DNA of 64,000 nt, taken from Bradyrhizobium lablabi. GTDB taxonomy: Bacteria > Pseudomonadota > Alphaproteobacteria > Rhizobiales > Xanthobacteraceae. The notes beneath the pieces were generated by a model, which ran no database searches, was not told the origin of the DNA, and saw nothing but the letters and a program-made list of their open reading frames with translations. The stretch is from assembly GCF_900141755.1 (NCBI RefSeq), contig NZ_LT670844.1:372001-436000 (forward strand), given 5' to 3'. Shown here in pieces: positions 1 to 64,000 of this stretch; position 1 is the stretch's first letter, and each line of letters begins with the position of its first letter. A program made the translations under genes and the position numbers.

Positions 1-131
1 CCCAAAGCGTCGGAGCGGTTGGAGATCACCACGACGATCTCGGCCGGGAAATCCACTTCGCTTGCCGCCTCGATCAATGCGGACATGTTCGATCCGCGCC
101 CGGAAATCAGGATGGCGACACGGCGCTTCAT
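1..131 (-). CDS. purN: Phosphoribosylglycinamide formyltransferase, N-terminal part (cut by window edge)
   Basis: The first 43 codons are present, starting at the ATG on the minus strand at 131; the rest lies outside the window. The product transfers a formyl group to GAR in purine synthesis. The start of the protein (MKRRVAILISGRGSNMSALI) carries the glycine-rich nucleotide-binding turn ISGRGSN typical of PurN. It begins only 4 nt after the purM stop codon on the same strand, so purM-purN is a translationally close operon, as in other alphaproteobacteria. Confidence 0.93.
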   Translation of the reverse strand, partial: MKRRVAILISGRGSNMSALIEAASEVDFPAEIVVVISNRSDAL

Positions 132-135
132 GGAC

Positions 136-1209
136 TCACCATGCCAGATCGAGATGACCGTTATAGACCACGCGGTGCTCGCCCTCGGCGGGGATCACCT
201 CGCCGAGAAGCGTAACGCTCTCGCCGCCCTCGGCAAGAATCGCGGTGACCTGTTCGATCGCATCCGCTTTCACGATCGCGATCATGCCGATGCCGCAATT
301 GAAGGTGCGCAGCAATTCGAGTTCGGCGATGCCGCCCTGCTCCGCCAGCCATTTGAACACCGGCAGCACTGGAAGCCTCGCCAGATCGATGCCGACGCCG
401 AGATGCTTCGGCAGCACGCGCGGAATATTGTCGGTGAAACCGCCGCCGGTGATGTGGGCGAGCCCCTTGACCGCGCCGCTCTCGCGAATCGCGCGCAGGC
501 ATGACCTCACATAGAGCCGCGTCGGCGTCAGCAGCGCGCCGCCCAATGTCATGACCGGGGAGAACGGCGCGGGCGCGTCTAAGCCGAGGCCGGATCGTTC
601 GACGATCTTGCGGACCAGGGAAAAACCGTTGGAGTGAAGGCCCGACGAGGCAAGGCCGAGCACGGCGTCCCCGACCGCAATATCGGGCCGCGGCAACAGC
701 GTGCCGCGTTCGGCCGCGCCGACCGCAAACCCCCCGAGGTCGTAGTCGCCATCCCTGTAGAGGCCGGGCATTTCGGCGGTTTCGCCGCCAATCAGCGCGC
801 AGCCGGATTCGCGGCAGCCTTCCGCGACCCCTGCGACGATCGCCGCCGCCGCCTCCGGATCGAGCCTGCCGCATGCAAAATAGTCCAGAAAGAACAGCGG
901 CTCCGCGCCCTGCACCACCAGGTCGTTGACCGACATCGCCACCAGGTCGATGCCGATGCCGCCGTGCAGGCCGGTCTCGATCGCGATCTTGACCTTGGTG
1001 CCGACGCCATCCGTGGCGGCGACCAGGACCGGGTCTTTGAAGCCCGCGGCCTTGAGATCGAACAGCCCGCCGAACCCGCCGATTTCGGCGTCGGCCCCGG
1101 CGCGGGCGGTAGCACGGACCATCGGCTTGATCAGGTCGACCAGCCGATTACCCGCATCGATGTCGACACCCGAATCCGCGTAAGTGAGCCCGTTTTTGCG
1201 GTCGATCAT
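136..1209 (-). CDS. purM: Phosphoribosylformylglycinamidine cyclo-ligase (AIR synthetase)
   Basis: 357 aa, the usual PurM length. It closes the imidazole ring of FGAM to AIR in cytosolic purine synthesis using ATP. Visible signatures are [12 protein letters not shown] near the N-terminus, the ATP-site stretch [28 protein letters not shown], and [11 protein letters not shown], all standard for the family. The ATG at 1209 is the natural start. purN follows 4 nt downstream on the same strand, and the CDP-alcohol phosphatidyltransferase gene is divergent upstream. purF, another purine gene, lies far away at 58.7 kb. Confidence 0.97.
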
Positions 1210-1368
1210 GGCCTGTCCCAGATAATGCCGGCTGGTTACGTCGGATTCCGCGGATGCGCAATGGCTCGCAAGCGGTATGCCCGTGTACTATGTAGACAGG
1301 AACCGGTTCAGCCTGCAAAGAGCCGGACCTTCGTAAAAAACAAGGCCGGGAGCCGGGAAGCGACCGAG

Positions 1369-1911
1369 TTGAGTATTCCGAATATCATTACGCTGGGCCG
1401 CATCCTCCTGGTGCCGATCATCGTCTGGGCGATCGCCTCCAGCCAGATGGAAATCGCGTTCGCGATCTTCGTCATCGCCGGCGTCAGCGACGCCGTGGAC
1501 GGCTTCCTCGCCAAGCGTTTCAACATGGCGAGCGAGTTAGGCGCCCTGCTCGATCCCTTGGCCGACAAGGCGCTTCTGGTCTCGATCTACGTGGCGCTTG
1601 GTATCTGGGGCGCGGTGCCGCGCTGGATCGTCATCCTCGTGGTCTCGCGCGATATCATGATCGTGAGCGCCGTGATTGTGTCATGGTTGTTCGGCAAGCC
1701 GATCCCGATGAAGCCGTTGATGGTGTCAAAACTCAATACCGTGGCGCAGGTGGCATTCGCGGCATTGGTGCTGGCCGCGCTCGGCTTCGGCTTCCAGCCG
1801 AGGCCGTATGATCTGATCCTGATGGGCTTTGTAACGGTCTTTACTTTGGTCTCCGTCTCTCTCTATCTCGTGGAGTGGGTGCGGCACATGAGCACGATCG
1901 AAGCCAGCTAG
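1369..1911 (+). CDS. CDP-alcohol phosphatidyltransferase (PgsA-like)
   Basis: About 180 aa, integral membrane, with several hydrophobic helices (for example the LGRILLVPIIVWAIA segment). The active-site motif D-x2-D-G-x2-A-(R/K)-x8-G-x3-D-x3-D is complete: DAVDGFLAK, then GALLDPLAD. A lysine stands where most family members have arginine after the alanine. The frame stays open far upstream, but homology begins at SIPNIITLGR; a TTG at 1369, with GGAAG about 8 nt upstream, is the most likely start. The family makes phosphatidylglycerol phosphate or related phospholipids from CDP-diacylglycerol. It is either the cell's PgsA or a paralogue; the sequence does not decide. Confidence 0.85.
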   Translation: MSIPNIITLGRILLVPIIVWAIASSQMEIAFAIFVIAGVSDAVDGFLAKRFNMASELGALLDPLADKALLVSIYVALGIWGAVPRWIVILVVSRDIMIVSAVIVSWLFGKPIPMKPLMVSKLNTVAQVAFAALVLAALGFGFQPRPYDLILMGFVTVFTLVSVSLYLVEWVRHMSTIEAS

Positions 1912-1962
1912 AGCGCGATCGAAGCAAGTTGGATCGCCGAGATCCCGGTATGGAGCAACCGC

Positions 1963-2640
1963 GTGGCAGGCCGCGTCGAACCTCGTCAACTGGCATTTGC
2001 GCTGCCGCACGCGGAAAGCCTCACCCGCGACAATTTCCTCGAAGGACCGGCCAATGCTGCCGGCCTGGCGCTGGTTGACGGTTGGCCGGACTGGCCAAGC
2101 CCGATCATGCTGCTGGTCGGACCGGAGGGCTCCGGCAAGAGCCATCTGGCGGCGATCTGGGCCGAGCAGGCCGGCGCGCGGTCGATATCCGCCCATGCGC
2201 TGACCGCAACCGCGGTGCCGGGCGCGCTGGCGACCGGGGCGCTGGTGGTGGAAGACTTGAAATCGCCTGATGTCGACGAGCGGGCGCTCTTTCACCTGAT
2301 GAACCTGGCGCGGGAAGACGAAGCCTTCGTTCTGATCACCGCGCGGGTGCCGCCGTCCGCGCTCCAAATCGAGCTGCGCGATCTGCGGTCACGGCTGCGC
2401 GCGGTTCCGACGGTGTCGCTGCTGCCGCCCGACGACCAGTTGTTTCGCGCCCTGATCGTCAAATTCTGCGCCGACCGTCAACTGGCTGTCGATGAGACGG
2501 TGGTAAGCTATCTCGCAACCCGGATCGAGCGGTCCTACGCGGCCGTACGGCAGGCGGTCGAACTGCTCGACAGCGAAGCCTTGCGGCTCGGCCGGCCGGT
2601 CACCCGGGCGCTGGCGGCTGAATTATTGCGCAATGCCTGA
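1963..2640 (+). CDS. hdaA: HdaA-type DnaA-related ATPase
   Basis: 225 aa with a GTG start. A short, DnaA domain III-like AAA+ protein: Walker A GPEGSGKSHLAAIW, a weak Walker B region ALVVEDL, then sensor-type helices, and no DnaA DNA-binding domain. The N-terminal PRQLAFALPH resembles the clamp-binding segment (QLxL/F type) found in Hda/HdaA. In Caulobacter, HdaA binds the beta clamp and stimulates ATP hydrolysis by DnaA, limiting re-initiation; the same role is inferred here. It sits just before ppk, the common alphaproteobacterial arrangement. Confidence 0.88.
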   Translation: MAGRVEPRQLAFALPHAESLTRDNFLEGPANAAGLALVDGWPDWPSPIMLLVGPEGSGKSHLAAIWAEQAGARSISAHALTATAVPGALATGALVVEDLKSPDVDERALFHLMNLAREDEAFVLITARVPPSALQIELRDLRSRLRAVPTVSLLPPDDQLFRALIVKFCADRQLAVDETVVSYLATRIERSYAAVRQAVELLDSEALRLGRPVTRALAAELLRNA

Positions 2641-2766
2641 TTTGTGACGGCCGAGGCGCATCTTGACGGCGCGGCTTGTGGGAACATCAATGTCATCGAA
2701 ACGTCATCGCGATAACACATGCTTTGCGCCGACTTGGCTAAAATGGCGGCGCGGCCTGATTTGGGA

Positions 2767-5001
2767 ATGGATCAAACCTTGATGGAATCCGCGCAAGCCA
2801 TTGTAATTAAAGAAAAAGAAGCGGAAGCCGAGGCTAGCCCGACGATTGCTGCAAGCCCCGAACGCTTCATCAATCGCGAGCTTTCCTGGCTGCATTTCAA
2901 TCGCCGGGTGCTCGAGGAGTCGGTCAATCCCGGCCATCCCGCGCTTGAACGGGTGCGATTCCTGTCGATTTCCGCCAATAACCTTGATGAGTTCTTCATG
3001 GTCCGCGTCGCCGGCATCAAGGCCCAGGTGCGCGAGGGCATTGCCGAGCGCAGCCCAGACGGGCTGACCCCGTCCGAACAGCTGGTTCTGATCAACGAGA
3101 CGGTTTCAAAGCTCGCCAACGACCAACAGGCGATCTGGCGCGACCTGCGCGGCATCCTGGCCGAAGTGGGCATCGTTCTTGTCGACGGCCGCGATGTCAC
3201 CAAGACCGAGCGAGGCTGGATCGAGGATCATTTCCTCCACAACATTTTTCCATTGCTGACGCCGCTTGCCATCGATCCAGCGCATCCCTTCCCGTTTATC
3301 CCGAGCCTCGGATTTACCATCGCGCTGCACCTGGCGCGGGTCGCCGACGGCAAGCCGATGAACGCGCTCATTCGTATGCCCGGCAAGATCGATCGCTTCA
3401 TCCGCCTGCCCGCCGGCAAGGACGCGACCGTGCGCCTGATTACGCTGGAGCAGGCCACCGGCCTGTTCATCGGCCGGCTGTTCCCTGGCTATGTCGTCAA
3501 AGGCCAGGGCGCCTTCCGCATCATCCGGGATTCCGAACTCGAAATCGAGGAAGAGGCCGAAGATCTGGTGCGGCTGTTTGAAACCGCGTTGAAGCGGCGG
3601 CGGCGCGGATCGGTGATCCGGCTCGAGATCGAAGCCAACATGCCGGATGAACTGCGCGCCTTCGTGCAGCACGCACTTTCCACCGCCGACGACGAGGTGT
3701 TGCTGGTCGACGGCGTGCTGGCGATGAACGAATTGTCGCAACTGACCCGGCTCGACCGCCCCGATCTCGAATTCGCGCCCTACGTCCCCCGCCATCCGGA
3801 ACGCGTGCGCGACCATGGCGGCGATATTTTCGCCGCGATCCGGCAAAAGGACCTGATCGTCCATCATCCCTATGAATCGTTCGACGTCGTCGTGCAATTC
3901 CTGCAACAGGCCGCCCGCGATCCCGACGTCGTCGCCATCAAGCAGACGCTTTATCGCACCTCGAACAACTCGCCGATCGTCCGCGCGCTCGCGGAGGCCG
4001 CGGAAGCCGGAAAGTCGGTAACCGCGCTGATCGAGCTCAAGGCGCGGTTCGATGAGGAAGCCAACATCCGCTGGGCCCGCGACCTCGAACGCGCCGGCGT
4101 CCAGGTCGTGTACGGGTTCATCGAACTGAAGACCCATGCCAAGCTGTCGCTGATCGTGCGCCGCGAGGGCGGCAGTCTCACGACCTATGTCCATACCGGC
4201 ACGGGGAACTATCATCCGGTGACCGCGCGTATCTACACTGATTTGTCCTATTTCACCTCCGACCCGATCATCGGCCGCGACGCCGCGCGGGTCTTCAACT
4301 ACATCACCGGCTACGCCGAACCGAGCGACATCGAGAAGATGGCGGTATCGCCGCTGACCCTGCGCAAGCGCATGCTCGAACATATTCACGGCGAGACCAA
4401 CCACGCCCGTCACGGCAGGCCCGCGGCGATCTGGATGAAGATGAACTCGCTGGTCGACCCCGACATCATCGACGCACTCTACCAAGCCTCGCAGGCGGGC
4501 GTATCGATCGAGCTGGTGGTGCGCGGCATCTGTTGCCTGCGTCCGGGCATATCAGGGCTTTCGGAGAATATCCGCGTCAAATCGATCATCGGCCGTTTCC
4601 TCGAGCATGGCCGAATCTACTGCTTCGGCATGGGACAGGGCCTGCCCGGCGCAAAAGCTGCTGTGTATATCTCGTCCGCCGACATGATGCCGCGCAACCT
4701 CGATCGCCGGGTCGAAATCCTCTGTCCGCTGCAAAATCCCACGGTGCATCAGCAGGTTCTCGAGCAGATCATGGTCGCTAACCTGAAGGATACCGAGCAG
4801 AGCTGGCAATTGTTGCCGGACGGATCGTCAACGCGTATGAAGGCCGCGAAGGGCGAGGAGTCTTTCAACCTGCATAATTACTTCATGACGAATCCGAGTC
4901 TGTCCGGCCGTGGAAAGTCGCTTAAGGAATCTTCGCCGCGCCGGCTCACGCGCCGTACCGAGCGTCAGCAATCGTCCACCGAGCGTCAGGCATCATCATA
5001 A
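2767..5001 (+). CDS. ppk1: Polyphosphate kinase 1
   Basis: About 744 aa from the ATG at 2767; in-frame ATGs at 2719 and 2782 are alternatives and none has a clear ribosome-binding site. Makes polyphosphate from ATP reversibly. Domains in order: N-terminal helical domain opening with [18 protein letters not shown], a head domain, and two phospholipase D-like catalytic domains; the autophosphorylated histidine lies in [11 protein letters not shown], followed by [11 protein letters not shown]. The C-terminal tail is rich in Ser, Arg and Gln and looks disordered. The stop is 12 nt before the GTG of ppx, so synthesis and breakdown of polyphosphate are co-transcribed. Confidence 0.96.
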
Positions 5002-5013
5002 GGGGTCTTTCCG

Positions 5014-6516
5014 GTGAAGGGGCCGCGCAAACGCGCATCGAGCGTCGCGGTCATCGACATCGGCTCGAACTCGGTGCGTCTCGTCGTCTACGAATCGTTG
5101 ACGCGAAGCCTGGTCACGCTGTTCAACGAAAAAACCCTGTGCGGTCTCGGACGAGAGGTGCAGACCACCGGGCTATTGGCGCCCGACGCCGTCGCCAAGG
5201 CGTTGACGTCGCTGCGGCGGTTTCGCGCGCTGTGCAAAGTGATGAAAGTCGGCCGGGTCTACGCGATCGCCACCGCCGCGTGCCGCGATGCCACCAACGG
5301 CCCGGATTTCATTGCCAAGGCCGAACGCATCTGCGGCGTCAAAATAGAAATCCTCTCGGGTCCGCGCGAAGCGAAATTATCCGCCTTCGGCGTCATCTCC
5401 GGCATTCACAAGCCGGACGGGATCGTCGGCGATCTCGGCGGCGGTTCGCTGGAACTGGTCGACGTTCGCGGCAACCGGGTTCATAGCGGCGTCACGTTGC
5501 CGCTCGGAAGCCTCGCGCTGCAGGATCTGTCGCACAAATCCTTGAAGCGCGCCGAGCGCATCGTCAAAACCGAGCTTTCCGATGTTGCCCAGCTCTCGGC
5601 CGGCCGCGGCCGTGTGTTCTACGCGGTCGGTGGAACGTGGCGCGCGCTGGCGCGCATCCACATCATCCAGAGCGAATACCCGCTGCGAGTGATGCATGGC
5701 TATTCGATACCGGCCCAGGACGCACTCGATTTCGCGCAGCGCCTGCGGCGCCTGGTAACGGCGAATATGTTGGCCAATATCGAGGTCGTTGCCGATGCGC
5801 GGCGGCCGCTATTGGCCTACGCTGCCCTCGTTCTCGAACAAATCATCCGGGTCGCGAAGCCGAAAACCATTGTGTTTTCGACCTTCGGCGTACGTGAAGG
5901 CCTGCTCTACGAGAAGCTGCCGCCGGCCGAGCGCGCCAAGGACGGATTGTTTGGCGCCGTTCAAGAGCTCAACGGACTGTTGTCGCGATCCGCGCGTCAT
6001 GCCCAGGAATTGACGGAATGGACCGATCGCCTGGTGCGGGTCGTGCATTTGCGGGAAACCGACGAGGATCGCCGCCTGCGCCATGTCGCTTGCCTGTTGT
6101 CGGATATCGGCTGGCGGGTACATCCCGATCACCGCGGCGAGGAAACGCTCAGTCTCATCATCAATGGCAATTTCGGCTCGATCAGCCATCAAGGCCGGGC
6201 GTTTGTCGCATTGTCGGTGTTCTACCGTTATGCGGGCTTGAGCGAACAGAACGAACCGCCGGCTATCATTCGTGAGTTGGTGCTGCCGGCCATGATCGAG
6301 CGTGCGCGCCTGCTCGGCGCCGCGTTCCGCGTCGCCCATCTGATATCGGCGGCGCGGCCGGGCGTGTTGCCGGCGACCCACTTCCGAACCCAGGGCCGCA
6401 AGCTGATGCTGGTGTTCGAGCACCGGATGGTCGATATCGTCGCCGACCGCGTCGGCAGCCGCTTCAAGCAGCTGGCGCGGCTGGTCGGCCGCTCCGGGTC
6501 GATCGAAAGGCGCTAG
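5014..6516 (+). CDS. ppx: Ppx/GppA-family exopolyphosphatase
   Basis: 500 aa, GTG start preceded by AAGGGG. Removes terminal phosphates from polyphosphate, or pppGpp phosphate. The N-terminal ASKHA-fold ATPase signatures are VAVIDIGSNSVRLVVYE and GDLGGGSLEL; a C-terminal helical HD-like domain (LRHVACLLSDIGWRVHPDHR) follows. The last codons (VGRSGSIERR) are notable: 22 bp of this 3' end recur at 13754-13775, beyond a block of accessory DNA, which suggests that DNA was inserted here and that the gene's terminus was replaced or duplicated. Confidence 0.94.
   Translation: MKGPRKRASSVAVIDIGSNSVRLVVYESLTRSLVTLFNEKTLCGLGREVQTTGLLAPDAVAKALTSLRRFRALCKVMKVGRVYAIATAACRDATNGPDFIAKAERICGVKIEILSGPREAKLSAFGVISGIHKPDGIVGDLGGGSLELVDVRGNRVHSGVTLPLGSLALQDLSHKSLKRAERIVKTELSDVAQLSAGRGRVFYAVGGTWRALARIHIIQSEYPLRVMHGYSIPAQDALDFAQRLRRLVTANMLANIEVVADARRPLLAYAALVLEQIIRVAKPKTIVFSTFGVREGLLYEKLPPAERAKDGLFGAVQELNGLLSRSARHAQELTEWTDRLVRVVHLRETDEDRRLRHVACLLSDIGWRVHPDHRGEETLSLIINGNFGSISHQGRAFVALSVFYRYAGLSEQNEPPAIIRELVLPAMIERARLLGAAFRVAHLISAARPGVLPATHFRTQGRKLMLVFEHRMVDIVADRVGSRFKQLARLVGRSGSIERR
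6484..6505 (+). repeat. 22-bp direct repeat, left copy (inside ppx 3' end)
   Basis: The stretch starting GTCGGCCGCTCC and ending GGGTCGATCG is identical at 13754-13775. This copy encodes VGRSGSI near the ppx C-terminus. Together the copies bracket 7.2 kb of accessory DNA and look like the footprint of an insertion. No integrase gene is visible between them. Confidence 0.75.
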
Positions 6517-6581
6517 GCCAGTCCAGCGCAATTTTCTCTGATTCAATTTTCAAACAGCCACGATGCGCAAGGTTTTGACAT

Positions 6582-6671
6582 CGTCATTGCGAGCGCAGCG
6601 AAGCAATCCAGCTTTGGCGCCGCGAAACAGGAAGCTGGATTGCTTCGTCGCAAGTGCTCCTCGCAATGACG
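6582..6671. repeat. Palindromic intergenic repeat (REP-like)
   Basis: Outer arms CGTCATTGCGAG (6582-6593) and CTCGCAATGACG (6660-6671) are perfect inverted repeats. A second nested pair (GAAGCAATCCAGCT and AGCTGGATTGCTTC) lies inside, so the unit can fold into a long hairpin. This type of sequence is scattered in Bradyrhizobium-like genomes. Because it follows ppx it may also act as a 3'-end stabiliser or attenuator; that is inference. Confidence 0.75.
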
Positions 6672-6684
6672 ACTGGAAACAGTT

Positions 6685-7083
6685 TCGCATTCCCGCGGCG
6701 CAATGCGCCCGAGGTTTGCCTCATCTTTCACCCTCCTGGAAAGTAGAGGGCGCAGGGAAAGCCGGATGCGCGCTGCACCCGCGGTCTCGCGTGCAAAATG
6801 CAATATAGAAGACGCACACGAGCATACAGGTTCAGCGGAGGCAATCCGGCCTTCCCTGCACGATGGTTTACGGCTTACTTCGTGCTCTCCCCGGCGACCG
6901 GGCTCTTTTGCCACCGTCATCCGTGGAAGTGACTTCCACGAACTTGACACCAGCGTCGGGGTGTCAGGACCACACGACTTCGCCGTCCGCTTAAGCGCTG
7001 TTCGTCAATAGCGCTGCTGCGTCCACCGCATCCCGCCCCGCGTCCGTGACGATCGCGATACGCCCCTCGAGAGGAACGAGACG
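6685..7083. repeat. ~400-bp dispersed non-coding repeat, copy A
   Basis: No convincing gene is present. The stretch aligns end to end with 52007-52396: shared blocks include CCCGCGGCGC near the left edge, a block around CTTCGTGCTCTCCCCGGCGA, GTCAGGACCACACGACTTC, and GCGCTGTTCGTCAATAGCGC followed by GTCCACCGCATCCC. Both copies sit directly beside a palindromic repeat. The middle is more diverged than the right-hand 200 bp. Function unknown. Confidence 0.75.
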
Positions 7084-7309
7084 GCGCAGTTGTAAAAGTG
7101 TTTTGGGGCAAACGAGAACAAATTTCTTTTTGCAGGGAGGACTGGACAGGGCAAATCAGCTTGATCCGAAAGGAGAATTTTTGCTCAATTGAAATTGCTG
7201 TGAAAGCCGGAATTGAGGTCAAATGGCATCGCTGATTTGCCCGTCGGGCGATCGATGGCGCTACGTTCGCTCTTTCCCCGCTATGGCCGAACCGTGAGTT
7301 GAATTAAGT
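7084..7309. other. Intergenic stretch before the IS element
   Basis: About 225 bp without a supportable gene. It contains short facing pieces (CAAATCAGC near 7155 and GCTGATTTG near 7231) and ends in the left half of a small palindromic motif (AATTAAGTGCAC, 7302-7313) that is interrupted by the IS insertion. Confidence 0.5.
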
Positions 7310-7374
7310 GCACTGGACTGCACCCCTGGAACGAGACACGATAATTTCTGTGACAGTGCGGTTGCCATGATGCG

Positions 7375-8232
7375 TTATCGTGGTTTGTTTTGCGCGAACG
7401 CGGTTTCGAACTCAAGGGGCGATTGGTACCCGAGCGCCGAGTGCAACCGGTCCTTGTTGTAGACTTCTGCGATGAAGCTATTGATTCGGCGGCGGGCGTC
7501 ACTGAGGTCGGCGAAGGCCTTGCCGTCGATCTCTTCGGTCTTCAGCGTCTTCATGAAGCTCTCGGCCTTGGCGTTGTCGAAGGGATTGCCCGGTCTGCTC
7601 ATGCTGATGGTGATGTCGCGATCGGCCAGCCGTTGGCGATAGGCGATGGAGGCGTATTGCACCCCGCGATCGGAGTGATGGATCAGGCTGCCGGGTTGCG
7701 GCTTTCGGGCATCGATGGCTGTCTCCAGCGCGGCGATGGCGAGTGAGGCATCGAGCGTGTTCTCAAAAGCCCAGCCCACGGCCTTGCGCGAGAAGGCGTC
7801 GAGAATGACGGCGAGATAGGCGAAGGCTCTGGCGAGATGCACATAAGTGATGTCGGCGACCCAGATTTGATCAGGCGCTGACGGAACAAGGCCGCGCACC
7901 AGATTGGGCACGATGAGAAAGGCCGAGGGGCGGTCGGCTGGTGGCTTCAGGAACGGCGCCTTGCGCTGGGCCAGGAGATTGTCCTCGCGCATAAGCCGCT
8001 GAACTTTCTTGGCATTCACCACCATGCCCTGCCGTCTGAGGGCCGCTGTCACCCGCCTATAGCCATAGAAGCGGTGCTTGAGGCAAATGCGCTGGATAAC
8101 GTCGCGCAACTCGCACTCAGCCGCCTCACCGCTGCGTCCGGCAAGGTGCCGGTAATACGTCGCGCGCGGCAGGCCTGCGAGCCTGCACAGGTGCAGCACA
8201 TCGGCGTGCGAACCGGCCGCTTCTAGCGTCAT
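7375..8232 (-). CDS. IS3-family transposase OrfB (DDE integrase domain)
   Basis: 285 aa. The rve-type catalytic core shows all three acidic residues: Asp127 in VWVADITYV, Asp188 in HHSDRGVQY, and Glu224 in NAKAESFMKTLK, with the D-35-E spacing of the family. An N-terminal HTH_21-like segment (YGYRRVTAALRRQG) precedes it. The ATG overlaps the orfA stop codon as ATGA, so the two could be translationally coupled; the usual programmed -1 frameshift was not identified. Confidence 0.95.
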   Translation of the reverse strand: MTLEAAGSHADVLHLCRLAGLPRATYYRHLAGRSGEAAECELRDVIQRICLKHRFYGYRRVTAALRRQGMVVNAKKVQRLMREDNLLAQRKAPFLKPPADRPSAFLIVPNLVRGLVPSAPDQIWVADITYVHLARAFAYLAVILDAFSRKAVGWAFENTLDASLAIAALETAIDARKPQPGSLIHHSDRGVQYASIAYRQRLADRDITISMSRPGNPFDNAKAESFMKTLKTEEIDGKAFADLSDARRRINSFIAEVYNKDRLHSALGYQSPLEFETAFAQNKPR

Positions 8233-8630
8233 GGCTTCAATAACTTCGATGATGCGGATGCGGGTTTGCCTTGCGCTGCCGGCCGCTCCAAGGCGCGCAA
8301 GGCTTTTCGAAAAAAATCGATGTCCAGTTGCTGGCGGCCCACCAGCCGTTCAAGCTCGGCGATGCGCGCGCTCGCCTGGGCGAGCGCAGAGCGTTTTTTG
8401 TCATCCGCCTGTAGCGGCCTGAGCCTGCGGGGGCCAGGCTTGGGCCCGCGCTTGCGATTCAACCCCTCAGGCCCATGGGCCTTCCACGCCTTGATCCAGT
8501 CATGCAGAAGCTTGCGCGATATCCCAAGCTTGCGGGCCACAGGCAGAACGCCTTCGCCTCCTTCAGCAAGCTTGATCGCCTTCAATTTGTACGCCGTCGG
8601 AAACTGACGGATCTTTCCTTTTGCTGCCAC
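8229..8630 (-). CDS. IS3-family transposase OrfA (HTH protein)
   Basis: 133 aa. An N-terminal helix-turn-helix region (YKLKAIKLAEGG, then VARKLGISRKLLHDWIKAW) binds the IS ends. A C-terminal coiled-coil/leucine-zipper region (IAELERLVGRQQLDIDFFRKAL) serves oligomerisation, as in IS3-family OrfA proteins. It lies entirely within the inverted repeats, upstream of orfB on the minus strand and overlapping it by 4 nt. The reading frame is undamaged. Confidence 0.93.
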   Translation of the reverse strand: MAAKGKIRQFPTAYKLKAIKLAEGGEGVLPVARKLGISRKLLHDWIKAWKAHGPEGLNRKRGPKPGPRRLRPLQADDKKRSALAQASARIAELERLVGRQQLDIDFFRKALRALERPAAQGKPASASSKLLKP

Positions 8631-8697
8631 AGGTCATCCTCGAAATGCCTGTCACAGAAATTATCGTGTCTCGTTCCAGGGGTGCAGTCCAGCACCG

Positions 8698-9456
8698 TCA
8701 CCGTAATTCCCCAAAGAACTCCACCGCGCCCGTTTCGAGATTGTACATTGCGCCTGTGATCTTGATGGTACCCTTGGCCTCCAACTCCGCCAGGACGGGG
8801 CTGTCTTTCCGAATGTTCGCGACAGTCATCTCGACATTCTTCCGCGCGACAGCATCCACGAAGGCGTAGTTCTTCGCCGACCGGTCGCCTGTATAGGACG
8901 TCGCCTGCACCGCAGGTTTGATCTTAGCCAGCAATCCCGTAAGATTGCCCAGCTCTGCGTTGTCAATCGCCCCTTTGATCGCGCCACAGGCGGTGTGCCC
9001 CATGACGAGCACGACTTTGGCGCCGGCGAGTTTGCACGCGAACTCCAGGCTGCCCAGAATGTCGGCGCTCTCGACGTTGCCGGCGACCCGGCAGTTGAAG
9101 ATGTCGCCGATGCCGAGGTCCATGATGACCTCGGCCGGGGCGCGCGAGTCGATGCAGCTGAGTAGCGCCGCTGCGGGATATTGTCCCGAGGCGCTTGCCT
9201 TCTGTTCGCGAAGATAATTGCGTTCCTTCCTTTCGCCCTTCCGAAAGCGCGTGTTTCCGTTCTTCATTGCCTGGATGATTTGATCCGGCGTCAACTTGTC
9301 GCGTAGTTCCTTGGTAAGAGCGTCCGCGCGTGCCCGGTCCGCGAGGAAGAGGCTGCTCCCGCCAATTCCGACCGCAGCCGCTGCGCCCGTCATCTTGAGG
9401 AAATTCCGGCGGGCCAAACAATTGCAGTCCCGAGGATGTCCTGGCTTGTGGTGCAC
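8698..9456 (-). CDS. Tat-exported beta-class carbonic anhydrase
   Basis: 252 aa. Interconverts CO2 and bicarbonate. The zinc ligands and catalytic Asp-Arg dyad are visible: Cys101-x-Asp103-x-Arg105 (CIDSR) and His154-x2-Cys157 (HTAC). A twin-arginine signal (ARRNFLKMTGAAAAVG, ending near RARA) sends the folded enzyme to the periplasm. The stop codon lies inside the right half of the palindromic motif broken by the IS (8692-8708), so the last codons may be set by that repeat. It stands alone, without a bicarbonate transporter beside it. Confidence 0.92.
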   Translation of the reverse strand: MHHKPGHPRDCNCLARRNFLKMTGAAAAVGIGGSSLFLADRARADALTKELRDKLTPDQIIQAMKNGNTRFRKGERKERNYLREQKASASGQYPAAALLSCIDSRAPAEVIMDLGIGDIFNCRVAGNVESADILGSLEFACKLAGAKVVLVMGHTACGAIKGAIDNAELGNLTGLLAKIKPAVQATSYTGDRSAKNYAFVDAVARKNVEMTVANIRKDSPVLAELEAKGTIKITGAMYNLETGAVEFFGELR

Positions 9457-9729
9457 GGGCGATCTCCCCTTCCATAACTATATTTTTCAAGCAACGTGCC
9501 GCGAATCCTATTTTTGATCGGTGTTCGTGACAAGGTGTCACAAGCAAACGACGAGGCAAATCTATAATTCAGAATGGAGCTCGGCTGGCAAACCTCAACT
9601 AAGATGCAGAGGCTGCTTCCGCACGGGCACGGAAGGAGACATGGTCGGGCGCGTTGCAAAGCGCCGAAGTGCGCTGTTTGAGCAATGCTCGACAGGTCTA
9701 TAACCGGTTCGATAGACTGAAGAGGGGTT

Positions 9730-11052
9730 TTGTCCGACCTGAGCCCGACGATGTCTGAAACGATTATGCGACGAATATGGCAAGCCATAAAACGATGGCG
9801 CTGGCGGGCCCTGGCTTTGGCGGTGGCGATGCCCTTGGCAATCGCCGTGTTTAGCTGGTTCGGCGTCACCACCCCCGATCGGACAGCAGAGCAGTCATTC
9901 ATGTCCCGCGCCGAAGCTCGCCACCAAGGCGCGGTAACCGTTCGCGCGGCGGTTTTGACCGACGACGAAGGCCAGCGCTACTTCGGCGCGTCTCTGGCCG
10001 ACCATGGCATTCAGGCGATCTGGCTGGGCGTGGACAACGCCGGTGAATCCGAGCTGGAGTTTCTGCCGATCGTCACCGACCCGAACTACTTTTCGGAAGC
10101 GGAGGTGGAACAGCTTCTTCACGCATGGTGGCGAGGCAGCGCCAATGCGTCCACCAAGGCCGCCGTCGCGCAGGCTCCCATGCCGGATATCATCCCGCAG
10201 AGGCAAGCCGCGGCGGGCTTTGTCTTTACGCACCGTGAAGGTGGCTTGAAATTGTTTGGCGTGGGGTTCGAAACCGGCAGTGAGGAACTGCTGTTCAGGT
10301 TCGCCCTCCCGGTCCGCGGCGGGTCCTATGCGATCGAGAAAGTTGATTTCAGCAACATCTATCCGCCCGGATCGGTCGAGGATATCGATCTGGCGACGCT
10401 GCGCGAAAGGCTAGCGAAGCTACCGTGCTGCACCACCAATAAGAGCGGCACAGATAACGGTGATCCGCTCAATATCGTCGTCGTCGGGCACGGACTCGAC
10501 GCACTTTTCTCATTCATCGGGCGCGGATGGAGGCTCGACGAGCCGTTCGATCTTCACAGCGTTTATCGGACTATTCAAGCTTTCCTGTTCCGCAGCGAAT
10601 ATCTCAACGCACCGGTCAGCCCGCTGCATGTTTTCGGACGCCAGCAGGAAGTCGCATTGCAGAAGGCGCGCAACACCGTGAGCCTTCGCAATCATCTACG
10701 GCTGTGGCTCGCTCCGTTCACGGTCGGTGGGCAGCAGGTCTGGGTGGGCCAAATCAGCCGCGACATCGGCATCAAGCTGACCACGCAAGTCTGGTATCTG
10801 ACCACGCATCGGATTAGCCCGGCCGTCGACCAGGACCGCTTCTATCTGCTGCAGGACCTGATCATGTCCGGGGCCGTTTCGCGCTTCGGCTTTGTGCAGG
10901 GCGTTGGTGTATCGTCCACGCCAGATCCGCGCGTCAATCTCGGTGGAGACCCGTATCTGACCGATGGCCTTCGGCTCGTTCTGTTCCTCGGCACGCCGCG
11001 ACGGGCCTTCGATCAAATCGAGTTTCTCGACTGGGAGCATCCTCGCCCGTAG
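9730..11052 (+). CDS. LssY C-terminal-domain membrane protein
   Basis: About 440 aa from the TTG at 9730; ATGs at 9751 and 9766 are alternative starts, and the AGAGGGG at 9721-9727 is too close to the TTG to decide. One N-terminal transmembrane helix (ALALAVAMPLAIAVFSWFGV) anchors a large, presumably periplasmic part. The C-terminal half matches the LssY_C pattern: DPLNIVVVGHGLDALFSFIGRGW, PVSPLHVFGRQQEVALQKA, HLRLWLAPF, VGQISRDIGIK, FYLLQDLIMSGAV. In other proteins this domain is fused to DedA or PAP2 membrane parts; here it stands alone. Molecular function unknown. Confidence 0.75.
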   Translation: MSDLSPTMSETIMRRIWQAIKRWRWRALALAVAMPLAIAVFSWFGVTTPDRTAEQSFMSRAEARHQGAVTVRAAVLTDDEGQRYFGASLADHGIQAIWLGVDNAGESELEFLPIVTDPNYFSEAEVEQLLHAWWRGSANASTKAAVAQAPMPDIIPQRQAAAGFVFTHREGGLKLFGVGFETGSEELLFRFALPVRGGSYAIEKVDFSNIYPPGSVEDIDLATLRERLAKLPCCTTNKSGTDNGDPLNIVVVGHGLDALFSFIGRGWRLDEPFDLHSVYRTIQAFLFRSEYLNAPVSPLHVFGRQQEVALQKARNTVSLRNHLRLWLAPFTVGGQQVWVGQISRDIGIKLTTQVWYLTTHRISPAVDQDRFYLLQDLIMSGAVSRFGFVQGVGVSSTPDPRVNLGGDPYLTDGLRLVLFLGTPRRAFDQIEFLDWEHPRP

Positions 11053-11321
11053 AGCGACCTCGCCCGGTTCGGCTTCAGCGGGCACTGGTCGCGATCGTCG
11101 CGCGCGGTCCCGGCGGCGGCTCTCGCATCAGCGAACAAGTTCGGACCTGTCGTCTAGGCCAATTACGGTCACAGTGCACTCAATTCGGCTCCGCGGTTTC
11201 CCAGGACACCGTGCACCATCGCCCGCATCTTCAGCACCATGTGATCCAGCGCGGCAATGGCCGCGTGTGGCGCAAGTTGTAAGACTGCAAAGTTGCGATT
11301 TTAGCGCGTCCCACAGCAATT
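11053..11321. other. Intergenic region without a gene
   Basis: About 270 bp between the LssY-type gene and the start of the AraC inverted repeat. No coding frame is convincing. It holds one copy of the ~25-bp palindromic motif (11161-11185). Base composition drops from GC-rich to AT-rich towards 11320, marking a boundary between DNA of different origin. Confidence 0.6.
11161..11185. repeat. ~25-bp palindromic motif, copy 2
   Basis: AATTACGGTCACAGTGCACT followed by CAATT. It matches the motif at 13725-13750 and, in the other orientation, the motif reconstructed across the IS (7302-7313 plus 8692-8708). The three copies divide the accessory block into segments. It resembles REP-type palindromes; no REP-associated transposase gene is present. 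Confidence 0.65.
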
Positions 11322-11529
11322 TTTAATATTACGAGCAATTACAGATATTTCGAAGGATTTATCGGTATGTACATTGTGGAAACAGACCGAATCTTTGAGG
11401 GTAATTAGTTTGGGGCCGGACGATCAAATCGAGTGGCATCAGCGACATCCTGATGCACGTCATCCATTTTTAGTTAAACGGATGTCTTGGGCTTGGTTCT
11501 CTGCTGAGCTCGTTCGTATTCAACCAACG
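11322..11529 (+). repeat. Left arm of ~200-bp inverted repeat around the AraC gene
   Basis: Contains the presumed promoter region and the first ~50 codons of the AraC-type gene. The reverse complement of 12292-12491 aligns over the full length with roughly 15-17% mismatches and almost no gaps, from TTTTAATATT at the outer edge to TTCAACC at the inner edge. Confidence 0.85.
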
Positions 11530-12294
11530 GAATTGGGTTACCGAGTGAAGGGAGATGCAGCTTATTTAGCGCTGCATGATTTTGTTCGCTCCGATGGGGA
11601 GACGACTATGAACGGAGGGAGCCGTTCGACGCTTACTGACGTCCGAGATAAATTAACGTTCGTACCGATCGGATCTTCCGCCGAAGGTTGGAATCGTTTC
11701 AAAGGCCGGGTGTCGTCGGTCTTTGCAGTTCATCTCGCCCCTCCCAGATCAGATCACGACGCAAGCGATATCTCAAATATTCCTCCATCTTTGTATTTCG
11801 AAAATAACAATCTCAAAGCGACGCTCCTAAAACTCCAAAGCGTCTTAGATGGCTCGGGCATAGACGACCACGCGTATGCGCAGACGCTCGGGCTGTTGCT
11901 TTTGTGGGAACTACGGCACGCCGCTGACCCACAGTCCCCGCAACTGAAACCGCTACGCGGAGGTTTAACTGCATTTCAACTAAGGCGCATCAAAGAGTTT
12001 GTTGATGCTCACACTACGAAAGAAATCGGGATATCCGATCTAGCGAACTTGGTAGGACTGAGCCAGTTCCACTTAATTCGAGCGTTTAAAAATTCCGTTG
12101 GGCTTTCACCCTATCAGTACGTTCTGTCCGCGCGGATCAGCGCTGCAAAAGAGCTGTTGTCGAACAGCGATCGATCGATTGCCGACGTCGCGCTCGCGGT
12201 GGGATTTACCGATTCATCCCAACTGAACCGCGTATTTCTAAAATTGATTGGAGTTACGCCAACGGCCTTTCGGCGCGAGAATGGCTTGGGTTGA
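11374..12294 (+). CDS. AraC/XylS-family transcriptional regulator
   Basis: 306 aa from a TTG at 11374; a TTG at 11410, preceded at good distance by GAGGG, is an equally good start. The C-terminal third has the two-HTH AraC DNA-binding domain: LRRIKEFVDAHTTKEIGI, LANLVGLSQFHLIRAFKNSV, then SIADVALAVGFTDSSQLNRV and the closing GVTPTAFRR. The N-terminal part is a probable cupin-like sensing domain; the ligand is unknown. GC content is visibly lower than in the neighbours, pointing to transfer. The gene body lies between inverted copies of its own promoter and N-terminus, and the stop codon falls inside the right arm. Confidence 0.88.
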   Translation: MWKQTESLRVISLGPDDQIEWHQRHPDARHPFLVKRMSWAWFSAELVRIQPTELGYRVKGDAAYLALHDFVRSDGETTMNGGSRSTLTDVRDKLTFVPIGSSAEGWNRFKGRVSSVFAVHLAPPRSDHDASDISNIPPSLYFENNNLKATLLKLQSVLDGSGIDDHAYAQTLGLLLLWELRHAADPQSPQLKPLRGGLTAFQLRRIKEFVDAHTTKEIGISDLANLVGLSQFHLIRAFKNSVGLSPYQYVLSARISAAKELLSNSDRSIADVALAVGFTDSSQLNRVFLKLIGVTPTAFRRENGLG

Positions 12295-12491
12295 ACACGA
12301 ACAAACTCGGCAGAGAACCACGACCAGGACATCCGCTTAACTAGAAATGGATGGTGCGCATCAGGGTATCGTTGATGCAACTCGAGTTCAGCGTCCGGCC
12401 TCAAACTAATTCCCCTCAAAGATTCCTTCTTTTCGCAAAGTACATACGGATAGCTTCTTCGAAATACCAATAATTGCTCGGAATATTAAAA
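12292..12491 (-). pseudogene. Inverted partial copy of an AraC-type gene: promoter and N-terminus only
   Basis: On the minus strand this stretch encodes SLRGISLRPDAELELHQR, then HHPFLVKRMSWSWFSAEF. That segment is identical at 34 of 45 positions to the N-terminus of the adjacent AraC protein. Most base differences are silent or conservative, so the copy evolved as coding sequence. Homology stops exactly at the stop codon of the neighbouring gene; beyond it the frame runs into antisense sequence. The upstream, promoter-like part is conserved too. It is either the stump of a second, diverged paralogue or an alternative 5' module. Confidence 0.8.
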
Positions 12492-12692
12492 CTTGCCGTG
12501 AGACTGCGTTACTTGCGTCAAATAGCTTTTCTTGCGCCAAAATAATCCAACCGCTGATCGTCCTATTGTCGATCACAGTCCCGCATGGTGTCGTTCTGGC
12601 TCGATGGAATCCGCTGATTGCCAGCGTATCCCTGCTCCCCGCTAGTCACCGCGTTACCCGGCACCAGCCGGGTGAGCCGCAGAGGGCTCTTT
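12492..12692. other. Short intergenic stretch
   Basis: About 200 bp between the inverted AraC copy and the small membrane ORFs. No convincing gene. It repeats GGCGCAAG or similar (12533-12540 in reverse, compare 11269-11276), hinting that the inverted repeat may originally have been longer. Confidence 0.4.
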
Positions 12693-13013
12693 ATGCGCTA
12701 TTTGCCGAAGCGTTTCCGCTTATTCTTTTCCGACGTCATCGAGCGATACAGGAACCAGAGGGCGCGGAAACGTTCGGGCCCTCTGTGGCGCGCGCTGAGG
12801 AGATTCAGAGACCGGGGGGCGTGGAAGACAACGGTTGAAAAGAATAATAGCGGGCCGATCTACGTGCTGAAGATGACCGCGATGGCCGTGACGGTGCCGG
12901 CTATCTTTCTGTTGGCCGCTTATTTCTTCATAAAATGGGACATCAGTTGCTCGCGCCGCAATGCGGACGGCCCAAAGATCGCAAATACGATCTCAATCTC
13001 GGGCTGTCTTTAG
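12693..13013 (+). CDS. Small basic protein with one transmembrane helix, unknown
   Basis: 106 aa from the ATG at 12693, which has AGAGGG 6 nt upstream. The first ~65 residues are Arg-rich (RYLPKRFRLFFSDVIERYR, LWRALRRFRDRG); one transmembrane helix follows (MAVTVPAIFLLAAYFFIKW) and a short Cys-containing tail. No family recognised. Its stop codon touches the ATG of the next ORF (TAGATG), suggesting coupled translation. It could be a real lineage-specific gene or a decayed fragment. Confidence 0.45.
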   Translation: MRYLPKRFRLFFSDVIERYRNQRARKRSGPLWRALRRFRDRGAWKTTVEKNNSGPIYVLKMTAMAVTVPAIFLLAAYFFIKWDISCSRRNADGPKIANTISISGCL

Positions 13014-13226
13014 ATGCCGATCAACGAATGGCTTAGCGCCGCCGGAATAATGATGCCCTTCGGCATCGGGATTTATCTTCCGCTTCTCAGCAGCAAACCG
13101 AACTGGACTATCCGGGCGATTACCGGCGTGATGCTCGCCATCTCGCTTTGCAATCTCGCGGCAGTCGTCACGAATGAGGCAAGACGCAATTGCACGACGA
13201 TCCTTCATTGCGGCCTGAAGAAATAA
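13014..13226 (+). CDS. Small membrane protein with two helices, unknown
   Basis: 70 aa. Two hydrophobic segments (AGIMMPFGIGIYLPLL and ITGVMLAISLCNLAAVV) with a short positively charged link. It begins immediately after the stop codon of the preceding small ORF and lacks its own ribosome-binding site, so expression would depend on coupling. No family recognised. Confidence 0.4.
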   Translation: MPINEWLSAAGIMMPFGIGIYLPLLSSKPNWTIRAITGVMLAISLCNLAAVVTNEARRNCTTILHCGLKK

Positions 13227-13363
13227 CGGTCAAGCATGTATTGCTCTGGCTTTTTGCGGTGGCGCTGTGGCTTGTGCTGTTTCCGGTCTATTATGGGCCA
13301 GCGCTGCTTTACAGCTGGATCAGGGGACGCGAGGTCAGGGTGTGGATGTTTACGGGCTATTGA
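13190..13363 (+). CDS. Possible 57-aa single-helix membrane protein
   Basis: An open frame starting at a TTG (13190) inside the end of the previous ORF. It encodes LHDDPSLRPEEITVKHV, then a strong transmembrane helix (LLWLFAVALWLVLFPVYYG) and a short cytoplasmic-type tail with RGREVR. The hydrophobic, Trp/Tyr-framed helix looks like a real membrane protein, but the start is uncertain and no family is recognised. Confidence 0.3.
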   Translation: MHDDPSLRPEEITVKHVLLWLFAVALWLVLFPVYYGPALLYSWIRGREVRVWMFTGY

Positions 13364-13475
13364 ATTCTAACGCCCGAGATCGTGACGTCTTTACCACCCG
13401 TGCTATCATTAAATCTGTTTTTTCGCTTCGCGGCGCTTCAGCTCGCGCTCGACCGCTTCGCGGACCGGATCGCAT

Positions 13476-13750
13476 CTATATCGCGAATTTGCGCGCCGTT
13501 CCGTTGCCACCAGCGCCGCCGCCATAGGCGCCTCCGGAGACTGCCACGCCCGCGCCGCCGCTTGCCGTGGGGGTCGGGCCCGGCGCATCCGATCCATACA
13601 TGACATTTGCCGAGCCGCCACCAGAGCCGCCGCCAGCCGCGCCGTTGGCGCCGAGATAGGCTGCGGCTGCAGCGCCCGCGGCAGTTACGCTGCCCGTCCC
13701 GGAATAGGCGCCGGCACAGATCAGAATTACGGTGACAGTGCACCGTAATT
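13476..13750 (-). pseudogene. 3' fragment of a Gly/Ala/Ser-rich protein gene
   Basis: On the minus strand one frame encodes about 80 residues rich in Gly, Ala and Ser (AGAYSGTGSVTAAG, GGGSGGGSANVMYG, SGGAYGGGAGGNGT) up to a TAG at 13476-13478. No start codon or upstream coding part is present: the frame runs into the palindromic motif at 13725-13750 and then ppx-like sequence. It looks like the C-terminus of a surface or secreted glycine-rich protein cut off at the edge of the accessory block. Confidence 0.4.
13725..13750. repeat. ~25-bp palindromic motif, copy 3
   Basis: Arms AATTACGGTG and CACCGTAATT are a perfect 10-bp inverted repeat around the 6-nt loop ACAGTG. Related copies are at 11161-11185 and, split by the IS, at 7302-7313/8692-8708. 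It ends 3 nt before the duplicated ppx 3' end. Confidence 0.7.
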
Positions 13751-13753
13751 GTC

Positions 13754-13775
13754 GTCGGCCGCTCCGGGTCGATCG
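13754..13775 (+). repeat. 22-bp direct repeat, right copy (ppx 3'-end remnant)
   Basis: Identical to 6484-6505 in ppx. The frame continues after the repeat as IVRRWKRFQTK, so this could be the remnant of the original ppx C-terminus, left behind when the accessory block was inserted. No start or other coding context is present here. Confidence 0.75.
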
Positions 13776-13867
13776 TCAGGCGTTGGAAGCGTTTTCAAAC
13801 GAAGTGAAGACCGGTTCGCGCTAAGAAGACGCATCAAATCAAGAATCTGGAGCGTTTACCGGATCGA

Positions 13868-14737
13868 TTACCGCCGGTCGGTCGATTGAACCGCCCCGGC
13901 GGTTGGCGGCAGCGCGAGTTTTTCAAGCTGCTGCAATTTGCGCTTCCGCCAGATCGATCCAACGATCAGAACGACCGCCGCGCCTAGCAGCGAGGCGATG
14001 TACTCGACGAGATCGCCGTCCACGCTGAAATGCGGCGATACGCCGAACACCGCCGACGTCGCGTCGAGATTGAACACGATCTGGCCGTCGAGCAGTTGTT
14101 TCAGCAACGGCTGCACCGCCGGATCGGTCGCGATCACCTCGCCCGCGATCCAGCCGAGCAGCGTCGCGCCGAGCCAGACCAGAATCGGAAACCGGTCAAG
14201 CACCATCATGATCAAGGCGGCGCCGGCGACGATCATGGGAATGCTGACGGCAAGCCCGAGGATCAATAGCGGCAGCTGGCCGTTCGCGGCGGCTGCGACC
14301 GCGATCACGTTATCCAGGCTCATCACGATGTCGGCAATCACGACAATCCGGATCGCGTGCCAAAGGCTGGTGCCCGCGGTAACGTCGTCGCCCTCATCTT
14401 CGGGGACCAGCAGCCTGGCGGCGATCACCAACAGCGCCAGCCCGCCGACCAGTTTCAGATAGGGCAGCACCATCAGCTTGGCGACGATGCCGGTGAATGC
14501 GATCAGGAGCACCACCGCGATGCCGGCACCGATCACCATGCCCCACAGCCGCTGCCGCGGCGCGAGACCGCGGCAGGCCATCGCGATCACAAGCGCATTG
14601 TCGCCGGACAACAATACGTTGATCCAGATGATCTTGCCGACCGCCAGCCAGAAGGCCGGCGTCTGCATGTCGGTCTGGATTTGAGCGAAGAACGCGCCGG
14701 TATTTGCGGGATCAACGACCTGCAACAGCCAATTCAC
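13868..14737 (-). CDS. TerC-family integral membrane protein
   Basis: 289 aa with about seven to eight transmembrane helices. The conserved acidic signatures of the TerC family are present in the first half, WINVLLSGDNALVIAMACRG, and in the second, DIVMSLDNVIAVAAA; these Asp residues are thought to bind metal. Members of this family (YjbE/Alx-like) are linked to tellurite resistance or manganese export. The hydrophilic C-terminus is Arg/Lys-rich. It is divergent from nothing nearby and begins 57 nt after the ndk stop on the same strand, so the two may be co-transcribed. Confidence 0.92.
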   Translation of the reverse strand: MNWLLQVVDPANTGAFFAQIQTDMQTPAFWLAVGKIIWINVLLSGDNALVIAMACRGLAPRQRLWGMVIGAGIAVVLLIAFTGIVAKLMVLPYLKLVGGLALLVIAARLLVPEDEGDDVTAGTSLWHAIRIVVIADIVMSLDNVIAVAAAANGQLPLLILGLAVSIPMIVAGAALIMMVLDRFPILVWLGATLLGWIAGEVIATDPAVQPLLKQLLDGQIVFNLDATSAVFGVSPHFSVDGDLVEYIASLLGAAVVLIVGSIWRKRKLQQLEKLALPPTAGAVQSTDRR

Positions 14738-14794
14738 GATAGCCTACCCCTTCGGCTAAACCGGCCGTCCCCCGCGCACCACCGGCACTATCAA

Positions 14795-15217
14795 TCAGCC
14801 GACGATTTCGTTGCCGGAGAAAAACTGGGCGATCTCGATCGCCGCGGTCTCCGGCGCATCGGAGCCGTGCACCGAGTTCTCGCCGATCGACTTGGCGTGC
14901 AGCTTGCGGATCGTTCCGTCAGCCGCCTTGGCCGGATCGGTCGCGCCCATCACGTCGCGGTGCTTGAGCACGGCGCCCTCGCCTTCCAGCACCTGAACCA
15001 CCACCGGGCCGGAGGTCATGAAATCCACCAGCTCGCCGAAAAACGGCCGCGCCTTGTGGACGGCGTAGAAGGTCTCGGCCTGCTCGCGCGTCATCCGGAT
15101 GCGCTTCTGGGCGACGATGCGAAGCCCCGCCTTCTCGATCAGCGCATTGATCGCGCCCGTCAGATTGCGCGCGGTCGCGTCGGGCTTGATAATCGAAAAG
15201 GTGCGTTCAATCGCCAT
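14795..15217 (-). CDS. ndk: Nucleoside diphosphate kinase
   Basis: 140 aa, the standard length. Transfers the gamma-phosphate between NTPs and NDPs through a phosphohistidine. Signatures: N-terminal [15 protein letters not shown], the Kpn-loop region, and the active-site block [13 protein letters not shown] with the catalytic His. It is followed on the same strand by the terC-type gene. Confidence 0.98.
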
Positions 15218-15505
15218 GATTTCGTCCTTGCAAAGCGTGGGTTTTCAGGAGTTGCCGGGCTTATATCGGCGCCATCCGCGAACGGCAAGCGATCAGGCGC
15301 TATCCGCCGGACCCGCGGACGGCAAAGGATTAAGCGAATTACAACAATTTCACCGAGATGAACCCTCTCTGACACCGGCGTCCCGGTTTCGTTCACCTTC
15401 GCGGGCGTAGGCTGTGATCAACCCAAACGCCAAGCGGATTTCGCGGGCGTTGGTAGCGCAGTTTCACCGACGGCGCCGGTGGCGCCGAACCTTGAGGAGA
15501 CGATC

Positions 15506-15763
15506 ATGTTTCGTAAACTCTCGCTCGTTGCAGTTGCCGCGGCTTCGCTGGGTGTGGCCGCGCTGGCGCCGACCTCCGCCTCCGCCTGGGGCGGCTGGCA
15601 CGGTGGTTGGCATCACGGTTGGGGCTGGGGCCCCCACTTCCACGTCGGCGGCCCGGTCTATTATGGTCCGGCTTACAGTTATGGTTACGGCGACTGCTAT
15701 GTACGGCGACTGGTCCCGACGCCGTGGGGCCCCCGCTGGCGCCTGGTCAATCGCTGCTACTGA
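15506..15763 (+). CDS. Small secreted Gly/His/Trp/Tyr-rich protein
   Basis: 85 aa from the ATG at 15506, which has GAGGAG 6 nt upstream; an earlier in-frame start is unlikely. A clear Sec signal peptide (MFRKLSLVAVAAASLGVAAL, then APTSASA) precedes a short mature chain of WGGWHGGWHHGWGWG repeats and GP-Y-GPAYSYGYG, ending with two Cys. Such small aromatic/His-rich secreted proteins are common in rhizobia; metal binding is possible but unproven. A rho-independent terminator follows. Confidence 0.8.
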   Translation: MFRKLSLVAVAAASLGVAALAPTSASAWGGWHGGWHHGWGWGPHFHVGGPVYYGPAYSYGYGDCYVRRLVPTPWGPRWRLVNRCY

Positions 15764-15787
15764 TCTGAATGGTCCAGTTTCTGGCGT

Positions 15788-15821
15788 GCAAAGCCCCAGC
15801 CTCTTGGCCGGGGCTTTTTCG
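15788..15821 (+). terminator. Rho-independent terminator
   Basis: AAAGCCCC and GGGGCTTT form a G+C-rich stem around a short CCGGCC-type loop region and run into TTTTTC. It lies about 25 nt after the stop of the small secreted-protein gene. Confidence 0.8.
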
Positions 15822-15953
15822 TTCCCTGGTTCGATCAAATGGAACCGACCGTTGCTTGCGTTATAGGCATGCCGATCGTTGTGGTAGCGGAAACAAATCA
15901 CCCCCCAAATGACTTATCTCGGCATCTGAAGAATCTTGGACAACGAGCAAACA

Positions 15954-16148
15954 ATGATGGGTAAGTGGACTGCCGACAACAGCGAACAGATCGACGGCAA
16001 GACCAGCCGATCGATCTGCGACGCCATCGGCGAACGGCTGCAGCAGAGCCTGCGCCCGGACACGTCGCGCCTGTCGTCCCGCCTCCAGCATCTGATGGAC
16101 GAATTGCGCCGGCGCGACGGTGGCGACCGCTTCGGGTCGTCAAGGTAA
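15954..16148 (+). CDS. Small hypothetical protein (64 aa)
   Basis: Starts at one of two adjacent ATGs (15954 or 15957); a TTG at 15936 is in frame. The chain is helical and charged: SRSICDAIGERLQQSLRPD, SRLSSRLQHLMDELRRRD. The spacing of IGERL and the later leucines loosely recalls the anti-sigma factor NepR, but the NepR core is not convincingly matched and no sigma or PhyR gene is near. Function not assigned. Confidence 0.5.
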   Translation: MMGKWTADNSEQIDGKTSRSICDAIGERLQQSLRPDTSRLSSRLQHLMDELRRRDGGDRFGSSR

Positions 16149-16241
16149 CAGTAACGAAGTTTCGGCTTTTGGCGTTTCCGGAGACGAATATTTCGCGCAC
16201 AAACCGGTTGCGTTTGGCGACGGCACCGGTGACAACGCCGC

Positions 16242-18119
16242 ATGCTTTCAATCACCGAAATCTCGGTCCGGATTGCCGGACGGCTTTTGATCGATCATGG
16301 CACAGCCCAGATCGTGCCCGGCGCGCGGGTCGGTCTGGTCGGCCGCAACGGCGCCGGTAAATCGACGCTGTTCCACGCCATTCGCGGCGAGCTGCCGACC
16401 GAGACCGGCAGCATCGCCATTCCGCCGCGCTGGCGCGTCGGCAGCCTGGCACAGGAAGCGCCGAACGGGCCGGAAAGTCTGCTCGAAATCGTGCTCAAGG
16501 CCGACCTCGAGCGCGACGCCCTGCTGCGCGAAGCCGACACCGCCCATGACCCCCACCGGATCGCGGAGATCCAGACCAGGCTCGTCGACATCGACGCCCA
16601 TTCGGCGCCCGCCCGCGCTGCCGCGATCTTAAGCGGCCTCGGGTTTTCGACCGCCGATCAGTCAAGGCCATGCCAGGAATTCTCCGGCGGCTGGCGGATG
16701 CGGGTTGCGCTCGCCGCGACCCTGTTCGCGGCGCCCGACCTTCTGCTGCTGGACGAGCCGACCAACTATCTCGATCTCGAAGGCACGCTGTGGCTTGAAG
16801 ACCATCTGGCGAATTATCCGCGCACCGTCATCGTCATCAGCCATGACCGCGATCTGCTCGACACTTCGGTGGACCAGATCCTGCATCTCGACCGCGGCAA
16901 GCTGACGCTCTATCGCGGCACTTACTCCTCCTTCGAGGAGCAACGCGCCACCCGCGAAATGCTCGACGCCAAGCACGCCAAGCGGCAGGAGGCGGAGCGC
17001 AAGCGCCTGCAGGCCTTCGTCGACCGCTTCAAGGCCAAGGCCTCGAAAGCCCGCCAGGCCCAGTCGCGGGTGAAAATGCTGGAAAAGATGAAACCGGTCT
17101 CGGCGCTGGTGACGCAGGACGTGCGCGAGATCACCTTCCCGGCGCCGGAAAAAATGCTGTCGCCGCCGATTATCGCCGTCGACAATGTTTCGGTCGGTTA
17201 CGATCCGAAGCATCCGGTGCTGAACCGTGTCACCTTGCGGATCGACAATGATGACCGCATCGCGTTGCTCGGCTCCAACGGCAATGGCAAATCGACGCTG
17301 GTCAAACTGCTCGCCAATCGGCTGGCGCCGTTTTCGGGCTCGATCACGCGCGCGGACAAGCTTTCCATCGCCTATTTCGCGCAGCACCAGCTCGACGAAT
17401 TGAACGAAGACGGGTCGCCCTATGACCACGTCCGCAAGCTGATGCCGGATGCCCCGGAGACCAAAGTGCGGGGGCGCACCGGTGCGATCGGTTTTTCCGG
17501 CAAGGCCGGCGACACGCTGGTCAAGAGCCTGTCCGGTGGCGAAAAGGCACGGCTGTTGCTGGGGCTAGCGACCTTCTTCGGCCCCAACATGATCATCCTC
17601 GACGAGCCGACCAACCATCTCGACATCGACAGCCGCGCAGCACTTGCCGAAGCGATCAACGAATTTCCAGGCGCCGTCATCATGGTCTCGCACGACCGCT
17701 ATCTGATCGAAGCCTGCGCCGATCAATTATGGGTCGTCGCCGATCATGCGGTGACGAGCTATGACGGCGACCTCGACGATTACCGGCGGATGGTGCTGTC
17801 GTCGCGCGGCATGCGCACCAGTTCACGCGACCGCGCCGGCAACGAACGCGGGAACGGCCGCGACAAGCCACAGCGTGGCAGGAGCGAAAAGCGCATTCCC
17901 TTGAAGCAGAAGATTTCGGACGCCGAAGCCGAGATCGCGCGCATCAACGGCATCATCTCGAAAATCGATACCGCGCTGGCGCTGCCGGACTTGTTCAAGC
18001 GCGACCCCAAGCAGGCGGCGCAACTCGCCAAGGCGCGGGCCGGTGCGGCGAGCGCCTTGCTGCGCGCCGAGGAAGAATGGCTGGCGGCGAGCTCGCAATA
18101 TGACGACGCGGCCGGCTGA
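16242..18119 (+). CDS. ABC-F family ATPase (YheS/Uup-like)
   Basis: 625 aa with two ABC ATPase domains and no membrane part. Domain 1: Walker A GRNGAGKS, signature SGGWRMRVALA, Walker B LLLLDEPTNYLDLEG. A charged linker (KRQEAERKRLQAFVDRFKAK) follows. Domain 2: Walker A GSNGNGKST, signature LSGGEKARLLL, Walker B IILDEPTNHLDID. The C-terminus is a basic coiled coil. ABC-F proteins act on the ribosome, some resolving stalls; the closest-looking group is YheS, but the exact role is inference. No antibiotic-resistance context is visible. Confidence 0.93.
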   Translation: MLSITEISVRIAGRLLIDHGTAQIVPGARVGLVGRNGAGKSTLFHAIRGELPTETGSIAIPPRWRVGSLAQEAPNGPESLLEIVLKADLERDALLREADTAHDPHRIAEIQTRLVDIDAHSAPARAAAILSGLGFSTADQSRPCQEFSGGWRMRVALAATLFAAPDLLLLDEPTNYLDLEGTLWLEDHLANYPRTVIVISHDRDLLDTSVDQILHLDRGKLTLYRGTYSSFEEQRATREMLDAKHAKRQEAERKRLQAFVDRFKAKASKARQAQSRVKMLEKMKPVSALVTQDVREITFPAPEKMLSPPIIAVDNVSVGYDPKHPVLNRVTLRIDNDDRIALLGSNGNGKSTLVKLLANRLAPFSGSITRADKLSIAYFAQHQLDELNEDGSPYDHVRKLMPDAPETKVRGRTGAIGFSGKAGDTLVKSLSGGEKARLLLGLATFFGPNMIILDEPTNHLDIDSRAALAEAINEFPGAVIMVSHDRYLIEACADQLWVVADHAVTSYDGDLDDYRRMVLSSRGMRTSSRDRAGNERGNGRDKPQRGRSEKRIPLKQKISDAEAEIARINGIISKIDTALALPDLFKRDPKQAAQLAKARAGAASALLRAEEEWLAASSQYDDAAG

Positions 18120-18152
18120 GTCACCTTAGCCGCAAAGCGCGCGGTGCAAAGA

Positions 18153-18716
18153 TCAGGTCGCCGCCGGTTTCTTCTTCGCCTTGGGCTTGGCGATCTTCGG
18201 CTGCACCGGCGCTTGAGGCGAGCCCTCGATCGAGGTCAGCCGTCCTGCCGTGAAGGTATAGATCCCGGCGCGCTGACCTTGCGTATAGGTGATGACCGCC
18301 ACCCGATCGCCGCGCCCGTTGTTGGAAATGCTGACGTTGCCGGGCGCGCCGATGCCGCGCACGACGTCGCATTCGGCATGGCCGAGCGCCACCGTTCCCG
18401 TGGTCGAGGGGACCGGCGGCGCGCTGGCAACGCCATCGGTCAACGCGTTAGCGTCGGCCGGCCCAGCGGGCGGCGCCATTCCCGGGCAATACCCCTCCGC
18501 GCTCACGAGATCTTCCGCCGTCACCGGCTTGTTGGGCGACAGCGGCGGCGCTTCAATGTTTCGGATGAACAGCCTGCCCGAGCGCGAGAACCATTCCGCA
18601 TCCTTCGACAATAGATCGGACTGAAACATGTCGGCCGTGCCCGAGCAGCCCGCCATCACCGGGGCCAGCAGCAGCAACGCCAACAGTCGTTTTCGCTGAG
18701 TGCTCTTGTCTCGCAC
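18153..18716 (-). CDS. Outer-membrane-type lipoprotein, unknown
   Basis: 187 aa. A signal peptide with lipobox (LLALLLLAPVMAGCSG) predicts lipidation at the cysteine. The mature part holds FRSDLLSKDAEWFSRSGRLF-like sequence and a C-terminal beta-rich region (GAPGNVSISNNGRGDRVAVI, TYTQGQRAGIYTFTAGRLTS) with a Lys/Pro/Ala tail. A conserved-looking protein of rhizobia; no function known. Convergent with the ABC-F gene, downstream of holC and pepA on the same strand but separated by about 230 bp. Confidence 0.8.
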   Translation of the reverse strand: MRDKSTQRKRLLALLLLAPVMAGCSGTADMFQSDLLSKDAEWFSRSGRLFIRNIEAPPLSPNKPVTAEDLVSAEGYCPGMAPPAGPADANALTDGVASAPPVPSTTGTVALGHAECDVVRGIGAPGNVSISNNGRGDRVAVITYTQGQRAGIYTFTAGRLTSIEGSPQAPVQPKIAKPKAKKKPAAT

Positions 18717-18949
18717 GATAAGTTACGTTCCCACCCCGTCCGGTCGTATGACCGCCAAAGTATCAGCGGTTTGGCGAAAAGATGATGCGCCGATCCAAAA
18801 ATTCAGCGCGCGGTCCGACGCAAAACCGGTTCCCGGCTTTGCTGACCGCGCTCTAAGCATTTGTCCCACCATCACTTTGCGGCACGACCGTGGCTGTGCG
18901 CAAGCACGCCGTCCGAAACCCCAAGAATATCATTAATTGCCTGATATCG

Positions 18950-19402
18950 CTAATCCCGCCGCTGCCAGCGGCCTCGCTCGTCGGCCTGCCAATAGGTAAC
19001 CTCGAACCCCCGCGCCTTGCAGTCGGTCCAGGCCCGCCTCGCCGCGGCGAGCGCATCGGTGTCGTCGCCGTTGAACACCAGAACCATCCGGTCGTAGGCG
19101 TCCGCATCCGCCGGCAAGCCGGCATTGTCGATCAGAAACCTGACATTGGCCCGGTTCGGGTTGGCCTCCTCCACCACCAGGACGATCGGCTGATCCTCCG
19201 CATCGCCCGAGCGCCAGGTTGCGTGCGGCAAAAACGAATCGTCGCGATAGGTCCATAAATGTGAGTCGAGCGCCTCCGTGCGCTCCTGCGACGTCGACTG
19301 CACCACGACCCGCCAGCCGCGCTCGAGCGATTTCTCGAGCAAAGGCGGCAAGACGCTTTCGAGCGACATGTTCTGCAGATGGTAGAACAGGACTTCCGTC
19401 AT
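18950..19402 (-). CDS. holC: DNA polymerase III chi subunit
   Basis: 150 aa. The chi subunit links the clamp loader to single-strand-binding protein. The opening TEVLFYHLQNM, the inner WRVVVQSTSQERTEALDSHL and LWTYRDDSFLPHATW, and later PIVLVVEEANPNRANVRFL with DRMVLVFNGDD are typical of alphaproteobacterial HolC. It follows pepA by 22 nt on the same strand, a conserved pairing in proteobacteria. Confidence 0.95.
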   Translation of the reverse strand: MTEVLFYHLQNMSLESVLPPLLEKSLERGWRVVVQSTSQERTEALDSHLWTYRDDSFLPHATWRSGDAEDQPIVLVVEEANPNRANVRFLIDNAGLPADADAYDRMVLVFNGDDTDALAAARRAWTDCKARGFEVTYWQADERGRWQRRD

Positions 19403-19424
19403 CCGGCGTTCTGCTATTTCTCAA

Positions 19425-20927
19425 CTATTTCTTGGCTTCGTAATATTCGGCGACCAGCCGCTCGAGCAGCCGAACGCCGAACCCCGAACCCCAGCTTTGA
19501 TTGATGTCGTTTTTCGGCGCGCCCATCGCCGTTCCCGCGATGTCGAGATGGGCCCATGGCGTGTCATCGACGAAGCGCTGCAGGAATTGGGCGGCGGTGA
19601 TCGAACCGCCGTTGCGGCCGCCGGTGTTCTTCACGTCGGCAAACTGCGAATCGATCTGCTTGTCGTATTCCGGGCCGAGCGGCATGCGCCAGAGCCGTTC
19701 GCCGGTCGCCTGCCCGACCTTGGTCAGCCGCTCGGCCAATTCATCGTTGTTGGAAAAAAGGCCAGCATATTCGGTGCCGAGCGCCACCAAGATCGCGCCG
19801 GTTAACGTCGCGAGATCGACCATGAATTTCGGCTTGAACTTCTTCGCCACGTACCAGAGCACATCCGCCAGCACCAGGCGGCCTTCGGCATCGGTATTGA
19901 TGATCTCGATGGTCTGCCCGGACATCGAGGTCACGATATCGCCGGGGCGCTGGGCGTTGCCGTCGGGCATGTTTTCGACGACGCCGATGGCGCCGACCGC
20001 ATTGACCTTTGCCTTGCGCGCCGCAAGCGCCTGCATCAGTCCGACGACGCAGGCAGCACCGCCCATGTCGCCCTTCATGTCCTCCATATTGGCGGCGCCC
20101 TTGATGGAAATGCCGCCGGTGTCGAAACAAACGCCCTTGCCGATAAAGGCTACCGGCTGATCGCCGCGCTTGCCGCCGTTCCAGCGCATGATCACGGTGC
20201 GGCCGGGCTGCGTCGAGCCCTGGGCAACACCGAGCAGCGCGCCCATGCCGAGTTTTTTCATGGCCTTGACGTCGAGGATCTCGACGTCGACGCCGAGCTT
20301 GCGAAGTTGCGCGGCGCGGCGCGCGAATTCCGCGGGGTAGAGCACGTTCGGAGGCTCGTTCACCAGCTCGCGGGCCATGATGACGCCATCGACGATGTGA
20401 GCGTCGGGCGCGAACGCTTTTCGCGCCGCTGCGACGTCGCCGACCGCGATTGAAACCTCCGCCCGCAAGGCGGCGTCCTCGCCCTCCTTCTTCTTCGTCT
20501 TGTAGCGGTCGAATTTATAGACGCGCAGCCGCACCCCGGCGGCGACCGCGGCCGCTTGCTCCGGCGTCATCGCCGCATCGGGCAATTCCGCGATGATGGT
20601 CGCAGCGTCATTACCTGCACGCAGCTTGCCGGCTGCCGCGCCGCCGAGCTTGAAATAATCATTGTCCTTGAGGGCCGAGACCTTGCCGGCGCCGACCACG
20701 ATCAGACGCGAAACCTTGAGCCCCTGCGGCGCCAGAATGTCGAGCGCGGACCCGCTCTTGCCCTTGAATTGGTTGGTTTCCGCCGCCCGCCTGACCAGAT
20801 CGGCCGCAGCCCCCAGCGTTTTGCGGGTCGCGGCGCCGAACTTCAACGTATCGTCGCAAAACACCACGAGAATGCCGCGCGGGGCGGCGGAAAACGGGGC
20901 GAAGCCGACCTTGACGGCGTCGGACAT
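19425..20927 (-). CDS. pepA: Leucyl aminopeptidase (M17)
   Basis: 500 aa. A cytosolic, di-metal, hexameric aminopeptidase. The ATG at 20927 is chosen because GGAGG lies about 8 nt upstream; a TTG five codons earlier is within that site. Metal and catalytic residues lie in [28 protein letters not shown] and the M17 signature [12 protein letters not shown]. The N-terminal ~170 residues form the variable macro-like domain. holC is downstream. lptF is divergent upstream. Confidence 0.97.
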
Positions 20928-21105
20928 AGGAAAATCCTCCAAAACTTAGGGGCTGTCGCTGGTCGGGAACCCGCCGGGCGGCTTTGAAATGTTCTCTTCG
21001 GCAGTGATTCACGTCCGTCAAGAGCAGGGTGCTGGGTACTATGACCCCCAAGACATGTCGCTGCCAAGCCGCGGTCGTGGCTAGGGGGCCACAGCCCTGG
21101 TTTTA

Positions 21106-21120
21106 TTAACCATTTTCTAA
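21106..21120 (+). promoter_or_regulatory. Candidate CtrA-type binding site
   Basis: TTAA-CCATTTT-CTAA, one mismatch from the alphaproteobacterial CtrA consensus TTAA-N7-TTAA; the left half, TTAACCAT, is a known half-site form. It lies about 160 bp upstream of lptF and about 180 bp upstream of pepA. Pattern match only. Confidence 0.3.
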
Positions 21121-21198
21121 GGGTGCCACGGCGCAGCCATTTTGTTGACGGATCAAAGGGATGGTAGTGAGAGAGTGAACCGGCTGGACGGGCGACGC

Positions 21199-21236
21199 CG
21201 CGACCAATGGGGATCCCGAATTCGGGATTGGTCGCG
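21199..21236 (+). promoter_or_regulatory. Strong hairpin in the lptF 5' leader
   Basis: Perfect 10-bp arms CGCGACCAAT (21199-21208) and ATTGGTCGCG (21227-21236) enclose a second palindrome, CCCGAATTCGGG, with a one-sided GGGGAT bulge. No U-run follows. It ends 44 nt before the lptF start codon, where it could act as a leader control element or an operator. Confidence 0.5.
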
Positions 21237-21280
21237 GCCGTCAGCTCCAGTTCGCGGGGGGTGGGGATCGTGCGGTAACG

Positions 21281-22450
21281 ATGGGGTCGATCGACAGGTA
21301 TATCTTTCGCACGACGCTTGCGTCGTTTGCGCTGGTTCTGGTCAGCCTGACGGGGGTGATCTGGATTACGCAGGCGTTGCGCGGCATCGACCTGATGACG
21401 AGCCAAGGTCAGACCATCCTGACCTTTCTCGGCGTCACCAGCCTGGTGATCCCGGCGCTGGTCTTGGTGATCTCGCCGATCGCGCTGATGATCGCGATCT
21501 CGCATACCCTCAACAAGCTCGCCACCGATTCCGAGATCATCGTCATGAACGCGGCCGGCTTCTCGCCGTTCCGGCTGTTCCGCCCGTTCATCTATGCCAC
21601 CTGCGTGGTGGCGGTCCTGGTCGCCTTTATCGCCGCCTATCTCGCCCCCGACGGCATGCGGCGGATTAAGCAATGGGACGCCGAAATCACTGCGGACGTG
21701 CTCACCAACATCCTGCAGCCCGGCCGCTTCGCGCAGCTCGATCAGAACCTCACCATCCGGATTCGGGAACGGCAACCCGGCGGCCTTCTGGTCGGCATCT
21801 TCATCGATGACCGCCGCGATCCGAAGGAGCGCGTCAGCATCGTCGCCGACCATGGGACTGTCGTGAAAAACGAGGGCGGCTCGTTTTTGATTCTCGAGGA
21901 TGGAAATCTCGAGCGCTTCGAAATCGACAAGCGCGATCCGGCGCTGGTCGCGTTCGCCCGCTACGGATTCGACATGTCGAAATTCTCGAATCAGGGCCAC
22001 GACGTCGCCTTGGGCATTCGCGAGCGCTACCTCTGGGAGTTGATCTCGCCGCCGGACGACGATCCGGTCTACCTGCAGCTGCCCGGCCAGTTCCGCGCCG
22101 AGCTGCATGACCGCTTCATGTCGCCGATCTATCCGTTCGCGTTCGCCGCCCTCACCTTCGCCTTTCTCGGGGCGCCGCGCACCACGCGCCAGAGCCGCAA
22201 CTTTTCCATCGGCAGCTCCATCCTCGCGGTGTTCGGCTTGCGCATGGCGGGATTTGCCTGCTCGGTCATGGCGGTGAAATCGCCGTTCGCTCCGATCGTT
22301 CAATATTTGATGCTCCTTCTAGCGATCGGCGTCAGCCTCTGGATCATCATCGGCGGCATCGTCATCGAGCCGCCTGCCTCATTGATCGAATCCATCAATA
22401 ATGCGAACGCGCGCCTGTTACGGCTTTTTGGGCGGCCTGCCACAGCATGA
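21281..22450 (+). CDS. lptF: LPS export ABC transporter permease LptF
   Basis: 389 aa, YjgP/YjgQ family. Inner-membrane half of the LptB2FG complex that extracts lipopolysaccharide and pushes it to the Lpt bridge. Starts MGSIDRYIFRTTLASFALV; three N-terminal helices (for example LVIPALVLVISPIALMIAI), a periplasmic beta-jellyroll region between about residues 110 and 270, and three C-terminal helices. The last four bases overlap the lptG start (ATGA), the normal lptF-lptG arrangement. Confidence 0.96.
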   Translation: MGSIDRYIFRTTLASFALVLVSLTGVIWITQALRGIDLMTSQGQTILTFLGVTSLVIPALVLVISPIALMIAISHTLNKLATDSEIIVMNAAGFSPFRLFRPFIYATCVVAVLVAFIAAYLAPDGMRRIKQWDAEITADVLTNILQPGRFAQLDQNLTIRIRERQPGGLLVGIFIDDRRDPKERVSIVADHGTVVKNEGGSFLILEDGNLERFEIDKRDPALVAFARYGFDMSKFSNQGHDVALGIRERYLWELISPPDDDPVYLQLPGQFRAELHDRFMSPIYPFAFAALTFAFLGAPRTTRQSRNFSIGSSILAVFGLRMAGFACSVMAVKSPFAPIVQYLMLLLAIGVSLWIIIGGIVIEPPASLIESINNANARLLRLFGRPATA

Positions 22451-23544
22451 GCATGATGACGAACACGCTTGGGCGATATTTCGCCGGCCGCTTCGTGGTC
22501 TCGGCGCTCGGCGTGTTCGCCTCGATCTTCGTGCTGCTGGTGCTCGTCGACTACATCGAGATGGTCAGGAAGACCTCGGGGCTGGTTTCGGCCTCAGCCA
22601 TCACGGTTGCCGAGACCTCGCTGTTCCGCGTGCCGCAACTGCTCGAAAAGATGATGCCGTTTTGCATCCTGATCGGCGCCATGACCTGCTATCTGGCGCT
22701 TTCGCGACGGCTGGAGCTCGTGGTGGCGCGCGCCGCGGGCGTCTCTGCCTGGCAGTTCATCGCCCCGGCGCTGGCGAGCGCCATCGTGCTCGGCATCCTG
22801 GCAACGACCGCCTATAATCCGATGTCGGCGAACTTGCGCGAAATCTCCAAGCGGATGGAGGCGGAGCTGTTCGGCTCCGCGCCCGGCGGCGGCATCCAGG
22901 ACGCATCCGGTTTCTGGATCAATCAGGTCAACGCCGATGGTCAGGCCATCATCAATGCCGCGCGGAGCGAGCAGCAGGGCGTGCGTTTGACCGGGCTGAC
23001 GGTGTTCCGATTCGATACCAATTACCAGTTCAAGGAGCGGATCGAGGCGCGCGAGGCGACGCTCGAAGACGGCCAATGGCTGTTCAAATCGGTGCGCCGC
23101 TATTCCCTCGACGGCCCGCCCATCGACGAGGACCGTTTCACGCTGGCGACCAGCCTGACGCCGGCCCAGGTCCGCAACAGTTTCTCCACACCGGAAACTG
23201 TGTCTTTTTGGCAACTCCCGAGCTATATCCGGTCCTCGGAAAGCTCCGGATTTGCGACCGCCGGCTACCGGCTGCAGTACCACAAGCTCATCGCACAGCC
23301 GTTTTTATTGGCTGCCATGGTCATGCTGGCGGCGTCCGTCTCGCTGCGGTTCTTCCGCTTCGGCGGCGTGCAAAAGATGGTTTTGAGTGGCGTGGGTGCA
23401 GGCTTTCTGCTCTACGTGCTGTCAAAAGTAACTGAGGATTTGAGCAAGGCTGAGTTGATGCATCCGATCGCTTCGGCGTGGCTGCCCGTGTTGGTGGGCG
23501 GCCTCACCGGCTTTTTGGCCTTGCTGTACCAGGAGGACGGGTAG
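22447..23544 (+). CDS. lptG: LPS export ABC transporter permease LptG
   Basis: 365 aa, partner of LptF. Same topology: N-terminal helices (GRYFAGRFVVSALGVFASIF), the conserved LPQLLEKMMPF-like segment as VPQLLEKMMPFCILIGAMT, a periplasmic jellyroll domain, and C-terminal helices near LIAQPFLLAAMVMLAA. Overlaps lptF at its start and the lptD GTG at its stop (TAGTG), so translation of the three is probably coupled. Confidence 0.96.
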   Translation: MSMMTNTLGRYFAGRFVVSALGVFASIFVLLVLVDYIEMVRKTSGLVSASAITVAETSLFRVPQLLEKMMPFCILIGAMTCYLALSRRLELVVARAAGVSAWQFIAPALASAIVLGILATTAYNPMSANLREISKRMEAELFGSAPGGGIQDASGFWINQVNADGQAIINAARSEQQGVRLTGLTVFRFDTNYQFKERIEAREATLEDGQWLFKSVRRYSLDGPPIDEDRFTLATSLTPAQVRNSFSTPETVSFWQLPSYIRSSESSGFATAGYRLQYHKLIAQPFLLAAMVMLAASVSLRFFRFGGVQKMVLSGVGAGFLLYVLSKVTEDLSKAELMHPIASAWLPVLVGGLTGFLALLYQEDG

Positions 23545-26042
23545 TGGCAGTTAGCGCCGCCCTCCAGAGAAGCACGCCTGCGTTCAGGCGGCGCACCGTC
23601 GTGCGCCGTCGCGGTGGTCGCTTGGCTGGCGCGATTGGACTCGTCCTTGCGCTGGTTGTCGCACTGATTTTCGCCGCCGCCCTCAGTATCGGCCTGACCA
23701 CCCCGGCCTCGGCGCAGGGCTTTACCTACAATCCAAGGCCGCCCCACCCGTTGCCGCCGCGCACGGCCAACGATGGGCAGATGCTGGTCCAGGCGGTCGA
23801 GGTCGATTACGACTACAACAATTCTCGGGTATCGGCGGTCGGCAACGTGCAGCTGTTCTATAATGGGACAAGCGTCGAGGCCGACAAGGTTATCTACGAT
23901 CAGAAGACCAAGCGACTGCACGCCGAGGGCAACATCCGCATGACCGATGCGGAGGGCAAGATCACCTACGCCAACATCATGGATTTGAGCGACGATTACC
24001 GCGACGGGTTCGTCGATTCGCTGCGCGTCGACACCGCCGACGCGACGCGGATGGCGGCGACCCGCGCCGACCGCACCAGCGGCAACTATACCGTGTTCGA
24101 AAACGGCGTTTATACCGCCTGCGCCCCCTGTAAGGACGATCCGAAGAAGCCGCCGCTGTGGCAGGTCAAGGGCGCGCGGATCATCCACGACCAAACCGAC
24201 AAGATGTTGTATTTCGAGAACGCCCAGCTCGAATTCTTCGGCATTCCGATGGCCTATATGCCGTATTTCTCGACGCCCGATCCGACCGTCAAACGCAAAA
24301 CCGGATTCCTGATGCCGAGCCCCTCCGAGGCTTCGACCTACGGCTACGGCGTCGAAACCCCGTTCTACTGGGCGATCGCTCCCGATTATGACGCGACCTT
24401 CAACCCGCGCTTCACGACCCGGCAGGGCGTCCTGCTGCAGGCCGAATTCCGTCAGCGCCTGATCAACGGATCGTATCAAATCCGCGCCTACGGCATCGAC
24501 CAATTGGACCCGGGCGCCTTCGCCGGTCAGCCCGGAGACCGGCAATTCCGTGGCGGCGTCGACACCAAGGGCCAGTTCTCGCTCAACGACAAGTGGGTGT
24601 GGGGCTTCGACGGCGTGCTGCTCACGGACTTCTTCTTCTTCTCCGATTACAGGCTGGCGCAATACAAGGATTCGATGGGCTCGTTCCTGAGCCTGCCGAC
24701 GGAAGCGATTTCCCAGCTTTATCTGACCGGCGTCGGCGACCGCAGCTATTTCGATGCGCGCACCATCTACTATCTCAGTTTTTCGGGTAACCAGCAGCAG
24801 GTGCCCGTGATTCACCCGGTGGTCGATTATTTCAACGTGCTCAACTACCCGATCTTCGGCGGCGAAGTCAGCTACAAGACCAACTTCACCAGCCTGACCC
24901 GCAATGACGCCGCCTTCGACCCGATCACGACGACGGCCAACACCCTTGGCCTGTGCACGGTGGCGTCCGCCGATCCGCTGGCGCGGACTCCGTCGCAGTG
25001 CCTCTTGCGTGGTGTGCCCGGGACCTACACCCGGTTAACGGCTGAGGCGCAGTGGCGAAAATCGTTCACCGATTCCGCGGGCGAAATCTGGACGCCGTTT
25101 GCAATTCTGCGCGCGGACGCAATCGACGCCTCGATCTCGAACCAGCCGGGCGTTTCTAACTTTCTCCCGGTCGGCGACACCCAGGCGCTGCGGGTGATGC
25201 CGACCGTCGGCCTCGAATACCGCTATCCCTTCATCAACGTTCAGCCCTGGGGCACCACGACGATCGAGCCGATCGCGCAGGTCATCATTCGTCCCAACGA
25301 ACCTTACGCCGGAAAGCTCCCCAACGAAGACGCGCAGAGCCTGGTGTTCGACGCCAGCAATCTGTTCAGCGTCGACAAATTCTCAGGCTACGACCGCGTT
25401 GAAGGCGGCGGCCGCGCCAATGTCGGCGCCCAGGCGACGACGCAATTCGACCGCGGCGGCGCCGTCAAGGTATTGTTCGGCCAGTCCTATCAACTGTTCG
25501 GCCTGAATTCCTTCGCGGTTCACGATACGATCAATACCGGCGTCGATTCCGGCCTGGCGACGCCAAAATCGGACTATGTAGCCAGCGCCGAATATTCGCC
25601 CAACCGAACCTATACGTTCAGCGTGCGCTCGCGCCTCGATCAGGCGACGCTTAACGTGCAGCGTTTCGAGGCCGAGGGCCGCGCAAACTTCGACCGCTGG
25701 TCGGTGAGCCTGACCTACGGCGATTATGCCGCGCAGCCTGATCTCGGATACCTGACCCGTCGCGAAGGGCTGTTGGCCAACGGCTCGATCAAGTTGGCCA
25801 CCAACTGGGTGATGACGGGCGGCGCCCGATGGGATCTCGAAGCCAACAAGATCAACCAGTACATCATCGGCGCCGGCTATGTGGACGACTGCTTCGTGCT
25901 GGCAGCCAACTACGTCACGTCCTACACCTACACCGCGGGCACCACGCCGCCGGTGCTCAATCACGCTTTCATGCTGCAGATCGGCCTGCGGACCCTTGCC
26001 ACGACGGCGGCATCGGCGAGTGGTGCCACGGGTATCCAATAG
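23544..26042 (+). CDS. lptD: LPS-assembly outer membrane protein LptD
   Basis: 832 aa from the GTG at 23544, which overlaps the lptG stop and has AGGAGG upstream; the upstream open frame is not needed. A basic N-terminus and signal helix (LAGAIGLVLALVVALIFAAA, cleavage near ASAQG) precede the OstA/LptA-like jellyroll (VEVDYDYNNSRVSAVGNVQL, ADKVIYDQKTKRLHAEGNI), then a long beta-barrel domain ending in an aromatic-rich strand region. It inserts LPS into the outer leaflet with LptE. Clustered with lptF, lptG and a SurA-like chaperone, which helps fold LptD in other bacteria. Confidence 0.94.
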   Translation: MAVSAALQRSTPAFRRRTVVRRRGGRLAGAIGLVLALVVALIFAAALSIGLTTPASAQGFTYNPRPPHPLPPRTANDGQMLVQAVEVDYDYNNSRVSAVGNVQLFYNGTSVEADKVIYDQKTKRLHAEGNIRMTDAEGKITYANIMDLSDDYRDGFVDSLRVDTADATRMAATRADRTSGNYTVFENGVYTACAPCKDDPKKPPLWQVKGARIIHDQTDKMLYFENAQLEFFGIPMAYMPYFSTPDPTVKRKTGFLMPSPSEASTYGYGVETPFYWAIAPDYDATFNPRFTTRQGVLLQAEFRQRLINGSYQIRAYGIDQLDPGAFAGQPGDRQFRGGVDTKGQFSLNDKWVWGFDGVLLTDFFFFSDYRLAQYKDSMGSFLSLPTEAISQLYLTGVGDRSYFDARTIYYLSFSGNQQQVPVIHPVVDYFNVLNYPIFGGEVSYKTNFTSLTRNDAAFDPITTTANTLGLCTVASADPLARTPSQCLLRGVPGTYTRLTAEAQWRKSFTDSAGEIWTPFAILRADAIDASISNQPGVSNFLPVGDTQALRVMPTVGLEYRYPFINVQPWGTTTIEPIAQVIIRPNEPYAGKLPNEDAQSLVFDASNLFSVDKFSGYDRVEGGGRANVGAQATTQFDRGGAVKVLFGQSYQLFGLNSFAVHDTINTGVDSGLATPKSDYVASAEYSPNRTYTFSVRSRLDQATLNVQRFEAEGRANFDRWSVSLTYGDYAAQPDLGYLTRREGLLANGSIKLATNWVMTGGARWDLEANKINQYIIGAGYVDDCFVLAANYVTSYTYTAGTTPPVLNHAFMLQIGLRTLATTAASASGATGIQ

Positions 26043-26094
26043 AACTGGCGCCGGCACGCCGCCGGAGGACGGATTCCCGGCGCCCCCAATTGAT

Positions 26095-27048
26095 ATGGCG
26101 AATATGATCATGACGACCACATTCTCTCATCGCCTTTCACCGCTCATCCTGGGTTGCGCAGCGGCGCTGATCCTGATGGGTTGCGGCTCGCCGCTGCGTG
26201 CGCAAACCGTCGCCGTCATGGTCAACGGCGAACCCATCACCAATTACGATATCGAACAGCGCAGCAAGCTGGATACGCTTTCGACCCACAAGCCTGCCGA
26301 CCGGCAGCAGGTGATCAACCAGCTGATCGACGAAAAGCTGAAGATCAAGGAAGCCAAGAAATATGGCGTCGACCCTAGCTCCACCGATATCGACCAGTCG
26401 TATGCCCAGATGAGTTCGCGGATGCGGATCACGCCCGAGCAGCTGACAAAATCGCTCGAGAGTCAGGGCATTCGGTCCGATACGCTGAAGAACCGCATCA
26501 AGGCCGACATGGTCTGGACCAGCCTCGTCCGCGGACGCTACAAGGAGAGCCTGCAGGTCGGCGAGAAAGACGTCGCCGCGGCCGTCAAGGTCAGCGGCGG
26601 CGACGAGAAGCAGGAGGCCGATGCATTTGAATACAAGATGCAGCCGATCGTCCTGCTCGTGCCGCAGGGATCCGCACCCGCCGCCATCGAAGCAAGGCAT
26701 AAGGAGGCCGAGGCGTTGCGTGGCCGCGTGCAGAGCTGCAATGACGCGAACGCTCTCTTCAAGTCGATGCAGAACGCAGCGATCCGCGAGGCGGTGGTCA
26801 AGACCTCCGCCGATATGCCGGCGGTGCTTCGTGAATTGCTCGACAAGACGCCCATCGGCCATTTGACGCCGCCCGAAGTGACGAAACAAGGCATTGAGAT
26901 GGTTGCGCTGTGCGACCGGAAGCCGACCACCGTCGACACGCCGAAAAAGCGGGAAATCCGGGAAAAGATGTATGCCGAAAAATACGACGCGAAGTCGAAA
27001 GCATACCTGCAGGAAATCCGCAAAGCCGCGATGATCGAATATCGTTGA
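26095..27048 (+). CDS. SurA-like periplasmic chaperone
   Basis: About 317 aa from the ATG at 26095 (ATGs at 26104 and 26110 are also possible). A signal peptide (LSPLILGCAAALILMGCG, ending RAQ) precedes a SurA N-terminal domain: VAVMVNGEPITNYDIEQRS, QQVINQLIDEKLKIKEAKK. The region where SurA has parvulin (PPIase) domains is present (about residues 170-285) but lacks the usual GGDLGW-type motif, so prolyl isomerase activity is doubtful. Position between lptD and pdxA matches surA in many proteobacteria and supports an outer-membrane-protein folding role. Confidence 0.85.
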   Translation: MANMIMTTTFSHRLSPLILGCAAALILMGCGSPLRAQTVAVMVNGEPITNYDIEQRSKLDTLSTHKPADRQQVINQLIDEKLKIKEAKKYGVDPSSTDIDQSYAQMSSRMRITPEQLTKSLESQGIRSDTLKNRIKADMVWTSLVRGRYKESLQVGEKDVAAAVKVSGGDEKQEADAFEYKMQPIVLLVPQGSAPAAIEARHKEAEALRGRVQSCNDANALFKSMQNAAIREAVVKTSADMPAVLRELLDKTPIGHLTPPEVTKQGIEMVALCDRKPTTVDTPKKREIREKMYAEKYDAKSKAYLQEIRKAAMIEYR

Positions 27049-27051
27049 CGC

Positions 27052-28056
27052 ATGGCAAAGCCACTGGCGCTGACCTCAGGCGAACCCGCCGGTATCGGAC
27101 CCGATATCACCATCAAGGCATGGCTGCGGCGGAGTGAACTGAAGCTACCGGCATTCTACCTGCTTGGCGATCGCGACTTCCTCGCACACCGGGCGAAGGC
27201 GCTTGGACTAAGTGTCAGGCTTGCCGATGTTCGCGCCGAAGAAGCGGAGGCTGCTTTCGCGAACGCGCTGCCGGTCGTGGCCACTGGCCAGGCGGCGACG
27301 GCGGCGCCTGGCCAGCCCGACGGCACCAGTGCGGACGCGGCCATGGCCTCGATCCGCCAGGCGGTCGCCGATGTCATCGCCGGGCGGGCCAGCGCGGTGG
27401 TCACCAATCCGATTGCCAAGAGCGTGCTTTACCGCGCCGGTTTCAGGCATCCCGGTCATACCGAGTTCCTCGCCGAACTCGCGGCGACCGGGGCCCATAC
27501 GCCTCAGCCGGTCATGATGCTGTGGTCCCCTGCCCTCGTCGTCGTGCCCGTGACCATCCATCTTGCGCTGCGCGATGCGATCGCGCGGCTGTCGAGCGAA
27601 CTGATCGTCAGCACCGTGCGCATCGTGGTGGCGGATCTGAAAGCCCGCTTCGGTCTCGCCCATCCGCGCCTTGCGGTATCCGGCCTCAATCCGCACGCCG
27701 GCGAAGACGGTTCGCTCGGCACCGAGGACCTCACCATCGTGGCGCCCGCCGTCGAAACCCTGCGCGGCGAAGGCATCGACATCAGGGGGCCGCTGCCGGC
27801 CGACACCATGTTCCACGACGCCGCGCGTAAAACCTACGACTGCGCGATCTGCATGTATCACGATCAGGCGCTGATCCCGGTCAAGACGCTGGCCTTCGAC
27901 GAGGCCGTCAATGTCACTCTGGGATTGCCGTTCATCCGCACCTCGCCGGACCATGGCACGGCATTCGACATTGCCGGCACCGGCAAAGCCGATCCGTCCA
28001 GCCTGATCGCGGCGCTGCGGCTGGCGGCGCGGATCGCGGCGACGCAGGGCGCATGA
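27052..28056 (+). CDS. pdxA: 4-hydroxythreonine-4-phosphate dehydrogenase
   Basis: 334 aa. NAD-dependent oxidation step of pyridoxal phosphate synthesis. The start [19 protein letters not shown] is the family hallmark. Metal-binding histidines are visible in [20 protein letters not shown] and [10 protein letters not shown], with the late [13 protein letters not shown] block. It begins 3 nt after the SurA-like gene and overlaps rsmA by 4 nt, as in the widespread surA-pdxA-rsmA operon. Confidence 0.97.
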
Positions 28057-28919
28057 GCGCAATCGACGACCTTCCGCCGCTGCGCGAGGTCATTCGTCAG
28101 CACGGTTTGTCGGCACGCAAATCGCTCGGCCAGAATTTTCTGCTCGACCTCAATCTTACCGCGCGGATCGCGCGTGCCGCAGGCCCATTGGAAGATGCCA
28201 GCGTCATCGAGATCGGCCCCGGTCCCGGCGGGTTGACCCGCGCGTTGCTGGCGATGGGCGCGCGCCACGTCATCGCCGTGGAACGCGACCAGCGCGCGCT
28301 TCCGGCGCTGGAGGAAATTGCAAGGCGTTACCCGGGGCGGCTGGAAATTGTCTGCGCCGACGCGCAAGCCTTCGATCCGCGGCCCCTGCTCGGGAGCACG
28401 AAAGCGAAAATCGTCGCCAACCTGCCCTACAACATCGCAACCGCGCTTCTGATCGACTGGCTGTCGATCGAGCCGTGGCCGCCCTGGTACGACATGATGG
28501 TCTTGATGTTCCAGCGCGAAGTGGCCGAGCGCATCGTCGCGCGCGAGAACGAGGAAGCCTATGGGCGGCTCGGCGTGCTCGCCAACTGGCGTGCCGAGAC
28601 CAAGATCCTGTTCGACATTTCTCCCGCGGCCTTCGTGCCGCAGCCCAAGGTCACCTCGTCGCTGGTGCGACTGGTGCCGCGCGGTACGCCGGAAGTGTGC
28701 GACCGCCGCGCGCTGGAGCAGGTCGCAGCCGCAGCCTTCGGCCAGCGGCGGAAAATGCTGCGGCAAAGCCTCAAATCGCTGTCGGTCGATCCGGCCCGGC
28801 TGGCCGCTGCAGCCGGCGTCGATCCGACGCGGCGCGCCGAGACTATCCCGGTCTCGGGCTTTGTTGCCATGGCGCGCGAATTGGCCGATATACGAAATGA
28901 AAAATTGAAAACTCCCTGA
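28053..28919 (+). CDS. rsmA: 16S rRNA (adenine1518-N6/adenine1519-N6)-dimethyltransferase
   Basis: 288 aa, KsgA family. Dimethylates the two adenines in the 3'-terminal hairpin of 16S rRNA during 30S maturation. Visible: [20 protein letters not shown] motif [16 protein letters not shown], acidic VIAVERD, catalytic NLPYNIAT, and the C-terminal [15 protein letters not shown]. Start overlaps the end of pdxA. Confidence 0.97.
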
Positions 28920-28932
28920 GGAGAGAAACGCC

Positions 28933-29991
28933 ATGGCGCCGATGCGTCGCCAATCCCTGGTCAAATTCGATGCGCCGCTGTGCGAAACCATCGTCGAGAC
29001 GCCGAAGCCGCAAGGCAAAGAAGTCCTGGTCCGGATCGAGCGCTGCGGGCTGTGCCATTCCGACCTGCACATCCAGGACGGTTACGCCGACCTCGGCGGC
29101 GGCAAGAAGCTCGACACCACGCGCGGCATGACGCTGCCATTCACGCTCGGCCACGAGATCGCGGGAATCGTCGAGGAAGTCGGGCCCGACGTGTCGAAGA
29201 CCCTGATCGGCACGAGGAAAGCGGTGTTCCCGTGGATAGGCTGCGGCCAGTGCCGGGATTGCGCCAATGGCGACGAAAATCTCTGCATCAAGCAGCGCTT
29301 CCTCGGCGTTGCCATCGACGGCGGATTTGCCAGCCACGTGCTCGTACCCGATGCCAAATACCTCCTGGATTACGATCCGCTGCCGGTCAACCAGGCGGCG
29401 ACCCTGATGTGCTCCGGCGTCACCGCCTATGGCGCATTGAAGCGCCTGGTCGACCGGCCGCGGCAGCGCAATCTATTGCTGATCGGCCTCGGCGGCGTCG
29501 GTATGATGGGACTCTCGTTCGCGCAGGCGATGTTCAAGCAGAAGATCGCGGTGGCGGATTTGAGTCCCGCCGCGCGCGAGGCGGCGCTGGCGAGCGGCGC
29601 CGCTGTCGCCTACGATCCGGCCGAGCCCGACGTGGTCAAGCGCATGATCAAGGAGACCGAAGGCGGATTTGACGAAATCGTCGATTTTGCGGGCAACGAA
29701 AAATCCATGGCGTTTGCGGTCTCCGCGGTCGCGCGCGGCGGCAAGATCGTGGTGTCGGGATTGATGGGCGGCAATTTCAGCCTGCCGATGGTGCAATGGA
29801 TCTACAAGCGCATGACCATCGAGGGCTTCATGGTCGGAACGCTGGCTGAAGCGCATGAATTGATGGCCCTCGCCCGCTCCGGAAAAATAAAACCGACGCC
29901 GATGCGAGAGGAGCCGATGGGCGACGTCCAGAAATGGATCGAGGCGTTGCGGGCCGGAAAGGTCGTGGGGCGCATCGTGCTGAAGAACTGA
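28933..29991 (+). CDS. Zinc-dependent alcohol dehydrogenase (MDR family)
   Basis: 352 aa. Catalytic zinc ligands in CGLCHSDLH and GHEIAG, structural-zinc cysteines in CGQCRDCANGDENLC, and the NAD(P) Rossmann motif LLLIGLGGVGMMGLSFAQ. ADH with GroES-like N-terminus. Preceded by GGAG-type ribosome-binding sequence 13 nt after the rsmA stop, so it may be co-transcribed. Substrate cannot be told; the enzyme could act on short alcohols or aldehydes. Confidence 0.9.
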   Translation: MAPMRRQSLVKFDAPLCETIVETPKPQGKEVLVRIERCGLCHSDLHIQDGYADLGGGKKLDTTRGMTLPFTLGHEIAGIVEEVGPDVSKTLIGTRKAVFPWIGCGQCRDCANGDENLCIKQRFLGVAIDGGFASHVLVPDAKYLLDYDPLPVNQAATLMCSGVTAYGALKRLVDRPRQRNLLLIGLGGVGMMGLSFAQAMFKQKIAVADLSPAAREAALASGAAVAYDPAEPDVVKRMIKETEGGFDEIVDFAGNEKSMAFAVSAVARGGKIVVSGLMGGNFSLPMVQWIYKRMTIEGFMVGTLAEAHELMALARSGKIKPTPMREEPMGDVQKWIEALRAGKVVGRIVLKN

Positions 29992-30053
29992 GGCAGAGCA
30001 TCTCGGAAGCCTCGCCAACAGAGGCAGAGTGCCATCCAAGCCTCGCTTGAACA
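29990..30053 (+). repeat. Imperfect tandem repeat of ~32 bp
   Basis: GAGGCAGAGC at 29990, with AGCCTCGCCAACA later in the unit, is repeated from 30021 as GAGGCAGAGT with AGCCTCGCTTGAACA. The two units fill the gap between the alcohol dehydrogenase and the binding-protein gene and lie just upstream of its GGGAGGA ribosome-binding site. Confidence 0.5.
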
Positions 30054-30065
30054 GGGAGGACTGAA

Positions 30066-31307
30066 ATGGCTTGGAGGAAACCGACACCGGGCGCCTTGGC
30101 CGTGCCCCGGCTGATGTTGGTCGCGACCGCCTTGGTCGCTGCCGCTTTGGTCGCGACGCCCGCGCTGGCGCAGAAACGATACGGCCCCGGCGTCACCGAC
30201 ACCGAGATCAAGATCGGCACCACCACGCCCTATAGCGGCCCGGCGTCGGCCTATTCGGCCGGCGCGATCTCCACCACCGCGTATTTTGCGATGATCAACG
30301 AACAGGGCGGCGTGAACGGCCGCAAGATCAATTACATCAGCCTCGACGACGCCTATAGCCCGCCGAAGACGGTCGAGCAGATCAGGCGGCTGATCGAAAG
30401 CGACGAGGTGCTGTTCCTGGTCAATCCGGTCGGCACCGCGACCAACATGGCGGTGGTGAAATACATCAACCAGAAACAGGTGCCGCATCTTTTCATCGGT
30501 ACCGGCGCGACCGTCTTCAACGACCCCGAGCACTATCCGTGGACCATGAGCTGGACGCCGCATTACGCATCCGAGGGCGAGATCTACGCCAGATATATTC
30601 TTTCGGTAAAGCCCGACGCCAGGATCGGCATCCTGTCGCAAAACGACGATCTCGGCCGCGACTATATCCTCGGCTTCAAGCGCGGGCTCGGCGATAAGGC
30701 ATCGACGATGATCGTCTCGGCCTTGACCTACAATACCAGCGATCCGACGGTCGATTCGCAGGTCGTGTCGTTGAAGGCGGCCGGCGCCGACATGTTCGTC
30801 ATCTTCTCGGTGCCGAAATTCGCAGCGCAAGCGATCCGCAAGGCCTACGACATCGACTGGCACCCGCAGGAGTTCGTATCCAGCGTCGGCTCCTCGATCG
30901 CAGGCGCGATCAGGCCCGCCGGCTTCGCGGCCGCCAAGGGCATCATCTCCGCGGCTTACCAGAAAGACCCGGCCGACCCGCAATGGCGCGACGATCCCGA
31001 GATGAAGGCCTGGAACGCATGGATGGACAAGTACAACCCGCACGTCGACAAAAGCGATTACTACGCGCCTTACGGCTATAACATCGGCACCGCGGTAGTG
31101 CAGCTCCTCAGGCAATGCGGCGACAACCTCACCCGCGAAAACATCATGAAGCAGGCGTCGCATCTGGACATGGAGTTGCCGCTGCTGCTGCCGGGCATCA
31201 AGTTGAAGACCGGCCCGACGGATCTGCGCCCGATCAAACAGATGCGGCTGGTGCGTTTCGACGGCTCCCGTTACGTGCTGTTCAGCGACGTGCTCGCGAG
31301 CGAATAA
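30066..31307 (+). CDS. Periplasmic ligand-binding protein of an amino-acid-type ABC transporter
   Basis: 413 aa. A signal peptide (LMLVATALVAAALVATPALA) precedes a Peripla_BP_6 fold: GVTDTEIKIGTTTPYSGPA, YFAMINEQGGVNGRKI, VLFLVNPVGTATNMAVVKY, ARIGILSQNDDLGRDYILGF. Related to LivJ/LivK-type receptors, which also bind non-amino-acid ligands. No permease or ATPase gene is next to it, so the partner transporter and ligand are unknown. Its start has GGGAGG at good distance. Confidence 0.9.
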   Translation: MAWRKPTPGALAVPRLMLVATALVAAALVATPALAQKRYGPGVTDTEIKIGTTTPYSGPASAYSAGAISTTAYFAMINEQGGVNGRKINYISLDDAYSPPKTVEQIRRLIESDEVLFLVNPVGTATNMAVVKYINQKQVPHLFIGTGATVFNDPEHYPWTMSWTPHYASEGEIYARYILSVKPDARIGILSQNDDLGRDYILGFKRGLGDKASTMIVSALTYNTSDPTVDSQVVSLKAAGADMFVIFSVPKFAAQAIRKAYDIDWHPQEFVSSVGSSIAGAIRPAGFAAAKGIISAAYQKDPADPQWRDDPEMKAWNAWMDKYNPHVDKSDYYAPYGYNIGTAVVQLLRQCGDNLTRENIMKQASHLDMELPLLLPGIKLKTGPTDLRPIKQMRLVRFDGSRYVLFSDVLASE

Positions 31308-31396
31308 TCTGGTCTCGAAAAGGTAGCGGCGGTGCTTTTCGCGGCGCCCCGCGCCTGATAACCTGCCGCCATCATATTCGCGGGGATGCATTGGGG

Positions 31397-32764
31397 ATGC
31401 GCCGGCCGCTTTTCGAGGGGACTGCAATTAGCGGCACGCTGCCGGCGCTGATTGCCCTGCTGTCGCTTTTTTTCGCAGCTCCCGCTTCGGCGGAAAGGCG
31501 CGTTGCGCTCGTGGTCGGCAATTCCGCCTATCAAAACATCGCCCGGCTCGACAATCCCCGCAACGATGCGGTGCTGATGGCCGATACGCTCGGCGGCCTC
31601 GGCTTTACGCTGATCGGCGGCCATGCCCGGCTCGATCTCGACAAGTCCGCGCTGGACAATGCCATCCAGGACTTCGGGCGGCAAATCCAGGGCGCCAACG
31701 TCGCGCTGTTCTACTATGCCGGCCACGGCGTTCAGGTCTCAGGCTCGAACTATCTGGTGCCGGTCAATGCCAATCCGACGCGCGAGGCCGACGTCGATTT
31801 CCAGATGGTGGACATCAACCTCGTGCTGCGCCAGATGCAGGGCTCCGGCACGCGCCTCAACCTCGTGATCCTCGACGCCTGCCGCAACAATCCATTCGGC
31901 GCCCGCGGCTTGCGCTCATCCGATGGCGGCCTTGCCCAGATGCGGGCGCCGGAAGGCACGCTGATCTCCTACGCGACGCAGCCGGGCAGCGTCGCCCAGG
32001 ACGGTAGCGACGGCCACAGCCCCTACACCAAGGCCTTGGCAATGACCATCCGGCAGGCCGGGCTCGATATCTTTCAAACCTTCAACCAGGTCGGGCTTGC
32101 TGTGAAGCGAGAGACCGGCGGCTCGCAACAGCCGTGGGTGTCGTCGTCGCCGATCGACGGCAACTTCTATTTCGTGGCGCCGGCTGCAATTGCGGCGCCA
32201 CAGGCTGCCATCGTGCCGTCGCAGCCGCCGCGGCAGGCCGATCCGCTGCGCCCCGACCCCGACTTTGTGCCGATCAAGGATGCCGCGCTGCTGCGGGAAT
32301 TGAGCGAGCGCCTCTACGCGCACAATTTCGATCCGGAGACGCCGGACGGCAAAGACGGCATGAAGCTCGCGATCAGCAAGTTTCAGGAAAAAACCAGCAT
32401 GGCGCCGACCGGCGAAGCAACCGAGGGGGTGCTGATGCGGCTGCGAAGCATGGACGATCTGAAGCCGTGGGGATCGATCGTCTATGGCCCCGACAACGAT
32501 AAATGGGGGATCTCCTGGAATCACGCCTCGCGCAAGGCGGCCGTCGAGGATGCGCGCTCCAAATGCGGTGCCAGCAAATGCGCCATCGAACTGAGCTTCT
32601 ACGGAAGGAGCTGCGGGGCATTCGCGTTTTCAGGAAAATCATGGTCGCTGGTTCAGCGTGACAGCGTGCAAAAGGCCAAGGATGCCGCGCTTGACGAGTG
32701 CGGCGGGACTGGCAAATCTTGCCGCATTATCGGGGCGGTCTGTGCCGATGGATCTGGCCGCTAG
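31397..32764 (+). CDS. Secreted caspase-family protein with C-terminal DUF4189 domain
   Basis: 455 aa from the ATG at 31397 (GGGG just upstream). A signal peptide (LPALIALLSLFFAAPASA) precedes a peptidase C14 domain: RVALVVGNSAYQN, catalytic His110 in FYYAGHGVQ and Cys162 in VILDACRNNPF, both intact. A linker rich in Pro/Gln with a short EF-like peptidoglycan-binding-type segment follows (residues ~290-355), then DUF4189: WGSIVYGPDNDKWGISWNHA with several Cys pairs. Substrate unknown. Bacterial metacaspase-like proteins of this type are exported or anchored. Confidence 0.88.
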   Translation: MRRPLFEGTAISGTLPALIALLSLFFAAPASAERRVALVVGNSAYQNIARLDNPRNDAVLMADTLGGLGFTLIGGHARLDLDKSALDNAIQDFGRQIQGANVALFYYAGHGVQVSGSNYLVPVNANPTREADVDFQMVDINLVLRQMQGSGTRLNLVILDACRNNPFGARGLRSSDGGLAQMRAPEGTLISYATQPGSVAQDGSDGHSPYTKALAMTIRQAGLDIFQTFNQVGLAVKRETGGSQQPWVSSSPIDGNFYFVAPAAIAAPQAAIVPSQPPRQADPLRPDPDFVPIKDAALLRELSERLYAHNFDPETPDGKDGMKLAISKFQEKTSMAPTGEATEGVLMRLRSMDDLKPWGSIVYGPDNDKWGISWNHASRKAAVEDARSKCGASKCAIELSFYGRSCGAFAFSGKSWSLVQRDSVQKAKDAALDECGGTGKSCRIIGAVCADGSGR

Positions 32765-32795
32765 ATTTAAACCCAAATCATTGGAAACCTTTTTA

Positions 32796-33311
32796 ATGCA
32801 AAGCGCCATTCGACATCTCACTCAGATCACCCTTCTCGCTGCCTTGCTTGCCGTCATGATCGGTCCTGGTACGGCGCTGGCCCAATCCGGCAGCGCCGGC
32901 GGCAGCATCGGCAATGACGAAAAATCGCTGTCCGGTTCGCGATCGGTTGAACCCGAGCGGCCCGCCCGGCGCAGCAAGCCCGACACCGAAGAGCCGCGAC
33001 GATCCACCTCACGACGCAGCGGCGGCGGTGGTGGCGGAGGCGGAGGGGGCAATTTCGACGGGGCGTGGGTCGTCGTGTCCGTCGGCACCACCTGTTCCGG
33101 CAGCAGCAGCACGGCGGTCGTCGTAAGCAGCGGCAAGATCATCGGCCAAGGCCTCACCGGAAGTGTCAGCCCGGGCGGGGCGACCAGCTCCGTCGGCAAT
33201 TACGACGGCATCACCGTCGTCAGCTCCGGCCACGTTTCCGGCCGCAGCGGCTCCGGATCGTTCAAGCGGTCCGACGGATGCGTCGGGCGCTGGACCGCCT
33301 CGAAGCAGTAG
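32796..33311 (+). CDS. Secreted Ser/Gly-rich protein, unknown
   Basis: 171 aa from the ATG at 32796; the longer open frame overlaps the caspase gene and is not needed. Signal peptide (ITLLAALLAVMIGPGTALA), then a basic, low-complexity linker with a run of ten glycines, then a C-terminal region (FDGAWVVVSVGTTCSGSSST, GRSGSGSFKRSDGCVGRWTA) with paired Cys, reminiscent of small beta-rich domains. Lies 31 nt after the caspase gene. No function recognised. Confidence 0.7.
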   Translation: MQSAIRHLTQITLLAALLAVMIGPGTALAQSGSAGGSIGNDEKSLSGSRSVEPERPARRSKPDTEEPRRSTSRRSGGGGGGGGGGNFDGAWVVVSVGTTCSGSSSTAVVVSSGKIIGQGLTGSVSPGGATSSVGNYDGITVVSSGHVSGRSGSGSFKRSDGCVGRWTASKQ

Positions 33312-33467
33312 CGCCGACCCAGTTTGCAGCCGTTGGTGGGTTTGGCGGATGTAGCGCGAGCCCGAATTAAGCCGCATGCTGCCCGGAATTGCGGCGCATT
33401 GCGACCCAGATTTTCGCGGAGATTTGCAAGGGCTAAAGGGGGCGCGTATCAACTCCCGGAGTTGGAG

Positions 33468-34265
33468 ATGTCAAACTGCGTCACGAAATTCAGATCGGCA
33501 ATTTTCGCAAGCTGCCTTGCAAGCATCCCGCTGGCAACCATGGCGCACAGCGCCGCGCGCGAGGCCGAACAATGCCTTTCCGGTCCGAAGCAAGAGGCGC
33601 CGCAAGGCAGCCACTGGTACTACCGCATCGATCACACCACCAAGCGTCACTGCTGGTATCTCGGCGAGGAGCGCGGCGAGGAGCGCGGCAAGGCTGCGCG
33701 AGCCGTCGCATCGAATTCGTCGCGGCGTGCGGCGCCGGAATCGCCAAAGGCAGAAGAAGCGATGCAGCCATCGATCGCGAACGCCCATGCTGAACTGCCC
33801 GCGCCGTCGGCGGTCGAACAGCCGACCCACGACGATGCGCCCGCGCCGGTGATACCCAACAATGCTGCGATCGTGGAAAACGCCATGTCGGCGACGAACG
33901 CCCCGCGATGGATTGTCGGGTCACGCTGGCCCGATCAGTCGGACGCTTCGCCGCCGGCCCAGCCAGCGCCAGACAAGCCCGCTTCCCCGACAAGCGCCTC
34001 TTCGGTCTCGCGGCCGCCGCCGATCGCGGTTGCAGACCAGGTCGCGGCAGCCCTCCCGTCACCGGAAACGCCGGCCTATTCGGTGCCGATGCAGTTGGCC
34101 GCGCTGATCGGCGCGCTGGCGATCGCCGGCATCATCGGCGGCATCGCTTTCAAGTTCGGCACCGCACGAGGTCCCGATTTTTCCCGCCTCGCTGATGAGA
34201 CGGAAGACCGCGACGAACGGATTGCGGACTTCTTCGCACAAATGTCGCGACGACGCTCGAGCTGA
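33468..34265 (+). CDS. Hypothetical protein with signal-like N-terminus and C-terminal membrane helix
   Basis: 265 aa from the ATG at 33468, preceded by GGAG. An N-terminal signal-like helix (FRSAIFASCLASIPLATMAHS), a short conserved part with Cys and Trp (WYYRIDHTTKRHCWYLGEE), a long Pro/Ala-rich linker, and one C-terminal helix (LAALIGALAIAGIIGGIAF) before a charged tail. The WYYRxDxxxxRxCWY motif occurs in other rhizobial proteins of unknown function. Convergent with gmk. Confidence 0.7.
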   Translation: MSNCVTKFRSAIFASCLASIPLATMAHSAAREAEQCLSGPKQEAPQGSHWYYRIDHTTKRHCWYLGEERGEERGKAARAVASNSSRRAAPESPKAEEAMQPSIANAHAELPAPSAVEQPTHDDAPAPVIPNNAAIVENAMSATNAPRWIVGSRWPDQSDASPPAQPAPDKPASPTSASSVSRPPPIAVADQVAAALPSPETPAYSVPMQLAALIGALAIAGIIGGIAFKFGTARGPDFSRLADETEDRDERIADFFAQMSRRRSS

Positions 34266-34273
34266 CGAAGGCG

Positions 34274-34933
34274 CTATTTTTCCAATTGCCGCTGCAGCTC
34301 GCGCACGAAGCCCGAGAGGCCCACCTGCCTTTCGCGCTTGAGCTGCTCGGCGCGCAGGATCGATTTGACCGCCTCGAAGGCGATCCCGATATTATCGTTG
34401 ACGATGATATAGTCGTAAGCGTCGAAATGGCTCATTTCGTCGCCCGCCTTCCGCATGCGGCCGCGGATCACATCGTCGGAATCCTGCGCGCGGGTGTGCA
34501 GCCGCTGCTCCAGCGCCGTCACCGACGGCGGCAGGATGAAGACGCTGACGACATCGTTGGGCGAGCGGCTGCGCAATTGCTGGGTGCCCTGCCAGTCGAT
34601 ATCGAACAGCACGTCCTGCCCCGCCGCCAAAGCGGCCTCGACCGGCGCGCGCGGGGTGCCGTAGCGGTTGTCGAACACATTGGCCCATTCGAGCAGCTCG
34701 CCATTATTGACCATCGCGTCGAACCGCTTCTGATCGACGAAAAAATAATCCTTGCCGTCGACCTCGCCGGGCCGTTTCGGCCGCGTTGTCGCCGACACCG
34801 ACATTTTTAGCGCCGGCGTCTCCGCTACCAGCATGCGCGACAGCGTGGTCTTTCCCGCGCCCGACGGCGATGACAGCACGAACATCAGTCCGCGCCGCTC
34901 AACCCCGTCAAAGCCGTGACCGCCAGCCGCCAT
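34274..34933 (-). CDS. gmk: Guanylate kinase
   Basis: 219 aa. ATP-dependent GMP to GDP kinase. P-loop SSPSGAGKTTLSRML, GMP-binding TTRPKRPGEVDGKDYFF, and the later VLFDIDWQGTQQL and DYIIVNDN are diagnostic. It starts 3 nt after the yicC stop on the same strand, the normal pairing. Confidence 0.97.
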   Translation of the reverse strand: MAAGGHGFDGVERRGLMFVLSSPSGAGKTTLSRMLVAETPALKMSVSATTRPKRPGEVDGKDYFFVDQKRFDAMVNNGELLEWANVFDNRYGTPRAPVEAALAAGQDVLFDIDWQGTQQLRSRSPNDVVSVFILPPSVTALEQRLHTRAQDSDDVIRGRMRKAGDEMSHFDAYDYIIVNDNIGIAFEAVKSILRAEQLKRERQVGLSGFVRELQRQLEK

Positions 34934-34936
34934 CCA

Positions 34937-35824
34937 TTACTCCAAATTCTGAACCTGCTCGCGGAATTGCTCGACCACGTTCTTCATCTCCAGGCCGGTA
35001 TTGGTCAATTCAAGATCGTTCGACTTGGAGCAGCAGGTATTGACCTCGCGGTTGAACTCCTGCGCCAGGAAATCCAGCCGCCGTCCGATCGGTCCGCCCT
35101 TGCCGATCATCTCGCGCGTCTGCGAGATGTGGGAAGCGATGCGATCGAGCTCCTCGCGAATGTCGGCCTTGGCCGCGATCAATAGCGCTTCCTGGTTGAG
35201 CCGATCGGGATCGAAGCGGTCGCTTGTCTCCAGCAGGGCTGCGATCTGCTCGGCAAGCCGCGCCTTGATCGCCTCGGGCTTGCGGCCGGGAGCGGCTTCC
35301 GCCTTCTTGGCCAACTGCTCGATCTCATCCATCCGCTGGATCAGGATCTGCCCAAGCGTTACGCCCTCGCGGCGACGCATCTCGACGAGGTTTTGCAGCG
35401 CCTGTTCGAACGCCGCGGCCGCGGCGGCCTTGGCGGCCTTGTCTTCCTCTTCATTGCTTTCCGGCTCGACCACCTCGATGACGCCCTTGATCCCCAACAG
35501 CCCATCGATGCTCGGCGCCACTGCGTCGATCTTGCCGGCGAGCACGCCCGCGACCTTCACGATCGAGGCCAGCACGTCTTCGTTGATGCGGACCATCGAG
35601 GCGGCATTGGCGCGTTTGACGTTCAAATTGGCGTAGACCGTGCCGCGCGACAATAGCTCGCCGGCCCGCTTCTTGGCGAACGCCTCGAGCTCGTCCCATC
35701 CCGGCGGCAGCCGCATGCGCAGATCAAACCCTTTGGCGTTGACCGACTTCAATTCCCACTCGAACGCATACGGTCCGCTGGCGCCATGGCTTCGCGCAAA
35801 ACCGGTCATGCTCGATAGCGCCAT
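34937..35824 (-). CDS. YicC-family endoribonuclease
   Basis: About 295 aa from the ATG at 35824, chosen because the family starts MALSSMTGFARS and GGAG lies upstream. N-terminal MTGFARSHGASG, the mid-block SVNAKGFDLRMRLPPGWD, and the C-terminal RRLDFLAQEFNREVNTCCSK and NDLELTNTGLEMKN are family hallmarks. YicC cleaves RNA and influences small-RNA turnover in E. coli; the same activity is inferred. Followed by gmk. Confidence 0.93.
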   Translation of the reverse strand: MALSSMTGFARSHGASGPYAFEWELKSVNAKGFDLRMRLPPGWDELEAFAKKRAGELLSRGTVYANLNVKRANAASMVRINEDVLASIVKVAGVLAGKIDAVAPSIDGLLGIKGVIEVVEPESNEEEDKAAKAAAAAAFEQALQNLVEMRRREGVTLGQILIQRMDEIEQLAKKAEAAPGRKPEAIKARLAEQIAALLETSDRFDPDRLNQEALLIAAKADIREELDRIASHISQTREMIGKGGPIGRRLDFLAQEFNREVNTCCSKSNDLELTNTGLEMKNVVEQFREQVQNLE

Positions 35825-35965
35825 CGCGTGAATTTCTCCGACAGTCAAAGCCATGAGATTCGCAAAGAAACAACTCCGCGACCTTAGCGCTTATTCCCTA
35901 AAAGTGGATAACGGTTTTGCGAACAGATGCGCGCAAAATCACTGGTTAACGGCCGCTTGCCGGCG

Positions 35966-37234
35966 TTATTGCTGAACCACGGGGGGCGCTGCCGTCGATT
36001 GCGCCGCGCCCTGCCGCGCCGCAGCCGGGCTGCGCGCGGGCTTTTTCGGCGCCGCCGGCTTCGCGGTCGTCGTGGATGTCGCGTTGGCGTCGGCCGGTGC
36101 GCCGGCCGCGGCCGGCGGCGGCGGATCGTCGGCCGGTTCGACGGTGTCGTTCTGGATCTGCTTTTCCATCGCGCGCAGCTTGGCGACGTTCTTCTGATGC
36201 TGGTCGTAAGTGTCGCTGAAGGCGTGGCCACCGGTGCCGTCGGCGACAAAGAAAAGATCACGGGTGCGGGCCGGATTGGCGGCCGCTTCCAGCGAGGCGC
36301 GGCCGGGATTGGCGATCGGCCCGGGCGGCAGACCGTCAACCACATAGGTGTTGTAAGGCGACGGCTGCTGGATCTCCGAACGCTTGATCGGCCGCCCGAG
36401 CGTGCCCTTGCCGCCGACCAGCCCATAGATGATGGTCGGATCGGACTGCAGCTTTATTTTTTGCCGCAGGCGGTTGACGAACACGGCCGCAACGCGGCTG
36501 CGCTCATCGGCCTTGCCGGTTTCCTTTTCGACGATCGAGGCCAGCGTCACCAATTGCTCCGGCGTCTTGATCGGAAGGTCCGGGCTGCGGCGTTCCCAGA
36601 TTTCCGCCAGCACACGCTTCTGCGTTTGCTGCATCCGTACAATCACCTGGTCGCGCGTGGTGCCGCGCGGGAATTTGTAGGTCTCCGGCAGCAGCGTGCC
36701 CTCGCGCGGGATCTCCTTCACCGAGCCGGCAAAAATGTCGTTGTCGGTAAGCCGGCCGACGATCTGCTCGGAGGTCAGGCCTTCGGGGATCGTCACCGCG
36801 TGCTGCACCACCTTGCCTTCGACGATGGTGCCGATGACGTCGCGCAGGCTGGCGTTCTTCTGGAACGAATATTCGCCGGGCTTGAGTTCGGAGCGCGCCT
36901 TCAGCGCGAACACGGCGCCGATGAACGCCCAGCGATTATTGTCAATCACGCCCTCGCGCTGCAGGGTATCGGCGATGTCGGTCATTCCCGCGCGCGCCGG
37001 AATGTTGACGACCTTGTCCTCCTGCAACGGCCCCGGCGCCTCGATCTTCTGCCTGCCGTAGTAATAAGCGGCGCCGGTCCCGATCATCAACACCAATACG
37101 ATGGTGATGATGGCGTTGCCGACCACGACGAACGGATTGCGGGCGCGCTCCGACCGCTTTGGCGGCGGCGGCACTTGTTCCGGCTCCAGCGCGGCACGCG
37201 GGCTGCGTGGTGAAATGGGCGGCCTCTCACTCAT
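35966..37234 (-). CDS. mltG: Endolytic murein transglycosylase
   Basis: 422 aa, YceG fold. Cleaves nascent glycan strands, setting their length. One N-terminal membrane helix (VVVGNAIITIVLVLMIGTGA), a LysM-like region (GVIDNNRWAFIGAVFALKAR), then the catalytic core with the conserved glutamate in LASIVEKETGKADER and the downstream RLRQKIKLQSDPTIIYG and SPYNTYVVDGLPPGPIANPG. A Pro/Ala-rich tail of ~60 residues is added at the C-terminus. Upstream of yicC and downstream of fabF on the same strand. Confidence 0.95.
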   Translation of the reverse strand: MSERPPISPRSPRAALEPEQVPPPPKRSERARNPFVVVGNAIITIVLVLMIGTGAAYYYGRQKIEAPGPLQEDKVVNIPARAGMTDIADTLQREGVIDNNRWAFIGAVFALKARSELKPGEYSFQKNASLRDVIGTIVEGKVVQHAVTIPEGLTSEQIVGRLTDNDIFAGSVKEIPREGTLLPETYKFPRGTTRDQVIVRMQQTQKRVLAEIWERRSPDLPIKTPEQLVTLASIVEKETGKADERSRVAAVFVNRLRQKIKLQSDPTIIYGLVGGKGTLGRPIKRSEIQQPSPYNTYVVDGLPPGPIANPGRASLEAAANPARTRDLFFVADGTGGHAFSDTYDQHQKNVAKLRAMEKQIQNDTVEPADDPPPPAAAGAPADANATSTTTAKPAAPKKPARSPAAARQGAAQSTAAPPVVQQ

Positions 37235-37366
37235 CGATGCAACCTAAATTCCTGTCGGTTCAATCGTGGCCGCGCGCGATTCCCGCGGCTGCCGGTAGTT
37301 TACGCCCAAATCTACGATTTATCACCGAATACGGCGAAACGGTGGAGTCTTCTTGATTGGGCCGCG

Positions 37367-38632
37367 TCAGTTGGCCACGCGCTGCATGATCACGGATGCG
37401 TTGGTGCCTCCGAAACCGAAGGAATTCGATAGCGCAACGTTGATCTCGCGTTTGCGCGGGGCTTGCGGCACGAGATCGATCGCCGTTTCCACCGATGGGT
37501 GCTCGAGATTGATGGTCGGCGGGGCGATGTTATCGCGAATCGCCAGGATTGAGAAAATCGCCTCGACCGCGCCGGCGGCGCCGAGCAGATGACCGGTCGA
37601 TGATTTGGTCGACGACATCGATACCCTGGATGCGGCGTTGCCCAATAGCCGCTCCACCGCGCCGAGTTCGATTTCGTCCCCGACCTGCGTCGACGTGCCG
37701 TGCGCGTTGATGTAGTCGATATCGGAACAAGAGATCCCGGCGCGCTTCATCGCCGCGCTCATGCTGCGGAATGCGCCATCGCCGTCCGGCGTCGGAGAGG
37801 TGATATGATAGGCATCACCCGACAGACCGTAGCCGATCACCTCGGCATAGATTTTCGCGCCGCGATTTTTGGCGTGATAATATTCCTCGAGCACCACGAT
37901 GCCGGCGCCCTCGCCCATCACAAAACCGTCGCGATCCCGATCGTACGGACGCGAGGCTTTTTCGGGCGTTTCGTTGAAGGCGGTCGACAGCGCGCGCGAC
38001 GCGCAAAATCCCGCCATCGCCAACCGGCAAACCGGTGATTCCGTTCCGCCCGCCACCATGACATCGGCATCACCCAGCGCAATCAGCCGGCTGGCGTCGC
38101 CGATCGCATGCGCGCCGGTCGAGCACGCCGTCACCACCGCATGGTTCGGACCCTTCAGCCCGTGCTCGATCGACACGTAACCCGACGCAAGGTTGATCAG
38201 GCGCCCGGGAATAAAGAATGGCGAGACCTTGCGCGGGCCGCGTTCCTTCAAGAGCAGCGCGGTATCGGCAATGCCGGACAGGCCGCCGATCCCGGAGCCG
38301 ATCATGGTGCCGGTGGCGCAACGATCTTCTTCGGTGGAAGGATGCCAATTGGCGTCATCGAGCGCCTGCTTCGCCGCGCACATCGCGAAAATGATGAAAT
38401 CGTCGACCTTGCGCTGATCCTTCGGCTCCATCCACTGGTCGGGGTTGAATGTACCGTCAGAGCCGTCGCCGCGCGGAACGAGGCAGGCGATCCGGCTGGT
38501 CAGATCGGAGACGTCGAAACTATCGATCTTCCTGGCGCCGCTCTCGCTGTTGAGGATGCGCTTCCAGGTCGGTTCGACGCCACAGCCAAGTGGCGAAACC
38601 ATGCCGAGGCCCGTGACGACAACCCGCCTCAT
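37367..38632 (-). CDS. fabF: Beta-ketoacyl-ACP synthase II
   Basis: 421 aa from the ATG at 38632 (GGAG upstream; a GTG three codons earlier is possible). Elongating condensing enzyme of fatty-acid synthesis. The Cys-His-His triad is complete: Cys in VVTACSTGAHAIG, His in INAHGTSTQVGD, His in SSTGHLLGAAG. Downstream of acpP, fabG and fabD in the same direction, giving the order fabD-fabG-acpP-fabF. Confidence 0.97.
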   Translation of the reverse strand: MRRVVVTGLGMVSPLGCGVEPTWKRILNSESGARKIDSFDVSDLTSRIACLVPRGDGSDGTFNPDQWMEPKDQRKVDDFIIFAMCAAKQALDDANWHPSTEEDRCATGTMIGSGIGGLSGIADTALLLKERGPRKVSPFFIPGRLINLASGYVSIEHGLKGPNHAVVTACSTGAHAIGDASRLIALGDADVMVAGGTESPVCRLAMAGFCASRALSTAFNETPEKASRPYDRDRDGFVMGEGAGIVVLEEYYHAKNRGAKIYAEVIGYGLSGDAYHITSPTPDGDGAFRSMSAAMKRAGISCSDIDYINAHGTSTQVGDEIELGAVERLLGNAASRVSMSSTKSSTGHLLGAAGAVEAIFSILAIRDNIAPPTINLEHPSVETAIDLVPQAPRKREINVALSNSFGFGGTNASVIMQRVAN

Positions 38633-38729
38633 ATCCACCACTCCAGCCCACGTTCAGCGGCCCACAACAAGAAACCGGTGGACCGCGCGACCACGGCCCG
38701 TCCGGCTTCGTCAGCACCGCGCGGGGGCG

Positions 38730-38969
38730 TCAGCTTTTAGCGTTCTTTTCGAGAAATTTTGTGGCGTCGCCGACGGTCAAAATCGTCTCCGCCGCGTCGT
38801 CCGGAATTTCACAACCGAATTCTTCTTCAAACGCCATCACGAGCTCGACCGTATCAAGACTGTCGGCGCCGAGGTCATCAATGAAGCTCGCATTGTCGAC
38901 CACTTTTTCGGGTTCAACACCAAGGTGTTCGACCACGATCTTCTTAACCCGCTCGCCAATCTCACTCAT
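38730..38969 (-). CDS. acpP: Acyl carrier protein
   Basis: 79 aa, acidic. The phosphopantetheine is attached at Ser37 in [13 protein letters not shown]. Begins [17 protein letters not shown] short gene between fabG and fabF, with about 330 bp of leader upstream, suggesting its own promoter. Confidence 0.98.
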
Positions 38970-39299
38970 CGTTCAACCTCGTGCTTGTTCCCATTAGACC
39001 CGTCCCCAAAAGACCCGTCACCAAGACGATACGAGCCATCCTGGTCGTTAAACCTTCCTTCGCAACCGCGCATAGTCTTGATTTGGCCAAGTCTTGATTC
39101 TGCCAACTCATAGCCGACAAAGGCCCGGCGAACGACGGCAGGCTCCGCAGCCGCCCAATATACAGGGTTTCAAAATCCTGCAATGGCGTTCTTTGCCCAT
39201 CCGTTGGTGGTTCGGTTATCATACTTCCCAAGCCTTGACTATAAGCCTCGATCGGCCGTCGAATCCGCCATTGGCCCCGCCGAGGGGCCGTTAACCGGC
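38970..39299 (-). promoter_or_regulatory. Leader/promoter region of acpP
   Basis: 330 bp between fabG and acpP with no supportable gene. On the minus strand TTGCAG and TATATT (around 39158-39185) lie 15 bp apart, a weak sigma70-like pair. A direct repeat of AGTCTTGATT occurs at about 39073 and 39089. High acpP expression from here would be expected, but the promoter call is tentative. Confidence 0.35.
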
Positions 39300-40037
39300 T
39301 CAAATCATGGCCATTCCACCGTTGACGTGAATCGTCTGCCCGGTGACATAGGCCGCTTCGTTCGAGCTGAGATAGACCGCCGCCGCAGCAATTTCTTCCG
39401 CGGTCCCGAGACGCGCCGCAGGAACCTTCGAAAGAATCGTTTCGCGCTGCTTTTCGTTGAGCGCGTCCGTCATCGGCGTTGCGATAAATCCGGGGGCGAT
39501 GCAATTGGCGGTCACGTTGCGCTTGGCGTATTCGGCGCCCAGCGTCTTGATCATGCCGATCAGCCCAGCCTTCGAGGCGGTGTAATTGCCCTGGCCTGGA
39601 TTGCCGGTGACGCCGACCACCGAGGTGATCGCGATGATACGTCCGAAGCGCTTGCGCATCATCAATTTGGTCGCGGCTCGGGCGAGCCGAAACGTCGCGG
39701 TCAAGTTGACCTTGATGACCTCGTCCCAGTCCTCGTCGCGCAATTGCACGAACAGATTGTCCCTGGTGATGCCGGCATTGGCGACGAGAATGTCGACCTG
39801 GCCCATGGCTTTTTCCGCCGACGGCACCAGTGCCTCGACCTCGGCAGCGTCGGAGAGATTGCAGGGCAGCACATGCACCCTGTCGCCAAGCTTGCCGGCG
39901 AGCGCGTCCAGCACCTCGCGCCGCGTCCCGGAAATCGCAACGCTGGCACCCTGCTTGTGCAGCGCCTGCGCGATCGCGCCGCCGATGCCCCCAGTCGCGC
40001 CGGTGACGAGCGCCGTCCTGCCTGTCAGATCGAACAT
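39300..40037 (-). CDS. fabG: 3-oxoacyl-ACP reductase
   Basis: 245 aa from the ATG at 40037, with GGGGAG 6 nt upstream; the longer open frame overlaps fabD and is not needed. NADPH-dependent reductase of the elongation cycle. Signatures: TGATGGIGGAIAQAL, LVANAGITRDNL, ITSVVGVTGNPGQGNYTASK with the catalytic Ser-Tyr-Lys, and GFIATPMTDAL. Starts 17 nt after the fabD stop. Confidence 0.97.
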   Translation of the reverse strand: MFDLTGRTALVTGATGGIGGAIAQALHKQGASVAISGTRREVLDALAGKLGDRVHVLPCNLSDAAEVEALVPSAEKAMGQVDILVANAGITRDNLFVQLRDEDWDEVIKVNLTATFRLARAATKLMMRKRFGRIIAITSVVGVTGNPGQGNYTASKAGLIGMIKTLGAEYAKRNVTANCIAPGFIATPMTDALNEKQRETILSKVPAARLGTAEEIAAAAVYLSSNEAAYVTGQTIHVNGGMAMI

Positions 40038-40053
40038 CATCGTCTCCCCGGGC

Positions 40054-41013
40054 TCAAGCCGTTCGCGCGGCAGCGAGCGCTTCTTTCGCGGCAGCCATGT
40101 CGTTCGGCCCGCCGACCGAAATCCCAATCGCGCCGTCGGCAATGCGCTTGACAAGCCCGCTCAGCACCTTGCCGGCGCCGATTTCGAAAAACCGCGTGAC
40201 GCCGTGGCTTGCCATATAAGCCACCGATTCGCGCCAACGCACCGTTCCCGTGACCTGTTCGATCAGGCGGCGGCGGATTTCGTCCGGATCGGTAACCGGC
40301 GCGGCCAGCACGTTCGATACCAAGGGCGACGCCGGCCGGTTGATGGTGACCTCCGCCAGCGCTTTCGCCATCACATCGGCCGCGGGCTGCATCAGGGCGC
40401 AGTGGAACGGCGCTGACACCGGCAGCAGCATGGCGCGCTTGGCGCCCTTGGTCTTGGCGATCTCGATGGCGCGCTCGACCGCGGCCTTGTCGCCGGAGAC
40501 CACGACCTGCCCGCCGCCATTGTCGTTGGCGGCCTGGCAGACCTGACCCTGCGCGGCTTCGTTGGCGACCGCAACCGCGGCGTCATAATCGAGACCGAGC
40601 AGCGCGGCCATGGCGCCGACGCCGACCGGCACCGCCTTCTGCATGGCAAGGCCGCGGGTGCGCAACAGCCGCGCGGTGTCACCGATGCTCAAGCCGCCGG
40701 CAGCGGCAAGCGCGGAATATTCGCCAAGCGAATGGCCGGCCACGAACGCGGCGTCGCGCCCAACCGAGAAGCCGGCCTCGGTTTCCAATACCCGCAGCGT
40801 CGCCAGCGACACCGCCATCAGCGCAGGCTGGGCATTTTCGGTGAGTTGCAGGGTCTCGGCCGGGCCTTCCCAGATGATCGCCGTCAGCTTTTCGCCGAGC
40901 GCGGCGTCGACCTCGTCGAACACCGCGCGGGCGACCGGGAAGGCTTCCGCCAGGGCCTTGCCCATGCCAACCGCCTGGGACCCCTGCCCCGGAAAAGTGA
41001 ATGCTGCCGTCAT
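40054..41013 (-). CDS. fabD: Malonyl-CoA:ACP transacylase
   Basis: 319 aa from the ATG at 41013 (AGGGG upstream). Loads malonyl groups onto ACP. Signatures: TFPGQGSQAVGMGKAL, the nucleophile Ser in VAGHSLGEYSALAA, and the partner His in VSAPFHCALMQPA. First gene of the fabD-fabG-acpP-fabF series and divergent from rpsF. Confidence 0.97.
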   Translation of the reverse strand: MTAAFTFPGQGSQAVGMGKALAEAFPVARAVFDEVDAALGEKLTAIIWEGPAETLQLTENAQPALMAVSLATLRVLETEAGFSVGRDAAFVAGHSLGEYSALAAAGGLSIGDTARLLRTRGLAMQKAVPVGVGAMAALLGLDYDAAVAVANEAAQGQVCQAANDNGGGQVVVSGDKAAVERAIEIAKTKGAKRAMLLPVSAPFHCALMQPAADVMAKALAEVTINRPASPLVSNVLAAPVTDPDEIRRRLIEQVTGTVRWRESVAYMASHGVTRFFEIGAGKVLSGLVKRIADGAIGISVGGPNDMAAAKEALAAARTA

Positions 41014-41404
41014 CAAAACCCCTGGAATACGCCTGGCCGCTGGAAATGGCTGAATTGGCGCCGAAAGACACCGCGGAAGACCGTTATGTCAAGCCGCCGC
41101 CGGTTCCCGGCCGCCTTCCGTTCGCTTGGCTGGGTTACGCCAATTGTGCCGCCTTGCCTTCGCTTTCACCTGACTTTCCCTTGCCATCGCGGCCAAAATC
41201 CGTATAAACCGCGCCATCCGTGGATCCCGGCCGGGAGCTGAACGGACGGTCTCAGCAATCTCACCTTATCGGCGACATTGATGTGGCAGGGCCAGTCGGT
41301 CCGTCGTCCCGTGCTTCCGCCTTCTGAGCTTATTTCCGAGTCCTTTCCGAAGGTCTCGAAGGGCTTGCCGCCGGGGACCGCGCCAACACTAGGAAAGGAC
41401 ACCC
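41014..41404. other. Divergent intergenic region fabD/rpsF
   Basis: 391 bp with no convincing gene. It holds the rpsF promoter (41181-41208) and a transcribed leader of roughly 190 nt before rpsF. No clear fabD promoter was recognised on the opposite strand. Confidence 0.6.
41181..41208 (+). promoter_or_regulatory. Sigma70-type promoter of the rpsF operon
   Basis: TTGCCA (41181-41186), 16-bp spacer, TATAAA (41203-41208), close to the vegetative consensus. Transcription would begin near 41215, leaving a long leader. AGGAAAGGA just upstream of the rpsF ATG is a strong ribosome-binding site. Confidence 0.65.
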
Positions 41405-41875
41405 ATGCCTCATTATGAGCATGTATTTCTCGCGCGCCAGGATGCGAGTACCCAACAGGTCGAGGAATTGACCACCCAGATGACCGGCATCGTCGAGCAA
41501 CTCGGCGGCAAGGTCGTGAAGATGGAAAACTGGGGCGTACGCTCCCTCACCTATCGGATGAACAAGAACAGAAAAGCGCATTTCGTGCTTTTGAACATCG
41601 ACGGTCCGTCGGCGGCGGTTGCCGAGATCGAGCGGCAGGAACGGATCAGTGAAGACGTCATCCGCTATCTCACCGTTCGCGTCGAAGAGCACGAGGAAGG
41701 CCCGTCAGCGATGATGCGCAAAGCCGATCGCGATCGTGATCGCGACGACCGCGGCGGCGGTGGTTTCCGTGGCGATCGCGAGGGCGGCTTCCGTGGCGAT
41801 CGTGACGGCGGTGGCTATCGCGGCGACCGCGGCCCGCGCCGTCCGCGCGATGACGACGCAGCGATCGAGGAGTAA
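41405..41875 (+). CDS. rpsF: 30S ribosomal protein S6
   Basis: 156 aa. The first ~100 residues are the S6 ferredoxin-like fold ([40 protein letters not shown], then [18 protein letters not shown]). The tail is an alphaproteobacterial extension of Arg/Asp/Gly repeats ([19 protein letters not shown]). S6 pairs with S18, encoded 5 nt downstream. Confidence 0.98.
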
Positions 41876-41880
41876 GGATC

Positions 41881-42120
41881 ATGGCTGAAGCTGGTGCACG
41901 CCGTCCGTTTTTCCGCCGCCGCAAGACCTGCCCGTTCACAGGTCCGAATGCGCCGAAGATCGACTACAAGGATTCCAAGCTGCTGATGCGTTACGTCTCC
42001 GAGCGCGGCAAGATCGTGCCGAGCCGCATCACCGCCGTCTCCGCCAAGAAGCAGCGTGAACTCGCGCGCGCCATCAAGCGCTCGCGTTTCCTCGGACTGC
42101 TGCCTTACGTGATCCGTTAA
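41881..42120 (+). CDS. rpsR: 30S ribosomal protein S18
   Basis: 79 aa. [15 protein letters not shown] at the N-terminus and [19 protein letters not shown] followed by [14 protein letters not shown] are S18 signatures. Binds S6 on the platform of the small subunit. Ribosome-binding site AAGGA overlaps the end of rpsF. Confidence 0.98.
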
Positions 42121-42128
42121 AAATCCTC

Positions 42129-42154
42129 GATCGGCGGCACGCGTGCCGCCGATC
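42129..42154. terminator. 13-bp perfect palindrome after rpsR
   Basis: GATCGGCGGCAC and GTGCCGCCGATC face each other around GC, forming a very stable hairpin 9 nt after the rpsR stop. It is followed by A6, not T, on the plus strand. It may attenuate or process the operon mRNA between rpsR and the DUF2232 gene rather than terminate it fully. Confidence 0.55.
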
Positions 42155-42242
42155 AAAAAATTCATAAGGCTTCCGGGTCGTCCGGTTGCCGATGGTTGGG
42201 GTTCAAAGAACCTCTAACCGCTCGAAAGGAGCGGGACAGCTG

Positions 42243-43232
42243 ATGATCGTGATCGTTTTCATTGCTATCGCCGCCGGCGCCGCGTCGGCATTGATGTTCG
42301 CCTCGTTGATCTCGGGCGCGCTGATCTCACTAGTGCTGTTCTACCTGGCGCCGTTGCCGCTGATGGTGGCCGCGATGGGCTGGGGTCCGCTCAGCGCGAC
42401 CCTCGGCGGCATCGCGGCAGCCACCAGTCTCGGCGCGATCTTCGGCCTGTCCCATTGCATCGCCTTTGCCGTCATGGTCGCGCTGCCCGCCTGGTGGCTC
42501 GGGCATCTCGCCCTGCTCGGACGGCCTATTTCCAACGGCGTAGCATCAGGCAATGTCGCATCAGGCAATGGAGCCGCGCCGGTTGCGCCTGATCTGGAGT
42601 GGTATCCGGTAGGCCGCGTCCTGCTGTGGATCACAGGCTTTGCCGTACTGACCACCGCGGCGGCGTTGCTCACGCTTGGCACCGATGCCGCCACCATCGC
42701 CGGCACGCTGCGGCGGGGCTTGCTGATGATTCTCGGCCTGCGCGACGCCACCTTGACCAATGAGACCGACCAATTGATCGATGCCCTGGTGACCGTCGCG
42801 CCGGCCGCGGCCGCGATCTTCGCCACGACGACATTGACGCTCAATGTCTGGCTCGCCGCCAAGATCACCGCGACCTCCGGGCGATTGCACCGCCCCTGGC
42901 CCGACCTTAACAGCGCTGCGCTGCCGCCGATGACGCTCGCCGCATTGTGCGCAGTGGTCGCATTCTGTTTTACCGGCGGACTGCTCGCCATCCTGGCGCT
43001 GATCGTCGCCGCGGCCTTGATGATGGCTTACGCGCTGGTCGGCTTCGCGGTGCTGCATACGTTGACGCTAGCGCTGCGCAGCCGCGCCTTCTGGCTCGGC
43101 TGCACCTATACCATCATGGTGGTGTTCGTCTGGCCCGTGATTGCGCTGGTGGTTCTCGGACTTGCCGACGCCATTTTCGGAATTCGCCAGCGCTATTTGC
43201 AAGGGAGGCCGCCGCCTATCCCTGCGTCCTGA
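42243..43232 (+). CDS. DUF2232 integral membrane protein
   Basis: 329 aa from the ATG at 42243, which has AAAGGAG upstream. About eight hydrophobic segments (for example ALISLVLFYLAPLPLMVAAM, GWGPLSATLGGIAAA). DUF2232 proteins regularly lie between rpsR and rplI in alphaproteobacteria; their function is unknown. The family is distantly reminiscent of S-component-like membrane proteins. Confidence 0.85.
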   Translation: MIVIVFIAIAAGAASALMFASLISGALISLVLFYLAPLPLMVAAMGWGPLSATLGGIAAATSLGAIFGLSHCIAFAVMVALPAWWLGHLALLGRPISNGVASGNVASGNGAAPVAPDLEWYPVGRVLLWITGFAVLTTAAALLTLGTDAATIAGTLRRGLLMILGLRDATLTNETDQLIDALVTVAPAAAAIFATTTLTLNVWLAAKITATSGRLHRPWPDLNSAALPPMTLAALCAVVAFCFTGGLLAILALIVAAALMMAYALVGFAVLHTLTLALRSRAFWLGCTYTIMVVFVWPVIALVVLGLADAIFGIRQRYLQGRPPPIPAS

Positions 43233-43286
43233 AATCACACCTTCAACTTAATCCCCAAACTCTCATCACCTTTAAGGAGACCGAAT

Positions 43287-43889
43287 ATGGAAGTCATTTT
43301 GCTGGAACGTGTCGCCAAGCTCGGCCAGATGGGCGAAGTGGTCCGCGTCAAGGACGGCTTTGCCCGCAATTTCCTCTTGAAGCGCGGCAAGGCGCTGCGC
43401 GCCACTGCGGATAATCGCGCCAAGTTCGACGGCATGAAGGCCGAGCTCGAGGCCCGCAACCTGCAGGCCAAGGGCGAGGCGAGCAAGGTCGCCGAAAAGA
43501 TCGACGGCCGCAATGTCGTGGTGCTGCGCCAGGCCTCCGAGACCGGTCAATTGTTCGGATCGGTGACGGTTCGCGACATCATCGCGTCGTTTGAGGCCGA
43601 CAAGGTCACCATCAGCCGCAGCCAGATCATGCTGGACGCGCCGATCAAGACCATCGGCAAGCACAACATCGCCATCGCCGTGCATCCCGAGGTCGAGGTC
43701 AGCGTCACCGTGACGGTTGCACGCAGCGCCGATGAGGCCGAACGCATTAACCGCGGCGAGGATATCTCGACCCGTCAGGAAGATCAGGACGCGGCCGCCG
43801 AAGCGCTCGCCGCCGCCGGCGAGTTCTTCGATCCGGAAGCCCGCCGTGACGAGGAGGAGCCGCAGCCGGAGACGGCCACCGAAAAGTAA
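43287..43889 (+). CDS. rplI: 50S ribosomal protein L9
   Basis: 200 aa. N-terminal [36 protein letters not shown], the long connecting helix, and a C-terminal rRNA-binding domain ([15 protein letters not shown]). The last ~45 residues are an acidic extension. Preceded by AAGGAGA. Confidence 0.98.
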
Positions 43890-43910
43890 CGCACCTCGTA
43901 TCGGATCGCT

Positions 43911-43938
43911 CAAGCCCGGCTGGATCAGGCCGGGCTTG
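43911..43938. terminator. Hairpin between convergent rplI and thioesterase genes
   Basis: CAAGCCCGGC (43911-43920) and GCCGGGCTTG (43929-43938) pair perfectly around an 8-nt loop. It lies 22 nt after rplI and spans the stop codon of the convergent thioesterase gene. No T-run on either side, so a terminator role is likely but not certain. Confidence 0.55.
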
Positions 43939-44386
43939 GGATTCTGGCCGGCACGTTCTCGAGCATCGCAATCGAGGCCAATGCGGTCGCGGTGTGCTTT
44001 TCGACGCCGTCAATGACGCAAAAAACATCGGCGGCAACGACGGCGACCTGGCGTCCGGGTTTTATCACCCGCGCGCGACAGATCAGGCGCTCGCCGGAAG
44101 CGGGCGACAACAGATTCAATTTGTATTCCGCCGTCAGCGCGGGCTGGCCGCGTGAGGTCGCAGCGGCGATCGTGGTCGCATTGTCGACCAGGAAAGCGGT
44201 GACGCCGCCGTGGAAAAAGCCATGCTGCTGCAACAGCTCACCCCGCCGGTCGACGGCGAGCGTGCATGACCCGCGCGCGAGTTCACAGAGCTCCGCCCCG
44301 ATATGGGCCATGAATCCCTGCTGGCTGAGGCTCGTTCGGATTCGGTTTGCGATCGGTGCGAAATCCGCCTCGACATCCCCCGTCAT
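43925..44386 (-). CDS. PaaI-type hotdog-fold thioesterase
   Basis: 153 aa from the ATG at 44386; that ATG overlaps the stop of the TetR gene (ATGA). Hotdog motif region HIGAELCELARGSCTLAVDRR and the catalytic-loop stretch QQHGFFHGGVTAFLVDNATT, as in PaaI/YbgC-like acyl-CoA thioesterases. The longer upstream frame lies over the regulator and is a shadow. Probably controlled by the adjacent TetR protein; the acyl substrate is unknown. Confidence 0.88.
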   Translation of the reverse strand: MTGDVEADFAPIANRIRTSLSQQGFMAHIGAELCELARGSCTLAVDRRGELLQQHGFFHGGVTAFLVDNATTIAAATSRGQPALTAEYKLNLLSPASGERLICRARVIKPGRQVAVVAADVFCVIDGVEKHTATALASIAMLENVPARIPSPA

Positions 44387-44991
44387 GACCGGTCCTCGGT
44401 TTCTTGAATGGCTTGCGGAGCGACCAGCGCGCGGGTCGCGCAGGCAATCAAAGTGTCGGCCTGAAGCCGCGGATCGCTGCGGTCGCGACCGGACAGCCAG
44501 GCGCGACAGAAAATCTGCGCCGGTCCGATGATCTGGCTGAAGAACAACACCGGCGTCATCGGCAATAAGTCGCCGCGCGCGATCAGCGGCGCGCGCCATC
44601 GCTCGATGCCTTCGGCGAGCCGCGCGTTCTGCGCGCGCTGCGCGTCGCGCACGGCCTCGGTCCATTCGCCGCGGGAAATCTCGAACAGAAAGCGGGCTTC
44701 GCGCCGGTTGTTCACCACCCAGTCGAGATGGGCGCGGATCAAACGATCGATACCGTCCTGCGCGTTCGAGGACGGCTCGATCGCAGCCAGCACGGCTGCG
44801 TGATAACGCTGCAGCACTTCCAGAAACAGCGTACCGGCCAATTCCTTCTTCGATCCGAAGAAATGGAAGAAGCTGCCGTTCGAAGCCCGCGCCCGGGTCC
44901 GGATGGCCGCAACCGTCGCGCCCTCAAAACCATCGCGATCGAATACGGCAAGTCCCGCGGCCAGCAGATCCTCGCGTGCCCGAACGGCCAT
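44383..44991 (-). CDS. TetR/AcrR-family regulator
   Basis: 202 aa. N-terminal HTH: REDLLAAGLAVFDRDGFEGA, TVAAIRTRARASNGSFFHFF, GSKKELAGTLF. The rest is the helical ligand-binding/dimerisation domain. Its stop overlaps the start of the thioesterase gene. A palindromic site lies 28 bp upstream and fits self-regulation of the two-gene operon; an acyl-CoA ligand is a reasonable guess only. Confidence 0.92.
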   Translation of the reverse strand: MAVRAREDLLAAGLAVFDRDGFEGATVAAIRTRARASNGSFFHFFGSKKELAGTLFLEVLQRYHAAVLAAIEPSSNAQDGIDRLIRAHLDWVVNNRREARFLFEISRGEWTEAVRDAQRAQNARLAEGIERWRAPLIARGDLLPMTPVLFFSQIIGPAQIFCRAWLSGRDRSDPRLQADTLIACATRALVAPQAIQETEDRS

Positions 44992-45018
44992 GATCCCTCT
45001 CTCGCGCTGCGTGGATCA

Positions 45019-45043
45019 CTACTCTAGAGTATTGCTCTAGTAG
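45019..45043. promoter_or_regulatory. Palindromic operator upstream of the TetR-thioesterase operon
   Basis: CTACTCTAGAG and CTCTAG-TAG face each other across TATTG. Length and position, about 28 bp from the regulator's start codon, suit a TetR-family operator overlapping the promoter. Confidence 0.55.
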
Positions 45044-45088
45044 CGGTCAAGCCAAGGCCGCCGGCCGGAAATTCGGACGCGCAAAAGC

Positions 45089-46159
45089 CTATTGGGAGAT
45101 CGGTGGCGCCGGCGGGCCGGCGGGTGCCACTGGAGGCGGCGGGGGCGGCGCTGAGGCCGTCGTCACCGGCGGCGGCGCCGACGGCGCGGCAGGCGCAGCG
45201 GCGGATTGCGTTGGGCTTGCCGAGGGTGAGCTTACCGAGGGTGGGCTTGCCGAGGGTGCTGATGCAGGTTCCGATGCCCCGGTTGAAACGGCCGCGGACA
45301 CCGCTGGCGGCGCCGGCGTGACCGGGGGAACCGGATCGGGCCGCAGCACCGGGGTCGAGCCGCCGCCGGCCTCCTTCGGCGTCTCGATCTTGGCCGACTC
45401 CGACTTAGCCTCACCGGACGGCTTGGCGGCCTCCTCCTTGGCGGCTTCGCCCTTCGGCTGGTCGTCCTTGGGCGTCTCGCCCTTCGCGGGCTCCTCGGTC
45501 TTGGCGGAATCGGTCTTGGCGGAATCAGTCTTGGCGGAATCAGTCTTGGCGGACTCGGCTTTGGGAAGCTCTTCGACGCCCGGCCTACCCCGCCTGCTCA
45601 ACCGCTTGCGGCCGTCGGGGCCGCGCTCGATGGCAGCCTGGGCCGGAGCTTGTCCCTCCATGGCCGGCGCCTCTCCCGGGCGGGCCAGGCGCTTGGCGTT
45701 GCGGCCGTGAACTCCATCGATATCCGCCGGCTTCGCGGCCTCGCGCGGCTCAACCTCGGGCTTGGCGGCCTCCTGCGGTGCGGGACGCAGCCTGCGGCCA
45801 AACCGGTCGAGTTGATCGGCCGCGCCGGGGGGCTTGGCCTCCCCCTTCCCATCCTTGCCGTCCTTGGGCTGGGCATAGCGGGTATCGGTCGCCCCATTGG
45901 AGACCAGAAAAGCCGACAGCAGCGAGGCCATCTCGGGACTGGTGGTGTAGTGCTGGCGCAAGAAGCTCTGCAGCGATCCCGCCGGCACGGTCTTCAACAA
46001 GCCCCGCGGGCTCTTGTGGCAGGCGTTACAAGTGCCGGCGAAAATCTGGGATGGGCTCTTGCCGGCTTCGAGATTTGTCGCCTGAGCCCATGCCGGGGCG
46101 GCCGCGAAACCGCTGATCAGAAGCATCACCGTCGCTAAACTGAGCGCTCGGCTCAACAT
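45089..46159 (-). CDS. Secreted haem-motif protein with long Pro/Ala/Lys-rich tail
   Basis: 356 aa from the ATG at 46159. Signal peptide (LATVMLLISGFAAAPAWA), then a small cytochrome c-like domain with one CxxCH (Cys44, Cys47, His48 in AGTCNACHKSP). Beyond about residue 95 the chain is low complexity: four SAKT(D/E) repeats in tandem, Lys/Glu/Ala-rich parts, and a Pro/Ser/Ala end with PPPPPP. An axial Met is not obvious. The N-terminal domain may carry haem c; the tail may span the wall or periplasm. Function unknown. Confidence 0.7.
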   Translation of the reverse strand: MLSRALSLATVMLLISGFAAAPAWAQATNLEAGKSPSQIFAGTCNACHKSPRGLLKTVPAGSLQSFLRQHYTTSPEMASLLSAFLVSNGATDTRYAQPKDGKDGKGEAKPPGAADQLDRFGRRLRPAPQEAAKPEVEPREAAKPADIDGVHGRNAKRLARPGEAPAMEGQAPAQAAIERGPDGRKRLSRRGRPGVEELPKAESAKTDSAKTDSAKTDSAKTEEPAKGETPKDDQPKGEAAKEEAAKPSGEAKSESAKIETPKEAGGGSTPVLRPDPVPPVTPAPPAVSAAVSTGASEPASAPSASPPSVSSPSASPTQSAAAPAAPSAPPPVTTASAPPPPPPVAPAGPPAPPISQ

Positions 46160-46432
46160 TCTTAAATTCTCCGATTGCGGAAATCGCTTCCACCGCCGTT
46201 CAAACGGGCTACCTGCGGCGGTCACCTTTTAGCCGATTATCCCGCGAATGGAAGCGCGCTTATGGCGCAGCTAAGTGAATGTCACATTTGGGAATATCCG
46301 CTTTGTGTACAACGCACTAGCGGGCCCGCACTCACACTATTATGATCGATCGCGGCGCCTGGGAACCATTCTGTTTCCTGCGCGTCGGGTGTAACGGCCG
46401 GGACGTTAGCCTCTGCGGGATCGCTTGGTTCG

Positions 46433-47692
46433 GTGGTTTCGATGGACCGATTGTTGCGTTATTTCCTCTCGCAGTTCATTCGCCGCGGGGCGATGACCTT
46501 TACGACTGCGAGCGGGGCCAGGTTTACCTGCGGCGATGGGACCGGCGAGCCGGTTGCGGTGCGTTTCCTCACCACCGACGCCGAACGCAGGGTTTTGATC
46601 AACCCGGAACTGGCGCTCGGCGAAGTCTACATGGAAGGCAGCTTCGTGGTGGAGAACGGCTCGATCGCGGATGCACTTGCGATCCTGATGAATCAGCCGG
46701 ACATCTTGCCGCGCTGGGCCAAGCTGCAATGGTGGCTGCGATATCTCGGCCGGCATTTTCGCCAGTTCAATCCGCGCGGCCGTTCGAAGAACAATGTCGC
46801 GCGCCATTACGATCTCGACGGGCGGCTCTATTCCCTCTTCCTCGACGCCGACAAGCAATATAGCTGCGCCTATTTCGAGACGCCGCAGACGACGCTCGAT
46901 GATGCCCAACTCGCCAAGAAGCGTCATCTCGCCGCCAAGCTCTTGATCAGGCCCGGCGACCGCGTGCTCGATATCGGCTCCGGCTGGGGCGGCCTTGGCC
47001 TCTATCTCGCCGAAATGGCCGGCGCCAACGTCACCGGCGTCACGCTGTCGACCGAACAATTGCAGGTGTCGAACGCGCGCGCCGCCGACAGGAAGCTGTC
47101 GCAGTCGGCGAAGTTCTTCCTGGAAGACTATCGCGACGTTTCCGGCCCGTTCGATCGGATCGTGTCGGTCGGCATGTTCGAACATGTGGGCGTCGACTTC
47201 TACGAAAAATATTTCAGGCGCTGCGCCGAACTTCTCACCGACGACGGCGTCATGATGCTGCACTCGATCGGGCGATCGGAGGGGCCCGATGCCACCAATC
47301 CCTGGATTGCCAAGTACATCTTCCCCGGCGGCTACATCCCCGCGCTGTCCGAGGTGATCCCGGCGATCGAGCGCGCCGGGCTTCTGGTCTGCGACATCGA
47401 AATCCTGCGGCTGCATTATGCCGAGACGCTGAAGGCCTGGCGCGAGCGCTTCATGGCGCGCCGCGAGGAAGCGGTGCAGCTCTACGACGAGCGCTTTGCG
47501 CGGATGTGGGAATTCTATCTGGCGTCTTCGGAAATGTCGTTCCGCAAGCAGAATTTGATGAATTTCCAGATCCAATTGACAAAACGCCAGGGCGTGGTGC
47601 CGATGACACGCGACTATATCACGCATGAGGAAGCAAAACTGCGCGGGCTGGAGCGCGGCCAGCGGCCAAGGCTGCAGATCGCGGGCGAATAG
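46433..47692 (+). CDS. cfa: Cyclopropane-fatty-acyl-phospholipid synthase family protein
   Basis: About 419 aa (GTG at 46433, or ATG at 46442). Transfers a methylene group from SAM to unsaturated phospholipid acyl chains. An N-terminal lipid-binding part is followed by the SAM site VLDIGSGWGGLGLYLAEMAG, VTGVTLSTEQLQVSNARA, and the catalytic-region block RIVSVGMFEHVGVDFYEKYF. The C-terminal YYxxF-like segment for bicarbonate binding (WEFYLASSEMSF) is recognisable. Confidence 0.93.
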   Translation: MVSMDRLLRYFLSQFIRRGAMTFTTASGARFTCGDGTGEPVAVRFLTTDAERRVLINPELALGEVYMEGSFVVENGSIADALAILMNQPDILPRWAKLQWWLRYLGRHFRQFNPRGRSKNNVARHYDLDGRLYSLFLDADKQYSCAYFETPQTTLDDAQLAKKRHLAAKLLIRPGDRVLDIGSGWGGLGLYLAEMAGANVTGVTLSTEQLQVSNARAADRKLSQSAKFFLEDYRDVSGPFDRIVSVGMFEHVGVDFYEKYFRRCAELLTDDGVMMLHSIGRSEGPDATNPWIAKYIFPGGYIPALSEVIPAIERAGLLVCDIEILRLHYAETLKAWRERFMARREEAVQLYDERFARMWEFYLASSEMSFRKQNLMNFQIQLTKRQGVVPMTRDYITHEEAKLRGLERGQRPRLQIAGE

Positions 47693-47718
47693 GCTGGTGT
47701 AACCAGCCCTCTCGGCTT

Positions 47719-47925
47719 CTAATTCCGCAGGCTGAAACGCGAGGCGACGTGCGTGCAGTGCGACACCGGCCGCGCCAGCTGCGCACGCAGCGCCATCAGG
47801 ATCGAGGATTCGCAAGGCATTTCGCGGATTTCCGGGCGCGCGACCTGCTCCATCGTGTCGATCAGCAGCGACAGCCATAGCTTTTCGCCGTCTCCCGATC
47901 GCCATGTATGAAATTGCTGGCCCAT
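47719..47925 (-). CDS. Small hypothetical protein (68 aa)
   Basis: MGQQFHTWRSGDGEKLWLSL, then LLIDTMEQVARPEIREMPCE and a C-terminus with HCTHVASRFSLRN. Codon use is normal for the genome and the frame is free of overlap with other genes. It looks like a small conserved rhizobial protein, but no family is recognised. It converges with cfa. Confidence 0.5.
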   Translation of the reverse strand: MGQQFHTWRSGDGEKLWLSLLIDTMEQVARPEIREMPCESSILMALRAQLARPVSHCTHVASRFSLRN

Positions 47926-48251
47926 CGCCTGTCCTTGCTTAAGGCGCGATCCGCGCCCGTTATTAATTCCGAGGTCGCAAACCCGTTCCCCGGATGCGCG
48001 TCCTTAGGATGGGTATGCCCACGCGGCGAAAGGTTCAGGCTGGGACCGGAGTTTCCCGGGCTTTTCATCGATGGCCGCCGCGCTCTCGCCGGAATCCCGT
48101 CAAGCGCCGCGCCTCACGAGGCTGGAAATCATCCACATTTTAATGAACGGTGCATAAGCAATGAGCTTTCGCTTTCGCTTTCCGCCGGACTGGCGCTTTA
48201 TTCGCGCCCCGCTTCAACAATTAGACAAAGTTCGGCTCACGATCTCTCCCC
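47926..48251. other. Intergenic region before dnaB
   Basis: 326 bp, divergent between the 68-aa ORF and dnaB. No gene or strong motif seen apart from a short tandem TTTCGC repeat near 48167-48182. Confidence 0.5.
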
Positions 48252-49757
48252 ATGGCCATGACTGATTCGAACGTCCTCAAGCTCGCCCCCGAGGCGGGGG
48301 CTCCGGCCGCCTATCGGAGCGCACCGCACAATATCGAGGCGGAACAGAGCCTTTTGGGCGCGATCCTGGTCAACAACGACGCCTTCTACCGGGTGTCGGA
48401 TTTCCTCGAGCAAAAACACTTCTTCGAACCGATCCATCAGTCGATCTTTGATACCGCCGGCAGCCTGATCCGGATGGGCAAGGTCGCGACCCCCGTCACG
48501 CTGAAAACCTTCTTTCCGGCCGAGACCGACATCGGCGGCATGACGGTCGGCCAATACCTCGCCCGCCTCGCCGCGGAAGCGACCACCATCATCAACGCCC
48601 AGGATTATGGGCGAACGATCTACGACCTGGCGCTGCGCCGCGACCTGATTGGTATCGGCGAGGATATGGTCAACGTTGCTTACGAAGCGCCGGTGGATTT
48701 TGCGCCGCGGGCACAGATCGAGGATGCCGAGCGCCGGCTGTATGAACTGGCCGAATCCGGCCGCTATGACGGCGGCTTCCAGCGTTTTGCGCAGGCGCTG
48801 ACCGTTGCCGTCGACATGGCGGCCAAAGCGTTCCAGCGCGACGGCAAATTGTCGGGCATCGCGACCGGCCTGCGCGACCTCGACATCAAGATGGGCGGCC
48901 TGCAGCCCTCCGACCTGATCATCGTGGCGGGGCGTCCCGGCATGGGCAAGACCGCGCTTGCCACCAACATCGCCTACAACGTCGCCAAGGTGCATCGCGC
49001 CGAGGTCCAGGCCGACGGCACCATGAAGTCGGTCAATGGCGGCATTGTCGGCTTCTTCTCCTGCGAAATGTCGGCCGAACAGCTCGCCACCCGTATCATC
49101 GCCGAGCGCACCGGGATTCCCTCGAGCACAATCCGCCGCGGCGGCATCACCGAGGGCGATTTCGAAAAAATCCGCGACTATTCGATCGAGCTGCAGTCGC
49201 TGCCGTTCTATGTCGACGAGACCGGTGGCCTTTCGATCTCGCAGCTCACCGCGCGCGCCCGCCGGCTGAAGCGGCAGAAGGGCCTCGATCTGATCGTGGT
49301 CGACTATATCCAGTTGCTGCAGGGGTCGAACAAGCGCGGCAACGAAAACCGCGTGCAGGAAGTCACGGAGATCACGACGAGCCTGAAGGCACTGGCGAAA
49401 GAGCTCAACGTTCCCGTCATCGCGCTCTCGCAATTGTCGCGCCAGGTGGAAAGCCGCGACGACAAGCGCCCGCAACTGTCGGACCTGCGCGAGTCCGGCT
49501 CGATCGAGCAGGACGCCGATGTTGTGATGTTCGTGTTCCGCGAGGAATATTATCTCGCCAACAAGGAGCCGCGGGCGGGCACGCCGGAATACGAGAAATG
49601 GCAACTCGACATGTCGCTGGTGCACGGCAAGGCCGAAGTGATCATCGGCAAGCAGCGCCACGGCCCGACCGGCACCGTCGAGCTGCAGTTCGACGCCGCC
49701 GTCACACGGTTTGGCGACCTGACGCATGACAGCCATTTGCCGGATCGCGCCTATTGA
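48252..49757 (+). CDS. dnaB: Replicative DNA helicase
   Basis: 501 aa. Hexameric helicase of the replication fork. The N-terminal collar domain (NIEAEQSLLGAILVNNDAFY) is followed by the RecA-fold motor: Walker A IIVAGRPGMGKTALATNIAY, GFFSCEMSAEQL, Walker B LDLIVVDYIQLLQG, and LSQLSRQVESRDDKRPQLSD. No intein. Followed by alr at about 50 nt, a common alphaproteobacterial pairing. Confidence 0.98.
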   Translation: MAMTDSNVLKLAPEAGAPAAYRSAPHNIEAEQSLLGAILVNNDAFYRVSDFLEQKHFFEPIHQSIFDTAGSLIRMGKVATPVTLKTFFPAETDIGGMTVGQYLARLAAEATTIINAQDYGRTIYDLALRRDLIGIGEDMVNVAYEAPVDFAPRAQIEDAERRLYELAESGRYDGGFQRFAQALTVAVDMAAKAFQRDGKLSGIATGLRDLDIKMGGLQPSDLIIVAGRPGMGKTALATNIAYNVAKVHRAEVQADGTMKSVNGGIVGFFSCEMSAEQLATRIIAERTGIPSSTIRRGGITEGDFEKIRDYSIELQSLPFYVDETGGLSISQLTARARRLKRQKGLDLIVVDYIQLLQGSNKRGNENRVQEVTEITTSLKALAKELNVPVIALSQLSRQVESRDDKRPQLSDLRESGSIEQDADVVMFVFREEYYLANKEPRAGTPEYEKWQLDMSLVHGKAEVIIGKQRHGPTGTVELQFDAAVTRFGDLTHDSHLPDRAY

Positions 49758-49805
49758 CCGCAGGCCCCGGTTGAACCGCCCTGCTCCGGCGCGTAAAACG
49801 GCGCC

Positions 49806-51026
49806 ATGAACATCGTCTCCGACCCGAAATCGATCCCGCCCGGCAGCCTGCTCTCGCCCGAGGCCAACCAGGCGGCCGCGCTTGCGAGCGCGACCGGCGT
49901 GCTCACCGTCGATCTCGACGCCATCGTCGCCAACTGGCGCAAGCTCGAGAAGACCGCGGTGCCGGCCGAGTGCGCCGGCGTGATCAAGGCCGACGCCTAT
50001 GGCTGCGGCGCGGCTCCGGTCGCGCGCGCGCTGGCGGATGCCGGCTGCAAGACGTTTTTTGTCGCCACTCTGGATGAAGCGCGCGCTGCCCGTGCCGCAG
50101 TGCCACAGGCCGTCATCTATACGCTCGATGGTTTCTTCCAGAATTGCGGCGATGCATTTGCAAAAATCGACGCCAGGCCCGTGATCGGCGATCTCAACGA
50201 GCTCGCCGAATGGGACGTGTTCTGCCGCCGCTCCGGCTGGGCCGGCGGTGCTGCTGTTCATATCGACACCGGCATGAACCGGCTCGGGCTGACGCTGGTC
50301 GAGGCGCAGGGCATCATTCCCCGCATCAATGCCGGCGATCATGGCATTACGCTCGTCATGAGCCACCTCGCCTGCGCCGAAAACCTCAACCATCCGCTCA
50401 ACGCCAAGCAGCTTGCGGCCTTCCGCGAGATCGCCAGTCTTTTCTCCGGCGTGCCGGCGTCGCTGTCGAATTCCTCCGGCTGCTTCCTCGGGCCCCAGTT
50501 CCAGTTCGACCTGGTGCGGCCGGGCGCCGCGCTCTACGGCATCAATCCGACGCCCGAGGCGGACAATCCGATGCAGCCGGTGGTCGAATTGAAGGCGCGG
50601 ATCGTGCAGATGCGCGCTATCGAGAAGGGCGAGAGCGTCGGCTATGGCGGGACCTGGACGGCGCGGCGGCCGACGAAACTTGCGATCGTATCGGCCGGCT
50701 ACGCCGACGGCTATTTCCGCGCTGCCGGCGGGATCGATGGCACCCGCAGCGCCGAGGTCGTGGTTGCCGGCAAGCGCTGCCCGGTGGCAGGCCGCATCTC
50801 GATGGACCTGATGGCGATCGATGTCACTGATCTGCCCAACAACGCGGCGCGGCGCGGTCATATGGCGACGCTGATCGGCGAAGGTATCACCGTCGACGAA
50901 CTCGCGCATCATTTTGGGACCATCGGCTACGAAGTGCTGACCAGCCTCGGCCCGCGCTATGCCCGCGTCTACAAGGGCGGCGGCGCGACGACGATCGAGC
51001 CCGCGCCTGCGGCACCGGCGGCCTGA
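49806..51026 (+). CDS. alr: Alanine racemase
   Basis: 406 aa, PLP-dependent; makes D-alanine for peptidoglycan. Lys61 in AGVIKADAYGCGA carries PLP; the second catalytic residue is the Tyr in GESVGYGGTW. GRISMDLMAIDVTD is another family block. The first ~30 residues are an extra N-terminal extension relative to E. coli enzymes. Confidence 0.96.
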   Translation: MNIVSDPKSIPPGSLLSPEANQAAALASATGVLTVDLDAIVANWRKLEKTAVPAECAGVIKADAYGCGAAPVARALADAGCKTFFVATLDEARAARAAVPQAVIYTLDGFFQNCGDAFAKIDARPVIGDLNELAEWDVFCRRSGWAGGAAVHIDTGMNRLGLTLVEAQGIIPRINAGDHGITLVMSHLACAENLNHPLNAKQLAAFREIASLFSGVPASLSNSSGCFLGPQFQFDLVRPGAALYGINPTPEADNPMQPVVELKARIVQMRAIEKGESVGYGGTWTARRPTKLAIVSAGYADGYFRAAGGIDGTRSAEVVVAGKRCPVAGRISMDLMAIDVTDLPNNAARRGHMATLIGEGITVDELAHHFGTIGYEVLTSLGPRYARVYKGGGATTIEPAPAAPAA

Positions 51027-51039
51027 CAGTTTGTCAGGC

Positions 51040-51810
51040 ATGAAGGTCGCGACATTCAACATCAACAACATCAACCGGCGCCTCCCTAACCTTTTGCGAT
51101 GGCTGCGTCAGGCAAAGCCCGACGCGGTTTCCCTGCAAGAACTGAAAGCGACCGACGATGATTTTCCGCTTTCGGAAATCAACAAGGCCGGCTACGGCGC
51201 GGTCTGGCACGGACAGAAGACCTGGAACGGCGTCGCCATCCTGGCGCGAAAAGCCGAGCCGGTGCTGATCCGGACCGCGCTGCCCGGCGATGCAACCGAT
51301 CACGAGGCGCGCTATATCGAGGCCGCCGTCAACGGCATCGTCGTCACCAGCCTCTATCTGCCGAACGGCAACCCGCAGCCCGGGCCGAAATTTGATTACA
51401 AGCTGAAATGGTTTTCCAGGCTCAAGCGGCACGCGGCGACATTCATCAAGCAGGAAATTCCGGTGGTGCTGGCCGGCGACTACAACGTCGCGCCGACCGA
51501 GCTCGATATCTATCCGACGAAATCATGGGACAAGGATGCGCTGATCCAGCCGAAGAGCCGCGCCGCGTTCAAGTCGCTGGTGGAACAAGGCTGGTGCGAC
51601 GCGATCCGCGAACTTCATCCGTCAGAGCCGATGTACACGTTCTGGGACTACATGCGAAACCGCTGGCCGCGCGACGCCGGATTGCGGCTCGATCATCTGC
51701 TCGTCAGCCCGGTGCTTGCGCCGCGCCTGACAAAAGCCGGCGTCGACCGCAAGCTGCGCGGCGAGGAAGGCGCTAGCGACCACGCGCCGGCGTGGATCGT
51801 GTTGGACTAG
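51040..51810 (+). CDS. xthA: Exodeoxyribonuclease III (XthA-type)
   Basis: 256 aa from the ATG at 51040; the overlapping upstream frame is alr in another phase. Mg-dependent AP endonuclease/3' exonuclease. Catalytic blocks: MKVATFNINNINRRL, LQELKATDDDFP, the VVLAGDYNVAPTELD block, and GLRLDHLLVSP with ASDHAPAWI at the C-terminus, all intact. Begins 13 nt after alr. Confidence 0.95.
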   Translation: MKVATFNINNINRRLPNLLRWLRQAKPDAVSLQELKATDDDFPLSEINKAGYGAVWHGQKTWNGVAILARKAEPVLIRTALPGDATDHEARYIEAAVNGIVVTSLYLPNGNPQPGPKFDYKLKWFSRLKRHAATFIKQEIPVVLAGDYNVAPTELDIYPTKSWDKDALIQPKSRAAFKSLVEQGWCDAIRELHPSEPMYTFWDYMRNRWPRDAGLRLDHLLVSPVLAPRLTKAGVDRKLRGEEGASDHAPAWIVLD

Positions 51811-52006
51811 ATTGCCAAGAGGCGTTTTGCGTTGGCGGCGACATGCTCGCGGTAGCCTCCGATAACCATAGCGGCCGCGGCGCCGGAGAGCAGAAACACT
51901 AACAACCGTCATACCCCGCGCATGCGGGGTATCCAGTACGCCGCGGCTTCTCGATTCCATCCGGGTCTGGTCCTTCGGACCATCCCGGAATGACGGTTGG
52001 ATACGA
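51811..52006. repeat. Intergenic palindromic repeat (51907-51995)
   Basis: CGTCATACCCCGC at the left edge, an inner GGTCCTTCGGACC hairpin, and CCCGGAATGACG at the right. Parts recur elsewhere in the window: ATCCAGTACGCCGCGGCTTC is present in reverse near 61745, and the GGTCTGGTCCTTCGGACCAT block near 60280. Mosaic of common rhizobial palindromes. Confidence 0.7.
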
Positions 52007-52396
52007 CTTCGCGATCCCGCGGCGCGATGCGCCCGAGTTGTGCTGAATTCTCCGCCCCGTGAGGGCGTGGGGAATGCCGGGCGCCGATGCACCCGCAGCC
52101 GCGCGTGTAGTGTAGTAAACACGCGCGTTAGTCACCACAGGTCCACCGGAACATCCCGGCATTCCCGCACACAGTGGTTTTAACGGTTTCCTTCGTGCTC
52201 TCCCCGGCGATCGGGCTTTCTTGTCACCGTCATCTGCGCTTCTTCTCGCAGACTTGACGCCGGCGTCGAGGCGTCAGGACCACACGACTTCTCCGTCCGC
52301 GACTGGCGCTGTTCGTCAATAGCGCCGCTCGCGTCCACCGCATCCCGTCCCGCGTTCGTGACGATCGCGAGCCGCCCCTGTTTGGAACGGGACGTC
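52007..52396. repeat. ~400-bp dispersed non-coding repeat, copy B
   Basis: Diverged copy of 6685-7083 in the same orientation. Contains a hairpin with arms CGCGCGTGT and ACACGCGCG (52107-52134 region) that is less regular in copy A. No open frame is shared by the two copies, so it is unlikely to be coding. Confidence 0.75.
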
Positions 52397-52489
52397 GTCT
52401 ACATACAACTGATTTGGGTCAGGCGGCCAGCGTTATTTCTGAAATTCCGAAATTAAGTCCTTAGCGCGCAGCTACGCGTGCAGCCGGCA

Positions 52490-52858
52490 TCACCACAAAT
52501 TCTTGCCGTCGATCACGGTTACCGGCACGGCGTCGAGATCGAAATCATCCAGAAGCCGCGAATTGATGCCGACGCGCGGATTGTCGAAATCGGGCTTGCC
52601 GGTCGACCAGTCCGGCGATTCCGAATAGGTGCCGCAGCCGCAACCCGCACAGAAATGGTGCTTTACCGTGCGGCTTTGCCATTGATAGGTCGCCACGTTC
52701 TCCACCAGCGTGGTCAGGCGAAACTGCGCCGGCGTGTAATAGGCCCACAACGCGCCGCGCTTTGAGCACAGCGAACAGGTACACCGCGTCACGCCGCTCG
52801 GCGCCTCGCTCACTTCGAATTGCGTATTGCCGCAATGGCAACTTCCCTTGATCGGCAC
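52490..52858 (-). CDS. GFA-fold (CENP-V/GFA domain) protein
   Basis: 122 aa from the GTG at 52858, with AGGAG 6 nt upstream. Zinc ligands of the GFA fold are all present: GSCHCGNTQFEV, TRCTCSLCSKRGALWAYY, and HHFCAGCGCGTYSE. The family includes glutathione-dependent formaldehyde-activating enzymes, but most members have unknown substrates. The upstream extension of the frame is not supported. Confidence 0.88.
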   Translation of the reverse strand: MPIKGSCHCGNTQFEVSEAPSGVTRCTCSLCSKRGALWAYYTPAQFRLTTLVENVATYQWQSRTVKHHFCAGCGCGTYSESPDWSTGKPDFDNPRVGINSRLLDDFDLDAVPVTVIDGKNLW

Positions 52859-52943
52859 GATCCGCTCCTCCCCATGGCCTGACACGGCGAGGGTCGTAGC
52901 CTGAGCCTGCTGCCACCATGGTGTCAGCAGCAGGCGGCCACCG

Positions 52944-53396
52944 TTACTCCCGCCAGACCTCGGCCAGATCGATCGTATGTTCGGGCACGCCAAGGATCAA
53001 CTTGGCCGTCCCCCCACAGACCGGCAGGCGAACGATCATGCTCGCCCAATTCCGCTCTTCCGGACGCGGGGTCTGGTTGAGCAAATCGATCGTGTCCCGC
53101 GTACGCCGCACTTCACTGAACTCGTACCGAAATGGGCTGCCGTCGGGTGGAAAATACTCATGCCAGACCTTGCCCTCATGTTTGAAATAGCTCTCGGGCT
53201 TGCGGTAGGTATTTGCATAGGTGAGACAAACAGGAAGGTTCAGCCCTTCCAGCACAAGGGGATAGACAGTGCCGACGCTGGCGATCAATCCGAAGATGGT
53301 GGTTAGTGCGCCAACGAATACCAATCGATTTGATCTTATCCAATCCAGAACGGCCGAAAGGCCGGTGTTCAAAACCGTGGCGCGCGAGTCCTCCAT
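52944..53396 (-). CDS. Hypothetical protein with one membrane helix
   Basis: 150 aa from the ATG at 53396 (AAGGAG 7 nt upstream). One transmembrane segment (LVFVGALTTIFGLIASVGTV) and a soluble C-terminal part (YANTYRKPESYFKHEGKVWH, RTRDTIDLLNQTPRPEERNW) that could lie in the periplasm. No family recognised. Confidence 0.6.
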   Translation of the reverse strand: MEDSRATVLNTGLSAVLDWIRSNRLVFVGALTTIFGLIASVGTVYPLVLEGLNLPVCLTYANTYRKPESYFKHEGKVWHEYFPPDGSPFRYEFSEVRRTRDTIDLLNQTPRPEERNWASMIVRLPVCGGTAKLILGVPEHTIDLAEVWRE

Positions 53397-53696
53397 GATT
53401 GCGACTCCTTCTCTCAAATGCGACCAGCCAAGATCGCGTTGCGCCGGATTCAACAGAAGGTTGCCAAGCCTGCGTATGAACTACATCACAATCCCTGATC
53501 ACGTATCGGTGCCTGACGACAATGCTCTCCCCCTCATGGTGAGGAGGCGCCCTTGCGCCGTCTCGAACCATGAGGCCACAGTGGGGGCCTGCATCCTTCG
53601 AGACGCGCGCGAAAGCGCGCTCCTCAGGATGAGGTCGGAGATATATTCACAGCCGCTCAGCGTTTGGGACACCTGCCGGCTTCGCGGTGTCAGATC
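53397..53696. repeat. Intergenic region with two palindromic repeats (53531-53634)
   Basis: CCTCATGGTGAGG with CCTCATGGTTCGAGA in reverse (53532-53574) and CATCCTTCGAGACGCG with CTCCTCAGGATGAGG (53591-53634). These are common interspersed palindromes of Bradyrhizobium-type genomes. No gene. Confidence 0.65.
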
Positions 53697-54422
53697 TTGA
53701 ACCTTCTCTTCATCCTCGCGGTCGGGCTTTTGGCCGGCACCATCTCCGGCATCGTCGGCACCGGCTCGTCGATCATGCTGATGCCGGTGCTGGTCTATCA
53801 ATACGGACCGAAACAGGCGGTACCGATCATGGCGATCGCCGCCGTAATGGCCAATTTTTCGCGCATCCTCGCCTGGTGGCGCGAGGTCGACTGGCGCGCC
53901 TGCGCCGCCTATTCCATTCCGGGCATTCCGGCCGCGGCGCTTGGCGCGCGCACGCTGTTGGCGCTGCCGTCGCACGCGGTCGATATTGCAATCGGCGTGT
54001 TCCTGATCGCGATGGTGCCGGTGCGGCACTGGCTCGCGCGGCACCAGCTCAAATTATCGCTGTGGCACCTTGCGATCGGCGGCGCGGCAATCGGCTACCT
54101 CACCGGCATCGTGGTTTCGACCGGGCCGTTAAGCGTGCCGCTGTTTCTGTTCTACGGCCTCACCAAGGGCGCGTTCCTCGCCACGGAAGCTGCGAGTTCG
54201 CTCGGGCTTTACGTGAGTAAATCGGTGACCTTCGAGCGGTTCGGCGCGCTCACATCGGACATCGCATTGCAGGGCCTGATCGCCGGCGCGTCGCTGATGT
54301 CGGGCGCCTTCATCGCCAGGCGTTTTGTGTTGCGGCTCGAGCCGGATGTGTTTCGGCTTGTGATGGACGCCATCATGCTGGCGGCCGGACTTTCCTTGCT
54401 GTGGACGGCGGCAACTAGCTAA
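53697..54422 (+). CDS. TauE/SafE-family sulfite/organosulfonate exporter-like membrane protein
   Basis: About 241 aa from the TTG at 53697 (a TTG at 53664 is possible). Eight hydrophobic segments in two repeats: LNLLFILAVGLLAGTISGIV, GTGSSIMLMPVLVYQYGP, LAIGGAAIGYLTGIVVSTGP. The paired G-x-G-G/S-x3-P motifs are typical of the TauE/SafE family. Substrate unknown. Confidence 0.88.
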   Translation: MNLLFILAVGLLAGTISGIVGTGSSIMLMPVLVYQYGPKQAVPIMAIAAVMANFSRILAWWREVDWRACAAYSIPGIPAAALGARTLLALPSHAVDIAIGVFLIAMVPVRHWLARHQLKLSLWHLAIGGAAIGYLTGIVVSTGPLSVPLFLFYGLTKGAFLATEAASSLGLYVSKSVTFERFGALTSDIALQGLIAGASLMSGAFIARRFVLRLEPDVFRLVMDAIMLAAGLSLLWTAATS

Positions 54423-54571
54423 AATCCCATGGTTAACGCTATTCCGATCTGAACCAATCCATCGGATTGGCCGACGAAGTGACGCGTATCACAACCAATT
54501 TCGTAACAGGCCATCGACGATTGCTTGGCCCGCAAATGCATTTCAATCACCCAAAGCCCGGAGATACTTAC

Positions 54572-55456
54572 ATGAACAAGGGAATCATTGGCGTAGCGCT
54601 TGCGGCCGTCATCGTTCTCATAATCGCAGCGGGAAGCTGGTACACGGTCGACCAGACCGAGCGCGGCGTGCTGCTTCGCAATGGCGCCGTCATCGGCACC
54701 GCGCAGCCCGGCCTCGGCTTCAAGCTGCCGTTGCTCGACAGCGTCGAGAAGATCGGCGTGAAAACCTCGACCTATTCGTGGGACAAGATGAACTCTTATT
54801 CCTACGATCAGCAGCCCGCCGACCTGAAGATCAGCGTGACCTTGCGCGCAGCACCGGAGAAGGTGGCCGACCTCTACGCCAAATTCGGACGGCTGGATGC
54901 GGCGGTCAATCAGGTGGTCAGCCCGGTCGTCAACCAGCAGGTCAAGGTCGTGTTCGGCCGCTACACCGCGGTCAAGGCCATCCAGGAGCGCGGCGCGCTC
55001 AACAGCGCGATCAAGGACGCGATTACGGAATCGCTGAAATACGATCCAATGATCATCATCGAGAGCGTGCAACTGGAAAACATCGAGTTCAGCGCAAATT
55101 ACCTGCACTCGATCGAGCAGCGCATGCTGGCCGAGGTCGAGGTGCAGAAATTGCAGCAGAATGCCGAGCGCGAAAAAGTCCAGGCGCAAATCACCGTCAC
55201 CCAGGCCACCGCCAAAGCCAACGCCGTCCGCGCCGAAGCCCAGGCCGAGGCCGATGCGACCCGCCTGAACGGCGAAGCCAAGGCATCGAACATCAAGATC
55301 ACCGGCGAAGCCGAAGCGGCCGCGATCGAAGCGAGAGCCAAGGCGCTCGGCACCAATCCGAACCTCGTCACGCTGGTGCAGGCCGAACGCTGGAACGGCG
55401 TGCTGCCGACCACGATGGTGCCGGGCTCGGCGGTGCCGTTTGTGTCGTTGAAGTGA
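54572..55456 (+). CDS. SPFH/prohibitin-family membrane protein
   Basis: 294 aa from the ATG at 54572 (GGAG 8 nt upstream). One N-terminal helix (GVALAAVIVLIIAAGSWYTV), the SPFH domain (VDQTERGVLLRNGAVIGTAQ, PGLGFKLPLLDSVEKIGVKT) and a long Ala/Glu-rich coiled coil (residues ~190-260). Prohibitin-like proteins form large membrane rings and scaffold proteases. ATGGTTAA at 54429-54436 upstream is a CtrA-like half-site. Confidence 0.9.
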   Translation: MNKGIIGVALAAVIVLIIAAGSWYTVDQTERGVLLRNGAVIGTAQPGLGFKLPLLDSVEKIGVKTSTYSWDKMNSYSYDQQPADLKISVTLRAAPEKVADLYAKFGRLDAAVNQVVSPVVNQQVKVVFGRYTAVKAIQERGALNSAIKDAITESLKYDPMIIIESVQLENIEFSANYLHSIEQRMLAEVEVQKLQQNAEREKVQAQITVTQATAKANAVRAEAQAEADATRLNGEAKASNIKITGEAEAAAIEARAKALGTNPNLVTLVQAERWNGVLPTTMVPGSAVPFVSLK

Positions 55457-55597
55457 GGATTGAATAGATCAGGGGACGCCAGAGCGCGCTGGAACCATCC
55501 GGAAGCGCTCGCGTCTCCGATCCCGGTCGCCGACGAAGCCGGCTCTCTGGCCTTGAACAGTTGACGGCAGGTGACGGCCATCATATTCTAGCCAGAA

Positions 55598-55615
55598 ATT
55601 CTAGCTAGCGAGAAT
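55598..55615. promoter_or_regulatory. Palindromic operator of the toxin-antitoxin operon
   Basis: ATTCTAGCTAGCGAGAAT is an 18-bp palindrome with one mismatched pair, 7 nt before the antitoxin start. A further ATTCTAGC lies at 55585-55592. Position and symmetry fit autorepression by the antitoxin. Confidence 0.6.
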
Positions 55616-55622
55616 CAAGCTT

Positions 55623-55880
55623 ATGACCCAGCGCAGTTGGTCGGTACAGGATGCGAAGAACCGGTTCAGCGAGGTCGTGGAGGCCGCGCGACGCACGCCG
55701 CAGACCGTCACCAAGCATGGCAAGCCCGCCGTAGTCGTCGTCGATGTGGTCGAGTACGAGCGACTGCGGCGCCTCGAACGCGCGCGGGCACCATCCTTTG
55801 CCGATATGCTGCTCGCCATGCCACAGGATAACGGCGATGTCCCGCGTCGAAATGTGCGGATGCGCGATATCGAGCTCTGA
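55623..55880 (+). CDS. Antitoxin, Phd/YefM family
   Basis: 85 aa. The N-terminal Phd fold (WSVQDAKNRFSEVVEAAR, TPQTVTKHGKPAVVVVDVVE) binds DNA; the C-terminal ~30 residues (MPQDNGDVPRRNVRMRDIEL) should wrap the toxin. Stop and toxin start overlap as TGATG, the usual coupling. Confidence 0.92.
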   Translation: MTQRSWSVQDAKNRFSEVVEAARRTPQTVTKHGKPAVVVVDVVEYERLRRLERARAPSFADMLLAMPQDNGDVPRRNVRMRDIEL

Positions 55881-56302
55881 TGTTCTTGATCGATACCGTC
55901 ACGCTGTCCGAGTTGCGCAGGCGGCAGCGCGATCCAATGGTCGTGGCGTGGTTCGAGCGGCAGCGAACGACCGAACTGTTTCTCAGCGTCATCAGCATCG
56001 GCGAGATAGAGCGCGGCATTGCGCGACAGCGCGCGACGGATCCAGGCTTCGCCGACGCGCTGGCGGCCTGGCTGGACCGCGTACTGGTCCTCTACGGCGA
56101 GCGGATTGTGCCATTCGATCTGCGAACGGCGCGGCGTTGGGGTACCCTGAGCGCCGTTCTCGGCAATGACAGCGCCGATCTCATGATCGCGGCCACAGCG
56201 CTGGAACATGGGCTCACCATCGTCACGCGCAACGTATCTGATTTCGAGCCCACCGGGGTCGCCGTCGTCGATCCGTTCAGTCGACGGCCTAAGCGGAAGT
56301 AG
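55880..56302 (+). CDS. PIN-domain toxin, VapC/FitB type
   Basis: 140 aa. A probable Mg-dependent ribonuclease. Acidic residues Asp5 (MFLIDT), Glu42 (SIGEIERG), Asp100 (NDSADLMIAA) and Asp121 (TRNVSDF) form the PIN site. The usual Asp-Thr-Asn at the start reads Asp-Thr-Val here. It follows its antitoxin directly. Targets unknown. Confidence 0.92.
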   Translation: MFLIDTVTLSELRRRQRDPMVVAWFERQRTTELFLSVISIGEIERGIARQRATDPGFADALAAWLDRVLVLYGERIVPFDLRTARRWGTLSAVLGNDSADLMIAATALEHGLTIVTRNVSDFEPTGVAVVDPFSRRPKRK

Positions 56303-56392
56303 CCAGTACCGGATTCGTCCTTAGAACAAAATAGGAACATTAAGATTTCTGTGCTATCAACCGCGACGGAATCCCACGGCGACTCACCTCCA

Positions 56393-57859
56393 ATGGCCAA
56401 ATCCGCCCTCTCCTTTGTCTGCCAGAACTGCGGTGCGGCCTATAACCGCTGGCAGGGCAAATGCGAGTCCTGTGGCGAGTGGAACACGCTTTCCGAGGAG
56501 GACACAACCGGCGCCACCACGATGCCGGTCTCGATCCGCTCAAAGCGCAAGGGCCGCAAGTTTGTGCTGGAGAGCCTCACCGGCAAGAGCCATGAGGCCC
56601 CTCGCCTCGCCTCGGGGATGGCCGAGCTCGATCGTGTCACCGGCGGCGGGTTTGTCAGGGGCTCGGTGCTTTTGGTCGGCGGCGACCCCGGCATCGGTAA
56701 GTCGACGTTGTTGACGCAGGCGACCAGCCTGATGGCGCGGGCCGGCCATCGCGCGGTCTATATTTCCGGTGAAGAGGCGGTCGCGCAGGTGCGGCTGCGC
56801 GCCGAGCGGCTGGGGCTGGCGGATGCGCCGGTGCAGCTTGCGGCGGAGACTTCCGTCGAGGACATCGTCTCGACCTTGTCCGAAGGGGCGGTGCCGCGGC
56901 TGATCGTGATCGATTCGATCCAGACCATGTGGACCGACACGGTGGAATCCGCGCCCGGCACGGTGACACAGGTTCGCGCCTCGGCGCAGGCGCTGATCAG
57001 GTTCGCAAAGAAATCCGGCGCGGCGATCATCCTGGTCGGCCATGTGACAAAAGACGGCCAGATCGCCGGCCCCCGCGTGGTCGAGCATATGGTCGATGCG
57101 GTGCTTTCGTTCGAGGGTGAAGGCTCCCAGCAATTCCGCATTTTGCGCGCGGTGAAAAACCGGTTCGGGCCGACCGACGAGATCGGCGTATTCGAGATGA
57201 CGGGCCTCGGCCTGCGCGAAGTCTCAAATCCGTCCGAGCTGTTCCTGTCGGAGCGTGATCTCGGCAGTCCGGGCACGGCGGTATTCGCCGGCATCGAGGG
57301 CACCCGCCCGGTGCTGGTGGAACTGCAGGCGCTGGTGGCGCCGACCTCGCTCGGCACGCCGCGCCGGGCGGTGGTGGGCTGGGACCCGAGCCGGCTGTCG
57401 ATGGTGCTGGCGGTGCTGGAGGCCCATTGCGGCGTCAAACTTTCCGGCCATGACGTCTATCTCAATGTCGCCGGCGGCCTGCGCATCCAGGAACCGGCGG
57501 CGGACCTTGCCGCGGCAGCAGCCCTGGTGTCGTCGCTGGTCAATGCGCCGTTGCCGACCGATGCCGTTTATTTCGGCGAGATTTCGCTCTCGGGCGCGGT
57601 GCGGCCGGTGGCGCAGACCTCGGCGCGGCTGAAGGAAGCGGCAAAGCTCGGATTCGGCCGCGCCGTGCTGCCCGAATCGGCCCGCGGGGAGACCGGCGGC
57701 GACGCGGGGATGGCGCTGAACAGCGTGGGCGGATTGACCAGCCTGGTCGCCGATATCGCCGCGCGCGGTACACCGAAACGAAACCAGGACGGCAACCGGG
57801 AGGGCGCAAGTGTTGAGAAAAATGCCACACCGGCGCGATTCCGTCGCGAGAACGGCTAA
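56393..57859 (+). CDS. radA: DNA repair protein RadA (Sms)
   Basis: 488 aa from the ATG at 56393; a GTG at 56351 is in frame but precedes the family start. Branch-migration helicase of recombination. Zinc finger CQNCGAAYNRWQGKCESCGE, Walker A GGDPGIGKSTLLTQ, Walker B LIVIDSIQTMW, the RadA motif VKNRFGPTDEIGVFEM, and a Lon-like C-terminal domain (VYLNVAGGLRIQEPAADLA). Confidence 0.97.
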   Translation: MAKSALSFVCQNCGAAYNRWQGKCESCGEWNTLSEEDTTGATTMPVSIRSKRKGRKFVLESLTGKSHEAPRLASGMAELDRVTGGGFVRGSVLLVGGDPGIGKSTLLTQATSLMARAGHRAVYISGEEAVAQVRLRAERLGLADAPVQLAAETSVEDIVSTLSEGAVPRLIVIDSIQTMWTDTVESAPGTVTQVRASAQALIRFAKKSGAAIILVGHVTKDGQIAGPRVVEHMVDAVLSFEGEGSQQFRILRAVKNRFGPTDEIGVFEMTGLGLREVSNPSELFLSERDLGSPGTAVFAGIEGTRPVLVELQALVAPTSLGTPRRAVVGWDPSRLSMVLAVLEAHCGVKLSGHDVYLNVAGGLRIQEPAADLAAAAALVSSLVNAPLPTDAVYFGEISLSGAVRPVAQTSARLKEAAKLGFGRAVLPESARGETGGDAGMALNSVGGLTSLVADIAARGTPKRNQDGNREGASVEKNATPARFRRENG

Positions 57860-58018
57860 AGCGGCGTGACGTTACAAGCCCTCGCCGCTATACAACCCGC
57901 GCGGGGGCGGGATGGCACGTTTTCCGGCCTTGCGGGACCTGCCATATGACCGTCACCTTGGGACGGCACCGACACGCCGATTCGCGAACCCAGACTTTGA
58001 TGCGGACCTGACCAGCCG

Positions 58019-58648
58019 ATGCCGATAACGATACTCGATCTCGCTTTGCTCGCCGTGATGCTCGTTTCCGGCCTGCTCGCGATGGTACGCGGCTTTATGC
58101 GCGAGATTCTGTCGATCGCGGCATGGGGCACGGCCGCGCTGGTCACGATTTACGCCTTCGGCAAGCTGCTGCCGACCGCGAAAACCTATTTCAACAACGA
58201 TACGGTCGCCAGCATCGTCGTGGTCGCCGGCGTCTTTATCGGCACCCTGATCGCGGTTTCCATCATTACGGTGCGGATTTCCGACATGATCCTGGATTCC
58301 CGGATCGGCGCGCTCGACCGCACCCTCGGGTTCCTGTTCGGGCTGGCAAGGGGCCTCCTGATCGTCGTGGTCGCCTTCATGTTCTTCAGCTGGCTGGTCC
58401 CGGACAAGCAGCGGCCCGACTGGGTCACCGGGGCCAAATCCCGGATGGTGCTGCAGGGAACCGGGGATTGGCTGATGTCGCTCTTGCCGGATGACCCCGA
58501 GAACACCATCTTGAAGAGATTCAAGAAGAATAAACCAGACGATGAGCAGACTGACGCCGAGCCGGCACCGCCGGCCGCCGGTGATGGCTACAGTAAGCCT
58601 GCGCGTGACAGCCTGAAAAAGCTGATCGAGAAACCCGCGGCACGTTGA
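58019..58648 (+). CDS. cvpA: CvpA-family membrane protein
   Basis: 209 aa. Four hydrophobic segments starting ITILDLALLAVMLVSGLLAM; the family block RGFMREILSIAAWGTAALV and DRTLGFLFGLARGLLIV are clear. The C-terminal third is hydrophilic. Next to purF, as in E. coli, where cvpA is linked to colicin V production and envelope resistance. Overlaps or nearly abuts purF. Confidence 0.93.
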   Translation: MPITILDLALLAVMLVSGLLAMVRGFMREILSIAAWGTAALVTIYAFGKLLPTAKTYFNNDTVASIVVVAGVFIGTLIAVSIITVRISDMILDSRIGALDRTLGFLFGLARGLLIVVVAFMFFSWLVPDKQRPDWVTGAKSRMVLQGTGDWLMSLLPDDPENTILKRFKKNKPDDEQTDAEPAPPAAGDGYSKPARDSLKKLIEKPAAR

Positions 58649-58671
58649 ATTTAGGCCCAAAGAGAGGCGCG

Positions 58672-60198
58672 ATGGACGAGACCGAGAGCCCTTCCGAAGA
58701 CGCCGAGCAACGCGACCGCGGCCTTGGCCCGGTCGACCTGGAACTTCACGAATCAGATCTGGACGGTGACACGCTGCGCGAAGAGTGCGGCGTGTTCGGC
58801 ATTTTTGGCCACCCCGAGGCCGCCGCCATCACCGCGCTTGGGCTGCACGCCCTGCAGCATCGCGGCCAGGAGGCCGCGGGCATCGTCTCTTTCGATGGGA
58901 AGCGCTTTCACTCAGAGCGGCGGCTCGGCCTGGTCGGCGACACCTTTTCCCGCCGCGAGGTGATCGAGCGGCTGCCGGGCACGACCGCGGTCGGCCATGT
59001 CCGCTACTCCACAACAGGCGAAACCATCCTGCGCAACGTGCAGCCGCTGTTCGCCGAGCTCAACGCCGGCGGTTTTGCCGTGGGCCATAACGGCAATCTC
59101 ACCAACGGATTGACCTTGCGCCGCGAGCTCGTGCGCAACGGCGCCATGATGCAATCGACCACCGACACCGAAGTCATCCTGCATCTGGTGGCGCAATCAA
59201 AACGCAACCGCTTCATCGACCGCTTCATCGAGGCGCTGCGCGCGATCGAGGGCGCCTATTCGCTGGTGTCCCTGACCAACAAGAAGCTGATCGGCGCGCG
59301 CGATCCGCTCGGCATCCGTCCGCTTGTCATGGGCGAACTCGACGGCCGGCCGATTCTGGCGTCGGAAACCTGCGCGCTCGATATCATCGGCGCCAAATAT
59401 GTCCGCGACGTCGAGCCCGGCGAGATCATCGTGTTCGACGAGAACGGCGCGCAGAGCCACAAGCCGTTCCCGCCCAAGCCGCCGCGGCCGTGTATCTTCG
59501 AATACATCTACTTCTCGCGGCCGGATTCCATCGTCGGCGGGCGGTCGGTCTATGAAGTGCGAAAGGCCTTCGGCGCGCAGCTCGCGCGCGAAAGCCATGT
59601 CGATGTCGACGTCGTGGTGCCGGTGCCGGATTCCGGCGTGCCGGCCGCCGTCGGCTACAGCCAGCATTCCGGCGTGCCGTTCGAACTCGGCATTATCAGA
59701 AATCACTATGTCGGCCGCACTTTTATTCAGCCGACCCAGAGCGTGCGCGAACTCGGCGTGCGCATGAAGCATTCGGCCAACCGCGCCGCGATCGAAGGCA
59801 AGCGCATCATCCTGATCGACGATTCGCTGGTGCGCGGCACCACCTCGAAAAAGATCGTCCGCATGATGCGCGACGCCGGCGCCCGCGAGGTGCACTTCCG
59901 GCTCGCCTCGCCGCCGATCGTCCATCCCGATTATTACGGCATCGACCTGCCGGACCGCGGCGGGCTCCTGGCCGCGACCCATAATCTGGAGGAAATGCGC
60001 GAGATCATCGGCGCGGATTCGCTGGCGTTCCTGTCGATCGACGGCATGTACCGCGCCATGGGCGAACCCGGCCGCGATCCCGCCAATCCGAAATTCTCCG
60101 ATCATTGCTTTACGGGTGTTTATCCGACCCACCTCACCGACCAGACCCAGGTCGAACCGCAGCCGCGGCAACTTTCGTTGTTGGCGGAAGCGAGCTGA
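58672..60198 (+). CDS. purF: Amidophosphoribosyltransferase
   Basis: 508 aa from the ATG at 58672 (GAGAGG upstream). First committed step of purine synthesis. N-terminal glutaminase: Cys39 in EECGVFGIFGHPEA must be freed by removal of a ~38-residue propeptide, longer than the short one in E. coli-type enzymes. The PRPP loop IILIDDSLVRGTTSKKIV and VPVPDSGVPAAVGY lie in the C-terminal half. Cys residues for an Fe-S cluster are limited. Confidence 0.97.
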   Translation: MDETESPSEDAEQRDRGLGPVDLELHESDLDGDTLREECGVFGIFGHPEAAAITALGLHALQHRGQEAAGIVSFDGKRFHSERRLGLVGDTFSRREVIERLPGTTAVGHVRYSTTGETILRNVQPLFAELNAGGFAVGHNGNLTNGLTLRRELVRNGAMMQSTTDTEVILHLVAQSKRNRFIDRFIEALRAIEGAYSLVSLTNKKLIGARDPLGIRPLVMGELDGRPILASETCALDIIGAKYVRDVEPGEIIVFDENGAQSHKPFPPKPPRPCIFEYIYFSRPDSIVGGRSVYEVRKAFGAQLARESHVDVDVVVPVPDSGVPAAVGYSQHSGVPFELGIIRNHYVGRTFIQPTQSVRELGVRMKHSANRAAIEGKRIILIDDSLVRGTTSKKIVRMMRDAGAREVHFRLASPPIVHPDYYGIDLPDRGGLLAATHNLEEMREIIGADSLAFLSIDGMYRAMGEPGRDPANPKFSDHCFTGVYPTHLTDQTQVEPQPRQLSLLAEAS

Positions 60199-60205
60199 CG
60201 CGAAG

Positions 60206-60313
60206 CGTCATTCCGGGGCGCGCGCAGCGCGAACCCGGAATCTCGAAATTGTCTTGCGCCTCTCATTACATCGAGATTCCGGGTCTGGTCCTTCGGACCA
60301 TCCCGGAATGACG
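60206..60313. repeat. Palindromic repeat after purF
   Basis: CGTCATTCCGG (60206-60216) and CCGGAATGACG (60303-60313) are perfect outer arms. Inner hairpins GGCGCGCGCAGCGCG and GGTCCTTCGGACC are present. The right half matches the repeat at 51907-51995. It lies between convergent purF and the DUF1697 gene and may serve as a transcript end. Confidence 0.75.
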
Positions 60314-60330
60314 ATGTCTGGCGGCGGCGA

Positions 60331-60867
60331 TCACTCCGCCGCCATCGCGCCCAGCACCGTCACCGTCTTCCAGTTCCGCGTCGTCGCGCCGACCGAAAAG
60401 GTCTTTTCGATTGCGGCGTTCGAAAGCTTGGTCTCGCCGTAATTGATCGGGCAGTGCAGATAGACCTCCTGCCCAACCCATCGATATTCATCGCGCGCTC
60501 CGGCGAAGGCATCGAGTTTTTCCAGCGCGGGTTTTGCAGGCGCTTTCGCCAAAAACGTCACGTACAATCTCGAGGGATCGACGCCTTTCTGTTTCAGGAA
60601 CGGATTGCCGGCGAGGGTTTTTGTCATCTCAGACGCGCTGCGGACGACCACGGTGACCGGCAATCGTGTTTGCCTATCGACCGTCGCCTTGAGGGTCTTT
60701 GCCAGTTTATCAGCGCCCAAGCGCGATGAAAAAACGATGTTGCCGCTCTGCACATAGGTCCGCACATCCTGCAATCCGAGGCCCGCGCAGGCCTGGCGCA
60801 GCCAGTCCATTTTCAGCGAATTGCCGCCGACATTGACACCCCGCAACATCGCCACATAGACGGTCAA
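60331..60867 (-). CDS. DUF1697 protein
   Basis: 178 aa. Opens with VYVAMLRGVNVGGNSLKMDW and DVRTYVQSGNIVFSS, the hallmark of DUF1697, a ferredoxin-like double fold of unknown function. Later blocks VVVRSASEMTKTLAGNPF and GQEVYLHCPINYGETKLSNA agree. Divergent from the SDR gene. Confidence 0.92.
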   Translation of the reverse strand: MTVYVAMLRGVNVGGNSLKMDWLRQACAGLGLQDVRTYVQSGNIVFSSRLGADKLAKTLKATVDRQTRLPVTVVVRSASEMTKTLAGNPFLKQKGVDPSRLYVTFLAKAPAKPALEKLDAFAGARDEYRWVGQEVYLHCPINYGETKLSNAAIEKTFSVGATTRNWKTVTVLGAMAAE

Positions 60868-60921
60868 AATCGCCCTCCCAACATTTGATTTTCGCCGGCA
60901 ATCGTACCATAAGTCCCCTCG

Positions 60922-61665
60922 ATGACGACCTTTCCCCTCGCCTCCCGCATCGCTCTCGTCACCGGCGCCTCGCGCGGCATCGGCTATGCCACCGCGCGCG
61001 CGCTGGCAAAGCTAGGCGCGCATGTGGTCGCGGTGGCGCGCACCCAAGGCGGCCTCGAAGAGCTCGACGACGAGATCCAGAAGGACGGCGGCAGCGCGAC
61101 ATTGGTGCCGCTCGACCTCACCGATTTCGACGGCATCGCCCGCCTCGGCGCCGCGCTGCATGAGCGCCACGGCAAACTCGACATCCTCGTCGGCAATGCC
61201 GGCGTCGCCGGGCCCTCCTCGCCGCTCGGGCATGTCGACCTGAAACCGTGGAACGACGTGATGGCCGTCAACGTGACGGCGAATTTTCAATTGATCCGCT
61301 GCATGGAGCCGCTGTTGAAAAAATCCGACGCCGGCCGCGCGGTGTTCGTGACCTCGGCTGCCGCCAACAAGGCGCTCGCCTATGTCGGTCCCTACGCGAC
61401 CTCGAAGGCCGCGCTGGAGGCGCTGGTGCGGGTGTGGGCCAATGAGACCGCATCGACCGCCATTCGCGTCAACCTGTTCAGCCCCGGCCCGATCCGCACC
61501 CGGATGCGCGCCACGGTGTTTCCCGGCGAGGATCCGATGACGCTGGACACACCGGAGCAGGCGGCGGAATTCATCCTGCCGATGTGCACGCCCGATTGGA
61601 AAGAGACCGGCAGGTTTTATGACTATCCGGCCCGCACGCTGAAGAGTTTTCACGCGCCGGCGTGA
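60922..61665 (+). CDS. Short-chain dehydrogenase/reductase
   Basis: 247 aa, Rossmann fold. Cofactor motif VTGASRGIGYATARAL, NAGVAG, and the catalytic Ser/Tyr/Lys in FVTSAAANKALAYVGPYATS and SKAAL. Resembles the EmrKY/YciK-like or FabG-like oxidoreductases. Substrate not predictable. Confidence 0.93.
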   Translation: MTTFPLASRIALVTGASRGIGYATARALAKLGAHVVAVARTQGGLEELDDEIQKDGGSATLVPLDLTDFDGIARLGAALHERHGKLDILVGNAGVAGPSSPLGHVDLKPWNDVMAVNVTANFQLIRCMEPLLKKSDAGRAVFVTSAAANKALAYVGPYATSKAALEALVRVWANETASTAIRVNLFSPGPIRTRMRATVFPGEDPMTLDTPEQAAEFILPMCTPDWKETGRFYDYPARTLKSFHAPA

Positions 61666-61685
61666 ACATGGCCGCGTTTTCGGTG

Positions 61686-61786
61686 GTCGTCCCCGCGAAG
61701 GCGGGGACCCAGTATTCCAGATGCGGCTGTGATTTAAACGAGAAGCCGCGGCGTACTGGATCGCCCGCCTTCGCGGGCGATGACAC
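61686..61786. repeat. Palindromic repeat between SDR and NHL genes
   Basis: GTCCCCGCGAAGGCGGGGAC at the left and CGCCCGCCTTCGCGGGCG at the right are strong hairpins. The middle shares AAGCCGCGGCGTACTGGAT, in reverse, with 51929-51947. Confidence 0.7.
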
Positions 61787-61900
61787 CTGTTTGTGACGCA
61801 ACCGAGTTGCCTCCCTCTCGCGCAATTGACTCCCGAACCTCGTCGCTATTCACTGCCCGCCAAGCGGGGGAGAACCCGCGCCAAAAATCGGGAGGATGCC

Positions 61901-63040
61901 ATGACGCCGATGCCAAACCGCGGTTATCTCTTGAAATCTCTTCCCCTCCTCTTCGCCTCCGCCGTCCTGCTCGCCGCCCCCGCGCTTCCGCGTCCCGCCC
62001 ACGCCGGCGACGTCCCGGCCTTCGCCGTCGATGCGGCCTGGCCGAAGCAACTGCCGAACAACTGGATCATCGGCCAGGTCGGCGGCCTCACGGTTGATGC
62101 GCAGGATCATGTCTGGGTGTTTCACCGCCCGCGCTCGCTGACCGACGACGAGAAAGGTGCTGCGCTGACACCGCCGCGTTCGAAATGCTGCGTTCCGGCG
62201 CCGCCGGTGCTCGAATTCGATACCGACGGCAATCTGCTGCGCTCCTGGGGCGGACCGGGCGAAGGCTATGAATGGGTCGGGCGCGAACACGGCATCGAAA
62301 TCGACGACAGGGGATTTGTCTGGCTGACCGGCAACGCGGACAACGACAACGCGCTTTTGAAATTCACCCTCGACGGCAAGTTCGTGATGCAGATCGGCAA
62401 GGTTGCACCGAGCAAAGGCAGCAACGACACCACGCAATTGGGCAAGCCTGCGGAGACCGCACTCGACAAGGCGGCCGACGAGATCTATGTCGCCGACGGT
62501 TACGGCAATCATCGTGTCATCGTGTTCGACGCCACCACCGGCGCCTACAAGCGGCATTGGGGCGCCTATGGCAACAAGCCAGATGACACCAAGCAGGCGC
62601 CTTACGATCCCAAGGCACAGGTCTCCCAGCAATTCGGCAATCCCGTTCACTGCGTGAAGATCGCGCAAGACGGCCTGGTCTATGTCTGCGACCGCATCAA
62701 CGACCGGATTCAGGTCTTCAGGAAAGACGGCACATTCGTAAAAGAGTGGTTCTACGAGAAGAACACGCTCGGCAACGGCGCGGTGTGGGACCTCGCGATC
62801 TGGCCCGATCCGAAACAGACCTATCTCTTGAGCGCCGACGGCGAGAACAACGAAATCCGGGTCTTGAAGCGCGAGGACGGAAGCGTGGTCGGCAGCTTTG
62901 GGCATAACGGCCGCAATGCCGGGCAATTCCACTGGGTGCACGCCATGGCGGTCGACAGCAAGGGTAACGTCTATACCGCCGAGGTCGATACCGGAAAACG
63001 CATCCAGAAATTTACCCTCACCTCGGATGCGCTACGATAA
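61901..63040 (+). CDS. Secreted NHL-repeat beta-propeller protein
   Basis: 379 aa from the ATG at 61901 (GGAGG 6 nt upstream). A signal peptide (LKSLPLLFASAVLLAAPALP) precedes repeated NHL blades: GGLTVDAQDHVWVFHRPRSL, GIEIDDRGFVWLTGNADNDN, DEIYVADGYGNHRVIVFD, DGLVYVCDRINDRIQVFRKD, HAMAVDSKGNVYTAEVD. Resembles peptidylglycine alpha-amidating lyase-type propellers found in environmental bacteria; enzymatic role unproven. Followed by a binding protein gene. Confidence 0.85.
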   Translation: MTPMPNRGYLLKSLPLLFASAVLLAAPALPRPAHAGDVPAFAVDAAWPKQLPNNWIIGQVGGLTVDAQDHVWVFHRPRSLTDDEKGAALTPPRSKCCVPAPPVLEFDTDGNLLRSWGGPGEGYEWVGREHGIEIDDRGFVWLTGNADNDNALLKFTLDGKFVMQIGKVAPSKGSNDTTQLGKPAETALDKAADEIYVADGYGNHRVIVFDATTGAYKRHWGAYGNKPDDTKQAPYDPKAQVSQQFGNPVHCVKIAQDGLVYVCDRINDRIQVFRKDGTFVKEWFYEKNTLGNGAVWDLAIWPDPKQTYLLSADGENNEIRVLKREDGSVVGSFGHNGRNAGQFHWVHAMAVDSKGNVYTAEVDTGKRIQKFTLTSDALR

Positions 63041-63155
63041 GCGCATTGCCGGGAGGCGCCAGAAAGACTATCGGGGAAGCGGGATCGCCCATTCGATCAA
63101 TTTGGGTAAGGCTCCGAAAAGAGAGCAAGCCCGGCATTAACACGTGGAGGATTTA

Positions 63156-64000
63156 ATGACGACGACACGCGCGCGGCGCTATGCCGCGCTTATTGCATGC
63201 GCCGGCTTGGGGCTCGCGACACCGGCCTTGGCCCAGGACAAGATCGTCAAGATCGGCGTGCTCAACGACATGTCGAGCCTTTACGCCGATATCGGCGGCC
63301 CCAATTCGGTGGTCGCGGTCAAGATGGCGGTGGAAGATTCCGGCCTGCCCGCCAAGGGCTGGAAGATCGACGTGCTCAGCGCCGACCACCAGAACAAGCC
63401 GGACGTCGGCGTCAACATGGCGCGGCAATGGTTCGACGTCGACAAGGTCGACGTCATCACCGACACGCCGAATTCCGGCGTCGCGCTGGCGGTGAGCAAC
63501 CTCGTCAAGGAGAAAAATGCGGTGCTGCTCAACTCGGGCGCTGCGACCGCCGATCTGACCGGCAAGGCCTGCACGCCGAACACGGTCTCCTTCACCTTCG
63601 ATACCTACATGCTCGCCAACGGCACCGGTAAGGCGCTGACCAAGGCCGGCGGCGCCACCTGGTTCTTCCTGACGTCGGACTACGCCTTCGGTTACGCGCT
63701 GGAGCGTGACACCACCGCGGTCGTCACCGCCAATGGCGGCAAGGTGCTCGGCGGGGTCAAGCATCCGATCAACAGCTCGGATTTTTCCTCGTTCCTGCTG
63801 CAGGCGCAGGCCTCGAAAGCAAAAGTCGTCGGCCTCGCCAATGCCGGCGGCGACACCACCAACTCGATCAAGCAGGCATCCGAATTCGGCATCGTGGCCG
63901 GCGGCCAGAAGCTCGCCGCGCTGTTGCTCTTCATCAATGACGTGCATTCGCTGGGCCTGAAGACCGCGCAAGGCCTGTCGTTCACGGAATCCTTCTATTG
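63156..64000 (+). CDS. Periplasmic binding protein of amino-acid-type ABC transporter (cut by window edge)
   Basis: 281 codons are present; the C-terminus lies beyond the window. The ATG at 63156 has GGAGG 7 nt upstream. A signal peptide (YAALIACAGLGLATPALAQ) precedes a Peripla_BP_6 domain: KIGVLNDMSSLYADIGGPNS, VVAVKMAVEDSGL, GATWFFLTSDYAFGYAL. Second such receptor in the window, distinct from the one at 30.1 kb. Its permease genes, if any, would be downstream. Confidence 0.9.
   Translation, partial: MTTTRARRYAALIACAGLGLATPALAQDKIVKIGVLNDMSSLYADIGGPNSVVAVKMAVEDSGLPAKGWKIDVLSADHQNKPDVGVNMARQWFDVDKVDVITDTPNSGVALAVSNLVKEKNAVLLNSGAATADLTGKACTPNTVSFTFDTYMLANGTGKALTKAGGATWFFLTSDYAFGYALERDTTAVVTANGGKVLGGVKHPINSSDFSSFLLQAQASKAKVVGLANAGGDTTNSIKQASEFGIVAGGQKLAALLLFINDVHSLGLKTAQGLSFTESFY

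Follow-up and report, generated by a model that had tools for sequence, protein, structure and literature searches.

The inverted repeat around an AraC-family regulator gene of Bradyrhizobium lablabi is probably a static fossil: two AraC paralogues would have lain tail to tail, and a deletion would have cut the right one down to its 5′ stump. The gene lies in a window of 64,000 nucleotides, positions 372001-436000 of a single-contig genome of 7.9 Mb (Table 1). The original prediction saw facing copies of its leader and N-terminus on either side of the gene body, and proposed either a switchable regulator or the fossil of two inverted paralogues. The evidence favors the latter: homology of the stump runs past the limit of the left arm, and the arms are not each other's closest copies.

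Table 1. Features of the AraC module and its surroundings (window coordinates)
Feature	Position	Strand	Basis
AraC-family regulator gene, apparently intact	11374..12294	+	ORF, Pfam domains, dN/dS
AraC gene leader, without the distal one of two CGCAAG-type words found in other copies	11268..11409	+	
GGTTGAA, overlap of two homologies, holding the TGA stop (12292-12294)	12289..12295	.	
5′ stump of a second AraC-family gene, upstream region and ~40 codons from TTG 12404	12289..12608	-	homology, alignment
~7.35 kb block holding the AraC module, absent from relative G015	6517..13862	.	collinearity with relatives

The facing arms and the genes they belong to

The inverted repeat is confirmed, at a level far beyond chance. 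Local alignment of 11302-11525 with 12511-12289, in inverse orientation, gives 185 identical columns of 225 (82%) and a score of 244, where 200 dinucleotide shuffles of the left arm averaged 18.8 and reached 26 at most; a second method returns the same facing repeat as 11308-11382/12430-12504 (81%) and 11381-11534/12280-12433 (82%). The arms had been placed at 11322-11529 and 12292-12491 with 15-17% base differences; both methods recover the repeat, and the divergence is nearer 18%. They were rightly described as almost free of gaps: three of the 225 columns are gaps, all within the leader, and the coding part aligns without any. Because of this, a flip would indeed join the body in frame to the other N-terminus, as foreseen; the same outcome is expected wherever gap-free arms of an inverted repeat span the 5′ end of a gene, so it is not evidence for a switch. 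The longest exact word common to both arms is 13 bases, and at 82% identity the arms are not the near-identical, recombinable repeats of a phase-variable module.

The left gene is a complete ORF, assigned to the AraC family by its HTH_18 domain (Pfam, E 1.1e-22) and carrying HTH_AraC as well. Judged by eye, its start is likely the TTG at 11410, preceded by GAGGG. Compared with the copy at a second locus of the same genome (4320598-4321619, 88% DNA identity) it has a dN/dS of 0.38, and would seem to be an ordinary regulator under mild constraint. Its leader is without an upstream stretch present in other copies: homology to relatives starts at about 11268, so that the distal CGCAAG-type word is missing. 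The right arm holds GGCGCAAG and GACGCAAG, 19 bases apart; the left arm keeps one of these words.

Aligned on the minus strand with the second locus and with relatives, the right arm resolves into an upstream region, a leader and the first 40 or so codons of a gene. Its homology reaches 12602 against the second locus and 12608 against relative G027, while that of the left arm starts at 11268 in both comparisons; some 80-90 bases of upstream homology are absent from the left arm. As it extends past the left arm's limit, the likeliest reading of the right arm is the 5′ end of a separate gene copy; like a truncated paralogue, it matches a full gene elsewhere over the 5′ part and breaks off inside the coding region. 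Its leader is ~25 bases short relative to other copies. On the right side the N-terminal frame stays open for 40 codons and has a dN/dS of 0.21 against the left one (few sites); the low ratio counts against a fossil, but would also fit constraint that acted before truncation. Counted by synonymous changes, G027 is the closest copy to the right arm (5 of ~27 sites, dN/dS 1.21), a closeness that does not fit the fossil reading and that we would take as noise.

The two homologies meet in a short overlap. The gene end can be matched to G089 and G063 as far as 12295, and the arms match each other from 12289 on; the seven bases in common, GGTTGAA, contain the stop codon, and the reverse complement TTCAACC is found in the N-terminal codons of the left arm (11519-11525), of G156 and of G069. 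The observation that the TGA lies within the inner edge of the repeat was thus accurate, and the coincidence is accounted for by this overlap, which fits a microhomology deletion of the 3′ part of a second gene. With frames read by eye, G027, G089 and G063 stop at the same codon; the frame continues past this position in the second-locus gene and in a copy on a B. japonicum plasmid, and G156 and G069 stop earlier. Since the gene end varies among copies, the TGA may derive from either partner.

Copies in the genome and the genus

Comparison with the other copies bears directly on the question of exchange between the arms. Identity to the left arm is 87.6% for the second-locus gene (225 columns), 83.5% for G156 and 80.8% for the right arm; over the coding part of the left arm, G069 reaches 88.1% (126 columns), marginally above the 87.6% for the second locus. 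Between the right arm and the second-locus gene the figure is 83.0%. The arm tree places the right arm among second-locus copies (support 0.82), and another second-locus copy clusters with the left arm (0.61); node support ranges from 0.11 to 0.97, and the weak nodes count against the fossil reading. The arms are not each other's closest copies, and appear not to have been homogenized. Exchange would be expected to keep the two arms of a repeat similar; that the left arm is closer to another locus therefore disfavors a switch. The gene body likewise has its closest match in the second-locus gene (89.4%), followed narrowly by G069 (88.3%, gene and body together), so there is no sign that N-termini have been swapped.

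An AraC match was found in 20 of 265 genus genomes, the source genome included, from a table showing two scored candidates per genome, so that distant extra copies may be missed. Wider loci were taken from 15 of the other 19; G161, G234, G250 and G281, with matches of 55-282 bases, were left out of this comparison. Seventeen loci, 16 of them from these 15 relatives, were compared each with itself, a procedure that would reveal copies adjoining the gene. Facing arms, in either direction, occur at none of the 16 relative loci, three of which (G087, G143 and G072) end at contig ends. The presumed ancestor, an intact facing pair, was not found at the same 16 loci or in the surroundings of the B. 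japonicum plasmid copy. Nor did the 16 loci include a relative with a full second AraC gene at this spot, the case named at the outset as telling against a switch; for this reason the origin of the stump is something that we infer.

A scan of named genomes with the AraC proteins gave five loci, four of them in Bradyrhizobium; named relatives matched in this way are B. barranii subsp. apii 1S5, B. elkanii WSM2783, Bradyrhizobium sp. URHD0069 and B. diazoefficiens SZCCT0449. Broken copies are present in several species: G156 has the gene in two frames, in G069 a transposase gene separates the leader from the coding part, G089 and G063 have it in pieces and G028 retains 140 bases only. G089 also carries (L093:5185-5742) an inverted 123-base piece matching 11740-11862, which lies beside a truncated body and not between arms. 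Upstream of the second-locus gene, near a gene of the Wzy_C type (O-antigen ligase-like), are two isolated AraC 5′ ends in direct orientation (L027:5494-6145). With isolated 5′ pieces at the second locus as well, leftover pieces of this kind are seen more than once. The B. japonicum plasmid copy encodes a protein 77.6% identical and has a glycosyltransferase and an acyltransferase gene nearby, so that two copies have polysaccharide-type genes in their neighborhood; Pfam scans of the longer ORFs in the block around the window's module recognized no polysaccharide-type gene, and an ORF beside the G156 gene, considered as a chain-length determinant, was dropped as it had no Pfam hit.

The surrounding block and the search for a recombinase

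In G015 the window is collinear up to 6516 and again from 13863, with 26 bases between; the AraC module therefore sits inside a block of ~7.35 kb. G003 has the positions matching 6516 and 14108 ~224 bases apart, and lacks the block by this coarser match; in G005 the interval from 6515 to 14077 is taken up by ~8.9 kb that does not resemble the block of the window. Besides the AraC module, the block contains an IS3-type element, a carbonic anhydrase and an LssY_C protein, the last two found together also in G084, a genome outside the 20 with an AraC match. The Pfam scan of nine more, longer ORFs from this block matched only a transposase-type helix-turn-helix, in the partner ORF of the IS3 element. 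This element (7302-8709; rve, HTH_21) has two further genome copies given as 100% identical, which suggests recent activity. The stretch 6565-7249 belongs to a dispersed repeat family of several hundred bases, with at least 36 other genome places of at least 360 bases at 75-87% (40 of 321 candidates scored). A short repeat of ~66 bases lies at 13788-13853; 12520-13860 has some match in 246 of 257 genus genomes, and, among the matches listed, those in other genomes fall on or around the short repeat.

The IS3-type transposase is the sole recombinase-like gene seen in the block. No recombinase had been noticed adjacent to the module; the whole 64 kb window contains neither a serine recombinase (Resolvase, PF00239) nor a tyrosine integrase (Phage_integrase, PF00589); the genome has nine and ten matching places elsewhere, respectively. 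A cognate recombinase is thus lacking nearby, within the window, and a distant one is possible.

Origin of the arrangement

The likeliest course of events would begin with two diverged copies of one AraC-family gene coming to lie tail to tail. Deletion would then have joined two GGTTGAA words, one at the stop codon of the left gene and the other antisense to the Val-Gln-Pro codons of the right gene, with the loss of the intervening space and of some six sevenths of the coding part of the right gene. The left gene would have come through apparently intact, followed from its stop codon on by the inverted 5′ stump of the other. Both the tail-to-tail ancestor and the single deletion are steps that we infer.

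A different account supposes that the stump was never a full gene here, and came ready-made, by rearrangement or with the 7.35 kb block. The isolated 5′ pieces at the second locus and the mosaic character of the insert speak for it; it needs an extra step, where a single deletion accounts for the junction, and we regard it as possible but unlikely. Local fold-back copying of the left arm would dispense with a second full gene altogether, and would explain why only a 5′ piece is present and why its junction shows microhomology. It is distinctly improbable, as the identities and the tree do not make the right arm the left arm's closest relative, and as the right arm carries the extra upstream homology that is missing from the left arm. 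The leader was also considered as a mobile element and rejected: its matches in this genome are only at the two AraC loci.

The switchable regulator, in which exchange between the arms flips the body onto the other leader and N-terminus, is permitted by geometry and reading frame, and both N-termini are open; if real, an exchange of N-termini of this kind would be unusual for an AraC regulator. Homologous recombination needs a minimum of ~20-30 bases, and the longest exact word here is short for it. The arms are diverged and not homogenized, both leaders have pieces missing, the left arm is closer to a copy elsewhere, facing arms are absent from the 16 relative loci compared and the recombinase searches of the window were negative. 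On these grounds active inversion was rejected, and this half of the original prediction is scarcely credible. A residual function has a very slim chance: the stump's leader and 40-codon frame might yield a short peptide or an antisense transcript, overlapping the end of the AraC gene and tuning it, or a rare inversion might still swap the N-termini. The fossil of facing paralogues carries a caution, since deletion between such genes can leave a switch-like inverted repeat covering promoter region, N-terminus and even stop codon; what tells fossil from designed switch is the divergence of the arms, the other copies and the sequence of the junction.

No comparable AraC module was evident among the titles of a literature search. 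Phase-variable invertible modules include those of the fim switch, hsdS and shufflon type, which the present arrangement resembles in having facing repeats over promoter region and N-terminus around a body; it differs in that the arms are 82% identical, the window has no invertase-type gene and no alternative orientation was seen. The closer likeness is to a truncated AraC-family (HTH_18) paralogue remnant, with which it shares 5′ homology, an abrupt end in the coding region, microhomology at the junction and missing leader bases. It departs from such a remnant in one respect: an apparently intact paralogue faces the stump, tail to tail, and the pair so imitates an inverted-repeat switch.
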